Shown here piece after piece: positions 1 through 39,745 of a DNA stretch of 39,745 nt. This DNA is from an archaeon BMS3Bbin15 (GTDB taxonomy: Archaea; Hydrothermarchaeota; Hydrothermarchaeia; Hydrothermarchaeales; BMS3B), in contig BDTY01000122.1 in assembly GCA_002897955.1 (NCBI GenBank), forward strand, positions 1 through 39,745, written 5' to 3'. The translations under genes and the position numbers were made by a program. Numbering within the stretch: the first letter of the stretch is position 1; each line of letters begins with the position of its first letter. Below the pieces are notes generated by a model, which worked only from the letters and a program-made list of their open reading frames with translations, made no database searches and was not told the origin of the DNA.

Positions 1-294
1 AGGAGATTGTCTTGTGCCATATATCTCTTCCAGTTCTACTGGGATTTCATCAACGAGTTCAAAAGAAAAACTTCTCCGGCAATGTTAGAAGAGGTAACAG
101 AACACCTGTGGACTTGGCACGATTTTTTAATGTACCATTATGCGGTATGAATTGGGACACTACCCGTTATTCATTAGAATCCTTAAAGCGCTGGTGAGGA
201 GGGCCATCTCTGTAATAGCCTACTCAACTTTCTCTTTTCGCCTGCCTTATAGCAATCAGTCTTCCAGCTTTTTACAAAACATGATGTTATGTTA
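1..294. other. left-edge stretch with no supported gene
   Basis: No coding region is convincing here. A 61-codon open frame starting at TTG 12 has no recognisable motif and its predicted protein resembles nothing I know; it could be the tail or remnant of an element gene. The stretch holds the upstream region of the nuclease/MNT gene, including a T/A-rich TATA-like stretch near 269-279. I looked for a copy of the tRNA-Ser 3' end, which would mark the far end of an integrated element, and found none. Confidence 0.5.
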
Positions 295-312
295 ATGAAT
301 AATGTTATTCAT
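295..312. promoter_or_regulatory. perfect palindrome at the start of the nuclease/MNT gene
   Basis: The 18 bases read ATGAATAA-TG-TTATTCAT, two perfect 8-base inverted arms around a 2-base centre. The site overlaps the first possible ATG (302) and ends directly before the second in-frame ATG (314). This is a natural position for an autoregulatory operator bound by the winged helix of the downstream protein. It also suggests ATG 314 may be the real start. The palindrome is seen; its role is inferred. Confidence 0.5.
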
Positions 313-1297
313 AATGAAAACGCAACAAAAAACTGGGGAAGATGCAGTGGAGAGGAGAGTTGTGGAGTTCCTCATTGACTCGGGATATGAGGTGAGGGAG
401 ACCTTAAGGGTTAAAGGCAGGTATCCTGATTTAGTGGCCGTAAAAGGTGACAGGATAGTGATGGTCGAGGTAAAGGGAAGCATGGGCGATTTGAGGTCGG
501 GAATTGCAAGGGCGATAGACTACACCTCCGGCTCCCATCTTTCATACCTGGCTATTCCGGCCTCCAGGTCCACTGATAAGCTTAGAGAGACAGCGAAGAG
601 TCTGGGCATAGGGCTGATGGAGGTGGACGATGAGGTTTCGGTGACCATCGAGCCCAGTGGGACAGCGCCCCTGGATTCCATTAGGAAGAGGGTGCTCGGG
701 AAGCCCAGGAGGGGGGAAAAAAGGAGAGCGTCCTCGGGCCGGCTCATTCTTACAAAAATTTCCAGGCACAGGAAGGTGGTCAAGCTTCTCCTTGAATACC
801 CTAAAAGGTCTTTTACTATAAGGGAGCTCTCCAGACAGGCCGCCGCCCCATACGCCACGGTCTGGCGCCTCATTAACGACCTGTACTCTGCGGGCGTGGT
901 TCACCTGAGCAGGATAGGCGGCTCTATTTCCTGCAGGCTGAATACTGAATCTCCTTACCTGGCTGAGGTGGAGAAAATACTGGAGATAGAAGCCTCCCCC
1001 CATAGGCTTGCCGCGAATGAATTTGCGGAAAAATCAAAAAACCTGCCCGGCATAGGGAGAATCATAATCTTTGGCAGCGTAGCCAGGGGGGAGGAAAAAC
1101 CTGAGAGCGATGTTGACATAGCGGTTATCGTGGAAGATAAAAGAGCTGAAGAAGAGATAAACAGGATAGCGGATGGAATCTTAAACCGCTCCAGAATAAA
1201 GATAATCCCCCTTGTCCTCACCCATGAGGAAGCAGCTGAAAACACGCAGTTCAAAGAGGAATTAAAAAGAGGAGAGGTCCTGTATGAGAGAGATTAA
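302..1297 (+). CDS. PD-(D/E)XK nuclease-like / winged-helix / MNT nucleotidyltransferase fusion protein
   Basis: The 331-residue protein has three parts. Residues about 10-115 look like a restriction-endonuclease-fold domain: P42-D43 is followed by E56-V57-K58, the PD...ExK core of Hjc/Mrr-type nucleases. Residues about 150-215 read as a winged helix-turn-helix. Residues about 245-331 are a minimal nucleotidyltransferase with G258-S259, ARG, then D270 and D272, the GS...SDxD signature of MntA-type antitoxins. The stop overlaps the HEPN gene by 14 bases, so the pair is probably translationally coupled. In known HEPN/MNT systems the MNT protein adenylylates and silences the HEPN RNase; here that is inferred. 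ATG 314 is an alternative start. The coding sequence is clearly GC-richer than the rest of the window (67% in line 841-900, counted by hand), suggesting transfer. The nuclease domain could instead be an inactive DNA-binding remnant. Confidence 0.8.
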   Translation: MLFIMKTQQKTGEDAVERRVVEFLIDSGYEVRETLRVKGRYPDLVAVKGDRIVMVEVKGSMGDLRSGIARAIDYTSGSHLSYLAIPASRSTDKLRETAKSLGIGLMEVDDEVSVTIEPSGTAPLDSIRKRVLGKPRRGEKRRASSGRLILTKISRHRKVVKLLLEYPKRSFTIRELSRQAAAPYATVWRLINDLYSAGVVHLSRIGGSISCRLNTESPYLAEVEKILEIEASPHRLAANEFAEKSKNLPGIGRIIIFGSVARGEEKPESDVDIAVIVEDKRAEEEINRIADGILNRSRIKIIPLVLTHEEAAENTQFKEELKRGEVLYERD

Positions 1298-1664
1298 TGA
1301 AGCTGAGGATTGGCTCAGAAGTGCTAAGACGCTGCTGGAAGGTTCTTCGGCCAGCAGAGAGAGGTACACGGTGGTCGTAGCCCAGTGCATCCACTCCGTA
1401 ATAAGAGCAAACGATGCCCTTTCCATGAATTTCCTGGGCAGGCGTGCAATAAGGCATGACACCGCGCCCAGGCTGTTCTTAGAGCTTATCGAGGAGAACA
1501 AGATTCCCCTGCGATATGCAAACCTCAGGAAGACCATTAATGATGCAGTGCAGCTTAAGAGCAAAGTGGATTACCAAGGGGCTGAGATGAGCAAGGCAGA
1601 CGCTAAGAGATGGGTCAACAAAGCTGAAAAATTTCTAAGTGCAGCAAAGGACTCCCTTGGCTAG
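1284..1664 (+). CDS. HEPN domain protein, putative toxin partner of the MNT fusion
   Basis: This 126-residue, mostly helical protein matches the size and pattern of HEPN proteins paired with minimal nucleotidyltransferases. The motif R53-x4-H58 (RRAIRH) fits the Rx4-6H RNase motif of HEPN toxins. The HepT-type motif continues H-x-Tyr, and the Tyr is the residue AMPylated by MntA; here that position is T60, so control may differ or use another residue. A central IHSVIRANDAL-like helix and the C-terminal lysine-rich helix are typical of archaeal family members. The start ATG lies inside the upstream gene. Function as an RNA-cleaving toxin is inferred from family and context. Confidence 0.75.
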   Translation: MREINEAEDWLRSAKTLLEGSSASRERYTVVVAQCIHSVIRANDALSMNFLGRRAIRHDTAPRLFLELIEENKIPLRYANLRKTINDAVQLKSKVDYQGAEMSKADAKRWVNKAEKFLSAAKDSLG

Positions 1665-1680
1665 TGTCATGTCAATTTAA

Positions 1681-1746
1681 TTATGTGACATAATACTTTG
1701 ATAGTTTGCTGTCAGCCCGGGGACATGGAGAGCAAGGCTCTGACAG
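1681..1746. repeat. inverted repeats downstream of the HEPN gene
   Basis: Bases 1681-1693 form the palindrome TTATGT-G-ACATAA. Bases 1709-1715 (CTGTCAG) and 1740-1746 (CTGACAG) are 7-base inverted arms with a 24-base loop. Neither is followed by a clear T-tract on the plus strand, so a terminator is not certain. They may be protein-binding sites or relics of the element. Confidence 0.35.
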
Positions 1747-1763
1747 AGATATCTCAGGGAAAA

Positions 1764-1783
1764 ATTCAGGTAGGTACCAGAAA
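1764..1783. promoter_or_regulatory. operator-like palindrome, copy 1, upstream of the MinD/ParA-like gene
   Basis: The 20 bases ATTCAGGTAGGTACCAGAAA are an imperfect copy (one mismatch in the inner 8-base arms) of the perfect palindrome at 2654-2673. It sits about 25 bases upstream of a TATA-like TTTTTATACT (1806-1815), which precedes the ATPase gene. The shared site implies the two genes answer to one regulator. Confidence 0.55.
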
Positions 1784-1848
1784 AAGTGCAAAAAAAGAGT
1801 TCACCTTTTTATACTGCCTGTTAATTCTAAAATAGTCTGAGCAGTAAA

Positions 1849-2640
1849 ATAGGAACGAGTCTCTGTATAACTTCAGGGAAAGGAGGAGTAGGAAAGACAT
1901 TCCTATCCTTGAATCTTGCTGCCTCTTTAGCCATGTTCAACATCAAAACTATGGTGGTGGATGCCAATTTAGACTGCCCAGATGTTGGTATTTGTCTGGG
2001 AAATGGATTAAATTATTCTTCACTTCATAATGTACTTGCAGGAAGAGATAAACTCTCCAACGCGGTCTTTGACAGCGGATATAATTTTGACATTATTCCC
2101 GGGGATATTTCCTTCAGTGCCCTGAAAGATATAGACCTCGAAAATTTAGAAGACATATTAACCAAACTCACAGAGAAATACAATGTTGTATTGGTGGATA
2201 CCCCGCCGGGTATCGGTGATGCTGTGATTCGTTCGTTGGATGCCTGTGAAAGTATGCTGGTGGTTATCTCGCCTGTTATGTCTTCTATCGTAGGCGGGTT
2301 GAAAATAAGGTCTATCGGGAAACGACTCAATACTCAGTGTATTGGTGTTGTTTTGAACATGACAGGAGACGGGGGGATTATCAGCAAGGAGAATATAGAA
2401 AAAACATTTGGATTACCTGTTATTGGTGAAGTGGAATACAATACGGAGGTAAACAGTTATTTAACCGAAGGAGATTTGTTTGTGGTAACTAATTCTGCTT
2501 CCAATACATCAAGAGCAATTAAAAAAATAGCTGTTGACCTGGTAGGGTATGAACCGGAAGAGACTGAAGAGGTTGAAAGCAGCGAAATTAAAGATAACTC
2601 ACAAATCAAAAAAATCATCAAAGCTCTGAAAAATTTGTGA
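1849..2640 (+). CDS. MinD/ParA-family P-loop ATPase with a non-canonical start
   Basis: The protein (about 263 residues) is a deviant-Walker ATPase of the MinD/ParA group: SGKGGVGKT near the N-terminus, a VVDANLDCPDVG segment (Walker A') and VLVDTPPGIGD (Walker B). The C-terminus ends in a lysine-rich helix that could contact membrane or DNA. The P-loop is encoded in frame from about 1876, but after the in-frame TAA at 1828 there is no ATG, GTG or TTG before it; the first is TTG 1909, which would delete the P-loop. The natural MinD-like start (GT.. then ITSGKGG) corresponds to an ATA codon at 1849, with CTG 1837 as another option. It may use a rare start, or the start codon may have mutated. 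Likely role: partitioning or positioning within a mobile element. Confidence 0.75.
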   Translation: MGTSLCITSGKGGVGKTFLSLNLAASLAMFNIKTMVVDANLDCPDVGICLGNGLNYSSLHNVLAGRDKLSNAVFDSGYNFDIIPGDISFSALKDIDLENLEDILTKLTEKYNVVLVDTPPGIGDAVIRSLDACESMLVVISPVMSSIVGGLKIRSIGKRLNTQCIGVVLNMTGDGGIISKENIEKTFGLPVIGEVEYNTEVNSYLTEGDLFVVTNSASNTSRAIKKIAVDLVGYEPEETEEVESSEIKDNSQIKKIIKALKNL

Positions 2641-2653
2641 TAAAACATCTTTT

Positions 2654-2673
2654 TTTCTGGTAGGTACCAGAAA
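2654..2673. promoter_or_regulatory. operator-like perfect palindrome, copy 2, upstream of the membrane-protein gene
   Basis: TTTCTGGTA-GG-TACCAGAAA is a perfect inverted repeat with 9-base arms. It lies 16 bases before a strong TATA-like TTTATATACT (2689-2698) of the downstream gene. With the near-identical site at 1764-1783 it forms a two-site regulon inside the element; the binding protein is not identified. Confidence 0.6.
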
Positions 2674-2742
2674 GAAAACACTATACCCTTTATATACTTC
2701 CTTCATTTCTGTATCCTGTGATGTTTGAATGGAGGAATAGAG

Positions 2743-3129
2743 ATGACTTCAATTAGAGGTATAATGGTTGTTTCAATACTGATAGACATTATCTTCAATA
2801 GTGTTGCAGCGGTACAGGAGACTGGATTTGGCGGGCTCATGCAGCAAATCCCACTGTTACAGAACAAATTCTACATACAGAGTATAGTTACACTGTTATT
2901 GTATCTGGATGTTGCAGTATTACTCATAAGTCTGGGAATGATAATCGTTGGGCGTGCAGTGGGTGGTGACAGGTCAGAAGGGGCAGAGATGTTTGTAAAA
3001 GGAAAGAAAATATTCACCGTTGCACTTATATCACTGCTGATACTTGCAGCATTACCTGTACTGATAAAATTCTTTCTGCGTGCAGGGAGCGGTTCAACAG
3101 CGCTGGCAAATCAAGTCCCGACCTGGTGA
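2743..3129 (+). CDS. small secreted/membrane protein with VirB2-pilin-like layout
   Basis: The start is ATG 2743, preceded by the Shine-Dalgarno GGAGG at 2731; an upstream in-frame TTG (2725) is less likely. The 128-residue product begins with a hydrophobic segment ending SVAA, which could be a cleaved signal peptide (about residues 1-23). Two more hydrophobic segments follow, about residues 50-72 and 91-112, separated by a short polar loop (GRAVGGDRSEGAE) and with a short polar tail. Signal peptide plus two membrane helices with a small polar loop is the architecture of VirB2/TrbC-type pilins, but I see no decisive sequence motif. It could simply be an element-specific membrane protein. It sits between two ParA/CooC-type ATPase genes. 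Confidence 0.6.
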   Translation: MTSIRGIMVVSILIDIIFNSVAAVQETGFGGLMQQIPLLQNKFYIQSIVTLLLYLDVAVLLISLGMIIVGRAVGGDRSEGAEMFVKGKKIFTVALISLLILAALPVLIKFFLRAGSGSTALANQVPTW

Positions 3130-3134
3130 AATAA

Positions 3135-3595
3135 ATGAAACTAATTCTGAGTGGAAAAGGACCCGGCAAAACCGTTATAGCTTCGTTATTGGCAGTCACA
3201 CACGCAATAGGCGTGTATGACGCTGACCCTTACAGGGCATTGACGGATATATCTTCCCTGGAGCAGAGCCTTATGATGATAAAGACAGTACCATCACCCC
3301 CTGCATAATCGATACCACACTTGTGGATGAGAAAGGAAGACCCTATTATCATATCTTAAATGAAAACCCGGACGGATGGGTTATAGTCGTAACCTCTCCG
3401 CACACACATGAGGTTACATCCACAAAAAGAATGATAGAAGACATGAAAGAGCTTGTAAATGCCCATATCCAGGGTGTTATTATTTCCGTGGCATCCGGTG
3501 AAGAAGAGGCAAAGAAAGTTGCTTACAAATTGGGAGTGTCTCTTATAGGCTTGACTCCTCTTGTATTACGCCGAGGAAGGGATTTGAACCCCTGA
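3135..3595 (+). pseudogene. frameshifted CooC-type P-loop ATPase fragment
   Basis: An ATG at 3135, 5 bases after the previous stop, opens a frame with SGKGPGKT (P-loop) and a DADPYRALTD segment, typical of CooC-like ATPases. That frame ends early, near 3308. The continuing sequence (IFPGAEPYDDKDSTITPC and the rest to VSLIGLTPL) is in the frame that is open to 3595, so about one base has been lost or gained near 3250. The final residues and stop are encoded by the 3' end of the antisense tRNA-Ser gene, as expected for an element gene abutting an attachment site. The protein also looks short for CooC, lacking much of the middle. I call it a decayed gene, with programmed frameshifting a remote alternative. 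Confidence 0.7.
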
Positions 3596-3668
3596 GTTCC
3601 TTGCGGAACACGAGCTTTCTGTGTCAAACTCTCCAGGCTCGCGCCTTACCGGGCTTGGCTACCTCGGC
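3569..3668 (-). tRNA. tRNA-Ser(GGA) with a 14-nt anticodon-loop intron
   Basis: Read on the minus strand, the acceptor GCCGAGG pairs with CCTCGGC and the discriminator is G, the serine identity. A long variable arm GTTCC-GCAA-GGAAC marks a class II tRNA, and TTCAAAT is the T loop. The anticodon stem CGAGC/GCTCG encloses 21 bases, 14 more than a normal loop. Removing AGTTTGACACAGAA (3617-3630), between positions 37 and 38, gives the loop CTGGAGA with anticodon GGA. CTG/CAG pairing next to an AAA bulge makes a reduced bulge-helix-bulge. CCA is not encoded. The element's last gene runs into the 3' end. Confidence 0.9.
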
Positions 3669-3768
3669 TCATGCTCCTTGATAAGTAATTAACATCTTAA
3701 ATCTAACATAGGAATAAAGAAAAGCTCTACTTCTTTCTTTAATTAAGTTAACTTTCTCATGCCTGAAT

Positions 3769-4212
3769 ATGTATCATTTCAAAAGTGCAGTGGCAGGAAC
3801 CTTTGACGTACTTCATAAAGGACACAGGGTTTTAATAGAGGAAGCCTTTAAACGAGGCGAGTTCGTTCTTGTAGGTATTACAAAAGACGGTTTTAAAGAG
3901 GCAAAACCCATGAAGGTCAGAAAGAGAAATCTGGACAAGCTACTCAGAGCGAGATATCCTGAAAGGTATGAAATTGTTGAAATTGAGGATGAACTCGGCC
4001 CCGCGGTTGTAAACCCTGACCTTGATGCTCTTATTGTAAGTGAGGAAACCTATTCAAAAGCTGCTGTAATAAATAAGCTCAGAAAGGAAAAAGGGCTGAA
4101 AAAACTTGTAATATATAAAATTTCCATGGTTCTGGCAGCTGACGGAAAACCCATATCATCCCTGAGAATTAATAAAGGGGAAATAGATAAAGAGGGAAAT
4201 CTGTTAAAATAA
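3769..4212 (+). CDS. coaD: phosphopantetheine adenylyltransferase, archaeal type
   Basis: This 147-residue nucleotidyltransferase transfers AMP from ATP to 4'-phosphopantetheine, giving dephospho-CoA in cytoplasmic CoA synthesis. GTFDVLHKGH at residues 10-19 is the HxGH adenylyltransferase signature, and ISSLRI at 129-134 corresponds to the ISSTxI motif of cytidylyltransferase-like enzymes. Length and motifs match the archaeal/eukaryotic-type PPAT rather than bacterial CoaD. No Shine-Dalgarno is seen; a T/A-rich region about 30-50 bases upstream suggests a leaderless or short-leader transcript. The 3' end overlaps the convergent radical SAM gene by 9 bases. It is the first clearly chromosomal gene after the tRNA-Ser. 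Confidence 0.92.
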   Translation: MYHFKSAVAGTFDVLHKGHRVLIEEAFKRGEFVLVGITKDGFKEAKPMKVRKRNLDKLLRARYPERYEIVEIEDELGPAVVNPDLDALIVSEETYSKAAVINKLRKEKGLKKLVIYKISMVLAADGKPISSLRINKGEIDKEGNLLK

Positions 4213-5922
4213 ACTTTTAATTAATTTGAATGCCAGAGAGAACATCCTCCTTACCTTCAGACTTCTGCTCCAGTCAAGCTCCTCCCTGTTTATAGTAACT
4301 CTTTCACTGAGCTCTTCAAGAGAAACCATAAGAGCTTCCTCATCTATCCTCTCACCCTTTCTCTTTGCTTCTTCGATTCTGCCCATAACTCTCCTGGAGA
4401 CCTCAATTCTGTGATTAATTGTGTTATAGGTCTCAATATCAATCAGTCCGGCATCCTTCTTTATATCCGCAAAATCAAGAGCAGAAGTATAGGACAGCTT
4501 CACTATTTCATCCCTGCTAAGATAATTTGTGGAGTAGCTGAGGAACTCCTTCCATGTGTTTCCTCTCTCAAGAAGATTATAATGGTCAAAAAGTGTAAAA
4601 GCACGTTTTTTGTAACCATATTTTTCAGGTGACTCAAAGGCAAGACTTCCGGGGTCAAGAAAGGGGGCATAGGGAGAAACAAAAGGTAGAAGTTTATTGC
4701 CAGAGTTCCCCTTCACAAGCGATTCGGCAAGTGTTGCATTTACTTCAACACTTTTTCTATCCTGGAATCCAAGACCAACCATGAAATAAAGGTCAAACTG
4801 TCTGCAGTTGTTTGAAAAAGCCTGTGAGACCATCTTTTTTAAAGAATTATTATTGTAAACCCTGCCTATCTTCATCCTCACTTCTTCATCTCCCGCTTCG
4901 GGAGACATTTCTATTGTAAAGTTATCCACGCTTCTTCCCATTTCCTCGAGAAAACGTCTTGAAGGCGGGTAGAAAAACTCAAAAATCAGAGGTATATCAA
5001 CTCCCTCTTTTCTTATCCCTTTGAGAATTTCCAGGCCATATTCTTCACTATGCAGGGCAAGGTCACCCAGGATAAAGGCAGGAGTCTTGAATTCTTCTAT
5101 TTTTTTTATGTCTTTCACAACCTTCTCCACACTTCTGAAGGCAACACTAGGCCTGTTGCATGTGTTTTTATAGGTATAGCTTGAACCCCCACAGGCTATA
5201 CAGTTACTCTCACATCCCTTCCTAGTTAAAACTGCCATTATAGGTCTTTCAATAAACTCCTTGAAGGGCACTGTATCCAGCCTGTGTTTTGAATGCGTAA
5301 AAGCCCTTAATGAATATTCATAATCAAGAGAATAATCATCCAGTGTAGACGGAACATAGCTCATTGGATTCTCTTTAATTCTTCCCTCTTTTCGATAACT
5401 TAAATTGGCTACTTTCTCAAAGTTACCTTTATCAAGAGCCTCCATAAGCTGGATAAAGGGCTCCTCCGTAGAGTCACCTCGAAGCACAAAGTCTACCTCT
5501 GGAACATCACGAAGAATCTCTCTGTAAAAGTAGCTCGAGGAAAGTCCGCCAAAAACTATAGGTGTGTTTGGGTGAACCTTCTTAACAATCCTTGCAAGAT
5601 TTATTGCTCCATGAACATGAGGCATCCAGTGAAGGTCAATACCAAAAAGTCTGGCATCTATTTTGGAAATGTATTTTTCAGGGTCAAACTTCTTATCTGA
5701 AAGCATTCTCAGTGCAATGTTCACTATAGCTATTTTGTAGCCTTTTTTTTCCAGAATTGAAGCTATACTTACAAAGCCCATTGGGTACATTTCAAATACA
5801 GGCGTGCTGGGCACAAGGTCGTTAATCGGACCCCAGAGAATAGGTTTCTCCCTGAAGTTGAATATACTCGGCGCATGAAGAAGAGCTAAATCTATCCTCA
5901 TAGCCCTTTTGTAAAGAATCAC
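4204..5922 (-). CDS. B12-binding-domain radical SAM protein, possibly Ta0216 family
   Basis: The 572-residue protein has an N-terminal cobalamin-binding-like Rossmann region (residues about 10-190, including GGLSSSYFYREIL and a GIDLHWMPH segment) and a radical SAM core with CESNCIAC (CxxxCxxC) near residues 235-242. The C-terminal third is helical and lysine/arginine-rich. Such enzymes use SAM and often methylcobalamin to modify unactivated carbons; the substrate is unknown. The architecture resembles the archaeal family known as Ta0216, from memory and not verified. GTG 5922 is the longest start; ATG 5901, preceded by AAAAGGG, is a good alternative. It lies 3 bases after the NAD(P)HX repair gene, so the two are probably co-transcribed. 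Confidence 0.8.
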   Translation of the reverse strand: MILYKRAMRIDLALLHAPSIFNFREKPILWGPINDLVPSTPVFEMYPMGFVSIASILEKKGYKIAIVNIALRMLSDKKFDPEKYISKIDARLFGIDLHWMPHVHGAINLARIVKKVHPNTPIVFGGLSSSYFYREILRDVPEVDFVLRGDSTEEPFIQLMEALDKGNFEKVANLSYRKEGRIKENPMSYVPSTLDDYSLDYEYSLRAFTHSKHRLDTVPFKEFIERPIMAVLTRKGCESNCIACGGSSYTYKNTCNRPSVAFRSVEKVVKDIKKIEEFKTPAFILGDLALHSEEYGLEILKGIRKEGVDIPLIFEFFYPPSRRFLEEMGRSVDNFTIEMSPEAGDEEVRMKIGRVYNNNSLKKMVSQAFSNNCRQFDLYFMVGLGFQDRKSVEVNATLAESLVKGNSGNKLLPFVSPYAPFLDPGSLAFESPEKYGYKKRAFTLFDHYNLLERGNTWKEFLSYSTNYLSRDEIVKLSYTSALDFADIKKDAGLIDIETYNTINHRIEVSRRVMGRIEEAKRKGERIDEEALMVSLEELSERVTINREELDWSRSLKVRRMFSLAFKLIKSLF

Positions 5923-5925
5923 ATC

Positions 5926-7386
5926 TTAAAAACTTATGTCCACTCTGGAAAACACATCTTTGATTGCAATAGGTATCTCCACCGAAAGTTCACTGGCAAG
6001 AAAGAAATAACCTTTCCTTTCAAAAAGCCTGTCTCCGCTGTAGCCATTGATAAAGGCGGAAGCACAGGCAGCATAAAAAGGCTCTGCTCCCTGGGCAAGC
6101 AAACCTGCAGCTATACCCGCAAGCACATCACCTGTACCGCCTCTTGTCATCCCAGCATTACCGGTGTTATTAAACTTTATCCTTCCTACGGGCGAGGCAA
6201 CTATGTCTGTGCTTCCCTTCAGAAGAATAGTTGCATTGAATTCTTCAGCAACTTTTTTTACTGTAGCTTCTCTATTTTCAGATTCAACTCCTGAAAGCCT
6301 TCTCAACTCTCCAGCATGAGGAGTTAGTATAGCATGCTTACCTCTCAGAACTTCTTTATCTAAAGCCAAAGCCTTTAATGCATCGGCATCCACAACAACT
6401 GGTTTATTCCAGTGCTTCAGGAAGCTTAACACTGCCTCTATGGTTTTACTGTCATCACCAAGCCCGGGACCTATTACTGCAGCATCGGCTTTATCGAAAA
6501 TTTTCTTCCCTTCACCAAGAGATTTCTTAGTCAGCCTATCACCGGAGTATCCTGTCACTATAAAATCAGGTGAAACAGACCTTACAGGGTTGAGAAGAAC
6601 CCCGGGCACAAAAAGATATACCAGGTCAATGCCGGTGCCGAGAGCGCCCCTGGCTGAGAGTACAGGAGCACCGTGGTACTCTTTACTCCCCCCGATTACA
6701 ACAACCCTGCCAAAGTCACCTTTATGTGCCTCCTTAAATCTCTTTCTCAGGCAGATTACCAGGTCCCCGGGTCCTGCAAAGGTGAGTGCATTTTCAGGCA
6801 TGCCTATGTCCTTTACAACAGTATTATGTCTCTCCAGACCCTGCTTCATGGCAATAAAGGTTACCACAAGGTCTGGCTCGGCAAAATAGCCTTCTCCCTT
6901 TGAATCCATCCCGCTGGGAAGGTCAACTGCCACCTTGAAGGCTTTTGAAACAGCAATTTTGTTCACAGCACTTTTATATGGCTCCTTAATTTCACCTCTG
7001 ATTCCGGTGCCAAGAAGTGCGTCTATTACAACATCCTCGTCAATTTCTAGTTTTTCCGAATCTTGCGAAAATTGGGTCTTGATAGAACTTAGAAATCTCA
7101 GTTTTTCAAGATTTTTCTCAGCAGCTCTGCTTTTCATCTTTTTTCCAAAAACAAATACTCTAACACCAAAACCTGCTTTTGCAAGGTATCTGGCAGCCAC
7201 AAGACCGTCACCACCGTTATTCCCGGTGCCGCACACAACAAGAATATTTTTTCCTTTCTTAATCCTCCTCAACGTCTCCTCCGCAACAGCCCTGCCCGCA
7301 TTCTCCATCAATTCCTTAACACTCGTGCCCAGCCACATTGAATTTATATCAAAAACTCTCACATCATTATAACTGATATATTCCAT
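5926..7386 (-). CDS. nnr: bifunctional NAD(P)HX epimerase / ADP-dependent NAD(P)HX dehydratase
   Basis: It repairs hydrated NADH and NADPH. The N-terminal half is the YjeF epimerase (NAGRAVAEE, GTGNNGGDGLVAARYL, DALLGTGIRGE, VDLPSGMDS). The C-terminal half is the ribokinase-fold dehydratase (KGDFGRVVVIGGSKEYHGAP, PGLGDDS, VVDADAL, LTPHAGELRRL, LLKGSTDIV, NAGMTRGGTGDVLAG). All the expected motifs are present and the length (486 residues) fits fused archaeal Nnr. I prefer ATG 7386 over the upstream TTG 7407 because the family begins at MEYISYNDV and a TATA-like AATTTATCC lies about 30 bases before it. It is divergent from the small zinc-finger gene. Confidence 0.93.
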   Translation of the reverse strand: MEYISYNDVRVFDINSMWLGTSVKELMENAGRAVAEETLRRIKKGKNILVVCGTGNNGGDGLVAARYLAKAGFGVRVFVFGKKMKSRAAEKNLEKLRFLSSIKTQFSQDSEKLEIDEDVVIDALLGTGIRGEIKEPYKSAVNKIAVSKAFKVAVDLPSGMDSKGEGYFAEPDLVVTFIAMKQGLERHNTVVKDIGMPENALTFAGPGDLVICLRKRFKEAHKGDFGRVVVIGGSKEYHGAPVLSARGALGTGIDLVYLFVPGVLLNPVRSVSPDFIVTGYSGDRLTKKSLGEGKKIFDKADAAVIGPGLGDDSKTIEAVLSFLKHWNKPVVVDADALKALALDKEVLRGKHAILTPHAGELRRLSGVESENREATVKKVAEEFNATILLKGSTDIVASPVGRIKFNNTGNAGMTRGGTGDVLAGIAAGLLAQGAEPFYAACASAFINGYSGDRLFERKGYFFLASELSVEIPIAIKDVFSRVDISF

Positions 7387-7535
7387 ATTTAATAAAAGAT
7401 ACTCCAAAGGATAAATTCTTTACTGTATTCCATCGGAAGTAACCTTCGTATGTTATGCAACATAATACACAATTCCAAAACCATCTTAAAGTAGTAGTAT
7501 TATATAAGAAGGATTATACAAGAAGGGGATTAAGA

Positions 7536-7670
7536 ATGACATCAAAATTTACAATGAACAATTTCCTTATACTGAAAAATAAATGCCTTCAGTGCGGTAA
7601 GGATATTCTCAAGTCAAGAGATTTCTGCTCAAAAGACTGTGAAAAGGCCTTTTTTAAAGAAAACGTTTAA
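7536..7670 (+). CDS. 44-residue zinc-ribbon protein
   Basis: This small protein carries CLQC (CxxC) and CSKDC (CxxxC), a four-cysteine zinc-binding pattern with the DFCSKDCEKAF signature of small archaeal DUF2116-type zinc ribbons. A TATA box (TTATATAA, 7499-7506) lies inside the longer open frame that begins at 7455, so translation must start downstream. ATG 7536 is about 30 bases after the TATA box, consistent with a leaderless transcript. Such proteins are thought to bind nucleic acid or protein; no specific role is known. Confidence 0.75.
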   Translation: MTSKFTMNNFLILKNKCLQCGKDILKSRDFCSKDCEKAFFKENV

Positions 7671-7688
7671 AAATAATTAGTAAATTTA

Positions 7689-7773
7689 TGCGGGGGAAGG
7701 GACTTGAACCCTCGCAGGCACTTAGCCAGCAGGTCCTAAGCCTGCCTCCTTTGACCAGCTCGGACACCCCCGC
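7689..7773 (-). tRNA. tRNA-Leu(TAG)
   Basis: On the minus strand GCGGGGG pairs with CCCCCGC and the discriminator is A, as expected for leucine. The anticodon stem GCAGG/CCTGC holds the loop CTTAGGA, giving anticodon TAG, which reads CTA. A long variable arm (TGGC...GCCT) marks class II. No intron and no encoded CCA are present. Its 5' end is 12 bases after the stop of the small basic-protein gene on the same strand, so both are probably on one transcript. Confidence 0.95.
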
Positions 7774-7785
7774 ATAATAAATAGA

Positions 7786-7899
7786 TTATCTTGTCCTGAG
7801 CTTTCTCTGACGCCTTCTCTCTTTTAACTTTTTCTTTCTTGTTTTCCAGCGGCATTTTCCACGCTTTTTCCACTTTCTCGAGCTATGTTTACCTGCCAT
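7786..7899 (-). CDS. 37-residue Arg/Lys-rich basic protein, ribosomal-protein-like
   Basis: It is too short for standard gene calling but well supported: a strong Shine-Dalgarno GGAGGA sits 6 bases before ATG 7899, and a TATA-like CTATAAAAATTT lies about 50-65 bases upstream. The product starts MAGKHSSRKWKKRGK and has 11 Lys and 10 Arg in 37 residues, with two Trp and one Cys. This composition is like the tiny ribosomal proteins (L41e, THX, mS38 type) that thread through rRNA, but I cannot assign a named family. The gene is followed 12 bases later by tRNA-Leu, which fits a translation-related role. Confidence 0.7.
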   Translation of the reverse strand: MAGKHSSRKWKKRGKCRWKTRKKKLKERRRQRKLRTR

Positions 7900-8078
7900 T
7901 AAATTCCTCCTAAAAAATTATTCTTCAGATATCACAATTATCTCACATGATAAATTTTTATAGAAGAAGGAGAGTTAATCAGGCTCTTCTGAAAGTAATT
8001 TTAGTCAGTATAAGTTAATATAACCTCTGATAGCTTGCAATAAGAAGACTTTTAAGTTTTAAATGTAATATATAATAT

Positions 8079-8996
8079 GTGGTGGATATGAAGACATTGA
8101 AAGTTATCACAATTGGTTTTATCATTCTGATTGCTGCAGCAGCCGGACTGGGATTTTATTTTTATAAATCAGGAAGTCTGGCTAAACCAGAGATTAAATC
8201 CCTGTCAAACAGCTGGGGTACAGTTAACCTTCAAGAAACAGAGATTATAACCAGAGCTGAGATTTACAATCCAAATCCTGTGAGTATTCCGATAAATAGA
8301 ATAAATGTTGGAATTTATATGAATGGCATAAAGCTTGCTTCAGGCGAAGCCAGGAATATAAACCTAATAGCAAATAAAAACTCTCAGGTAGAATTCACAA
8401 CAATTCTTAATAACACAAAACTACCCGAATGGTGGTACACCCATATAAAAAATGGCGAACACACCACAGTTTTAATGAAGACAACAGTTTACTTCAGTCT
8501 TCTCGGCAGGGAACTCAGCTTCCCTATTGAGATTAAAAAGAATATAACCACAAATATTCTGGGCTCGGCTACCATGAAATCCTCAGGTAATTCAGGTTTA
8601 CCTCTGGGAGCACCTGAGATAAGAAGTATGACAAACAGATGGGGCAATGTTACACCCTTGAAAACCCAGGTGATTACACAACTGGAGGTATATAATCCCA
8701 ACCCCTTCCCGGTACCTGTAAAAAGTATAGATTACTCAATAACCATGAACAATATACTCATGGCTTCTGGTAAGAGCAATAGTGTTGAGCTTCCTCCACA
8801 TAGTGAGAAGGATATAACTGCTTCCACATATATTGACAATAAAGATATACCCGTGTGGTGGGTATCTCATATAGAAAATCATGAGACAACACTCATGGTG
8901 ATAAAGGGTAAGATGGTATTTGATATAGCCGGAAAAACTCTGGAAATCCCACTGCCAGAGTACAAAAAAGAGTTTACAACAAATATTTTAAGGTAG
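8079..8996 (+). CDS. membrane-anchored protein with two LEA14/WHy domains
   Basis: A single N-terminal membrane helix (about residues 10-28) is followed by two homologous domains of about 130 residues. Each has a W-G-x-V start, an E-(I/V)-Y-N-P-N-P motif, a SGxxxxxxL segment and a pair of tryptophans (PEWWYTHI, PVWWVSHI). These are hallmarks of LEA14-type WHy (LEA_2) domains. The layout places the domains outside the cell. Archaeal members are linked to stress or to cell-surface structure, without a defined activity. GTG 8079 and ATG 8088 are both possible starts; a TATA-like region at 8050-8064 favours a leaderless start near 8079. It heads a likely operon with the AMMECR1 gene (22-base gap). 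Confidence 0.82.
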   Translation: MVDMKTLKVITIGFIILIAAAAGLGFYFYKSGSLAKPEIKSLSNSWGTVNLQETEIITRAEIYNPNPVSIPINRINVGIYMNGIKLASGEARNINLIANKNSQVEFTTILNNTKLPEWWYTHIKNGEHTTVLMKTTVYFSLLGRELSFPIEIKKNITTNILGSATMKSSGNSGLPLGAPEIRSMTNRWGNVTPLKTQVITQLEVYNPNPFPVPVKSIDYSITMNNILMASGKSNSVELPPHSEKDITASTYIDNKDIPVWWVSHIENHETTLMVIKGKMVFDIAGKTLEIPLPEYKKEFTTNILR

Positions 8997-9018
8997 GTCT
9001 GAAGAAAAAGGTGATATT

Positions 9019-9645
9019 ATGTACACTCTTGAAGACGGGGAATATCTCATAAAACTTGCCAGAAGGGCATTAGATATCTATCTTACCAGCGGTAAAATTA
9101 TAACCCCGCCTGAAGACGCCCCTGAAAAGTTAAAGAAAAAGGCAGGCGTCTTTGTAACCCTTGAAACTTATCCTGAAGAAAATCTCAGGGGCTGCATAGG
9201 TTTTCCTGAGCCAATCTATTCTCTTGTCGAAGGTACAATAAAGGCTGCCATAGCTGCCGGAGTGGAAGACCCCAGGTTTCCGCCTATGTTAAAACATGAA
9301 ATAATTCATATTACCATGGAGGTGAGTGTTCTTACTCCACCTGAACCCATAGTTGTTTCTTCAACAATGGAATATCCTGAAAGGATTAAGGTTGGAAGGC
9401 ATGGGCTGATAATCGAGAAAGGTTTTGCCAGAGGGCTTCTCTTACCTCAGGTCCCTGTTGAACAGGGATGGAATGAGGAAGAATTTTTAATTTACACCTG
9501 CATAAAAGCCGGGCTTTCTGGAGACTGCTGGCTTGACAGAAATACAAAAGTCTATTCTTTTGAAGGGAAGATATTTAAGGAAGAAGAACCAGGGGAAAAG
9601 GTGGTTGAAAAAGTGCTTGGAGATAAGAGCTGCTCTGTTTCTTAA
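9019..9645 (+). CDS. AMMECR1 domain protein (AmmeMemoRadiSam system protein A)
   Basis: The 208-residue protein matches AMMECR1 in length and motifs: LRGCIGFPEP (the LRGCIG hallmark), ALxAA-like IKAAIAAGVEDPRFPP, ITMEVSVLTPPEPI, GRHGLIIEKG and LLLPQVPVEQGW. The conserved core is a two-subdomain fold of unknown enzymatic function. It is often encoded with MEMO and a radical SAM protein; a MEMO gene is present at 18370-19203. The start ATG has a GGTGAT Shine-Dalgarno just upstream. Confidence 0.92.
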   Translation: MYTLEDGEYLIKLARRALDIYLTSGKIITPPEDAPEKLKKKAGVFVTLETYPEENLRGCIGFPEPIYSLVEGTIKAAIAAGVEDPRFPPMLKHEIIHITMEVSVLTPPEPIVVSSTMEYPERIKVGRHGLIIEKGFARGLLLPQVPVEQGWNEEEFLIYTCIKAGLSGDCWLDRNTKVYSFEGKIFKEEEPGEKVVEKVLGDKSCSVS

Positions 9646-9670
9646 TTCTTCGAGTCGTTAAAGGAATCGG

Positions 9671-10306
9671 ATGGAAAATATGGCTGAAGAGCAAGGAAAG
9701 TGCATGTACCACAGCATCGATAATAGAGCTTACTGCAGATTTACAGAAAGGCCATGTTTTGGCGCATATATTGATGAATTTAAGGAAGGGTACGTTATAG
9801 ATATATGGAAGGAGCAGGAGTGCCCAAACTACAAATATGACGAGAATATCCTTTTTAAAGAGGAAGCACCTGTTAAATCTGATCCGAATGGTGTCTTCGA
9901 GAAGCAGAAGGAAGGGTCTGCTGCAGGCGCCCAGATTGAAGTTATTGATGGTGAGATAGTAAATAACAGAAATGGAAGAGTTGAGATAACCCTCTTCGGG
10001 TCTAAGATAGCTGTTGAGTGTACAGACGAAGGATGTGACGTGCCTGAAAGTATCGATATTGATGCTGAAGTACTTCAGCACTATTTCAACAGAAAGTATG
10101 GCCTGGGAGTTATAGAAGTAAAATGGGTGGATGTTTTAAGTCCAGAACTTGAAAGCTATCCCGAGGTTAATGAATATATTGGCCTACATAATACATATCC
10201 AATAGTGACAATCAATGAAATTCTCAAGTTTGTGGGCAGTATATCCGTGGATTTAATTAATAATGAGCTTGAGAAGTTGGGAATAATACAGAAAAAGCTT
10301 GACTAA
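9671..10306 (+). CDS. uncharacterised protein: Cys-rich N-terminus and thioredoxin-like C-terminus
   Basis: The 211-residue protein has an N-terminal segment with four cysteines (GKCMYH, AYCRF, RPCFG, QECPN) that could bind a metal or an iron-sulfur cluster. An acidic linker follows. In the C-terminal part, VIEVKWVDVLSPELESYPEV and the TYPIVTINEILKFVGSISVD-like segment resemble small thioredoxin-fold proteins of the DUF1462/YuzD type. No CxxC redox pair is present there; the only cysteines in that half are VECTDEGCDV. ATG 9671 has AAGGA 5 bases upstream. It is 25 bases after the AMMECR1 gene and probably in its operon. No function can be assigned. Confidence 0.65.
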   Translation: MENMAEEQGKCMYHSIDNRAYCRFTERPCFGAYIDEFKEGYVIDIWKEQECPNYKYDENILFKEEAPVKSDPNGVFEKQKEGSAAGAQIEVIDGEIVNNRNGRVEITLFGSKIAVECTDEGCDVPESIDIDAEVLQHYFNRKYGLGVIEVKWVDVLSPELESYPEVNEYIGLHNTYPIVTINEILKFVGSISVDLINNELEKLGIIQKKLD

Positions 10307-10331
10307 TTCCGTTATTGGGTGGTAGGCTTTC

Positions 10332-10532
10332 CTATCCACCTGAAATTATCCTTACAGCCTCAATAATATCTCCTGTTTTAAGTTCTTCCTCCTCGGTAAC
10401 TATATTTCCATCCTTTTTCACAATTACAGTTTCAGTATTGATTCCTGCTCTCTCAAGTATGTCTCTTACTTTTACATCTTTATCAACTTCAATAATCTTT
10501 TCTCCTCTATCATAGAGCAATTTTATTTTCAT
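10332..10532 (-). CDS. ubiquitin-like ThiS/MoaD-family small sulfur carrier (SAMP-like)
   Basis: This 66-residue beta-grasp protein ends in RIISGG, the diglycine C-terminus that is adenylated and thiocarboxylated or conjugated in ThiS, MoaD and archaeal SAMPs. The pattern KIKLLYDR, VRDILERAG, KDGNIVTEEEELKTGDIIEAVRI is typical. The start is taken at MKIKLLYD; ATG 10541 would add three residues. It could serve thiamine or tungsto/molybdopterin synthesis, tRNA thiolation or protein modification; no E1-like gene is nearby to decide. Confidence 0.85.
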   Translation of the reverse strand: MKIKLLYDRGEKIIEVDKDVKVRDILERAGINTETVIVKKDGNIVTEEEELKTGDIIEAVRIISGG

Positions 10533-10595
10533 AATCAACATAGAAATAATAACTTCAGGAGAGATTAATTACGTTAATGGTGGAATTTTAATTAA

Positions 10596-10668
10596 GGGCT
10601 TGTAGCTCAGCTGGTAGAGTGCCGCCTTCGCAAGGCGGAAGCCCCGGGTTCGAATCCCGGCAAGTCCA
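10596..10668 (+). tRNA. tRNA-Ala(CGC)
   Basis: GGGCTTG pairs with CAAGTCC (one G-T pair; the 3:70 pair is G-T, the alanine identity element). D stem GCTC, anticodon stem CCGCC/GGCGG and loop TTCGCAA give anticodon CGC. T arm CCGGG-TTCGAAT-CCCGG. Discriminator A; no intron and no encoded CCA. The 3' end is 8 bases from the convergent archaemetzincin gene. Confidence 0.96.
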
Positions 10669-10676
10669 TACCCGAT

Positions 10677-11162
10677 TCACATTAAAAAGTCATGCTCACT
10701 GCAAAAGTCACTGCTCTTAGCATCCACTTCAGCCAGATTATTGGAAAAGCTCATTACACAGCTTTTATTTTTACAGTGCAGCAAACCAAAAGTGTGCCCG
10801 AGTTCATGAACAGCCTCCTTCAGCACCCTTTCTCGCATTTTACCCTTTAATCTGCTTAATGATATTACAGCATGTCTCCCTGAAATCTGTGCAATTCCGA
10901 AAATAAAATTGAGCCCTTTAGCATACAGGTCTTCTTCAGTCACACCGAGAAGCTTCCCATTTTCTGAAAGAATAATTCTGTTCAGATATTTGAGAATGAA
11001 ATCTCCACTATACTGCTCTCTTTCCGGACTGTAAGCTTTCTCAGGCAGAATAATGCTCCCAGGTATACTCACATCAATTTTCAATACCTTCTTCAAATCC
11101 TCTGCAAGGTTTTCAAGAACAACAGAATCAACACTGCCGAGAGATATAATAAAAACCTTCAA
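10677..11162 (-). CDS. amzA: archaemetzincin metalloprotease
   Basis: The 161-residue protein carries the extended metzincin signature with H119-E-L-G-H123, then H129-C130, C135-V-M and a late C154. The zinc-binding HExxHxxGxxH and the three to four cysteines of a second zinc site (CxxxxCxMxF...C) are the archaemetzincin hallmarks. It is a cytoplasmic zinc metalloprotease, probably an aminopeptidase-like enzyme, with no established physiological substrate in archaea. It lies 22 bases downstream of the ATPase activator gene, but function does not link them obviously. Confidence 0.92.
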   Translation of the reverse strand: MKVFIISLGSVDSVVLENLAEDLKKVLKIDVSIPGSIILPEKAYSPEREQYSGDFILKYLNRIILSENGKLLGVTEEDLYAKGLNFIFGIAQISGRHAVISLSRLKGKMRERVLKEAVHELGHTFGLLHCKNKSCVMSFSNNLAEVDAKSSDFCSEHDFLM

Positions 11163-11184
11163 CCCTCACCCTCCATTATTATGA

Positions 11185-11889
11185 TTAACCATCCCTCTCT
11201 GTGGCAAGATAGTACTTAACCGCCCCCACAGCATTAACCACCTGAGGGTCTGGTGGTACAAGAACCTTAACTCCCAGCTCTTTTTCAAAAGCATCCACAA
11301 CCCCTTTATTCTTTGCTGTACCTCCAATAAGAGCTATCATCCTGGCATTTCCCGGAAGCATCTGAGCAATTCTCCTTGCAAAGGCATGATGTATACCATT
11401 TATAATCTCCTCTTTGGAATAACCCTCAACAAGCCTTGAAACAACCTCGCTCTGGGCAAAAACAGAGCAGGTAGAATTTATTTTCGCACTGGTTTTTGCC
11501 CTGAAATGAAGATTCTGCAACTCAGAAACGTCAAGAGCGAAGTAATTAGCTATATACTCAAGAAATGTGCCAGTACCGGAGCTGCACTTGTCATTCATCC
11601 TGAAGTCATTCCTCCGCATATCAATCATCTTTGTGTCCTGCCCCCCTATATCCACTATGGCATCGACATCTTCCTTCAAAAAGTGCCTCACTCCGTAAAT
11701 AGCTGTTGTAATCTCTGTGACATTCAGCTCATGAGGTACTTTCTTTCTGAAATATCCAGTCGAAACTATTATACCGTCCCTGTCTATCAAATCCTGCCAT
11801 GAATGAGAACTCACTATTCTGTACTTATAACTATCAGTATAATAGGCTGCCTTTGCCGCCCTCGAACCCACATCCAGACCTATAATCAT
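11185..11889 (-). CDS. ATPase activator of a 2-hydroxyacyl-CoA dehydratase-type enzyme (HgdC/BadF family)
   Basis: The 234-residue ASKHA-fold ATPase has GLDVGSRAAK (phosphate 1, residues 4-13), VDIGGQDTKMI (80-89), and the two cysteines that hold the bridging [4Fe-4S] cluster in the activator dimer: C102 in KCSSGTGTF and C141 in STCSVFAQSEV. A GGTAKNKG adenosine motif follows. Length equals HgdC/FldI. ATP hydrolysis by such activators drives a very low-potential electron onto the partner. The partner gene lies directly upstream (5-base gap). It is much shorter than methanogenesis marker 15. Confidence 0.88.
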   Translation of the reverse strand: MIIGLDVGSRAAKAAYYTDSYKYRIVSSHSWQDLIDRDGIIVSTGYFRKKVPHELNVTEITTAIYGVRHFLKEDVDAIVDIGGQDTKMIDMRRNDFRMNDKCSSGTGTFLEYIANYFALDVSELQNLHFRAKTSAKINSTCSVFAQSEVVSRLVEGYSKEEIINGIHHAFARRIAQMLPGNARMIALIGGTAKNKGVVDAFEKELGVKVLVPPDPQVVNAVGAVKYYLATERDG

Positions 11890-11894
11890 TATTA

Positions 11895-12836
11895 TTACAC
11901 CCCAGCAAGGCGCTCTGCAAAGGCTTCAAGACGCAGCCTTGCCTGTTCAGGCGTACTCCCCGGAAGGTCAGCCTCAATTGTTATATAGGGATATCCCTCT
12001 CTGTCTGCAAAGCGCTCCCTTAAAATAATATCTTCCAGCTTGTGGTGGCATGAAAACTGCTGGAAATGTATTATGGCATCTATTTTCCTTTCCTTCAACT
12101 GCCTCTCAACAAACTCCATTCTTCTCCAGATATTTCCTGCGAATGTATAATTCACATAACTTTCCGCCACCTCTCCCAGGTTTCTTCCAGAATGCCTTAT
12201 GAATTCAAAGGGCATTTCATCATAGGCAACATGCAAACCTATACTCTGCAGAAACTCGTGAAAATCTCTGTAAATAGGTGGTATGCCCAGAATAGCAACC
12301 CTGTAGTCAAAATCCACCTCCTCCTCTTCAATAGCTTCAATAGCCTTTCCGTATTTATCAGGAGAGCCCATGAGGTCGCTTCCGGAAATTTCTATCTCAA
12401 AAGCCTTTATTGAACTCAATTTTCCTTCTGTGCGGAGAGAATCAACCTCCATAGCTCTCTGTTTCAAATCTGCTATTTCTCCAAAGGCTTCTTCATTTTT
12501 TATCCCTCCTGCAAATTCCGCCAGAGAATCGAGATTCTCCTCCATAAGCCTGATATCTCTGTTGAAGGAATAGATGAAATAGAGAGTAGGCATGCCTGAA
12601 AGTTCAATCTTTTCACCATCCACAAGCGCATTGTAGCAGTCCCCGCCTGCAACAACAACAAGCTTATCAACCTCAACCTCTTTTCTCAGTATAAGCTCAC
12701 GCCAGATAGCACTCCATGCACAGAGTTTATCATCTGGTTGAAACTCTGAGAATGGAACAAAGTTATTTAAATCAACTGCAGTTTCTCTACAGGCATAAAT
12801 TACTTCAGCTGAAACAAGAGCAGTGATTCCAAGCAT
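11895..12836 (-). CDS. 2-hydroxyacyl-CoA dehydratase subunit-like / double-cubane-type iron-sulfur protein
   Basis: The 313-residue protein has the HgdB-family layout: an N-terminal ITALVSAEVIYACRETAVDL segment, C39 in KLCAWS, C67 in AGGDCYN, and C263 in FSCHH, with a C-terminal IEADLPGSTPEQARLRLEAF motif typical of the family. The three conserved cysteines are candidates for cluster ligands. True dehydratases have two such subunits; here only one is present beside its activator, as in the double-cubane cluster proteins (DCCP) that reduce small molecules. Substrate unknown. ATG 12836 has no Shine-Dalgarno, and a short reading frame with an excellent one precedes it. Confidence 0.8.
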   Translation of the reverse strand: MLGITALVSAEVIYACRETAVDLNNFVPFSEFQPDDKLCAWSAIWRELILRKEVEVDKLVVVAGGDCYNALVDGEKIELSGMPTLYFIYSFNRDIRLMEENLDSLAEFAGGIKNEEAFGEIADLKQRAMEVDSLRTEGKLSSIKAFEIEISGSDLMGSPDKYGKAIEAIEEEEVDFDYRVAILGIPPIYRDFHEFLQSIGLHVAYDEMPFEFIRHSGRNLGEVAESYVNYTFAGNIWRRMEFVERQLKERKIDAIIHFQQFSCHHKLEDIILRERFADREGYPYITIEADLPGSTPEQARLRLEAFAERLAGV

Positions 12837-12859
12837 ATATTTTTTAAATCAAGTAACAT

Positions 12860-12883
12860 CTATAAGAGTCTGGTTCTCACCAT
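12860..12883 (-). other. seven-codon mini reading frame with strong Shine-Dalgarno
   Basis: After the mfnE stop, the minus strand reads AAGGGAGGAGTGC followed by ATG GTG AGA ACC AGA CTC TTA TAG, encoding MVRTRLL. The Shine-Dalgarno is the best in this region, yet the frame ends 23 bases before the dehydratase-like start, which has none. It may be a leader that reloads ribosomes, or chance. Confidence 0.3.
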
Positions 12884-12896
12884 GCACTCCTCCCTT

Positions 12897-13493
12897 TTAA
12901 ATATCAGGGTTGATACATGTCCCCTTATCTCCCTTAAAAATATAATTTAAATCCTTCATTTCCCTTCCATTCAATATTCTGCATCTTATTTTGTATTTAT
13001 TTATAACCTCTGGCAGAAAACTATCTACAACACTCTGTTCCGTTATTTCAAGGTCAGAGGCAGCAATATTGTTTATAAGTCCACCATCTCCAAATACACC
13101 ATCCACGCTCTTGAGGAGAATTATTTCTTCTGCATTCAGCTCTGCTCCTATATAGCAGGTTATACTGTCACCAGTTACATCCCACGTGGGGGGAAGTTCA
13201 TCCCTATCTTTAATAAATCTGTAAGGAAGGAGAATTGCAGGGAGTTCTCCCTCAGGCTCTTCTCTTGCAGAGATTTCACCCTTGCCTTCAAGATAAATAC
13301 CAAATATATTCATAGCCATAATAGCCATAAAGTGAGCTTCCCTCTCTCCGACATTGTAATTTTTATATACGTCTCTGACAGCATCAGCAAAAACCCCTCC
13401 TCCGGGAATAATCAGCACTTTCTCATTTTTAAGAATTTTGAGAATTTCCTCTGCCCTATCTATCAGACTGCCTCCAATCTTAATCACCTTCAT
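12897..13493 (-). CDS. mfnE: amino-acid-kinase-fold kinase of methanofuran synthesis (MfnE-like)
   Basis: The 198-residue protein has the amino acid kinase fold: KVIKIGGSLID at the N-terminus, IPGGGVFADAVRDVY, PPTWDVTGDSI and LLKSVDGVF. MfnE phosphorylates 5-(aminomethyl)-3-furanmethanol phosphate to the diphosphate used in methanofuran assembly. ATG 13493 is chosen because GGAGG lies 9 bases before it and the family starts at this residue. It overlaps the mfnF gene by 14 bases. Context with mfnF and mfnD makes the assignment firm; uridylate-kinase-like or other small kinases are less likely. Confidence 0.87.
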   Translation of the reverse strand: MKVIKIGGSLIDRAEEILKILKNEKVLIIPGGGVFADAVRDVYKNYNVGEREAHFMAIMAMNIFGIYLEGKGEISAREEPEGELPAILLPYRFIKDRDELPPTWDVTGDSITCYIGAELNAEEIILLKSVDGVFGDGGLINNIAASDLEITEQSVVDSFLPEVINKYKIRCRILNGREMKDLNYIFKGDKGTCINPDI

Positions 13494-14457
13494 CGTTGAG
13501 AGCCTCCGCAAGTCCAAGACATGGAAGATTATTGTAAACTTCCGTCACTTCTTTTAGAAGCTTAAATTCAACTTTCAGCCTGCTGCATACCCTTCTACCA
13601 AGAAAGTCTCCTATGCCTGCCAGAAAAACTCTATCAATTTCAAAATCCTCCATAACCATTTTAACATTATACTTTATGCTATCTATCTGAACCTCCCTGA
13701 AAGCTTCACATAGCTTTACTATCTCATCCTCTCCAAGCTCATCAAGGTCAGAGCATAGCATTCTTGCCACCCTCTGCATTGATTCTGCAGGATTTTTATC
13801 TCTCCCATCAGGGGTTTCACAGCTGTAGTTTTCAATCTCGCCGAGAATATTGTATATATCTGCAGTAATGGCAAAAAGCTCTGAAGCAGGCTTTATCCTA
13901 CCACCTCTGAAGCTAATTTCACATGCCAGAGCAGAAAGAGGAGTACGAAGGCAACCATGATAAAGAAGCTGCCCTGCAAGCATTCTGTCAAGGTCATTTT
14001 TTGCATATAGCTTTTCTCCATGCCTGAACGGTATGATATCTGTGGTGGTGGAGCCTATGTCAAGCAGCACACCCTCGCCAAAATTCCTCTCGAGATAATA
14101 CAGGCTGGCAGCATAGTTGGCAGCAGCGAGATTCAGGGTTTCTTTTACCTCATTATAGCCCAGAAGCCTCTGGTCTATATCCATAAATCTTGCCACAGGA
14201 AAAATGCTGCTGCATACTTCCAGTAGAAATTCTATACCCTCTCTTTTACTTCTGAAAGCGTCGCTGAGTTCAGCAGTGAAAACAAAGCCAACCTTTGAGG
14301 CATCCTCCTTTAATTTCGATAAAAACGTGGGAAAATCTCTAAATTCCCTCCAGAAAGGGAAGTAATGTATTTCATTCTTTAAAATAGCTCCACTTTCAGA
14401 ATCATATAGAAACTTTTTCGTATTGGCTCCACCAATGTCAAAAGTTAAAATCTTCAT
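13480..14457 (-). CDS. mfnF: H4MPT-linked C1-pathway hydantoinase/oxoprolinase-like protein (MfnF)
   Basis: An ASKHA-fold protein of 325 residues with TFDIGGANTKKF near the N-terminus, LLDIGSTTTDIIPF in the middle and FLAGIGDFLG near the C-terminus. MfnF condenses the furan amine diphosphate made by MfnE with gamma-glutamyltyramine made by MfnD. The start is ATG 14457 with AGGTGA five bases upstream, overlapping the mfnD stop region; GTG 14466 would extend it by three residues. It lies in the middle of the mfnD-mfnF-mfnE overlap group. Confidence 0.9.
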   Translation of the reverse strand: MKILTFDIGGANTKKFLYDSESGAILKNEIHYFPFWREFRDFPTFLSKLKEDASKVGFVFTAELSDAFRSKREGIEFLLEVCSSIFPVARFMDIDQRLLGYNEVKETLNLAAANYAASLYYLERNFGEGVLLDIGSTTTDIIPFRHGEKLYAKNDLDRMLAGQLLYHGCLRTPLSALACEISFRGGRIKPASELFAITADIYNILGEIENYSCETPDGRDKNPAESMQRVARMLCSDLDELGEDEIVKLCEAFREVQIDSIKYNVKMVMEDFEIDRVFLAGIGDFLGRRVCSRLKVEFKLLKEVTEVYNNLPCLGLAEALNDEGD

Positions 14458-14462
14458 ATTGG

Positions 14463-15392
14463 TCACCTGATAACTATTGAATAATCTCCAGTGGAGATAA
14501 AGGGGTTTTCAGCCTTACCATCAATCTTTCTGATTCTGGTTCTGACAGTTCTTTCAGGAAGCTTTCCATTCAGAATGTCGTAAAAGGTTATACCATAGGC
14601 AGCTTCAAAGGCTATTACGGGTGTTGTAACCCTTGGATTGATTTCCAGCAGAACAATCTCGCCATTATTTACAATGAAATCCATTCCGAAAAAACCCTTC
14701 AGCCCCTCTATTCCATACGAAGCCTCAATAAGCTCCTCACTATTTTCAATTTCAAAGGGAATATCCGCACCCATGTATCTGAAGCCCTCCGTTATCTGGG
14801 TCTGAAGGCTCACCAGCTCGGTTTTATTATCAGAAGAAAACAGGCTGGCACTTGCAGCCTGCCCCGGAATATATTCCTGGACAATATAGTTTTCAGGTAC
14901 TCTCCCGAGCTCTTCCTCATTTCTTATAAAAAATATTCCTTCACCACCCTCACCCACTCTTGGCTTGGCAACCAGAGGAAAATCAAGAGAAGTCTTACCA
15001 TTGAAAACTTCAGTTCCAGGTGTTCTCAATCCCTTTACTCTCCTCAATGTCTCATACTTGTCACTGCATGTCCTGACTGCTCTGCTACTAATCCCTAGAT
15101 TTTCAACATGCGCCTTCTCAACCTGTTCTGTAAGAATATATAGCAGGTTCTCACTTTCTGGAGCAACTATCAGAGCTTTATCGCACTTTTCAAGGGCGGT
15201 TGAAAAATCCTCATCAAGCTTTTCTGCAATGGGAAAATTTCTGAATTGGGCTGTGTGCTCAGGGTTGACAAAACTGTATACCTCTTCCCTGATTCCCATG
15301 CTGAGAGCCTTAAACATAGCAAGTCCTTCAACTGCAATGCTCTCAGGAAACCCATTTTCTGTACATGTGGTATACTCAAAGAGAAAAAACAT
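14463..15392 (-). CDS. mfnD: ATP-grasp tyramine--L-glutamate ligase (MfnD)
   Basis: The 309-residue ATP-grasp enzyme shows FPLVAKPRVGEGGEGIFF (ATP-binding loop), YIVQEYIPGQAASASLF and FFGMDFIVNNGEIVLLEINP with the metal-binding E...N pair, followed by RVTTP. MfnD ligates glutamate to tyramine in methanofuran synthesis. The start ATG has AGGTGAT five bases upstream, inside the end of the EamA gene. The next gene starts within a few bases of its stop, so the three mfn genes are very likely one transcript. Tyrosine decarboxylase and other mfn genes are not in the window. Confidence 0.88.
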   Translation of the reverse strand: MFFLFEYTTCTENGFPESIAVEGLAMFKALSMGIREEVYSFVNPEHTAQFRNFPIAEKLDEDFSTALEKCDKALIVAPESENLLYILTEQVEKAHVENLGISSRAVRTCSDKYETLRRVKGLRTPGTEVFNGKTSLDFPLVAKPRVGEGGEGIFFIRNEEELGRVPENYIVQEYIPGQAASASLFSSDNKTELVSLQTQITEGFRYMGADIPFEIENSEELIEASYGIEGLKGFFGMDFIVNNGEIVLLEINPRVTTPVIAFEAAYGITFYDILNGKLPERTVRTRIRKIDGKAENPFISTGDYSIVIR

Positions 15393-15396
15393 TCAA

Positions 15397-15816
15397 TCAC
15401 CTTGTAAGGAAATAGCCTGCTATTACTGCCAGAATAATACCAATTACAGTGTTGCTTTCCATCCTTTCCTGAAGGATTAAAACAGCAAGGATAGAACTGA
15501 CTGCTGGATAGAGAGCAGTAAACGGAATTACAACACTTCCCGGAAAACGCTCCAGAGCATAGAGAAAACCAATAGAACCGATAGTCCCAAATAGTGTTCC
15601 CAGACCGAGAATTACAAGACTGGTATCTCTTGGAATATTAACCCCACGATGAATTAGAAAGATGATAATCACAATATTGGTGATAGAGTAAAATATATTT
15701 GTTACGAGAAGAGCCTGTAGCAGGCCAACCTTTGCCACTCCATATTTATACAAGAAACCCCAGAAGCCCCAGAGTACTACAATCAGCAGGCCCACAAGAG
15801 ACATTTCAGCTTTCAT
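15397..15816 (-). CDS. half-size EamA (DMT-family) membrane protein
   Basis: The 139-residue protein is almost entirely hydrophobic, with five predicted membrane helices and the EamA-type ending (ALERFPGSVVIPFTALYPAVSS, ILQERMESNTVIGIILAVIAGYFL). It is one EamA repeat, so it likely dimerises to a full ten-helix transporter, as EmrE-like and short DMT proteins do. It is directly upstream of mfnD (4-base gap). Whether it moves a methanofuran-related metabolite is unknown. Confidence 0.82.
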   Translation of the reverse strand: MKAEMSLVGLLIVVLWGFWGFLYKYGVAKVGLLQALLVTNIFYSITNIVIIIFLIHRGVNIPRDTSLVILGLGTLFGTIGSIGFLYALERFPGSVVIPFTALYPAVSSILAVLILQERMESNTVIGIILAVIAGYFLTR

Positions 15817-15855
15817 GAGTTAACTTAAGCACTGGAGAATTAAAGTTTTTTTGCC

Positions 15856-17184
15856 TCAGCATCCTATACCACAGTATGTGAATCCCAACCTTTTTATATC
15901 CTCGGGATTTAAAATTCTCCTTCCATCAAGAATAATCGCCTTATCCTTCATAAGCAATCTGAGGTCTTCAAAATTAAGCTTTTTATATTCATCATGGTCT
16001 GTGACTATAACAAGAGCATCGGCATTCTTAATCACAGTTTTAATTTCATTGGAAAATTTGCCTCCAAAATCCTGACTCACATAGGGGTCATGAGAAAATA
16101 CATCAACACCACTTTTCATGAGAGTCTTAATTATCGGCTCTGCAGGTGTTTCCCTGACATCATCCACATTGCCTTTATAGGCAATACCAAGAACAGCAAC
16201 TTTTGACTTCTTTATATCCTTTCCCTGCTTTTTGAGAGCGCTTTCAAGCGTCTCAAGAACATGGAACGGCATGTCAGAATTTCTCTCTCTGGCAGCTTTT
16301 ATTACACTGAGATTAACCCCGTGCTTCTCAGCTTCCTTGATAAGGAAATATGGGTCCTTGGGTATACAATGACCGCCAACACCGGCACCTGGCATATGAA
16401 AATTAACTCTGGGATGCTTGTTGGCGAGATTTATTGCTTTAATGGCATCAATCCCGATAGCTTCGCATAACAGTGCCACATCATTGGCAAGAGCAATATT
16501 CACATCTCTGAAGGTATTTTCTATAAGCTTAACAACCTCAACTACCTCCACAGCATCTTTATAAACATCTCCGGAAGTTATATTCTCATAAAAAACTCCT
16601 GCGAGTTCCGCGCTTCTTTCATCTATACCTCCAACAACTCTTGAATTTATTTGAATCTCCTCAAGAGTTTTTGTTGGTATTGCCCTCTCGGGTGAATTGG
16701 CAAGAAAGAAATCTTTTCCGGCTTTCAGACCAGAACTTTCCAGAACCGGAAGGATTTCGTTTCTCGTTGTACCCGGAGGTATTGTGCTTTCAACAACAAC
16801 AAGCGTACCTTCAGAGAGGTTTTCAGCCACTGCTTTAGCGGCGGACATAAGAGCTTCAAGGCGTGGCTCCTTATTTTCATCCACCGGAGTCTGAACAATT
16901 ATTAAAACCACATTTGAATTCCTGATTTCCGAAGCTTCAACCGTAGCCTTCAATTTGCCAGCTTCAACAGTCTTGTAAACTATCTCTTCCAGCCCAGGCT
17001 CATTGATTGGAGATTTCTTATTATTCACCTTATTTACAATATCAGGGTTTATATCAACGCCTGTCGTGAAGTAGCCTCTTGAGGCAACTATGGCTGCCAT
17101 GGGCAAACCGACGTAACCCAAACCTACCACTGCTACTTTTGCTTCTTTATTCTTTATTATATTAATAAGCTCTTTATATTCCAC
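15856..17184 (-). CDS. wecC: UDP-N-acetyl-D-mannosamine dehydrogenase
   Basis: The 442-residue nucleotide-sugar dehydrogenase oxidises UDP-ManNAc (or a close relative) to the uronic acid with 2 NAD+. VAVVGLGYVGLPMA is the NAD-binding motif; GVGGHCIPKDPYF near residue 270 contains the catalytic Cys; AVLGIAYKGNVDDVRETPAEPI and HDPYV mark the UDP-binding domain. Length is normal. It is the only sugar-nucleotide gene in this part; the product probably feeds S-layer or pseudomurein-like glycan or N-glycan. UDP-glucose dehydrogenase is less likely from the ISVRE-free, VNVALANDVALLCE-type pattern, but substrate is inferred. Confidence 0.88.
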   Translation of the reverse strand: MEYKELINIIKNKEAKVAVVGLGYVGLPMAAIVASRGYFTTGVDINPDIVNKVNNKKSPINEPGLEEIVYKTVEAGKLKATVEASEIRNSNVVLIIVQTPVDENKEPRLEALMSAAKAVAENLSEGTLVVVESTIPPGTTRNEILPVLESSGLKAGKDFFLANSPERAIPTKTLEEIQINSRVVGGIDERSAELAGVFYENITSGDVYKDAVEVVEVVKLIENTFRDVNIALANDVALLCEAIGIDAIKAINLANKHPRVNFHMPGAGVGGHCIPKDPYFLIKEAEKHGVNLSVIKAARERNSDMPFHVLETLESALKKQGKDIKKSKVAVLGIAYKGNVDDVRETPAEPIIKTLMKSGVDVFSHDPYVSQDFGGKFSNEIKTVIKNADALVIVTDHDEYKKLNFEDLRLLMKDKAIILDGRRILNPEDIKRLGFTYCGIGC

Positions 17185-17371
17185 TGATTATCCCTCTTAT
17201 ACATGAAACATAGATTATTGGAGTATATTAAGCTTTCCTATGAAAGTATTTCAGACCTATGTCCCCAAACGTCCCAATGATAAGCTTAAAGCATGTTAAC
17301 GTTAAAAACCTTTCCAAACGATTCCATAGGTAATTATCAACGTTATATCACAATAAAATAAGTATTTAAAT

Positions 17372-18361
17372 CTATTGACTGATTTCTTTCTTCAATTTCA
17401 ACTCATTTGTCCTACCTTTTGAAGTCTTTTCTATTATACCTCTCTTTTCAAGTTCTGAAACCAGCCTCGTTATTTTTGGTCTTGAAAAATCAGTTATTTT
17501 TGGTAATTTATCCTGGGTTATAACTCCACCCTCCTGTTCCACAGCTCTGACTATCTTCTCTTCATCATCAGTTAATAGAGTAATTGAAACCTTCCCCTTT
17601 CTCTCCTTTAAACCGACATATTTATATAAAGTGCCTGCTCCAGCAATAAATCCAATGAACAGAGCAAGTATGTAAAAAATTGTGTTTTTATTCTTTTTAG
17701 ATTGCATCTTTACCTCATTAACCTGAATGACTTTAAACTGATGTAGCTGTTTTAATGCTTTACCTGAGAGCTCATTATTGAACACATAAACTTTAGACAC
17801 ACTCAATTTTTCAAGAGCTTCTAAAACAGCAGGAGAAACTGACTTATTCTTTGTAAAAAGGAGAGGAATACCAAGATATGATGAAAGTCTTTCAGCTAGA
17901 AGAAGGTTTTTTAGCTCCTGACCTGCAACAAGAACTGCAGCATTGCTTTTAACATAATATTCTCCAGCAAAAGCTGCACTGGTGCCATATCTATCTGCCT
18001 CTGCAACCCTGTTTGTTATAAATCCCATTCCATCCAGATTCCTCTGAACATCAAGAGAAATAGCATCCTCTCCTCCGAGAATAACAGCATACCTGTAGCC
18101 TTTTGCAATATAGCCACTTAAAAGCTCAACATCAACCTTACTCAGATTATCTGGCGTAGTTGTAACTATAGGTATTCCTGTAAGATGGGAATAACCCTGT
18201 GCTATGGCGAATTCATAGGGGATATCACTTCTAACTATAATTACATCTGAGCTCTGGGTTGCATGAACTGAAGGTATAACCAGAAAGAAAAGTAACAAAA
18301 TAACAAAATGCATGTATTTTAGCTTCTCTAAACTGTTATAGAGGGTTTGCTTATAAATCAT
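17372..18361 (-). CDS. transmembrane winged-helix regulator with an outer cell-wall-binding-repeat-2-like domain
   Basis: The 329-residue protein begins with a signal/anchor helix (MHFVILLLFFLVIPSVHA, about 17-34). An outer domain of about 190 residues follows, with SDVIIVRSDIPYEFAIAQG, AVILGGEDAIS, AEADRYGTSAAFAGEYYV and VAGQELKNLLLAERLSSYLG, closely patterned on cell-wall-binding repeat 2. A second helix near 224-245 crosses the membrane. The cytoplasmic end is a winged helix (LTDDEEKIVRAVEQ, KLPKITDFSRPKITRLVSEL). It thus looks like a one-component envelope-sensing transcription regulator. It lies 8 bases after MEMO and is likely co-transcribed with it. Target genes unknown. Confidence 0.78.
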   Translation of the reverse strand: MIYKQTLYNSLEKLKYMHFVILLLFFLVIPSVHATQSSDVIIVRSDIPYEFAIAQGYSHLTGIPIVTTTPDNLSKVDVELLSGYIAKGYRYAVILGGEDAISLDVQRNLDGMGFITNRVAEADRYGTSAAFAGEYYVKSNAAVLVAGQELKNLLLAERLSSYLGIPLLFTKNKSVSPAVLEALEKLSVSKVYVFNNELSGKALKQLHQFKVIQVNEVKMQSKKNKNTIFYILALFIGFIAGAGTLYKYVGLKERKGKVSITLLTDDEEKIVRAVEQEGGVITQDKLPKITDFSRPKITRLVSELEKRGIIEKTSKGRTNELKLKKEISQ

Positions 18362-18369
18362 ATAATAAA

Positions 18370-19203
18370 CTACCTTCTGAAGACTATGCCAGCATAGGCC
18401 ACAATTTCAGAATAATCACCTGTAATATCACCACTATTACCATACTTCAAAAGTTCAGCTTTCTTTGCACCAAGAGCTTTACCTGCTACCATAGCTGTTG
18501 CTATTGCTCCATAACCACAGGCAGTAACATTATTCCTATAAATCCTTTCCACAAACTCTTCCTCATCCATTTCGAGGATAGCCTCTATCGCATTTAAGTC
18601 TTTGTTTCTCGCAACATCAGCACTCTCATAATGGGTAAAATCACTGGATGCAATAACAAGAACATCTCTATCAAGCTCTGCAATACATTTTCCAAGTTCC
18701 CTTGCAATTTCAATTGTTTGAAGGTTAAGAGTTATGGCAATAAATTTAAAATCACCATAGATATACTGAAGAAAAGGTAATTGCACCTCAATTGAATGTT
18801 CATAGGTATGAGCTATCTCATCCAGAGTTACAATTTCACATTTTCTGAAAAGCTTTTCAGCCGCGTCCCTGTCACACTTCGCAACACCAAGTGGTGTCCT
18901 CCAGTCCTCACCGGATACGGAGACAGTGCTTCCATAACCTCGATGACTGGGGCCAATAAGAACAACAAGCTCTGGTTTCTCCTGCTCTGCAAGAGAATAG
19001 TAAACATGTGCAGCTTCATAGCCAGAGTAAATATAGCCTGCATGCGGAACAACCGCCCCTACTATATCCCTGGGTTTCTTATCCACATGGGTTGGACTAA
19101 GCTTTCCAGGACCCGGCGGATGAAGAAAGCACTTTTCAATCTGCTCGATAAGCATATCTTTTGAGGCAGGGTAAAACTGACCAGCGACAGCTTCCATTCT
19201 CAT
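18370..19203 (-). CDS. MEMO1 family protein (AmmeMemoRadiSam system protein B)
   Basis: The 277-residue protein has the MEMO hallmarks: AGQFYPAS, VPHAGYIYSGYEAA, LIGPSHRGYG, HSIEVQLPF, ASSDFTHYE and TACGYGAIATAM. The conserved His residues lie in the fold of LigB-type dioxygenases; some members bind copper or iron, but catalytic activity in archaea is not established. AMMECR1 lies about 10 kb away; the third partner (AmmeMemoRadiSam radical SAM enzyme) is not recognised in the window. An AT-rich palindrome CATAATATATATTATG (19201-19216) covers the start codon. Confidence 0.93.
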   Translation of the reverse strand: MRMEAVAGQFYPASKDMLIEQIEKCFLHPPGPGKLSPTHVDKKPRDIVGAVVPHAGYIYSGYEAAHVYYSLAEQEKPELVVLIGPSHRGYGSTVSVSGEDWRTPLGVAKCDRDAAEKLFRKCEIVTLDEIAHTYEHSIEVQLPFLQYIYGDFKFIAITLNLQTIEIARELGKCIAELDRDVLVIASSDFTHYESADVARNKDLNAIEAILEMDEEEFVERIYRNNVTACGYGAIATAMVAGKALGAKKAELLKYGNSGDITGDYSEIVAYAGIVFRR

Positions 19204-19252
19204 AATATATATTATGCATTATATACACAAAAAGTTTACTCTGCGATAACGC

Positions 19253-20233
19253 TTAAAATTCAAGATTTTTACCATATCCTCTTTCTATGGCAAGGTCATA
19301 TACCAGAGCTGCAACTGTAACATCCTGAATCGCCAGACCTGTGGAGTCAAAAATAGTAATTTCAACCTCATTTTCCCTGCCTTTCTTCAATCCCGCCACA
19401 ATTTCTCCCAGCTCAGCATATATCCTATCCTCTGAAAATTCTCCTGTACTTATTGGGACATTGACCTCTCCACTGTGCACTGCCTGCTCATAGGCATCAA
19501 CAACAACCTTTGCTCTATTCAAAAGCTCTGGAGCAAGTTCCTGCTTTCCGGAAGCGTCGGCACCTATTGCATTTATATGAGTGCCCTCCTCTATCCACTC
19601 ACCTTTAATCACCGGCTTTCTTGAGGGTGTTGTTGTAGAAATAATATCTGCTCTGCATACCTCCCTGTATGATTCGCACACTTTAATATCTATACCGAGA
19701 GAATCCTCAAAAATCTTTTTAAATTTCTCTGCATTGGAAATATGCCTGCTTGCCACAAGCACCTTCTCAAGCTCAAAAACATCCGATATCGCAAGAAGCT
19801 GAGTTCTTGCCTGCCTTCCAGAACCAATCAGTCCAAGTGTTTTAGAATCAGCTCTCGCAAGATATTTAGATGCAATAGCACCTGCAGCCCCGGTCCGTAC
19901 ATCAGTCATGTATGTGGCATTCATAATAGATATGGGCCTGCCAGTTTCTGGCTCAACAAGCACAAAAGTTGCCATTACAGTAGGAAGGCCTATAGAAGGA
20001 TTGGCAGGATGAACATTAACAACCTTCACCCCGGCCATATCTATCTCAGGAAGATAAGCAGGCATACATCTCAGGTCACCGTTAAATTTTCTGAAATAAA
20101 TATAGAGTTTCGAGGGCATCTCCACATTACCAAAACCATGCTGCCTGAAGGCTCCCTCAACTGCAAGATTAACACTTTGGATGTCAACAAGCTCCTTAAC
20201 TTCCCTTCCTGAAATCCATATTATCTCCTCCAT
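19253..20233 (-). CDS. ala: alanine dehydrogenase, ornithine cyclodeaminase/mu-crystallin family
   Basis: The 326-residue NAD(P)-dependent enzyme shows MPSKLYIYFR, GVKVVNVHPANPSIGLPTVMA, MTDVRTGAAGAIASKYLARAD, LGLIGSGRQARTQLLA (dinucleotide-binding), NAIGADASGKQEL and a GELGEI-like AELGEIVAGLKKGR. Length and motifs fit archaeal L-alanine dehydrogenase. Ornithine cyclodeaminase or an imine reductase cannot be excluded. The start ATG has GGTGA three bases upstream. It lies about 50 bases ahead of the MEMO gene. Confidence 0.85.
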   Translation of the reverse strand: MEEIIWISGREVKELVDIQSVNLAVEGAFRQHGFGNVEMPSKLYIYFRKFNGDLRCMPAYLPEIDMAGVKVVNVHPANPSIGLPTVMATFVLVEPETGRPISIMNATYMTDVRTGAAGAIASKYLARADSKTLGLIGSGRQARTQLLAISDVFELEKVLVASRHISNAEKFKKIFEDSLGIDIKVCESYREVCRADIISTTTPSRKPVIKGEWIEEGTHINAIGADASGKQELAPELLNRAKVVVDAYEQAVHSGEVNVPISTGEFSEDRIYAELGEIVAGLKKGRENEVEITIFDSTGLAIQDVTVAALVYDLAIERGYGKNLEF

Positions 20234-20406
20234 ACTTCACCACCGATTATTACTCCAGCCCAAATATGAATCCTCCACATAACCCCTTCACGATTCTCCC
20301 ACGAGAATAAAATCCCATGGTGATATACTGTATCTCTACAAGTAAGATTACATCCCCGAGATATAAAGTTAATGCTCATTTTTTACATGTTATTATCTCT
20401 TCAAAT

Positions 20407-23058
20407 TCATATCTCGACAAGGACATTCAAACCTGCAATAGCTGAGTTGAGAACTTTACCTTCTCCCTTTATCTCCTTCTTCACCTCTTTAATGTGTTTT
20501 TTCTCCAGGGTAAATTTCTTGCCCTCTACTTCAATACTAATCTCGCCCTTATCTAAAAGCTCTCTTGCAAAGGCTTCTGCATCGCAACCCTTCAGATAGC
20601 TAACTATCATTTTTGCATCACCTTTGAACTCGGGTCCAAGTACTGAAAAGTCCGGCACTATTTCAGTTATCCTCTCCTCTATTTTCAAAGGTTCTGTGGT
20701 TATCTTCAGCTTCTGAATCACAAGAGTTCCAGCAATATCCTTCTCTGCCTTTGTCAGAATATCCTTCAAATGCTCAGGACAGCTTATCACAACTCTTTTA
20801 ATCGGGTGGTTTAGAGCAAGTCTCCTCTCAGCCTTGAACCGCCTGAGTTCACCAGTAAGCTTTACTGCAATTTCAGCATCTCTCTCAACATCATGGTTTA
20901 CAAAATCCTGCCTTACCTCAGGCCATGTGTCTATATTTATGCTTTTCTGTGGCTCTCCTAATGCAAAATATGCATGATAAATCTCCTCAGTTATATGAGG
21001 AATAAAAGGTGCAAGAAGCTTCAAGCTGGTGAGTAGCACAGTGTACAGTGTGTAAAGGGCAGAGGTTTTCTCATCAGAATTTTCAGAAGAATATATTCTG
21101 TACTTGACCATCTCAAGGTAGCTGTCACAAAAATCCTTCAGGAAGAATTCAGTCACAGCCTTCCTCACTTTGGAGTATTTGTACTCCTCAAAGTAATCAG
21201 TTGCCTGTTTGACTGTCCTGTAGCATTTCGATAGCACCCATAAATCAATGAAATTGAACATCTCAGGCTTATCGCCATTATAATCTTTCAGATGCATTAG
21301 AGCAAATTTACTGGCATTCCAGAGTTTTGTTAAAAATCTCTGAGCTGTTACAAGGTCCTTCTCCTGAAAGGAGAGGTCTTCGCCCAGCTTGTTTCCACTC
21401 GCCCATAAACGCAAAGCATCCGCACTATACTTTTCAATAACAATCTGGGGCTCTATAACATTGCCCTTGCTTTTGCTCATTTTCTTTCCCTGGGGGTCTA
21501 GGGCCCAGCCGGATATCATGATATCCTTCCATGGAATATTATTGTGGTGAAAATAAGCCTTTACCACTGTATTGAACAACCAGAAGGTGATTATATCATG
21601 AGCCTGGGGTCTCATAGACATGGGATATAGCTTTTTCCTCATATCCTCATCTTCTATAAGCTCTATGGCAATATCAAGGGTAAGGGAACTCGTAGCCCAG
21701 GTATCAAGAACATCTTTTTCAGGCTCAAAATTTGTGCTGCCACACTTGCAGGGTGAGGAGGGGTGGTTGCTCAGAGGGTCAACAGGAAGATCTGCCAGCT
21801 CTGCCAGCTTTATCTCACCGCAATCCCTGCAGTACCACACAGGGAAGGGCACGCCAGAGAAGCGCTGTCTCGATATGCACCAGTCCCACTTCAAACCATC
21901 AATCCAGTTATCATACCTATGGCGCATATGTCCGGGATACCAGTTCATCTCTCTGCCAAGTTCTTTGAATTTCTCCTTCTTGTCGAGGTATTTAATAAAC
22001 CACTGTTTTGTATTGAGAATTTCAATTTCTGTTCTACAGCGTTCATGCACATTCACAATATGGGTTATTTCTTTTGACCCAACCAGGAGCCCGGCCTCCC
22101 TCAAATCCTCAATAATCTTCTGCCTTGCCTCCTTTATTGTCATACCTTCATATTTGCCTGTCAGAGAGGTCATTCTCCCATCCTTGGTTATGGCAACTTT
22201 TAGAGGAAGGTTATATTCCATATACCACTCTATATCTGTTGTATCTCCAAAGGTGCAGCACATGACCATACCCGAGCCTTTTTCAGGGTCAACTCTGCTG
22301 TCTGCCAGGATTTCAACCTCATGGTTGAATACAGGTACTCTGGCTTTCCTGCCCACATATTTACTGTACCTCTTGTCTTCGGGATGGACAAAAACAGCGA
22401 CACAGGCAGGGAGAAGCTCAGGCCTTGTTGTAGATATTATAAGATTTTCATCCTCAACTTTAAAGATAATATCGTTGAAACTACTCTTCATCTCCTTATC
22501 TTCAAGTTCCACCTGAGCTATTGCAGTCTGACAGTTAGGACACCAGATAAAGGGACTTTCTTTTCTGTATTCTACCCCTGCTCTGTAGAGGTCAATAAAG
22601 GAGCGCTGAGAAATTCTTCTGCAGTGTTCGTCAATTGTGGAGTAGTAAAGAGAAAAATCAGCACTTATTCCAATATTCTTCCAGTTCTGCACAAACTCTG
22701 GAAGAATTTTTTCAAGTGTGCTCAGGCATAGTTTTACAAACTCTTCTCTTGGCATCTCAGTTGCATTAACATTGTTGAGCTTCTCAACAAGCCTCTCAGT
22801 GGGCAAACCATTATCATCTGTGCCAAAGGGGTAGAAGACATTGAATCCCCTCATCCTCATATACCTTGCCATAAAGTCCATCTGAGAGTAGGAGAAGGCA
22901 TGACCAAGATGCATTTTTCCACTTACGGTTGGTGGAGGAGTGTCTATAGAAAATACAGGTTTATTGCTATTTCTATCAAACCTGCATATATCCATTTCTT
23001 CCCATTTTACATGCCACTTTTTCTCAATTTCTTCTGGATTATAACTGCCATCAAGCAT
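20407..23058 (-). CDS. valS: valyl-tRNA synthetase
   Basis: The 883-residue class I synthetase carries PPPTVSGKMHLGHAF (HLGH of the HIGH motif at residues 50-53) and KMSKSKGN near residue 525. A two-cysteine CPNCQ zinc site (in WCPNCQTAIAQVELE), a CP1 editing domain (TTRPELLPACVAVFVHP, SGMVMCCTFGDTTDIEW) and a second zinc knuckle (WYCRDCGEI, CKCG) are visible. A C-terminal anticodon-binding domain follows. Length matches archaeal ValRS. It starts one base after the metallo-beta-lactamase stop, with a GGAG inside that gene, so they are co-translated. It charges tRNA-Val in the cytoplasm. Confidence 0.97.
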   Translation of the reverse strand: MLDGSYNPEEIEKKWHVKWEEMDICRFDRNSNKPVFSIDTPPPTVSGKMHLGHAFSYSQMDFMARYMRMRGFNVFYPFGTDDNGLPTERLVEKLNNVNATEMPREEFVKLCLSTLEKILPEFVQNWKNIGISADFSLYYSTIDEHCRRISQRSFIDLYRAGVEYRKESPFIWCPNCQTAIAQVELEDKEMKSSFNDIIFKVEDENLIISTTRPELLPACVAVFVHPEDKRYSKYVGRKARVPVFNHEVEILADSRVDPEKGSGMVMCCTFGDTTDIEWYMEYNLPLKVAITKDGRMTSLTGKYEGMTIKEARQKIIEDLREAGLLVGSKEITHIVNVHERCRTEIEILNTKQWFIKYLDKKEKFKELGREMNWYPGHMRHRYDNWIDGLKWDWCISRQRFSGVPFPVWYCRDCGEIKLAELADLPVDPLSNHPSSPCKCGSTNFEPEKDVLDTWATSSLTLDIAIELIEDEDMRKKLYPMSMRPQAHDIITFWLFNTVVKAYFHHNNIPWKDIMISGWALDPQGKKMSKSKGNVIEPQIVIEKYSADALRLWASGNKLGEDLSFQEKDLVTAQRFLTKLWNASKFALMHLKDYNGDKPEMFNFIDLWVLSKCYRTVKQATDYFEEYKYSKVRKAVTEFFLKDFCDSYLEMVKYRIYSSENSDEKTSALYTLYTVLLTSLKLLAPFIPHITEEIYHAYFALGEPQKSINIDTWPEVRQDFVNHDVERDAEIAVKLTGELRRFKAERRLALNHPIKRVVISCPEHLKDILTKAEKDIAGTLVIQKLKITTEPLKIEERITEIVPDFSVLGPEFKGDAKMIVSYLKGCDAEAFARELLDKGEISIEVEGKKFTLEKKHIKEVKKEIKGEGKVLNSAIAGLNVLVEI

Positions 23059-23059
23059 T

Positions 23060-23851
23060 CTATTTACTCCTATACTGGACCTTTATATCTTTTTTTACTA
23101 TAATCTTCATAAAATCTTTTGCAGCTATGGTTTTTACTCCGGTTGCCTTTTCAACAGCCCTTGCCTCACTATCGAGGCAGTTCAGCATAGTCATACCAAA
23201 GTGCTGCATCACAACCAGCTCTGGCTCTGTTTTTTTCAGTATCTTTATCAAATCATCTCTGCAGAGATGCCATTTTATCCTCTTTTTCTCAGGTCTTATA
23301 ACATTTGCAATGAGCACTCTCGCACCTGTGTAGCTGGACTCCATACCACTGAAGTACTCTGTATCACAGGTATATGCTATGGCGCCTTCTCTGAAATTAA
23401 ATTTCATACCTATTGCAGTAGGGTCGCTGTGCCTTGTTGGGAGAGCCTCCAGTTTAACTCCCCTGATTTCAGTCTTGTCCCCTGCCTTCAATGCCATTAT
23501 CTCACTGAGCTGGGAAGTATGGTAGTTGCTAAGCACAGGTCTGAAGCCATCAGCACCATCAACTGTACTTAAACTTCCAATAAAACTTCCCCTGTGTTTT
23601 GTCATGGCTCTTGTCATAGCCTCTACCATAAGCTCTGCATCAGTATAATGGTCGGGGTGAGAATGGCTTACAACACATGCATGGGTTGAGAAGGGATTTA
23701 TACCTGCCTCCTTGAGGTCCAGCATAGCACCTGGTCCAGGGTCTATGTGAATATTAATATTATCGCCATGAATTCTGAAACCGCCTGTTCTGAGCTTCTG
23801 AAGGAGTGTTACCCACCTGCCCCCGCCTGTCCCAAGAAAAATTATCTCCAT
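23060..23851 (-). CDS. metallo-beta-lactamase-fold hydrolase
   Basis: The 263-residue protein has the dinuclear metal motif H63-S-H65-P-D67-H68 in VVSHSHPDHYTDAELM, a DPGPG strand, a LPTRHSDPTAIG segment and a CDTEYFS metal bridge. It resembles RNase Z/PhnP-like members of the superfamily, but lacks a clear RNase Z exosite. The substrate may be RNA or a phosphodiester; this is open. It lies immediately upstream of valS. Confidence 0.85.
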   Translation of the reverse strand: MEIIFLGTGGGRWVTLLQKLRTGGFRIHGDNINIHIDPGPGAMLDLKEAGINPFSTHACVVSHSHPDHYTDAELMVEAMTRAMTKHRGSFIGSLSTVDGADGFRPVLSNYHTSQLSEIMALKAGDKTEIRGVKLEALPTRHSDPTAIGMKFNFREGAIAYTCDTEYFSGMESSYTGARVLIANVIRPEKKRIKWHLCRDDLIKILKKTEPELVVMQHFGMTMLNCLDSEARAVEKATGVKTIAAKDFMKIIVKKDIKVQYRSK

Positions 23852-23866
23852 TTATTCCTCTCCTAA

Positions 23867-24772
23867 TTAAAGTCTGGTTATAAACTCCTCAACAGCTTCT
23901 TTAAAGGGAAGTCCATCTCTGGCACCAAGATGTTCAGTACACCTGGCTGCAGTAAAGTTACCCAGTCTGGCGCATGTTTCAGGTTCATAGCCTCTCACCA
24001 GACCATACAGGAAACCTGCCGCAAAGGCGTCACCTGCTCCCGTTGTGTCAACAACTCTGACATTCTCAGCTTCAACTCTTATTTCTTTGTCTCCTGTTCT
24101 TATGTAACACCCGTCCCTGCCAAGAGTTACAGCCACTATCTCAGCACCCATCATTATCAAATCCCTTGCACCATTTTCATACTGTTTACCTGTAAGATAA
24201 GATGCCTCTTCTCTATTTAGAAATATCACCTTACTTTTTGATATAAAATCTCTCAATTCTGAAAGATTTTTGTATTTTGTATAGAGCATTCCAGGAGCAA
24301 AGCTTATCTTATTTTTGAGATTCTGTATAAGGTCAAGCTGTGAAAGAAAACTTTTTTCACCGACAAAAGACGAAACATGCAGATATTTTGCATTTTCGGC
24401 ACATCTAAGCATTGAATCTTTAATCTCAAAGAGATTATTAACACCGGGGTAGGCATACATGGTGCGTTCTCCATTATTATCCACAAGAACTATAATTACT
24501 CCGGTGTGCCCTCCAAATTTTTCCATACACTCTGTGTTCACACCTTCTTTCACCATGTCTCTAAGAATCTTTCTACCCTCGCTATCTTTACCCACAACTC
24601 CTATAAAGCCTGTGCTTATTCCCATCCTGGAGAGAGCAACTATAGTATTGGCAGCACTTCCACCAGATGCCTCATAAACTTCAATCACAGGAAGTTCTTC
24701 ACCCTCTCTCGCAATCCTTGGCACCCTGTAAATCTTGTCCATGTTGAGTGCACCTATGCCAGCAACATCCAT
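23867..24772 (-). CDS. PfkB-family carbohydrate or nucleoside kinase
   Basis: The 301-residue kinase carries the N-terminal GIGALNMDKIYRVP and GGSAANTIVALSRMG motif and the C-terminal VDTTGAGDAFAAGFLYG signature with catalytic Asp. Family members phosphorylate sugars (ribokinase, ADP-ribose-like) or nucleosides (archaeal nucleoside kinase, ribose-1,5 pathway). The residues do not fix the substrate. It is 15 bases upstream of the metallo-beta-lactamase gene and probably in the same transcript with valS. Confidence 0.88.
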   Translation of the reverse strand: MDVAGIGALNMDKIYRVPRIAREGEELPVIEVYEASGGSAANTIVALSRMGISTGFIGVVGKDSEGRKILRDMVKEGVNTECMEKFGGHTGVIIVLVDNNGERTMYAYPGVNNLFEIKDSMLRCAENAKYLHVSSFVGEKSFLSQLDLIQNLKNKISFAPGMLYTKYKNLSELRDFISKSKVIFLNREEASYLTGKQYENGARDLIMMGAEIVAVTLGRDGCYIRTGDKEIRVEAENVRVVDTTGAGDAFAAGFLYGLVRGYEPETCARLGNFTAARCTEHLGARDGLPFKEAVEEFITRL

Positions 24773-24968
24773 ATCTTAGAATGGACCTATGGAAATTTAA
24801 ATTTACCGAAGAAAGGTGTGAACTATCCTACAGCAAACTGCTGGGTTCTCTGCCGAGGGTTTTATAGATTTCACAATAGTTCTATGCTCTCATAGTGAAC
24901 ATAAAAACTATTAAAAAATAATCTGTTAAATGGGAAGGGTTATATAGCCGGCAGTGAAGGATTATCAT

Positions 24969-25232
24969 ATGGATAAAGGAGTTGGTGTATTTATACCGGA
25001 AAATGAAGATTTTTCAGAACATGAATTTTTGAAATCTATTTTTAAAGCCAGAAGAGTAAAAAAGGTTGAAGATGTCGATTACGTTATGCTCGAATCCGAA
25101 GCCGGTGAAATGATTATACCCCTTGAAGATATGCTCTCTGAATTTCTCAATATTTTTGATGAGCTCTCTTCTGAGGATATTGAAAAGCTGAAGAAAGCTT
25201 TTAACAAAGCTGTGGATAATCTTCTGATTTAA
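24969..25232 (+). CDS. 87-residue acidic protein of unknown function
   Basis: ATG 24969 lies about 26 bases after a TATA box GGTTATATAG (24938-24947), consistent with a leaderless transcript. An upstream in-frame ATG at 24954 would fall closer to the TATA box and is less likely. The product is acidic and helical, with a K-A-R-R-V-K-K patch in the middle and an amphipathic C-terminus (LSSEDIEKLKKAFNKAVDNLL). I recognise no family. Confidence 0.65.
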   Translation: MDKGVGVFIPENEDFSEHEFLKSIFKARRVKKVEDVDYVMLESEAGEMIIPLEDMLSEFLNIFDELSSEDIEKLKKAFNKAVDNLLI

Positions 25233-25485
25233 TAGTTTTAGTTGATTTTACTGTTTTTATGGCATTATAATTTGATTTGAATATTCTGTTTTGTATAGGG
25301 GAAGTTCCGTTCTTTCAGGAATAGCTCCCTATAAATAAAGAATTATTTTATTCTATTTTATTTATTTCATAATATTTCGACATAAATGCTACAACTGGCA
25401 TTTTATAATATATCAACTGCTCAGAGTCTGGCTTCTCATCATTGTAGTTATTTTATAACGATTATTTCCGGGAATAGATAGTTTT

Positions 25486-25710
25486 TTATTCTTCTAATCG
25501 TCCCTTCCTTCCAAGATTGTAATATCTCCATGTTTTGGCTATGATGTACAGTATAATGCCCAGAAAATTCAGAATAAAAATTATAACAACCCAGAATGTC
25601 TTTTCAACAGTTATCAAATCCTTCCTTTTAATAATATCATGAATATAAAAAATTAGCAAAATGTAATATATAGCCAAAAACAACATCCAAAACTCTGTTG
25701 TACCAATCAT
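25486..25710 (-). CDS. small PLDc_N-type membrane protein
   Basis: The 74-residue protein has two membrane helices with the turn FWVVIIFILNFLGIILYIIAK, the pattern of the phospholipase D nuclease N-terminal (PLDc_N) domain found as a stand-alone protein. It probably sits in the membrane with the short charged loop IIKRKDLITVEK inside. No enzymatic domain is attached. Between this gene and 25232 the sequence is AT-rich and I see no gene. Confidence 0.75.
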   Translation of the reverse strand: MIGTTEFWMLFLAIYYILLIFYIHDIIKRKDLITVEKTFWVVIIFILNFLGIILYIIAKTWRYYNLGRKGRLEE

Positions 25711-25808
25711 CTGGTTCCACCGCCTTAAACATTCTATTTTTTTTTTATATGTTTTTGCGAACCACTGGATAGATATCCCGAAAGACTGTGAACTATCATT
25801 ATATCAAA

Positions 25809-26147
25809 TGGAGCCGTGCCGGGAGTAACCCACCTTCTGTTGTAGGAATAGCCGGAAGAAGAATATCATCTTCCGGTTTCCCATGCAGCATTCGTCTTAG
25901 CGCCATAGCGAAGGGACTCCTGCAGCCGAGCGCTCCCTTCTGCTTGCATCCCCAGAGATGGCCGTTTCACCCCCTGTATAGAAACTCTGTCTTTCGACTT
26001 CACAGCTTACTTCTATGCAAGGGTACCGTTTCTGCTCCAGAGCTGTGCCTCTCGGCACGGGTTTATTAACCCTCCGGGTCCTGCAGTGATGGGCGGAGTT
26101 TCCTCACTTCTCAATCAAGAGAAGCGTTAGCTGCCCTCCGGCTCGAC
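25809..26147 (-). ncRNA. rnpB: RNase P RNA, archaeal type
   Basis: On the minus strand the conserved blocks appear in order: GAGGAAACTCCGCC (CR-I), GGAGCAGAAACGG (CR-II), GGGGGTGAAACGGCC (CR-III), AAGACGAATGCTGC (CR-IV) and CAACAGAAGGTGGGTTA (CR-V). The ends can pair as helix P1 (GAGCCG at 26139-26144 with CGGCTC at 25811-25816). About 340 nt fits archaeal type A RNase P RNA, which cleaves 5' leaders from pre-tRNA. End positions are estimates. A 93-residue open frame on the plus strand inside it is not a gene. Confidence 0.93.
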
Positions 26148-26195
26148 TCCTTCAAAAATAAAAAACTTTAACCAGAACAACACTTTTATTATATT

Positions 26196-27737
26196 ATGGT
26201 ACAGGCAACTCTCGATGGGCCCTATAACAATAAAGGAAAAGAGAGAAGTTTTATATCTCATCCTCTGCTCAAAGAAGGCATCATAAAAAGGGAATATCAG
26301 ATTAAGATAGCTCAGGAAGCATTAAAAGGTAATACTCTTGTAGTCCTGCCAACCGGACTTGGAAAGACAATTATAGCCCTTCTTACCGCAATTGAAGCTG
26401 TCAATAATGGCAAAATTCTATTTCTTGCTCCCACAAAACCTCTTGTGCACCAGCATCTTGAAACTTTCAGAAAATTCACAACGATTAATGCCCTTGAAGC
26501 CTTCACAGGCGAGGTTAAAAAGGAAAAAAGAGCAGAACTATGGAAAAGTGCAGAGGCCATATTTTCAACACCACAGACTATACTCAAAGACCTTGAGTCC
26601 TGCACCTACTCTCTCGATAGTGTCTCCCTGATAATATTCGATGAAGCTCATCGCAGTGCTGGGAACTATGCCTATGTTGAAATAGCCAGAAGATACAGTG
26701 GTTTAATTCTTGGTCTTACTGCATCTCCAGGAGGAGATAAAGAAAAGATAGAAGAAGTACTAAAAAATCTGAAAATTGAGATAGTTAAAGCAAGACTCCC
26801 CTGGGATGAAGATGTAAAAGCTTATGTCAAGGAAATAAAGGTTAGCTGGAAGAGAGTTGCTCTAACCAGTAATCAGAAAAAAGCTTCTGAAATAATCTCT
26901 GAACTTCTGAGAGAGAAGCTTAACAGATTGAAAAAGATGGGCTTTCTTACCTATAAAAGTACGTCAAATATATCCAAAAAGGATATTATTGAACTGGGAA
27001 ACATAATAAGAAAGAGATTTACCATGGGTAAGAGAGGTTATCTATTCGGTGCAAGTTCTATCCAGATGGCAGCAATGCATGCCTTCAATCTCCTTGAGCT
27101 TGCAGAAACCCAGGGTACAGTGCCTGCCCTTGCCTATATTGAAAGATTAAAAAGAAAGGAAAAAAAGTCAAAAGGTGAAATTTCATTTCTTAAGGATAAA
27201 AGAGTAACAACTTTTCAGAAAACTCTTAGCGTCACTGAAACTTCCCATCCAAAATTGAAAGTTCTTCTCAGGATAGTTGAAGAGCAGTTATCCAATAAAG
27301 AAGATTCTCTAATAATTATATTTGTCCAGTATAGAGACACAATAAATACTGTACTTGAAACACTCGAAAAAGAAGAAATAAAAGCTCTCCGTTTTGTCGG
27401 GCAGGCAAACAGGGAAAATGAGAAGGGTATGAGCCAGAAACACCAGACAGAAGCTCTTGAAACCTTCAGAAATAGAAGAGTAAATGTACTTGTGGCAAGC
27501 AGCGTGGCAGAGGAAGGGCTTGATATTCCAAAAGTCGACCTTGTTATATTTTATGAGCCTGTGCCCAGTGAAATAAGAGCTATTCAGAGGCGTGGAAGAA
27601 CTGGAAGGAGTGCCATGGGTAAAGTGATAATACTCATTGCAGAAGGCACAAAAGATGAGGCATATTATTTTGCAGAGATTGCCAGAGAGAAGAAAATGAA
27701 CAACTTTGTGAGATGGCTCAGCAGGCGCACAGGTTAA
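26196..27737 (+). CDS. Hef/MPH1-type superfamily 2 helicase without the nuclease domain
   Basis: The 513-residue protein has LPTGLGKTI (Walker A, residues 51-58), DEAH near 149-152, LGLTASPG, and QRRGRTGR near 464-471. The region between (LNRLKKMGFLTYKSTS, SKGEISFL) matches the Hef/FANCM insertion that binds forked DNA. Canonical archaeal Hef is about 750 residues and continues into an XPF-type nuclease and HhH2 domain; this one stops directly after the helicase. It likely remodels stalled forks and depends on a separate nuclease. TATA-like sequence overlaps the region 10-30 bases upstream, suggesting a leaderless start. Confidence 0.9.
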   Translation: MVQATLDGPYNNKGKERSFISHPLLKEGIIKREYQIKIAQEALKGNTLVVLPTGLGKTIIALLTAIEAVNNGKILFLAPTKPLVHQHLETFRKFTTINALEAFTGEVKKEKRAELWKSAEAIFSTPQTILKDLESCTYSLDSVSLIIFDEAHRSAGNYAYVEIARRYSGLILGLTASPGGDKEKIEEVLKNLKIEIVKARLPWDEDVKAYVKEIKVSWKRVALTSNQKKASEIISELLREKLNRLKKMGFLTYKSTSNISKKDIIELGNIIRKRFTMGKRGYLFGASSIQMAAMHAFNLLELAETQGTVPALAYIERLKRKEKKSKGEISFLKDKRVTTFQKTLSVTETSHPKLKVLLRIVEEQLSNKEDSLIIIFVQYRDTINTVLETLEKEEIKALRFVGQANRENEKGMSQKHQTEALETFRNRRVNVLVASSVAEEGLDIPKVDLVIFYEPVPSEIRAIQRRGRTGRSAMGKVIILIAEGTKDEAYYFAEIAREKKMNNFVRWLSRRTG

Positions 27738-27771
27738 AATCTTCCTATAAGTTAAGATTCTCTTTGACTAT

Positions 27772-28761
27772 GTGAGCAATGAAGAAATATTTATATCTAT
27801 AGTCATTCCCTGCAGAAACAGCAAAGATACACTCAGGCAGTGCCTCGAGGCAGCCTTCTCTTCAGATTATAATCACTTTGAGGTCATTGTGGTTGATGAC
27901 GGAAGCGAAGATGATTCAGTCAAAATAGCTGGAGCTTATCCTGTCAAACTTATTGAGATGGGTGAGCACAGGGGCGTTTCTGAAACAAGAAATGCCGGCG
28001 TAGATGCAGCTGAAGGCGAGGTTATACTGTTCATAGATAGCGATTGCCTCCTGGATAAAAAATGCCTCGGAAAAATAGATGATTTCTTCAGAGACAACAA
28101 AAGAAAAGCACTGGGTGGTACCTATACGCCAGTACCTTTTGACAGAACCTTTTTCAGCATTTTTCAGAGCCTGTATGTCAATTACTGTGAATCAGAAAAG
28201 AAGCCGGATTATCTTGCAACCCACTGTCTCGCAATCAGAAAAAAAGACTTTATCTCTACCGGTGGTTTTGTAAAGAATATCACAATGGGCCATACCACAA
28301 GCGTTGAAGATGTTGAATTCTCCCACAGACTGGGAAAATATGGAATCGAACTCGTATTTGACCCGGAACTTCAGGTAAAACATATATTCAATTTTAATCT
28401 TATTAAATCCCTCAGAAATGCCACAAAGAAAAGCTACTACTGGACACTCTATTCGCTGAATAAGGGAGACCTTTTCAAGGACTCTGGCGCCTCATCCCAT
28501 GAGCTTAAAATTAGCTCTAGTGTTCTTGTGCTTTCAGCAGCTCTTGTTGCTTCCGGATACGGAGCTCTTTCCCTACCCCTATATATTTTTAATATATTCA
28601 TATCAAGAGGGCTTATCTCACAATTTAACAGATATATGGGTGGAATATTTACATTAAAAGCCATGCTTTATTTCTATTTCCTTTATCCGATTCCTGTTAT
28701 TTCAGGCGGTTTGGGAGCCCTGCTCAAATATTCCATGTTAAAGCTGAGAGGTGAGACATAG
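27772..28761 (+). CDS. GT2-family glycosyltransferase with C-terminal membrane helices
   Basis: The 329-residue protein has the GT-A core: SIVIPCRNSKDTLRQCL, VVVDDGSEDDSV, SETRNAGVDAAEGEVILFIDSD with the DxD near residue 98, and CLAIRKKDF. Two or three hydrophobic segments follow from about residue 240. It probably transfers a sugar to a lipid or surface acceptor at the membrane. The start is GTG 27772. Its stop overlaps the start of the next gene by one base, so the two are coupled. Confidence 0.87.
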   Translation: MSNEEIFISIVIPCRNSKDTLRQCLEAAFSSDYNHFEVIVVDDGSEDDSVKIAGAYPVKLIEMGEHRGVSETRNAGVDAAEGEVILFIDSDCLLDKKCLGKIDDFFRDNKRKALGGTYTPVPFDRTFFSIFQSLYVNYCESEKKPDYLATHCLAIRKKDFISTGGFVKNITMGHTTSVEDVEFSHRLGKYGIELVFDPELQVKHIFNFNLIKSLRNATKKSYYWTLYSLNKGDLFKDSGASSHELKISSSVLVLSAALVASGYGALSLPLYIFNIFISRGLISQFNRYMGGIFTLKAMLYFYFLYPIPVISGGLGALLKYSMLKLRGET

Positions 28762-29837
28762 TGAATTACCTGAAATACCTCCCCCAGATTATTATGAAGA
28801 AACCTGTACAGCTCACCTTTTTTATTACCAGACGCTGCAATTCTGCATGCCCCTACTGCTTCTATCTCAGGTCAACAAAGGATTCTGGAAAAGGCGGAGA
28901 GGCTGAACTCCGGGAGATTAAAAAGATAGCAGAAGAGTTTAAAAATCTTGTATGGCTGGCTTTCTCCGGAGGTGAGATTTTCCTCAGGGAGGATATTGCA
29001 GAGATAACAAAAGCTTTCTATGACAGTTCAAAGCCAGCCGTAATACTCCTTCCCACCAACGGGTTGATGCCAGAGGTTATCGAAAGCAGGGTAAGGGAAA
29101 TCCTTGATTACTGCACTGAAAGTTCTGTTGTTGTAAAACTTTCCCTGGATGCTGTTGGGGATAAGCATGATGAAATAAGAGGGGTTAAAGGCAACTTTTC
29201 TCGCCTGATGGATAGCTACAGGAGGCTTGCAGAGCTAAAAGAAACCCACTCAAATCTTGATATTGGCATTAATACTCTCTACTCAGGACTGAATGAGGAT
29301 TATGTTGAGGAAGTTATCGAGTTCGTTAAAAAACTGGATAAGGTGAGCACACACACACTTTCGTTAATAAGAGGGGAACTTGTCAGAGAGGACCTCAAGC
29401 AGGTTGATTATAATAGATTTAAGATGCTCTCCGAGAAGCTTGAGAGGGAGAGGAAAAATGTATACAGTTTCAGGGGAGCAAAGTTAAAGACAGCTCAGGA
29501 TGTACTTCAGAAAAGGCTTATTTACAAAACCGCACAGGAAGAAAGAAGGGTTATTCCCTGCTATGCCGGCAGGCTGAATCTTGTTATTACAGAGAATCTT
29601 GATGTATATCCCTGTGAAATCCTCAATAGAAAGATGGGAAATTTAAGGGAGAGTGATTACAGTATTCAGAAGGTGCTCTCCACCGGGCAGGCAGAGAAAA
29701 CACTGAAATATATTCTGAAAGGCGAATGTTACTGCACCCATGAATGTTATTTCATAACAAATATACTCTTTAATCCCAAGCTCTATCCTTCACTGGCAAA
29801 GGAATATCTCAGGCTTTCAGGCATCACAGGTTTCTGA
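28761..29837 (+). CDS. radical SAM protein with SPASM-type C-terminal cysteines
   Basis: The 358-residue protein has C26-x3-C30-x2-C33 in RRCNSACPYCFY, a GGEIFLREDI motif, a DAVGDKHDEIRG segment, and a cysteine-rich C-terminus (IPCYAGR, VYPCEIL, ECYCTHEC). That layout matches SPASM/twitch radical SAM enzymes, which modify peptides, proteins or sugars. The substrate is unknown. GTG 28761 overlaps the glycosyltransferase stop. Its 3' end overlaps the convergent radical SAM gene by 21 bases. Confidence 0.86.
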   Translation: MNYLKYLPQIIMKKPVQLTFFITRRCNSACPYCFYLRSTKDSGKGGEAELREIKKIAEEFKNLVWLAFSGGEIFLREDIAEITKAFYDSSKPAVILLPTNGLMPEVIESRVREILDYCTESSVVVKLSLDAVGDKHDEIRGVKGNFSRLMDSYRRLAELKETHSNLDIGINTLYSGLNEDYVEEVIEFVKKLDKVSTHTLSLIRGELVREDLKQVDYNRFKMLSEKLERERKNVYSFRGAKLKTAQDVLQKRLIYKTAQEERRVIPCYAGRLNLVITENLDVYPCEILNRKMGNLRESDYSIQKVLSTGQAEKTLKYILKGECYCTHECYFITNILFNPKLYPSLAKEYLRLSGITGF

Positions 29838-31280
29838 GCTTGACTTTTTGATAAACTTCCTCTTAATTTTCAGAGCATCCTCTTTGAAGGCAATCCAGAA
29901 CAAACTCTTCACTCCTCTCACCAGAGCTCTGAATTCACTGGCTGTCCTCACCTCAAGGAGCTTCCTCAGAATAAATTCTGGCCTTGCATAGAATTTCCTG
30001 AAGGCTATTCTTCTCAACTCCTCTATCTCACTTTTCTTCAGAGTTTTTGGTATAAAGGAGGCTCCTTCAAATGTAAAATTTTCAAGCTCTCCTTCAATTT
30101 TACCAAACTCTTCTGCTCTTTCATAGAGTTCAGTTCCAGGGAAGGGTGTCATGGTATGGAAATTCACAATATCGGGTTCAAGTTTTATTGCGAAATTTAT
30201 TGTTTCCAGAGCATCCTCATATTCCTCGTCAGGTATTCCGAAAATAAAGGGTAGAGTAACCTTGAGTCCTGCCTTTTTTGCAGCCTTTACCGCCACCTCA
30301 ATCTGTTGCAGTGATATTCCCTTCCTCAGAGTATTGAGATTTCTCTGTACTCCGCTCTCGGCTCCGAAGAAAACTGACCAGGCACCGGAACGCCGACACT
30401 CCTGCAGAAGTCTTTCATCAATAGTATCAACTCTCGAAGAGAAGAACCATGGGAATTCAAGCCTGCGTTTTCTTATTTCTCCTGCTATCTTCAGTGCTCT
30501 GTTGTAATCCGCAGCAAAGTTATCATCAAGAAAACGTATTTCCCTGTATCCCTGCTCAAGAAGAAGTTCAATCTCCTCAAGAACATTTTCAACACTTCTA
30601 TACCTTATCTTCCTCTCTCTATCAAGCTGTGAGCAGAATATACATTTTCTGTCACATCCCCTTGAGGTTATAACAATTGCAACCGGCTTTTTCCTGTATG
30701 TACCTTCGGGTGGTATATACATGTTTTTGTCTTCAAGAAGTTCTCTTGCAGGAAATGGTAGCTGATCAAGATTCTCCAGTGGTTTTCTGTCGGGATTTTT
30801 AAACACTTTTCCTTTATCTTTAAAAATAAGACCTTTAACTCCATGGAGACTCTTTCCCGCTTCGAGCATGTCAGCAAGTTCTGTGAAAGTAATTTCTCCC
30901 TCGCCGATTACAGAGGCATCAACCGCCTCCGAGTCCATAATAATCTTTTCCCCCACAGCAGTGGGATAGGGGCCACCGACAGCAACGAAAGCCTGCGTGG
31001 TTTTCTTTACTTCCTCTGCAGTCGCAACTGCCTTCTTCCATAAAGGAGTGTTTGCATAAATTCCGGCAAGGTCTGGCTGGTATTCTTTCATCTCACCAGA
31101 AATTTCCTTAAGACTATGAAAGGAACCGTCAAAAAATTTAACACTGTGACCTTCCTTTTTAAGATAGGCACCCAGATAGAGCAGACCGAGAGGTTGCCAG
31201 TAGTTCACCTGCGACTTGGAGGTTTTATCCGGGAATATATCTTCAGGCAGCCATGGCGGCATTATCAGAGCTACTTTCAC
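29817..31280 (-). CDS. B12-binding-domain radical SAM protein
   Basis: The 487-residue protein joins an N-terminal cobalamin-binding domain (LYLGAYLKKEGHSVKFFD, AVGGPYPTAVGEKI, VIGEGEITFTELADML) to a radical SAM core (ITSRGCDRKCIFCSQLD with CxxxCxxC near residue 210; FLDDNFAADYNRA; FFGAESGVQRNL). This class includes methylases and BchE-type cyclases acting on lipids, cofactors or antibiotics. It overlaps the flavoprotein gene by 4 bases and is probably part of the same operon, suggesting action on a lipid or sugar-lipid. Confidence 0.88.
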   Translation of the reverse strand: MKVALIMPPWLPEDIFPDKTSKSQVNYWQPLGLLYLGAYLKKEGHSVKFFDGSFHSLKEISGEMKEYQPDLAGIYANTPLWKKAVATAEEVKKTTQAFVAVGGPYPTAVGEKIIMDSEAVDASVIGEGEITFTELADMLEAGKSLHGVKGLIFKDKGKVFKNPDRKPLENLDQLPFPARELLEDKNMYIPPEGTYRKKPVAIVITSRGCDRKCIFCSQLDRERKIRYRSVENVLEEIELLLEQGYREIRFLDDNFAADYNRALKIAGEIRKRRLEFPWFFSSRVDTIDERLLQECRRSGAWSVFFGAESGVQRNLNTLRKGISLQQIEVAVKAAKKAGLKVTLPFIFGIPDEEYEDALETINFAIKLEPDIVNFHTMTPFPGTELYERAEEFGKIEGELENFTFEGASFIPKTLKKSEIEELRRIAFRKFYARPEFILRKLLEVRTASEFRALVRGVKSLFWIAFKEDALKIKRKFIKKSSSETCDA

Positions 31281-32686
31281 GTCATCTCCTCCAGATAACT
31301 GTTATCAAGTACTTTCTTCAGATTGCAGTTTTTTCCAAGAACTATTTCCGCAGCTTTAATACCACTTTCGAGAGCATGGTCCATATTGTAGTACTCGAAT
31401 CTTCCGCTCCTGCCTATGGTTATTAAATTATCTATGCTCTCAAGATAGTTCCGGATAATATCCAGTTCTTCCTTATAGCCAACCTTAAAGAGAGGATAAG
31501 CATCACTGACTCTAATAACCTTTCCTCCAAGAAGTTCGTGCTCTTCAAAATATCCCAGCTCAACAAGTTTCTCAGCAGTCATTTTTATCAGTTTTTCATC
31601 ATCATCCTGCCAGAGCTTTTCATCTCTGCCGGAGAAGTATTCAACAACAAGAGATGTCTTTCCCTCAGGTGCCATAACACTGCTCCAGTTTTTGGGCTCA
31701 TGAAGCCTTCCAAAGGGGATATCTTTTTCAGGAAAATATATCCAGCTTTCCTCTGTTGCCTTATGTCTGTTGATAAAGATGGTGACTATAACAGTATCTC
31801 TGAATTTCAATTTATCTGCAGCTCTTAGAACTTCTGAAGGTGCTCTGGGCTTTATAATATTAACAAGAAGATTGACAGGAAGACTCGATATGAAATTTTC
31901 TGCCTCAAAGTACATGTCAGAGTTGCAGTTTCTGGCCTTTACCTCCACAACTCTATTATTCCTGATATGTATTCTCTCAGCTTTTAACTCTGTAAAAACA
32001 TGACCTTTTTCCTCAATCTTCCTCTTCATTTCTATACTTAAAACGCCTATCCCTTCTCTGGGATATCTAAATTTTTTAATCAGTGTGGCACAGTCATTTT
32101 TGTTATTACCGAAAAAAGCTTTTTTCATAGCTTTTCCCAGAGAAAGACCCTTGATTCTCTGAGACACCCAGTCTTTACTGATATCACTGCAGTCTATTCC
32201 CCACACCTTTTCAGAATAATCTTTAAAGTAGAGCTCAAAAAGGGACCTACCAAAATCCTGGACCACCCAGTCCTCAAGAGAAACTATATCTTTCTTTGAT
32301 AGCCTCCTCCTTATATTTTCCACGGCATAGTCGAGAACAATCTCAAAACTTTTTTCAGGCCCCATTCCTAAAAAGGCATTCGTTGCTCTGAGAGGATAAT
32401 CAAAGTATTTACCCATCATAAATATTTTGCTGCTTCTTCCCACTTCTATCAACTGGTCTCCCAGTATTTCCTCTAAAAAATTCTGTGTTTCTATATTTTT
32501 TGTGAAAAGTCTGTGGCCACCCAGGTCAAATCTGAACTCTCCTTCCTCAATTGTTCTTGCCAGACCACCAACACTCTTTTCCTTCTCAATAACAGCAATA
32601 TTTTTTCCAGACTCGCTGAGTTTCAAACCACAGCTCAGTCCTGCAAGACCGCCGCCGAGAATAAGTACATCGTAAGCTCTGCTCAT
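31277..32686 (-). CDS. FAD-dependent oxidoreductase / UDP-galactopyranose-mutase-like
   Basis: The 469-residue flavoprotein begins with the dinucleotide motif LILGGGLAGLSCGLKLSESG and VIEKEKSVGGLARTI, followed by FRFDLGGHRLF. LEDWVVQDFGRSLFELYFKDYSEKVWG is the conserved segment shared by UDP-galactopyranose-mutase-like amine oxidases. The family includes sugar mutases and protoporphyrinogen-oxidase-like enzymes; with a glycosyltransferase and radical SAM genes next to it, a role in a surface sugar is the better guess. Overlaps at both ends by 4 bases. Confidence 0.8.
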   Translation of the reverse strand: MSRAYDVLILGGGLAGLSCGLKLSESGKNIAVIEKEKSVGGLARTIEEGEFRFDLGGHRLFTKNIETQNFLEEILGDQLIEVGRSSKIFMMGKYFDYPLRATNAFLGMGPEKSFEIVLDYAVENIRRRLSKKDIVSLEDWVVQDFGRSLFELYFKDYSEKVWGIDCSDISKDWVSQRIKGLSLGKAMKKAFFGNNKNDCATLIKKFRYPREGIGVLSIEMKRKIEEKGHVFTELKAERIHIRNNRVVEVKARNCNSDMYFEAENFISSLPVNLLVNIIKPRAPSEVLRAADKLKFRDTVIVTIFINRHKATEESWIYFPEKDIPFGRLHEPKNWSSVMAPEGKTSLVVEYFSGRDEKLWQDDDEKLIKMTAEKLVELGYFEEHELLGGKVIRVSDAYPLFKVGYKEELDIIRNYLESIDNLITIGRSGRFEYYNMDHALESGIKAAEIVLGKNCNLKKVLDNSYLEEMT

Positions 32687-33192
32687 TTTAAATCCTCCCG
32701 CTTAAAATCTGACCCTAATATATATTCCCTATAATTACCGCAGCAGCTTTCGTACCAGACCGCAACTTTAAGTTCAATATTTAAATTTTCATACTCTGTA
32801 TAGCTTTTAGACATTTTTGCTTCTGCCATTATAAGTTCCCCTTTAGAGACATTCATAGTTTCGAAATCTTCAATTTTATATTTTCCAAGGGTTACATTGA
32901 TAATTTCAAGGCTGATATTATTGACTGTTACTTCAATAACCTTACCCCATACTGTAAAATTCTCAAGGACATAAGCTTTTATTATAACTCTATTTTTCTC
33001 CAGTTTAACTTCAGGTTTATGTATATCTGAAAAGGTAGAGTAAGAACCATTATTTGAATAGTTTCTATAAAATATTTTCAAAATTAAGTTTTCAAGAGTA
33101 TTCTTTTTATTGTAATTGAAGTTGAGCTGCTCCTGAGGAGAATTTAAACATGCAGGAAGTAATAATATCATAAGAAAAATAGCAGTCCTCAC
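32683..33192 (-). CDS. predicted lipoprotein of unknown function
   Basis: The 169-residue protein has a short signal helix ending LLPAC (lipobox, Cys 15), then a mature region rich in beta-type residues, Asn and charged residues. It should be anchored outside the membrane through the lipid-modified Cys. No known family was recognised. It overlaps the flavoprotein gene by 4 bases and lies directly after the rhodanese terminator, so its promoter must be between or it depends on readthrough. Confidence 0.7.
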   Translation of the reverse strand: MRTAIFLMILLLPACLNSPQEQLNFNYNKKNTLENLILKIFYRNYSNNGSYSTFSDIHKPEVKLEKNRVIIKAYVLENFTVWGKVIEVTVNNISLEIINVTLGKYKIEDFETMNVSKGELIMAEAKMSKSYTEYENLNIELKVAVWYESCCGNYREYILGSDFKREDLK

Positions 33193-33198
33193 ATAAAA

Positions 33199-33233
33199 TA
33201 AAAAAGAAAAAAAGAGAGATGTAGAGAATCTAC
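33199..33233 (-). terminator. hairpin and T-tract after the first rhodanese gene
   Basis: On the minus strand GTAGA-TTC-TCTAC forms a short hairpin that includes the TAG stop codon, followed by ATCTCTC and a long run of T. The same sequence occurs at the end of the second rhodanese gene (34620-34653), so the duplication carried its terminator along. Confidence 0.6.
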
Positions 33234-34369
33234 TTCTTTTTAGTTATACCTGCAACAGCTACAATTATTGCAATAATTGCAATTATGTAGGAGCCCAGTA
33301 CAAACTGCTTTGAAGCAAAACCTTTTACCTCTAACGCTACATCATTGCTGGTTTTGGCGGCTGCTGATATCTTGGCATTCATACTATCCTGACTAGCTTT
33401 CAGTTCATTGATGGGACTCTGCGGGAAGTTTTTGTATACATCAAAGCTGCTTGGTTCCATCGGCAGATAAAAAGCGTTTGCATATTCTCTCATAGAGCCA
33501 TCATAGTTTTTGACATTGGGATATCCAAGAAGTTCCTGAAGTATAAACCATCCAAGAGATGCTCTTACTCCTGTGTTGCAGTATGTTATTATATCTTTGT
33601 CAGGAGTAACTCCTTTACTCTCGAAAATTGTCTTTAGCTCTGCATCAGAGAGTAACTTGCCATCTTTTGTTACGCCTTCTGGAGCAGTTATATCAACTGC
33701 ACCGGGTATATGCCCTGCTCTTTCCCATTTGTTCACTGCGATTTTCTGGCCATTAAAGTATGAAGCAGGTCTGGTATCCACAAAAAGAACTTTTCCTGTT
33801 GCAAGACCATACATCACATCGGGATGAAGGAGTGCATCAATCTTTGTGTTTGGTGGATACTTGAGAGGATAATCCAGCTGTTTTACTGCTGGCACAACTG
33901 TGCTTGTTGGCCTGCCCTCTGTCTTCCAGACACTCTTTTCACCATTCATTATACTTACATCTGCGATATTCCAGTACTTGAGTGTCCAGTAAAAGCGTGT
34001 TGCCTGATCAAGACCGTCAGCGTATATAACTATCCTCGTATCAGGTGTAACTCCGAGCTTCTTCAGAACCTGCTCCATCTGTGAATAGTCAAGAACCATG
34101 TGGTCCGTTCCTGCACCAAACACTTCACTACCCCATTTAACATGCACTGCACCCGGAATATGCCAGCTGGCATAACTACTTTTGCTTACTTCAACCAGAC
34201 GAATCTGTGTCTGGTTAGGGTTTTCGATTGTCTGCAAATTCTGAGCTACCCAGCTGGTACTAACCAGCGGCCCAGGAGACCCAGTTGCTGCAGCTACCTG
34301 AGAAAAACTCAATACAGAAAAAAGAAGTAGCGCGACAACCAGAGAAATTTTCATTGTAATTCTTGCCAA
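33230..34369 (-). CDS. secreted membrane-anchored tandem-rhodanese sulfurtransferase, copy 1
   Basis: The 379-residue protein has a signal peptide (MKISLVVALLLFSVLSFSQVAA), two rhodanese domains and a linker ending in a membrane helix (FVLGSYIIAIIAIIVAVAG) and KKK. The first domain lacks the active Cys (IVIYADGLDQA), the second has TYCNTGVRAS. It faces the outside of the membrane and could accept sulfane sulfur from thiosulfate. The start is TTG 34369, in line with its paralogue, with AGGAGGTGA spaced 5 bases before; GTG 34378 overlaps that Shine-Dalgarno and is unlikely. Promoter, signal, body and terminator are all duplicated in copy 2. Confidence 0.87.
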   Translation of the reverse strand: MARITMKISLVVALLLFSVLSFSQVAAATGSPGPLVSTSWVAQNLQTIENPNQTQIRLVEVSKSSYASWHIPGAVHVKWGSEVFGAGTDHMVLDYSQMEQVLKKLGVTPDTRIVIYADGLDQATRFYWTLKYWNIADVSIMNGEKSVWKTEGRPTSTVVPAVKQLDYPLKYPPNTKIDALLHPDVMYGLATGKVLFVDTRPASYFNGQKIAVNKWERAGHIPGAVDITAPEGVTKDGKLLSDAELKTIFESKGVTPDKDIITYCNTGVRASLGWFILQELLGYPNVKNYDGSMREYANAFYLPMEPSSFDVYKNFPQSPINELKASQDSMNAKISAAAKTSNDVALEVKGFASKQFVLGSYIIAIIAIIVAVAGITKKK

Positions 34370-34440
34370 ATTTTTCACCTCCTATTTTTTAGATTTTTCT
34401 ATCGGTATGCCTGTAAACTACTCAATACTGAAACGAGTAT

Positions 34441-34479
34441 TTATATTTTTCGAAAGCATTTTTCGTTTTTTAGAAAGTG
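34441..34479 (-). promoter_or_regulatory. promoter of rhodanese copy 1, duplicated element
   Basis: A 39-base block differs from the block at 35863-35901 by one base. On the minus strand it reads CACTTTCTAAAAAACGAAAAATG, then CTTTCGAAAAATATAA. A BRE/TATA-like CGAAAAATATAAATA sits about 65 bases before the gene. The conserved upstream stretch with repeated CGAAAAA is a likely activator site. Confidence 0.6.
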
Positions 34480-34619
34480 ACCATTATGGCGTTTCTGATA
34501 AATAAAAACAGAAATGAATTATTTTAGATATTTTATTACAATAAGAAAGTAAGAAATTGTTAGAATACCTGTAAAAGGGAAATAAACCTGAGTCCATATC
34601 TACCAGTACTCATTAAAAT

Positions 34620-34653
34620 AAAAAATAAAAAAAGAGAGATGTAGAGAATCTAC
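34620..34653 (-). terminator. hairpin and T-tract after the second rhodanese gene
   Basis: GTAGATTCTCTAC hairpin overlapping the TAG stop, then ATCTCTC and a T-rich run on the minus strand; same as at 33199-33233. Confidence 0.6.
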
Positions 34654-35792
34654 TTCTTTTTAGTTATACCTGCAACAGATATAATTATTGCAATAATTGC
34701 AATTATATATGCGCCCAGTACAAACTGCTTCGAAGCAAAACCTCTTACCTCTAACGCTACATCATTGCTGGTTTTGGTGACTGCTGATATCTTGGCACCC
34801 ATTTTATCCTGGCCAGCTTTCAGTGCACCGAGAGGAGTCTGTGGGAAATTCTTGTATACATCAAAGCTGCTTGGCTGCATCGGCAGGTACAAGTCGTTGG
34901 AATATTGTCTCATAGAACCATCAAAGTTCTTGACATTGGAATATCCAAGAACCTGACTGAGTACAAACCAGTTAAGAGCAGCTCTTACTCCAGTGTTGCA
35001 GTATGTTATTATACTTTTGTCAGAAGTTACTCCTTTGCTCTCGTAAATTTTCTTTAGATCGGCATTGGAAAGTAACAGGCCATCTTTTGTTATGCTTTCT
35101 GGAGCAGCTACATAAACTGCACCCGGTATATGTCCTGCCCTTACCCACATGTTTGTAAGGAACTTACTACCATTATAGTAAGCTTCTGGTCTGCTATCCA
35201 AAAAGAGAGTTTTTCCTGTTGCAAGACCATACATTACATCGGGATGAAGGAGTGCGTCAATCTTTGTGTTTGGTGGATACTTGAGAGGATATGATAGCTG
35301 TTTTACTGCTGGCACAACTTTTGTTAGTGGTTTGCCCTCTGCCTTCCATGCAGCTGTTCCACCGTTCATTATACTTACATTTGCAATATTCCAGTAACTG
35401 AGTGTCCAGTAAAAACGTGCTGCAAAGTAAAGTGGAGCCTCATCGTATAGTACAATTCTGGTATTAGGTGTAACTCCGAGCGTCTTCAAAACCTGCTCCA
35501 TCTGTGAATAGTCCAGAACCATATGGTCAGTTCCTGGAGCAAACAGTTCACCCATGGTCACATGTACAGCACCTGGAATATGTCCGCTGGCATAGATATT
35601 CCCGGGGCTTACTTCAACCAGACGAATCTGTGTCTGGCTAGCGTTTTCGATTGTCTGCAAATTCTGAGCTACCCAGCTGGTAGTAACCAGCGGCCCAGGA
35701 GACCCCGTTGCTGCAGCTACCTGAGAAAAACTCAATACAGAAAAGATAAGTAGCGCGGCAATCAGAGAAACTTTCAAAGTGATTCTTGCCAA
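34650..35792 (-). CDS. secreted membrane-anchored tandem-rhodanese sulfurtransferase, copy 2
   Basis: The 380-residue paralogue of the downstream gene has the same signal peptide, two rhodanese domains and C-terminal membrane helix (FVLGAYIIAIIAIIISVAG, then KKK). The first domain again lacks a Cys (IVLYDEAPLYFAARF); the second carries TYCNTGVRAA with the active Cys near residue 265. The start is TTG 35792, with AGGAGGCGA 5 bases before; here the upstream GTG of the other copy is GCG, which confirms the TTG. The two copies are highly similar but diverge in loops, such as HIPGAVYVAAPES against HIPGAVDITAPEG. Upstream is the YeeE/TusA operon. Confidence 0.88.
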   Translation of the reverse strand: MARITLKVSLIAALLIFSVLSFSQVAAATGSPGPLVTTSWVAQNLQTIENASQTQIRLVEVSPGNIYASGHIPGAVHVTMGELFAPGTDHMVLDYSQMEQVLKTLGVTPNTRIVLYDEAPLYFAARFYWTLSYWNIANVSIMNGGTAAWKAEGKPLTKVVPAVKQLSYPLKYPPNTKIDALLHPDVMYGLATGKTLFLDSRPEAYYNGSKFLTNMWVRAGHIPGAVYVAAPESITKDGLLLSNADLKKIYESKGVTSDKSIITYCNTGVRAALNWFVLSQVLGYSNVKNFDGSMRQYSNDLYLPMQPSSFDVYKNFPQTPLGALKAGQDKMGAKISAVTKTSNDVALEVRGFASKQFVLGAYIIAIIAIIISVAGITKKK

Positions 35793-35862
35793 ATTTTTCG
35801 CCTCCTATATTTGGATTTTTATGTCGGTATATCAGTCAAATACTCAATAATAGAACGACTAC

Positions 35863-35901
35863 TTATATTTTTCGAAAGTATTTTTCGTTTTTTAGAAAGT
35901 G
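35863..35901 (-). promoter_or_regulatory. promoter of rhodanese copy 2, duplicated element
   Basis: Near-identical to 34441-34479. On the minus strand a TATA-like AAAAATATAAGTA follows the repeat-rich CGAAAAATACTTTCG stretch. It gives the rhodaneses their own promoter, separate from the YeeE genes. Confidence 0.6.
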
Positions 35902-35954
35902 TAGTTAAATACATTTCTGATAAATAAAAATAAAACTGAATTACTTTGAATAAA

Positions 35955-36488
35955 TTACTTTGAATATCTTCTGGCAATAAGAAAGTAAGAAATTGTCAGA
36001 ACACTTACAAAAAGGAAATAAGCTGTGATTTCAGATGTACCAATAACCCCCTGTAGCGTTAGCTTACCTATGCTTGTTGGGTCTATAAAAATGGATTTCA
36101 ATAGAGAATAAACTTCAGCAAAGCCAGCTATTCCAACCAGCATTCCTGCAAGAGCAACCATGGATGTTGTATAACCTTCACCTACTCTATATAGTGTTCC
36201 AGAGGCGCACCCGCCTGCAAGAACCATACCAATACCAAAAAATATTCCGCCAATAGCAGTATTAAGTCCAGCGTTTACTATATAAGGATAGTCTACAATG
36301 AAACCTGCATTCGAGAAAATCAGAAAGCCAGTTGAAGTAACAGCCAGAGCTACAATTATTGCTTTAAGCATAGATGTGTGCCTGAAGAGAAAAAAGTCTC
36401 TGAAGGCAGAAGCCATACAGAACTGGCTTCTTTCAATCACAACTCCCAGAAGCACTCCAAATATGAGTGCCAGAACCTTTTCTATCAT
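35955..36488 (-). CDS. YeeE/YedE (TsuA-type) sulfur transporter, half 2
   Basis: The 177-residue membrane protein has about five helices and the family motifs ERSQFCMASAFRDF (with Cys) and GGCASGTLYRVGEGY. Full TsuA-type proteins, which import thiosulfate through conserved cysteines, carry both halves in one chain; here they are two genes overlapping by 4 bases. It probably pairs with the next protein to form the channel. Overlap and shared orientation suggest one operon with TusA. Confidence 0.88.
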   Translation of the reverse strand: MIEKVLALIFGVLLGVVIERSQFCMASAFRDFFLFRHTSMLKAIIVALAVTSTGFLIFSNAGFIVDYPYIVNAGLNTAIGGIFFGIGMVLAGGCASGTLYRVGEGYTTSMVALAGMLVGIAGFAEVYSLLKSIFIDPTSIGKLTLQGVIGTSEITAYFLFVSVLTISYFLIARRYSK

Positions 36489-36955
36489 ATCAACCTCACA
36501 ATTATTTTTGCTCCTATGTATGCTCCCCCGGCTATTGATATTAAAGCAATAAAACTGGATATTGCAAGTTGAGGTACCCCAGACATAATATGACCAATAT
36601 TACATCCATAAGCCAGACGGGCACCGAAGCCCATGAGAAGACCTCCGATGAAAACCTGAAGGAACCTCCACCTGTTCTGTGGGATTCTTATCTTAAAATC
36701 TCTTCCGGCAATGGCACCAAGAAAAGCACCTGCAATTATACCAAAATCGAGAATCACCCTCCAGTTGGTCTCGGGAATATACTTTTGAAAGTAGAGATTT
36801 GAAGAAACATGAGTATTTGATACAAAATTTTCAATATTAGCAACAAAATGGCTTTCTCCAGAGGTTATACTCCAGGGTTTACCAAGAGTGATAAAAATAA
36901 GTATATTCAGAAGTGCTATAATAACCCCACCCTTCAGATGGGATATATTGCGCAT
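36485..36955 (-). CDS. YeeE/YedE (TsuA-type) sulfur transporter, half 1
   Basis: The 156-residue protein has about four hydrophobic segments and FGARLAYGCNIGHIMSG, the Cys-containing motif of the other half of the family. A periplasm-side loop (FVANIENFVSNTHVSSNL) separates the first helix. It overlaps the TusA stop at one end and the second half at the other. Role: uptake of thiosulfate or other sulfur species, by analogy to TsuA. Confidence 0.87.
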   Translation of the reverse strand: MRNISHLKGGVIIALLNILIFITLGKPWSITSGESHFVANIENFVSNTHVSSNLYFQKYIPETNWRVILDFGIIAGAFLGAIAGRDFKIRIPQNRWRFLQVFIGGLLMGFGARLAYGCNIGHIMSGVPQLAISSFIALISIAGGAYIGAKIIVRLI

Positions 36956-37170
36956 CAGCTCACCACAATCTCGATTTTAAATTCAGGACCCTTCTCATAT
37001 ATTTTAAATTTATGGCCCTGTTCTGTCATTTCAATAGGAATAGACCTCTTTGCAGGTGGATGATCAGATATCACCACCAGGATTTCACCCTTTTTCATTT
37101 TTTTAATCTCTTTTACGCATTTCAAAAGAGGTACAGGGCATATATCCCCTCTAACATCAATTATGTTCAT
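36955..37170 (-). CDS. tusA: TusA/SirA-like sulfur-carrier protein
   Basis: The 71-residue protein has ICPVPLLKCVKEI with the sulfur-carrying Cys 11 in the CPxP motif, and the DHPPAKRSIP motif typical of the family. TusA proteins accept persulfide sulfur and hand it on, often next to YeeE transporters. It overlaps both neighbours by a few bases. Confidence 0.93.
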   Translation of the reverse strand: MNIIDVRGDICPVPLLKCVKEIKKMKKGEILVVISDHPPAKRSIPIEMTEQGHKFKIYEKGPEFKIEIVVS

Positions 37171-37688
37171 TCCGCTACTCTCCTCAGCGTAACCTCATAG
37201 TTATCCTCCTCTTTATTATATTCACATTCGGCAACTGCCATCTCAACATCAAGAATTCTACCCAGTATTCCAGATAGCATTCCAGCTTCAAGATTATATG
37301 TGGTTGGTCGAGAAGAAAAAGTCAGGCATGAAGGAGCATCTTTTATTACAGCCTTAAAAAGAGGTTTTTTTAAATCTAATTCAAGAATTTTTATTTTGCC
37401 AAAACCGGTATTCCTTAAAATTATCGAACACAGTTCATGAATCTGTGTGGTTTTACTGACATCTTCAAGTTCGGGAAACTGCTTCATAACGAGCTGGGCA
37501 TATTTTTTACCCATATCCCTTCCTATAACTCTCAAAACAAGCTCGGAGCCTTCGCCTATCACCCTGTATAGTGATTCCCTTAAGATACTTATTGTTTCAC
37601 TGAAAAATATCGTGCACTTTTCATTCATCAGCATGGGCTGCCCTGTTTCATCATCAAGGTATAGATAGGGTATAGGTTTTTTATACAT
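37167..37688 (-). CDS. V4R-like domain protein
   Basis: The 173-residue protein ends in YNLEAGMLSGILGRILDVEMA followed by VAECEYNKEEDNYEVTL, which fits the V4R (4-vinyl reductase) small-molecule-binding domain with its G-x-x-x-G and E-C pattern. An N-terminal helical part (FFSETISILRESLYRVIG) is usual for stand-alone V4R proteins. It may sense or bind a sulfur or aromatic ligand, or act as a scaffold; no enzyme motif is visible. It overlaps tusA by 4 bases and follows the regulator gene by one base, linking sensing with sulfur uptake. Confidence 0.72.
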   Translation of the reverse strand: MYKKPIPYLYLDDETGQPMLMNEKCTIFFSETISILRESLYRVIGEGSELVLRVIGRDMGKKYAQLVMKQFPELEDVSKTTQIHELCSIILRNTGFGKIKILELDLKKPLFKAVIKDAPSCLTFSSRPTTYNLEAGMLSGILGRILDVEMAVAECEYNKEEDNYEVTLRRVAE

Positions 37689-37689
37689 A

Positions 37690-38601
37690 TCAATTTGTCC
37701 TCCTGTATCTTTCTAAAAGCTCTCTACCCCTCCGAGTAAGATATTCATAAAAATCCTTTATCACTTTATTTTCAAGGTCCTTTTTCTTGGTTATGGCATA
37801 GATTGGACGCTTATCCTGAAAGTCAATAATTTTAACAATTTTAACTAAATTACCCTCTTCATATTTTTTAGACAGTACATATGAAGTTATTGCAGTTCCC
37901 AACCCAGAAGAAACGCCATATATCTGTGAGAATATGTCATTGGCAGAGCATTCAATACTGTGATTATCCCTTGGTGAATTTACAATTTCATCCAGAGAAT
38001 AAGAGCTTCCATAACCTTTATTTATTGTTACCATGGGATATGAAAGCACATCCTCAATAGTTACAACCTTTCTCTTTGAGATTTCATGAGAAGGAGGCAC
38101 AATAAGTACAAACTCATCATGTCCAATCTCTTCTATTGTAAAACTGTCATCGAGCTTTAAAGGTGTCGGAAAGGTTGCAAGGACAATATTTGCTTCTCCC
38201 TGATTGAGAAGGTCCAGACAGGTATATTCGCCTGAAAGCTTCACCTTTATATCAATATCCGGCATTATATTTCTGTATCCCATCTGAATATTGGCTATTA
38301 TTGGAACACCAACACACCCAATGCACACCTTCACCGTACGTGTGCTGAGGTTACTTATTGCCCTTTTTGTTCTCTGAAGATGATCAAATATTGCCACAAT
38401 GCTATTGTAAGCAACTTCGCCTTCTCTGGTGAGTTTGACTCCATTCACAGTTCTGTCAAGAAGCTTGGCATTGAAGAATTTTTCAACACTGTTTATATGA
38501 AGACTTACTGTGCTCACTGACATACCCACATTCTTAGATGCAGCTAGCAGACTTCCCTCTTCGACTGCCTCCTTGAAAGTCTCCATATATCTTATTCTCA
38601 T
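37690..38601 (-). CDS. LysR-family transcriptional regulator
   Basis: The 303-residue protein has an N-terminal winged helix (MRIRYMETFKEAVEEGSLLAA, VSTVSLHINSVEKFFNAKLLDRT) and a substrate-binding domain (VKVCIGCVGVPIIANIQMG, IVLATFPTPL, FVLIVPPSHEI, SGLGTAITSYVL). It should regulate the downstream operon, transcribed in the same direction. LysR proteins usually respond to a small molecule linked to the pathway, here perhaps a sulfur compound. Its start ATG 38601 follows the trxB gene by 55 bases. Confidence 0.9.
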   Translation of the reverse strand: MRIRYMETFKEAVEEGSLLAASKNVGMSVSTVSLHINSVEKFFNAKLLDRTVNGVKLTREGEVAYNSIVAIFDHLQRTKRAISNLSTRTVKVCIGCVGVPIIANIQMGYRNIMPDIDIKVKLSGEYTCLDLLNQGEANIVLATFPTPLKLDDSFTIEEIGHDEFVLIVPPSHEISKRKVVTIEDVLSYPMVTINKGYGSSYSLDEIVNSPRDNHSIECSANDIFSQIYGVSSGLGTAITSYVLSKKYEEGNLVKIVKIIDFQDKRPIYAITKKKDLENKVIKDFYEYLTRRGRELLERYRRTN

Positions 38602-38656
38602 CTTATTTCTAATTTCACTGTAACGTTTTCATAAATTCCGAAAAAGAGTTTGACTC

Positions 38657-39571
38657 TCAACTAATATGCAGATTATATCCATAGGCAGAGTAGGCTGCTA
38701 TCACTCCCTCCGCTACGCCAACAATGACCTGCTTAAATTTCGTATCGCAGACATCACCAGCAGCAAAAACACCATCTATATTTGTTTTCGCCTCTCTGTC
38801 AATAATAATCTCACCCTTACTGTTTGTTTTAACTCCAAGGTTTCTTGCCAGCTCACTCTGCGGTTCCCCACCTATGGCAACAAACACAGCATTTATTATT
38901 AACTCCCTTGAATCCTTATATTCCCTGTCCAGAACAACACTCCTTAACTTCCTATCTCCTTTAGCTTCAAGAATATTTGTCCTGTTTATTACCTCGATTT
39001 TATCACTCTCTTCAATTCTTCTCAGGTTCGGTGGCTCAGGATGAATCTTCTCTCCTCTATATATAATATAAACTTTTGAAGCATACTCCTGAAGAAGGAG
39101 AGCCTCTTTTGCAGCGCCGTCGCTTCCGCCAACAACAGCCACTACTTTATCCCTGAAAATAGGACCATCACAGAGAGCACAGTAATAAACACCACGGTTT
39201 TCAAATTTGTCTGCCCCCTCTGCAGGAAGCTTTCTTCGCCTTGTGCCTGTGGCAAAAATTATAACCCTTGATGTAAAACTTTCGCCTTCTTCGGTCTCTA
39301 TATAAAAGTGTTTATTCTTCCTCTCAACATTTTCAACTATATCTTCAAGAATTTCAGCACCATACTCCAGAGCATGCTCATTCAGAAGCATTGAAAGTGC
39401 CTCTCCAGAGATTTTTTTGAAACCAGGATAGTTCTCAATATTCGTGGTTGTGGCAATTGTTCCTCCCACGCTATCCCCTATTACCATAGTTTTCATTTTC
39501 AACCTGCCTGAATACATACCTGCCGCAAGACCAGCAGGACCTGAACCTATTATTATTATATCCAGCAGCAT
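38657..39571 (-). CDS. trxB: thioredoxin reductase-like flavoprotein
   Basis: The 304-residue flavoprotein has IIIGSGPAGLAAGMYSGRL, the second nucleotide motif VVGGSDGAAKEALLL, and GVFAAGDVCDTKFKQVIVG. The redox pair is in CALCDGPIF near residues 130-133; most TrxB enzymes have CATC/CAVC, but Leu is accepted in related archaeal proteins. It reduces a thioredoxin or a glutaredoxin-like protein using NADPH, NADH or F420; the donor cannot be read here. It lies upstream of the LysR gene. Confidence 0.9.
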   Translation of the reverse strand: MLLDIIIIGSGPAGLAAGMYSGRLKMKTMVIGDSVGGTIATTTNIENYPGFKKISGEALSMLLNEHALEYGAEILEDIVENVERKNKHFYIETEEGESFTSRVIIFATGTRRRKLPAEGADKFENRGVYYCALCDGPIFRDKVVAVVGGSDGAAKEALLLQEYASKVYIIYRGEKIHPEPPNLRRIEESDKIEVINRTNILEAKGDRKLRSVVLDREYKDSRELIINAVFVAIGGEPQSELARNLGVKTNSKGEIIIDREAKTNIDGVFAAGDVCDTKFKQVIVGVAEGVIAAYSAYGYNLHIS

Positions 39572-39640
39572 AGTAACACTTCAGTAATATTGGTGGTTAA
39601 CAGGAACAAACTTTATCTTATAGTGATTAAAGTTAAAAAC

Positions 39641-39745
39641 ATGCAAAGCTGGAAGAAGTTTGAGTACCGTATCAGAGATTTTTTTATCAATCTCGGCTTT
39701 AAAGCACACAGGGTTCCTGTGAGTGGGGCATCCAATGCAATTAAA
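39641..39745 (+). CDS. partial gene, possibly Hjc/PD-(D/E)XK nuclease-like
   Basis: A plus-strand frame starts at ATG 39641 about 25 bases after a TATA-like TTTATCTTA and stays open to the window edge (35 codons). The N-terminus (WKKFEYRIRDFFINLGFKAH, then RVPVSGASNAIK) resembles the opening helix and P-x-S-G-A/S loop of a group of small PD-(D/E)XK nucleases, but the catalytic part is outside the window. Divergent from trxB. Confidence 0.5.
   Translation, partial: MQSWKKFEYRIRDFFINLGFKAHRVPVSGASNAIK

Follow-up and report, generated by a model that had tools for sequence, protein, structure and literature searches.

The usual antitoxin in a HEPN-MNT pair is a small enzyme that silences its toxin chemically, and Class II pairs of this kind are common in archaea. 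In the Class I, type VII system MntA/HepT (PMC7641770), also described from Legionella (PMC11586414), MntA adenylylates HepT at Tyr104 (PMC7641770). The same 2020 HepT/MntA study treated pairs with a PF05168 HEPN protein as Class II, in which the tyrosine and the MNT motif are kept and RX4HXY is not; their status as toxin-antitoxin (TA) systems was left open, and as of 2020 there was no biochemistry on such pairs (PMC7641770). For the AF0298 family, Anantharaman et al. (PMC3710099) describe a missing motif histidine, a basic residue that is kept, and a second histidine that could form an alternative active site. Table 1 of that paper also includes an REase (DUF1626) with MNT in an operon with a PaREP1/8 HEPN, as well as a HEPN-M fused to an Hjc-like REase. 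Finally, PADLOC contains a candidate defense pair, PDC-M05, made up of a nucleotidyltransferase and a HEPN protein (PMC12988326).

We analyzed computationally a gene pair on a 39,745-nucleotide stretch (positions 1 to 39,745 of contig BDTY01000122.1, assembly GCA_002897955.1; here, the window) of DNA from the archaeon BMS3Bbin15, a member of the Hydrothermarchaeota. Like the Class II modules (PF05168 + PF01909; PMC7641770), it combines a PF05168 HEPN that lacks RX4HXY and retains the conserved tyrosine (Tyr97) with a GSX10DXD MNT gene that comes first and overlaps the HEPN gene; unlike them, its antitoxin adds a winged helix (wHTH) and an N-terminal PD-(D/E)XK domain. The wHTH-MNT part matches PDC-M05A, and one fused homologue also has a PDC-M05B HEPN (PMC12988326), whereas the window HEPN has no PDC-M05B match and the PDC-M05A models lack the nuclease domain. 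Similarities to MntA/HepT are the MNT motif and fold and the position of the HEPN acceptor tyrosine, but the window HEPN belongs to another family, without RX4HXY, and its antitoxin has three domains. The AF0298-like HEPN-T (2hsb; PMC3710099) shares the alternative histidine, the basic residue at the arginine position, and the tyrosine; it corresponds to the partner only, whereas the window HEPN is encoded beside a nuclease-bearing MNT. The REase cases in Table 1 of that paper likewise place REase-fold domains near MNT and HEPN, but they involve other HEPN families, and the nuclease-wHTH-MNT order is not described in that table. Earlier work thus already covers HEPN-MNT pairs, the joining of wHTH to MNT (PDC-M05), and REase domains in the vicinity of MNT or HEPN genes (PMC3710099, PMC12988326); what is new here is a nuclease-wHTH-MNT antitoxin on a Class II HEPN-MNT pair close to PDC-M05. 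We found no description of such a three-domain antitoxin among the open-licence PMC papers searched.

Organization of the fusion protein

The original prediction proposed two overlapping open reading frames, the first encoding a nuclease, a winged helix, and an MNT domain in that order. Both frames were confirmed from the sequence, with a 14-base overlap that includes the stop codon (Table 1), and the three-domain order is supported by Pfam, PADLOC, homologues, and structural matches of the wHTH-MNT part. The proposed reading frame of the fusion gene also stands, but its start at base 302 probably does not: because relatives align at M5 (base 314) and a conserved palindrome occupies positions -19 to -2 relative to that codon, the protein probably begins there. 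A search for the same domain order recovered 14 complete fusions in archaea, so this arrangement is not a one-off.

Table 1. Coordinates of the gene pair and its features in the window
Feature	Position	Strand	Description
Nuclease-wHTH-MNT fusion protein	302..1297	+	331 aa when counted from ATG 302; true start probably ATG 314
PD-(D/E)XK-like nuclease domain (probable)	332..655	+	Residues ~11-118; Pfam Hjc, REase-fold families in homologues, PDB profile matches, triad conservation
Nuclease triad codons	D43 428-430, E56 467-469, K58 473-475		Motif form PD...EVK
Winged-helix DNA-binding domain	758..946	+	Residues ~153-215; PDC-M05A wHTH+MNT models, Foldseek matches to wHTH regulators
MNT	1034..1294	+	Residues 245-331, GS258-259...D270xD272; Pfam, Foldseek, motif in 14/14 fusions
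HEPN protein, AF0298-like Class II type	1284..1664	+	126 aa; Pfam HEPN, family profile against 2hsb
HEPN residue codons	His58 1455-1457, Lys92 1557-1559, Tyr97 1572-1574
Operator-like palindrome ATGAATAATGTTATTCAT	295..312	.	-19 to -2 relative to the probable start codon at 314
Mobile unit (block common to SZUA-158)	219..1666	+	97.1% identity, different chromosomal place

The MNT domain was recognized by Pfam Polbeta (E = 1.2e-12) and NTP_transf_2 (E = 3.6e-10), and its GSX10DXD motif is kept in all of the complete fusions. Residues 155 to 316, comprising wHTH and MNT, match PADLOC PDC-M05A (E = 2.9e-19), whose models span 167 to 211 positions, with the nuclease domain falling outside them. 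Foldseek comparisons of the predicted structure placed the C-terminal part with MNT antitoxins from solved HEPN-MNT complexes (8xeh, 7ae9, and 7bxo) and the central part with ArsR/MarR-type regulators. From its motifs, this MNT domain is a likely AMP transferase.

The N-terminal domain is probably PD-(D/E)XK-like and DNA cutting. Searched in isolation (first 121 residues), it narrowly exceeds the Pfam Hjc cut-off of 21.1 bits, scoring 21.4 (E = 2.4e-4); within the full-length fusion protein, the score drops to 19.3 bits, below the gathering score, and the alignment covers residues 16 to 62 only. We did not assign the domain to the Hjc Holliday junction resolvases, based on this whole-protein score and partial alignment. 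Homologous nuclease domains scanned singly recurrently, though with weak E-values, matched Hjc (12/16), NERD (10/16), MmcB-like (9/16), UPF0102 (9/16), and other REase-fold families, and a profile of all 16 sequences matched the PDB entries 3fov (best, E = 3e-4), Hjc (1hh1/2eo0, E = 0.03), and AF1548 (1y88, E = 0.05).

Conservation of the catalytic residues, on which the original prediction had made its nuclease claim depend in advance, holds among the nuclease-bearing loci: D43 and E56 are present in 16/16 and K58 is present in 15/16, with one fused homologue (L056) carrying arginine instead. Nonsynonymous changes in the nuclease domain are few: the ratio dN/dS is ∼0.06 in the comparison with the SZUA-158 genome, calculated from 11 changes only, and ranges from 0.07 to 0.16 in other pairs. 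AlphaFold models built from three-sequence alignments, either of the whole fusion or of the nuclease domain alone, gave pLDDT values of ∼30 to 60 in the nuclease region and no significant structural match there; confidence was limited to much of the wHTH-MNT part. By sequence, the PD-(D/E)XK assignment is good. The K58R substitution and these poor three-sequence models weigh against the overall reading of the pair given below, in which the added domain is probably catalytically competent. At three further loci (L032, L033, and L034), relatives of the nuclease domain are linked to an ArsR-like winged helix, MNT is absent, and D43 has been lost.

The HEPN partner and a likely operator

The window HEPN scores 27.0 bits against Pfam PF05168 (cut-off, 22). 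At the place of Rx4-6H it reads QLKSKVDY (Q90-L-K92-S93-K-V-D-Y97), in which the canonical histidine is absent; membership in Class I MntA/HepT, which have RX4HXY, was rejected for this reason. All 26 relatives of the window type retain D44, H58, and Y97, and 25 of them retain K92. The profile of this family matches 2hsb (AF0298; E = 3.6e-5). A single-protein PDB search with the window HEPN yielded chance matches only, and no PADLOC family, and thus no PDC-M05B model, matched it up to an E-value of 10. Based on residue conservation and the profile match, we assign the window HEPN to the AF0298-like Class II HEPNs, with His58, Lys92, and Tyr97 as its predicted alternative set.

The palindrome upstream of the pair has perfect 8-bp arms and a 2-bp spacer. 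It recurs at the same position in SZUA-158, J060 (TTGAATAATGTCATTCAA), and G191 (TGGATAATATTATCCA); the J060 and G191 versions differ in sequence, with changes paired across the arms. In L005 and L008, two relatives without the fusion, TGAATAA...TTATTCA is found close to the start. Since 3% of simple shuffles equal it, the palindrome alone is not rare, and its weight rests on this conservation together with its uniqueness in the genome, where TGAATAANNTTATTCA without mismatch occurs a single time in 1.74 Mb, at this site. The palindrome is likely the operator of the pair, and its conservation lends support to the earlier suggestion of autoregulation, which the winged helix would mediate.

Two origins of the nuclease fusion

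The closest relatives were gathered by searches of several hundred archaeal genomes. The nuclease domain accompanies this antitoxin at 16 archaeal loci, comprising the 14 complete fusions and 2 loci where a frame of its own encodes the nuclease, all of which align unambiguously at the nuclease core. In the wHTH-MNT tree, fused proteins occupy two separate places, each among unfused relatives, and a single origin of the fusion was rejected (AU test, P = 0.00018) and was absent from all bootstrap trees built with 59 rows (0/200). Taken separately, the nuclease domains are consistent with a single family (P = 0.38). HEPN type also differs between the two fused groups, being AF0298-like in the window group and PDC-M05B-like in the other (E = 2e-10 for the match of L030 to PDC-M05B). 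The phylogeny thus indicates at least two independent additions of the nuclease domain, to different wHTH-MNT/HEPN lineages, suggesting that it is useful in the module. Most pairs with the window type of HEPN do without it, and it is therefore dispensable to the core function.

At the two separate-frame loci (L052, positions 882 to 1884, and L055, positions 1477 to 2462), two overlapping frames encode the nuclease and wHTH-MNT separately, and HEPN is broken. Since both loci diverge close to the base of the fused group to which they belong, they may be decayed fusions or represent a separate-gene stage.

One-sided decay of HEPN

HEPN-led searches and a domain script were used to score 54 loci, draft genomes included. 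Of these, 38 have both genes intact, 11 have a broken HEPN and an intact MNT, 2 have a broken HEPN with no MNT found, and 2 are unclear at contig ends. The one remaining locus (L109) was scored as an intact HEPN with a broken MNT, a call that we rejected, as its 182-amino-acid frame is open and looks divergent rather than broken. Draft genomes add uncertainty to the asymmetry of 11 losses against one doubtful reverse case, but it is not simply assembly noise, because the longer MNT frames would gather more chance errors. The pattern fits a toxic HEPN and a protective MNT and so strengthens the assignment of toxin and antitoxin in the original prediction. At 4 of the 11 loci (J060, G538, G680 C33, and G585), the gene beside the broken HEPN is a complete, open nuclease fusion. 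In J060, whose fusion protein is a 55%-identical homologue, HEPN is broken by an internal deletion and a frame change (L028, positions 6322 to 6650), and the fusion gene is open.

Mobility and genomic context

The module is mobile between loci. SZUA-158, a sister species in the same genus, carries the block 219 to 1666 at 97.1% identity in other surroundings, whereas in the first 9 kb of the window, the longer segments with a match elsewhere in SZUA-158 are 89 to 93% identical and lie on other contigs. Synonymous divergence (dS) between the two genomes is 0.06 to 0.08 for the module versus 0.16 to 0.25 for three other genes. To the left of the module lies the terminal part of a multicopy gene; to its right, the sequence matches one end of an insertion sequence (IS) with a DDE_3 transposase (IS630-like).

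On the left, positions 1 to 150 of the window hold the end of an open frame (49 amino acids, ...FLMYHYAV) that occurs in several copies both here and in the SZUA-158 genome; it had no match in a Pfam search and is probably a transposase C terminus. On the right, a 56-bp repeat at the IS end (1661 to 1717) has approximately six further genome copies, and its edge coincides with the HEPN stop codon TAG (1662 to 1664), as if the IS had inserted at its TA. Two fused copies lie in other contexts: one (G680 C33; L149, positions 8276 to 10597) adjoins a solo Cas1 and an HNH nuclease gene in a casposon-like arrangement, and another (G480 C31; L157, positions 2 to 9198) is flanked by an MCM-domain protein on one side and an integrase-like gene on the other, which suggests that it is cargo of an integrated element.

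A conserved larger operon was considered and rejected, as neighbors vary by locus and none was found to be common across loci. No defense neighborhood was conserved across ten extended loci, and some copies lie near mobile-element genes. Searches of phage records and viral contigs detected no relative of the module, and among the matches listed for plasmid records were only partial wHTH-MNT matches.

The window also contains a short interspersed repeat (2650 to 2730) with many partial copies in SZUA-158, an archaeal RNase P RNA (25814 to 26146; 165.5 bits), and an Rfam tRNA match (3569 to 3668; 50.8 bits) that overlaps the end of a 90-amino-acid ORF. This match is absent from the ARAGORN output and may be an intron-containing tRNA.

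Proposed function and significance

We consider the pair to be a mobile, self-repressing Class II HEPN-MNT TA system with an add-on nuclease on its antitoxin, and give this reading a probability of approximately 0.6. HEPN would be the toxin, probably acting as an RNase through His58 and Lys92 instead of the canonical Rx4-6H; MNT would be the antitoxin, most likely moving AMP to HEPN Tyr97; and the winged helix would bind the palindrome at the operon start and repress the operon. These roles are drawn from motifs, homologues, and comparative genomics. Against this reading, the motif to which RNase activity is linked in Class I toxins is missing from the window HEPN. The PD-(D/E)XK domain, gained by fusion, would be an accessory nuclease whose most likely role, proposed solely from its conserved catalytic residues, would be to recognize or cut foreign or abnormal DNA. 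Engaging such DNA would damage it and withdraw the antitoxin from HEPN; such a link between recognizing DNA and releasing the toxin is conjecture, as are nuclease activity, DNA sensing, and abortive infection by the module.

The absence of Rx4-6H while the nuclease triad is intact could instead mean that the PD-(D/E)XK domain acts as a DNase and is the actual toxin, with HEPN as its inhibitor or as the substrate-binding subunit of MNT, a role formerly proposed for HEPN (PMC3710099). We regard this as very unlikely, given that open, complete fusions beside a broken HEPN at four loci are unexpected if HEPN restrains the nuclease and that many related pairs without the nuclease domain show the same decay pattern. 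It is also unlikely that there is no TA system, with MNT modifying another target and HEPN acting as a domesticated partner in a housekeeping or metabolic role. Domesticated MNT-HEPN enzymes do exist (PMC3710099), and Class II pairs were without a biochemical test as of PMC7641770, but the patchy occurrence of the module, its movement between loci, and the one-sided HEPN loss argue otherwise, as do the overlapping two-gene order with MNT first and the conserved alternative active-site residues.

A further possibility, which we consider real if doubtful, is that the nuclease domain, with fold and metal site retained, only binds or senses DNA without meaningful cleavage, in an otherwise ordinary Class II TA system. 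Its fusion to a DNA-binding wHTH, the relatives beside an ArsR-like wHTH that lack both MNT and D43, and the K58R substitution in one fused homologue are consistent with this idea. Retention of D, E, and K in 15/16 fused loci across deep divergence, however, goes beyond the needs of DNA binding. Returning to the TA system with an add-on nuclease, a tentative extension is a composite defense switch, in which a single protein would sense and cleave DNA, act as repressor, and serve as antitoxin by AMP transfer, so that foreign DNA would be cut and the HEPN RNase released.

The one-sided loss of HEPN and the H58/K92/Y97 set bear on the question of whether Class II pairs are TA systems, left open in PMC7641770, and the set names residues to mutate. 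That two lineages independently gained the same kind of nuclease domain suggests its importance to the module, and the window pair provides a concrete, testable case of an antitoxin that may sense or cut DNA. If the composite switch is true, nuclease-antitoxin fusion would be a recurrent archaeal way to couple restriction to cell shutdown.

Follow-up and report, generated by a model that had tools for sequence, protein, structure and literature searches.

A probable, divergent eS32 gene ahead of tRNA-Leu in Hydrothermarchaeota

Introduction

What does a very short and extremely basic open reading frame encode when it stands directly ahead of a tRNA-Leu gene, and are the two genes read as one transcript? 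The question arises from a 39,745-nt stretch of DNA of the archaeon BMS3Bbin15 of the Hydrothermarchaeota (contig BDTY01000122.1), hereafter the window, for which a preliminary description had proposed a previously missed small ribosomal protein and mRNA-tRNA co-transcription. The archaeal record of ribosomal protein eS32 (formerly L41e, aL41) bears on both parts of this proposal. L41e is described as missed in many genomes and counted among nine proteins found in no more than 53 of 87 archaeal genomes (PMC3353972); it is reported in 83% of Thermococci and as sparse or absent elsewhere, with a distribution called uncertain (PMC9258230); and it is listed with genes that Nanoarchaeota and most Euryarchaeota have and Crenarchaeota lack (PMC3655853). 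A literature search found no paper naming both Hydrothermarchae- and L41e, and the titles and abstract openings among the matches listed contained no report of an eS32-tRNA unit.

A short conserved gene

The locus is laid out on the minus strand as follows:

7786–7899, minus strand: probable eS32 (aL41/L41e) gene, 37 aa, ATG start, TAA stop (stop codon 7786–7788)
7906–7911, minus strand: Shine-Dalgarno sequence AGGAGG, 6 nt ahead of the eS32 ATG, read from the sequence
7689–7773, minus strand: tRNA-Leu(UAG) gene identified with Rfam, 85 nt, no encoded CCA, 12 nt past the eS32 stop

The 37-residue product of the minus-strand frame 7786–7899 is MAGKHSSRKWKKRGKCRWKTRKKKLKERRRQRKLRTR. It holds 11 Lys, 10 Arg, one His and one acidic residue, and the earlier count of 21 basic residues in 37 is right for Lys plus Arg. 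The basic 37-residue gene itself, the Shine-Dalgarno sequence (7911–7906) and the same-strand tRNA 12 bases downstream likewise proved to be as the preliminary description had claimed.

A translated search recovered the locus in 20 of the 23 Hydrothermarchaeota class genomes, its own included, with identities of 76–100%. The protein of a same-genus relative is 100% identical to that of the window, and 24 of the 37 columns are invariant across 12 distinct class proteins. Over the first 35 codons, the same-genus copy differs from the window at 4 synonymous and no non-synonymous codons, while 18 of the 19 other class sequences show 11–20 synonymous and 2–7 non-synonymous codon differences. Such a predominance of synonymous change is the mark of purifying selection on a protein. 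GGAGG stands immediately ahead of the start codon at 16 of the 20 class loci, being absent from L012, L015, L017 and L018. The preliminary description had hinged on conservation of the reading frame in relatives, and the frame is conserved.

Judged from these comparisons of sequence, the frame 7786–7899 is a real gene, more than a product of chance. A chance open reading frame ahead of a tRNA gene might well be short, of low complexity, A/G-rich and without a match to any family model, as this one is; its presence in 20 of 23 class genomes, the mostly synonymous change in 18 of 19 other copies and the GGAGG shared by 16 of 20 loci nevertheless make that explanation vanishingly improbable. The start codon is not ATG in seven of the 20 class genomes (L006, L011 and L014–L018), five of these loci having TTG and two GTG, which is a further reason why the gene may escape annotation.

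Assignment to the eS32 family

The open reading frame is very probably the Hydrothermarchaeota ortholog of the small-subunit ribosomal protein eS32. The similarity was assessed with two profiles, A1, built from the class, and A2, built from ten archaeal eS32 sequences of which none comes from the class. The rows of A2 were originally gathered with the window protein, making A2 class-free in content and not wholly independent in collection; its matches in the PDB are the outside anchor. A2 matched six eS32/L41e sequences there, with E-values from 7.5e-11 to 8.5e-5. Comparison of A1 with A2, profile to profile, gave a probability of 97.5 and an E-value of 7.3e-12 over 32 columns. Searched across 247 genomes, A2 found matches in 119 at E up to 0.05. 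Within the class it matched exactly once per genome in 20 of 23, always at the eS32 locus (E 4.4e-7 to 1.7e-5; 2.0e-6 in its own genome), and the gene is thus a single copy, the only family match in each of these genomes at E up to 0.05. Neither the translated search nor the A2 profile search found an eS32 copy in the class genomes G007, G014 and G017, whose completeness is 62, 89 and 62%.

Several results run the other way. The best single-sequence match of the window protein in the PDB is marginal (phmmer, E 0.11); only four distinct sequences were matched up to E 10, all of them L41e/eS32 (E 0.11–0.24). Searched with the class profile A1, the PDB gave nothing at E up to 1. Neither the window protein nor the 12 class proteins matched any Pfam family, and the window protein matched nothing in NCBIfam either; among the ten A2 proteins, NCBIfam reported no L41 family and only two unrelated families, with one member each (E 0.14 and 2.5). 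The Pfam model PF05162 (Ribosomal_L41) gave no match in the genome of the window, nothing there reaching its curated cut-off. Within the core, the class also departs from other archaea, with RWKT for RWKW and Cys for Met/Gln before RW.

The silence of PF05162 has to be read against its performance elsewhere. Above its cut-off it matched in only 2 of 101 genomes, and in one of them (G062) its match lay away from that of A2; at E up to 10 it matched one of the ten A2 members; these misses indicate that the 25-position model is insensitive in archaea. Its cut-off is a detection criterion of one database and no property of the protein.

These negative results and marginal E-values are what a lineage-specific basic nucleic-acid-binding or ribosomal peptide would produce, one that is non-orthologous and owes its resemblance to eS32 solely to being rich in Lys and Arg; the window protein is recognised by no curated family model, and A1 stays without a PDB match. 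Composition, however, is a poor account of the position-specific match. Scored against A2, the window protein reaches 31.2 bits; of 5000 composition-preserving shuffles none attained this value, and the highest gave 14.2 bits. The class-free A2 singles out only the eS32 locus in each of the 20 class genomes, and the residue order SSR-x-WKK-x-G-x-x-RW is common to the class and to other archaea. A non-orthologous peptide is therefore very unlikely. The missing PDB match of A1 counts against the eS32 assignment and appears to be outweighed by the A2-PDB matches, the A1-A2 comparison, the genome search and the shuffles, in all of which the similarity to known eS32 extends beyond composition. The window protein is most likely a divergent member of the known eS32/eL41 family. 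The earlier proposal of a missed small ribosomal protein holds in that the protein is conserved and overlooked by Pfam and NCBIfam, and falls short in that the family is known and the protein is not a new one.

Linkage to tRNA-Leu within the class

Conservation beside tRNA-Leu, the comparison that the preliminary description had suggested, is complete among the class genomes holding the gene: a same-strand tRNA-Leu follows eS32 in 20 of 20, with the anticodon UAG in 14 and UAA in 6. A first tRNA scan had overlooked two of these tRNA-Leu genes, one intron-bearing and one at the very end of a contig, and a later scan recovered both. The gap between the eS32 stop and the tRNA ranges from 1 to 106 nt in the class and is 1 nt in three genomes (L016–L018). 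In the window, ARAGORN places the tRNA at 7688–7774, one extra base at each end relative to Rfam.

The UAA anticodon is found behind eS32 in L015–L020 and UAG in L001–L014, and the T-arm of the tRNA-Leu in L015 and L016 is like that of the UAG type in the genome of the window. This weakly hints that the anticodon may have switched in place at the linked tRNA-Leu. A tRNA-Arg(UCU) gene lies 36–252 nt upstream of eS32 in L011 and L016, the only two such cases in the class, and outside it in L022, L062, L063 and L066, which suggests that a tRNA-Arg - eS32 - tRNA neighbourhood may be old.

Probable joint transcription of eS32 and tRNA-Leu

Two further elements bear on how the locus may be transcribed:

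7942–7955, minus strand: promoter-like element ATTTATCATGTGAG, 10.3 bits, at -56 from the ATG, matching the motif of the genome's own tRNA genes
7669–7673, minus strand: run of five T, read from the sequence, 15 nt past the tRNA, a candidate archaeal terminator of the eS32-tRNA unit

The 14-base promoter motif comes from a training set of 38 tRNA genes of the same genome, each represented by its 60 upstream nt. Training excluded the target tRNA-Leu and two second members of tandem pairs, and the training genes score high by construction; the sites upstream of eS32 and of tRNA-Leu both lie outside the training set. The best score in random 60-nt stretches provided the background, with a median of 2.6 bits and 75th, 95th and 99th percentiles of 4.5, 7.5 and 10.4 bits. 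At 10.3 bits, the eS32 upstream element falls between the 95th and 99th percentiles, a somewhat generous placing, since 130 nt were scanned against a 60-nt background. The promoter claimed earlier as excellent is thus present as a promoter-like element, of a strength that stays below the 99th percentile. The 60 nt ahead of tRNA-Leu score at most 1.8 bits, below the background median, and lower values among the 41 tRNAs of the genome are confined to the two second members of tandem pairs.

The same motif, trained on one genome, was applied to the 20 class genomes. The eS32 side outscores the tRNA side in all 20, in an uneven comparison of up to 120 nt against 60 nt scanned. In 11 of the 20, the best eS32-side site scores 4.4 bits or more at a promoter-like distance (-40 to -60). 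It falls on the Shine-Dalgarno sequence in L005, L011 and L020 and at other distances in L010, L012 and L015, and in L006, L016 and L019 it scores less than the background median. Several relatives offer weaker promoter evidence than the window.

With a promoter motif ahead of eS32 and none ahead of tRNA-Leu, the locus is best read as giving a joint mRNA-tRNA transcript, and eS32 and tRNA-Leu probably share one transcript. The co-transcription proposed at the outset is favoured to that extent, as a conclusion drawn from sequence. Alternatively, the tRNA-Leu might be transcribed on its own, with a promoter lying within the eS32 coding sequence; only the transcript is at issue in this alternative, which is compatible with the eS32 identity of the protein. 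The variable gap lengths (1 to 106 nt) are in its favour, as are the many tRNA genes of the genome that have a promoter-like element of their own and the nine of 20 class members in which the motif finds no convincing promoter on the eS32 side. Set against these, the 60 nt before the linked tRNA never exceed 4.0 bits in any of the 20 class genomes, less than the 75th percentile of the background, and in the window the motif stands ahead of eS32 instead. In L016–L018, the 1-nt gap leaves no room for a separate tRNA promoter outside the coding sequence. Separate transcription is accordingly judged unlikely.

Under the preferred reading of a joint transcript, a single promoter, some 55 nt ahead of the ATG, would give rise to a two-gene transcript carrying the eS32 mRNA and tRNA-Leu, and this transcript would end in the T-run past the tRNA. 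Cleavage by RNase P at the 5' end of the tRNA would free the tRNA and would also make the 3' end of the eS32 mRNA.

eS32 loci in other archaea

Outside the class, 99 genomes matched A2, and 68 loci were examined (58 fetched and 10 from the translated search). A same-strand tRNA starts within 300 nt downstream of eS32 at 12 of the 68. It is tRNA-Trp, 11–89 nt away, at seven loci in families f42, f58, f98 and f61 (L022, L062, L063, L066, L025, L058 and L071), tRNA-Leu in L080 (f68), L082 (f46) and L109 (f17), tRNA-Val followed by tRNA-Gly in f63, and tRNA-Glu, at 295 nt, in f26. At a random place and strand, such a tRNA would be expected at a rate of about 0.35% (41 tRNA matches in 1.74 Mb, an even spread being assumed). 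The 12 tRNA-linked loci are related by descent and do not count as 12 independent events. In the other 56 of 68, no same-strand tRNA was found within 300 nt downstream, although a few of these stretches end at a contig end that could hide one.

Families f31 and f51 have a peculiarity of their own. In all nine loci examined (L026, L027, L029, L050–L053, L059 and L060), out of 12 genomes of these families with an A2 match, the eS32 frame has ATA at the usual position of the start codon, mostly preceded by a GTGA-type or GGAGG-type sequence. Since seven of the nine contain no in-frame ATG, GTG or TTG past the preceding stop, an AUA start codon for eS32 looks likely in f31/f51.

A bolder reading makes the eS32-tRNA-Leu pair a regulatory unit whose function goes beyond sharing a promoter. 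RNase P processing would then fix the 3' end and the lifetime of the eS32 mRNA and couple the supply of leucine tRNA to that of the subunit-bridge protein, and this coupling would be why eS32-tRNA units (Leu, Trp, Val) were retained or invented anew in archaeal lineages. We regard this as speculative and doubtful. The family is a known one, and its linkage to a tRNA gene appears to be an uncommon but unspectacular arrangement.

Other features of the window

Further genes lie in the window. A 44-aa cysteine-rich open reading frame at 7536–7670 (plus strand) is convergent with tRNA-Leu and matches DUF2116, a probable treble clef, below the Pfam cut-off (E 7.8e-4). A fused NAD(P)H-hydrate epimerase and dehydratase (YjeF_N + Carb_kinase) occupies 5926–7407 (minus strand), and a third tRNA gene of 100 nt, probably intron-bearing, is found by Rfam and not by ARAGORN at 3569–3668 (minus strand). 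An archaeal RNase P RNA gene (RF00373, 165.5 bits) lies at 25814–26146 (minus strand) and shares the window with the eS32-tRNA unit, its would-be substrate.

Significance

These results provide sequence evidence that Hydrothermarchaeota very probably have eS32, for which an uncertain distribution among archaea has been described. They also illustrate why eS32 gets overlooked: it is too short, divergent, initiated at a codon other than ATG in 7 of 20 class genomes, and invisible to curated models. In addition, the stable position of eS32 ahead of a tRNA gene offers a clean test case for archaeal mRNA-tRNA co-transcription.

Comparison with known systems

The solved archaeal eS32 proteins (PDB 6sw9_0, 9fny_A2, 6skf_Bk and 6tmf_c; PF05162), which we take to come from Pyrococcus/Thermococcus, resemble the window protein in length (36–37 aa against 37), in extreme basicity (21 Lys plus Arg in the window protein) and in being encoded by a single copy. 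In both, moreover, a basic stretch comes after the order RKWKK-x-G-x-x-RWK. The window protein is two residues longer at the N-terminus (MAGKHSS against MKRRP/MKRSS), carries Cys in place of Met/Gln before RW and Thr in place of the second Trp of RWKW, and is left undetected by PF05162 in its own genome. Genomic context differs as well: the class gene adjoins tRNA-Leu, whereas no same-strand tRNA lies within 300 nt at the seven loci examined in f14, which come nearest to the solved form in sequence.

According to a structural account, eS32 was placed first in the large subunit, as eL41, and is structurally a small-subunit protein; the elongated N-terminus of Pyrococcus furiosus eS32 forms a hook anchored between h27, h44 and h45, and eukaryotic eS32 forms the central intersubunit bridge eB14 (PMC11724365). 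Since the Hydrothermarchaeota protein has the long archaeal form of the N-terminus, plus two residues, we infer the same role for it. By homology with the published structures, it would be a short basic helix with an N-terminal hook, seated in the 30S subunit at the subunit interface, and would help to build the central intersubunit bridge.

As for gene order, the closest parallels are the tRNA-Arg(UCU) - eS32 - tRNA-Trp clusters of L022 (f42), L062 and L063 (f58) and L066 (f98), where, as in the window, eS32 stands directly ahead of a same-strand tRNA gene. In L025, L058 and L071, eS32 is likewise followed by tRNA-Trp, with no tRNA-Arg detected within 300 nt upstream. These loci differ from the window in the identity of the downstream tRNA, which is tRNA-Trp, with an intron at five loci.
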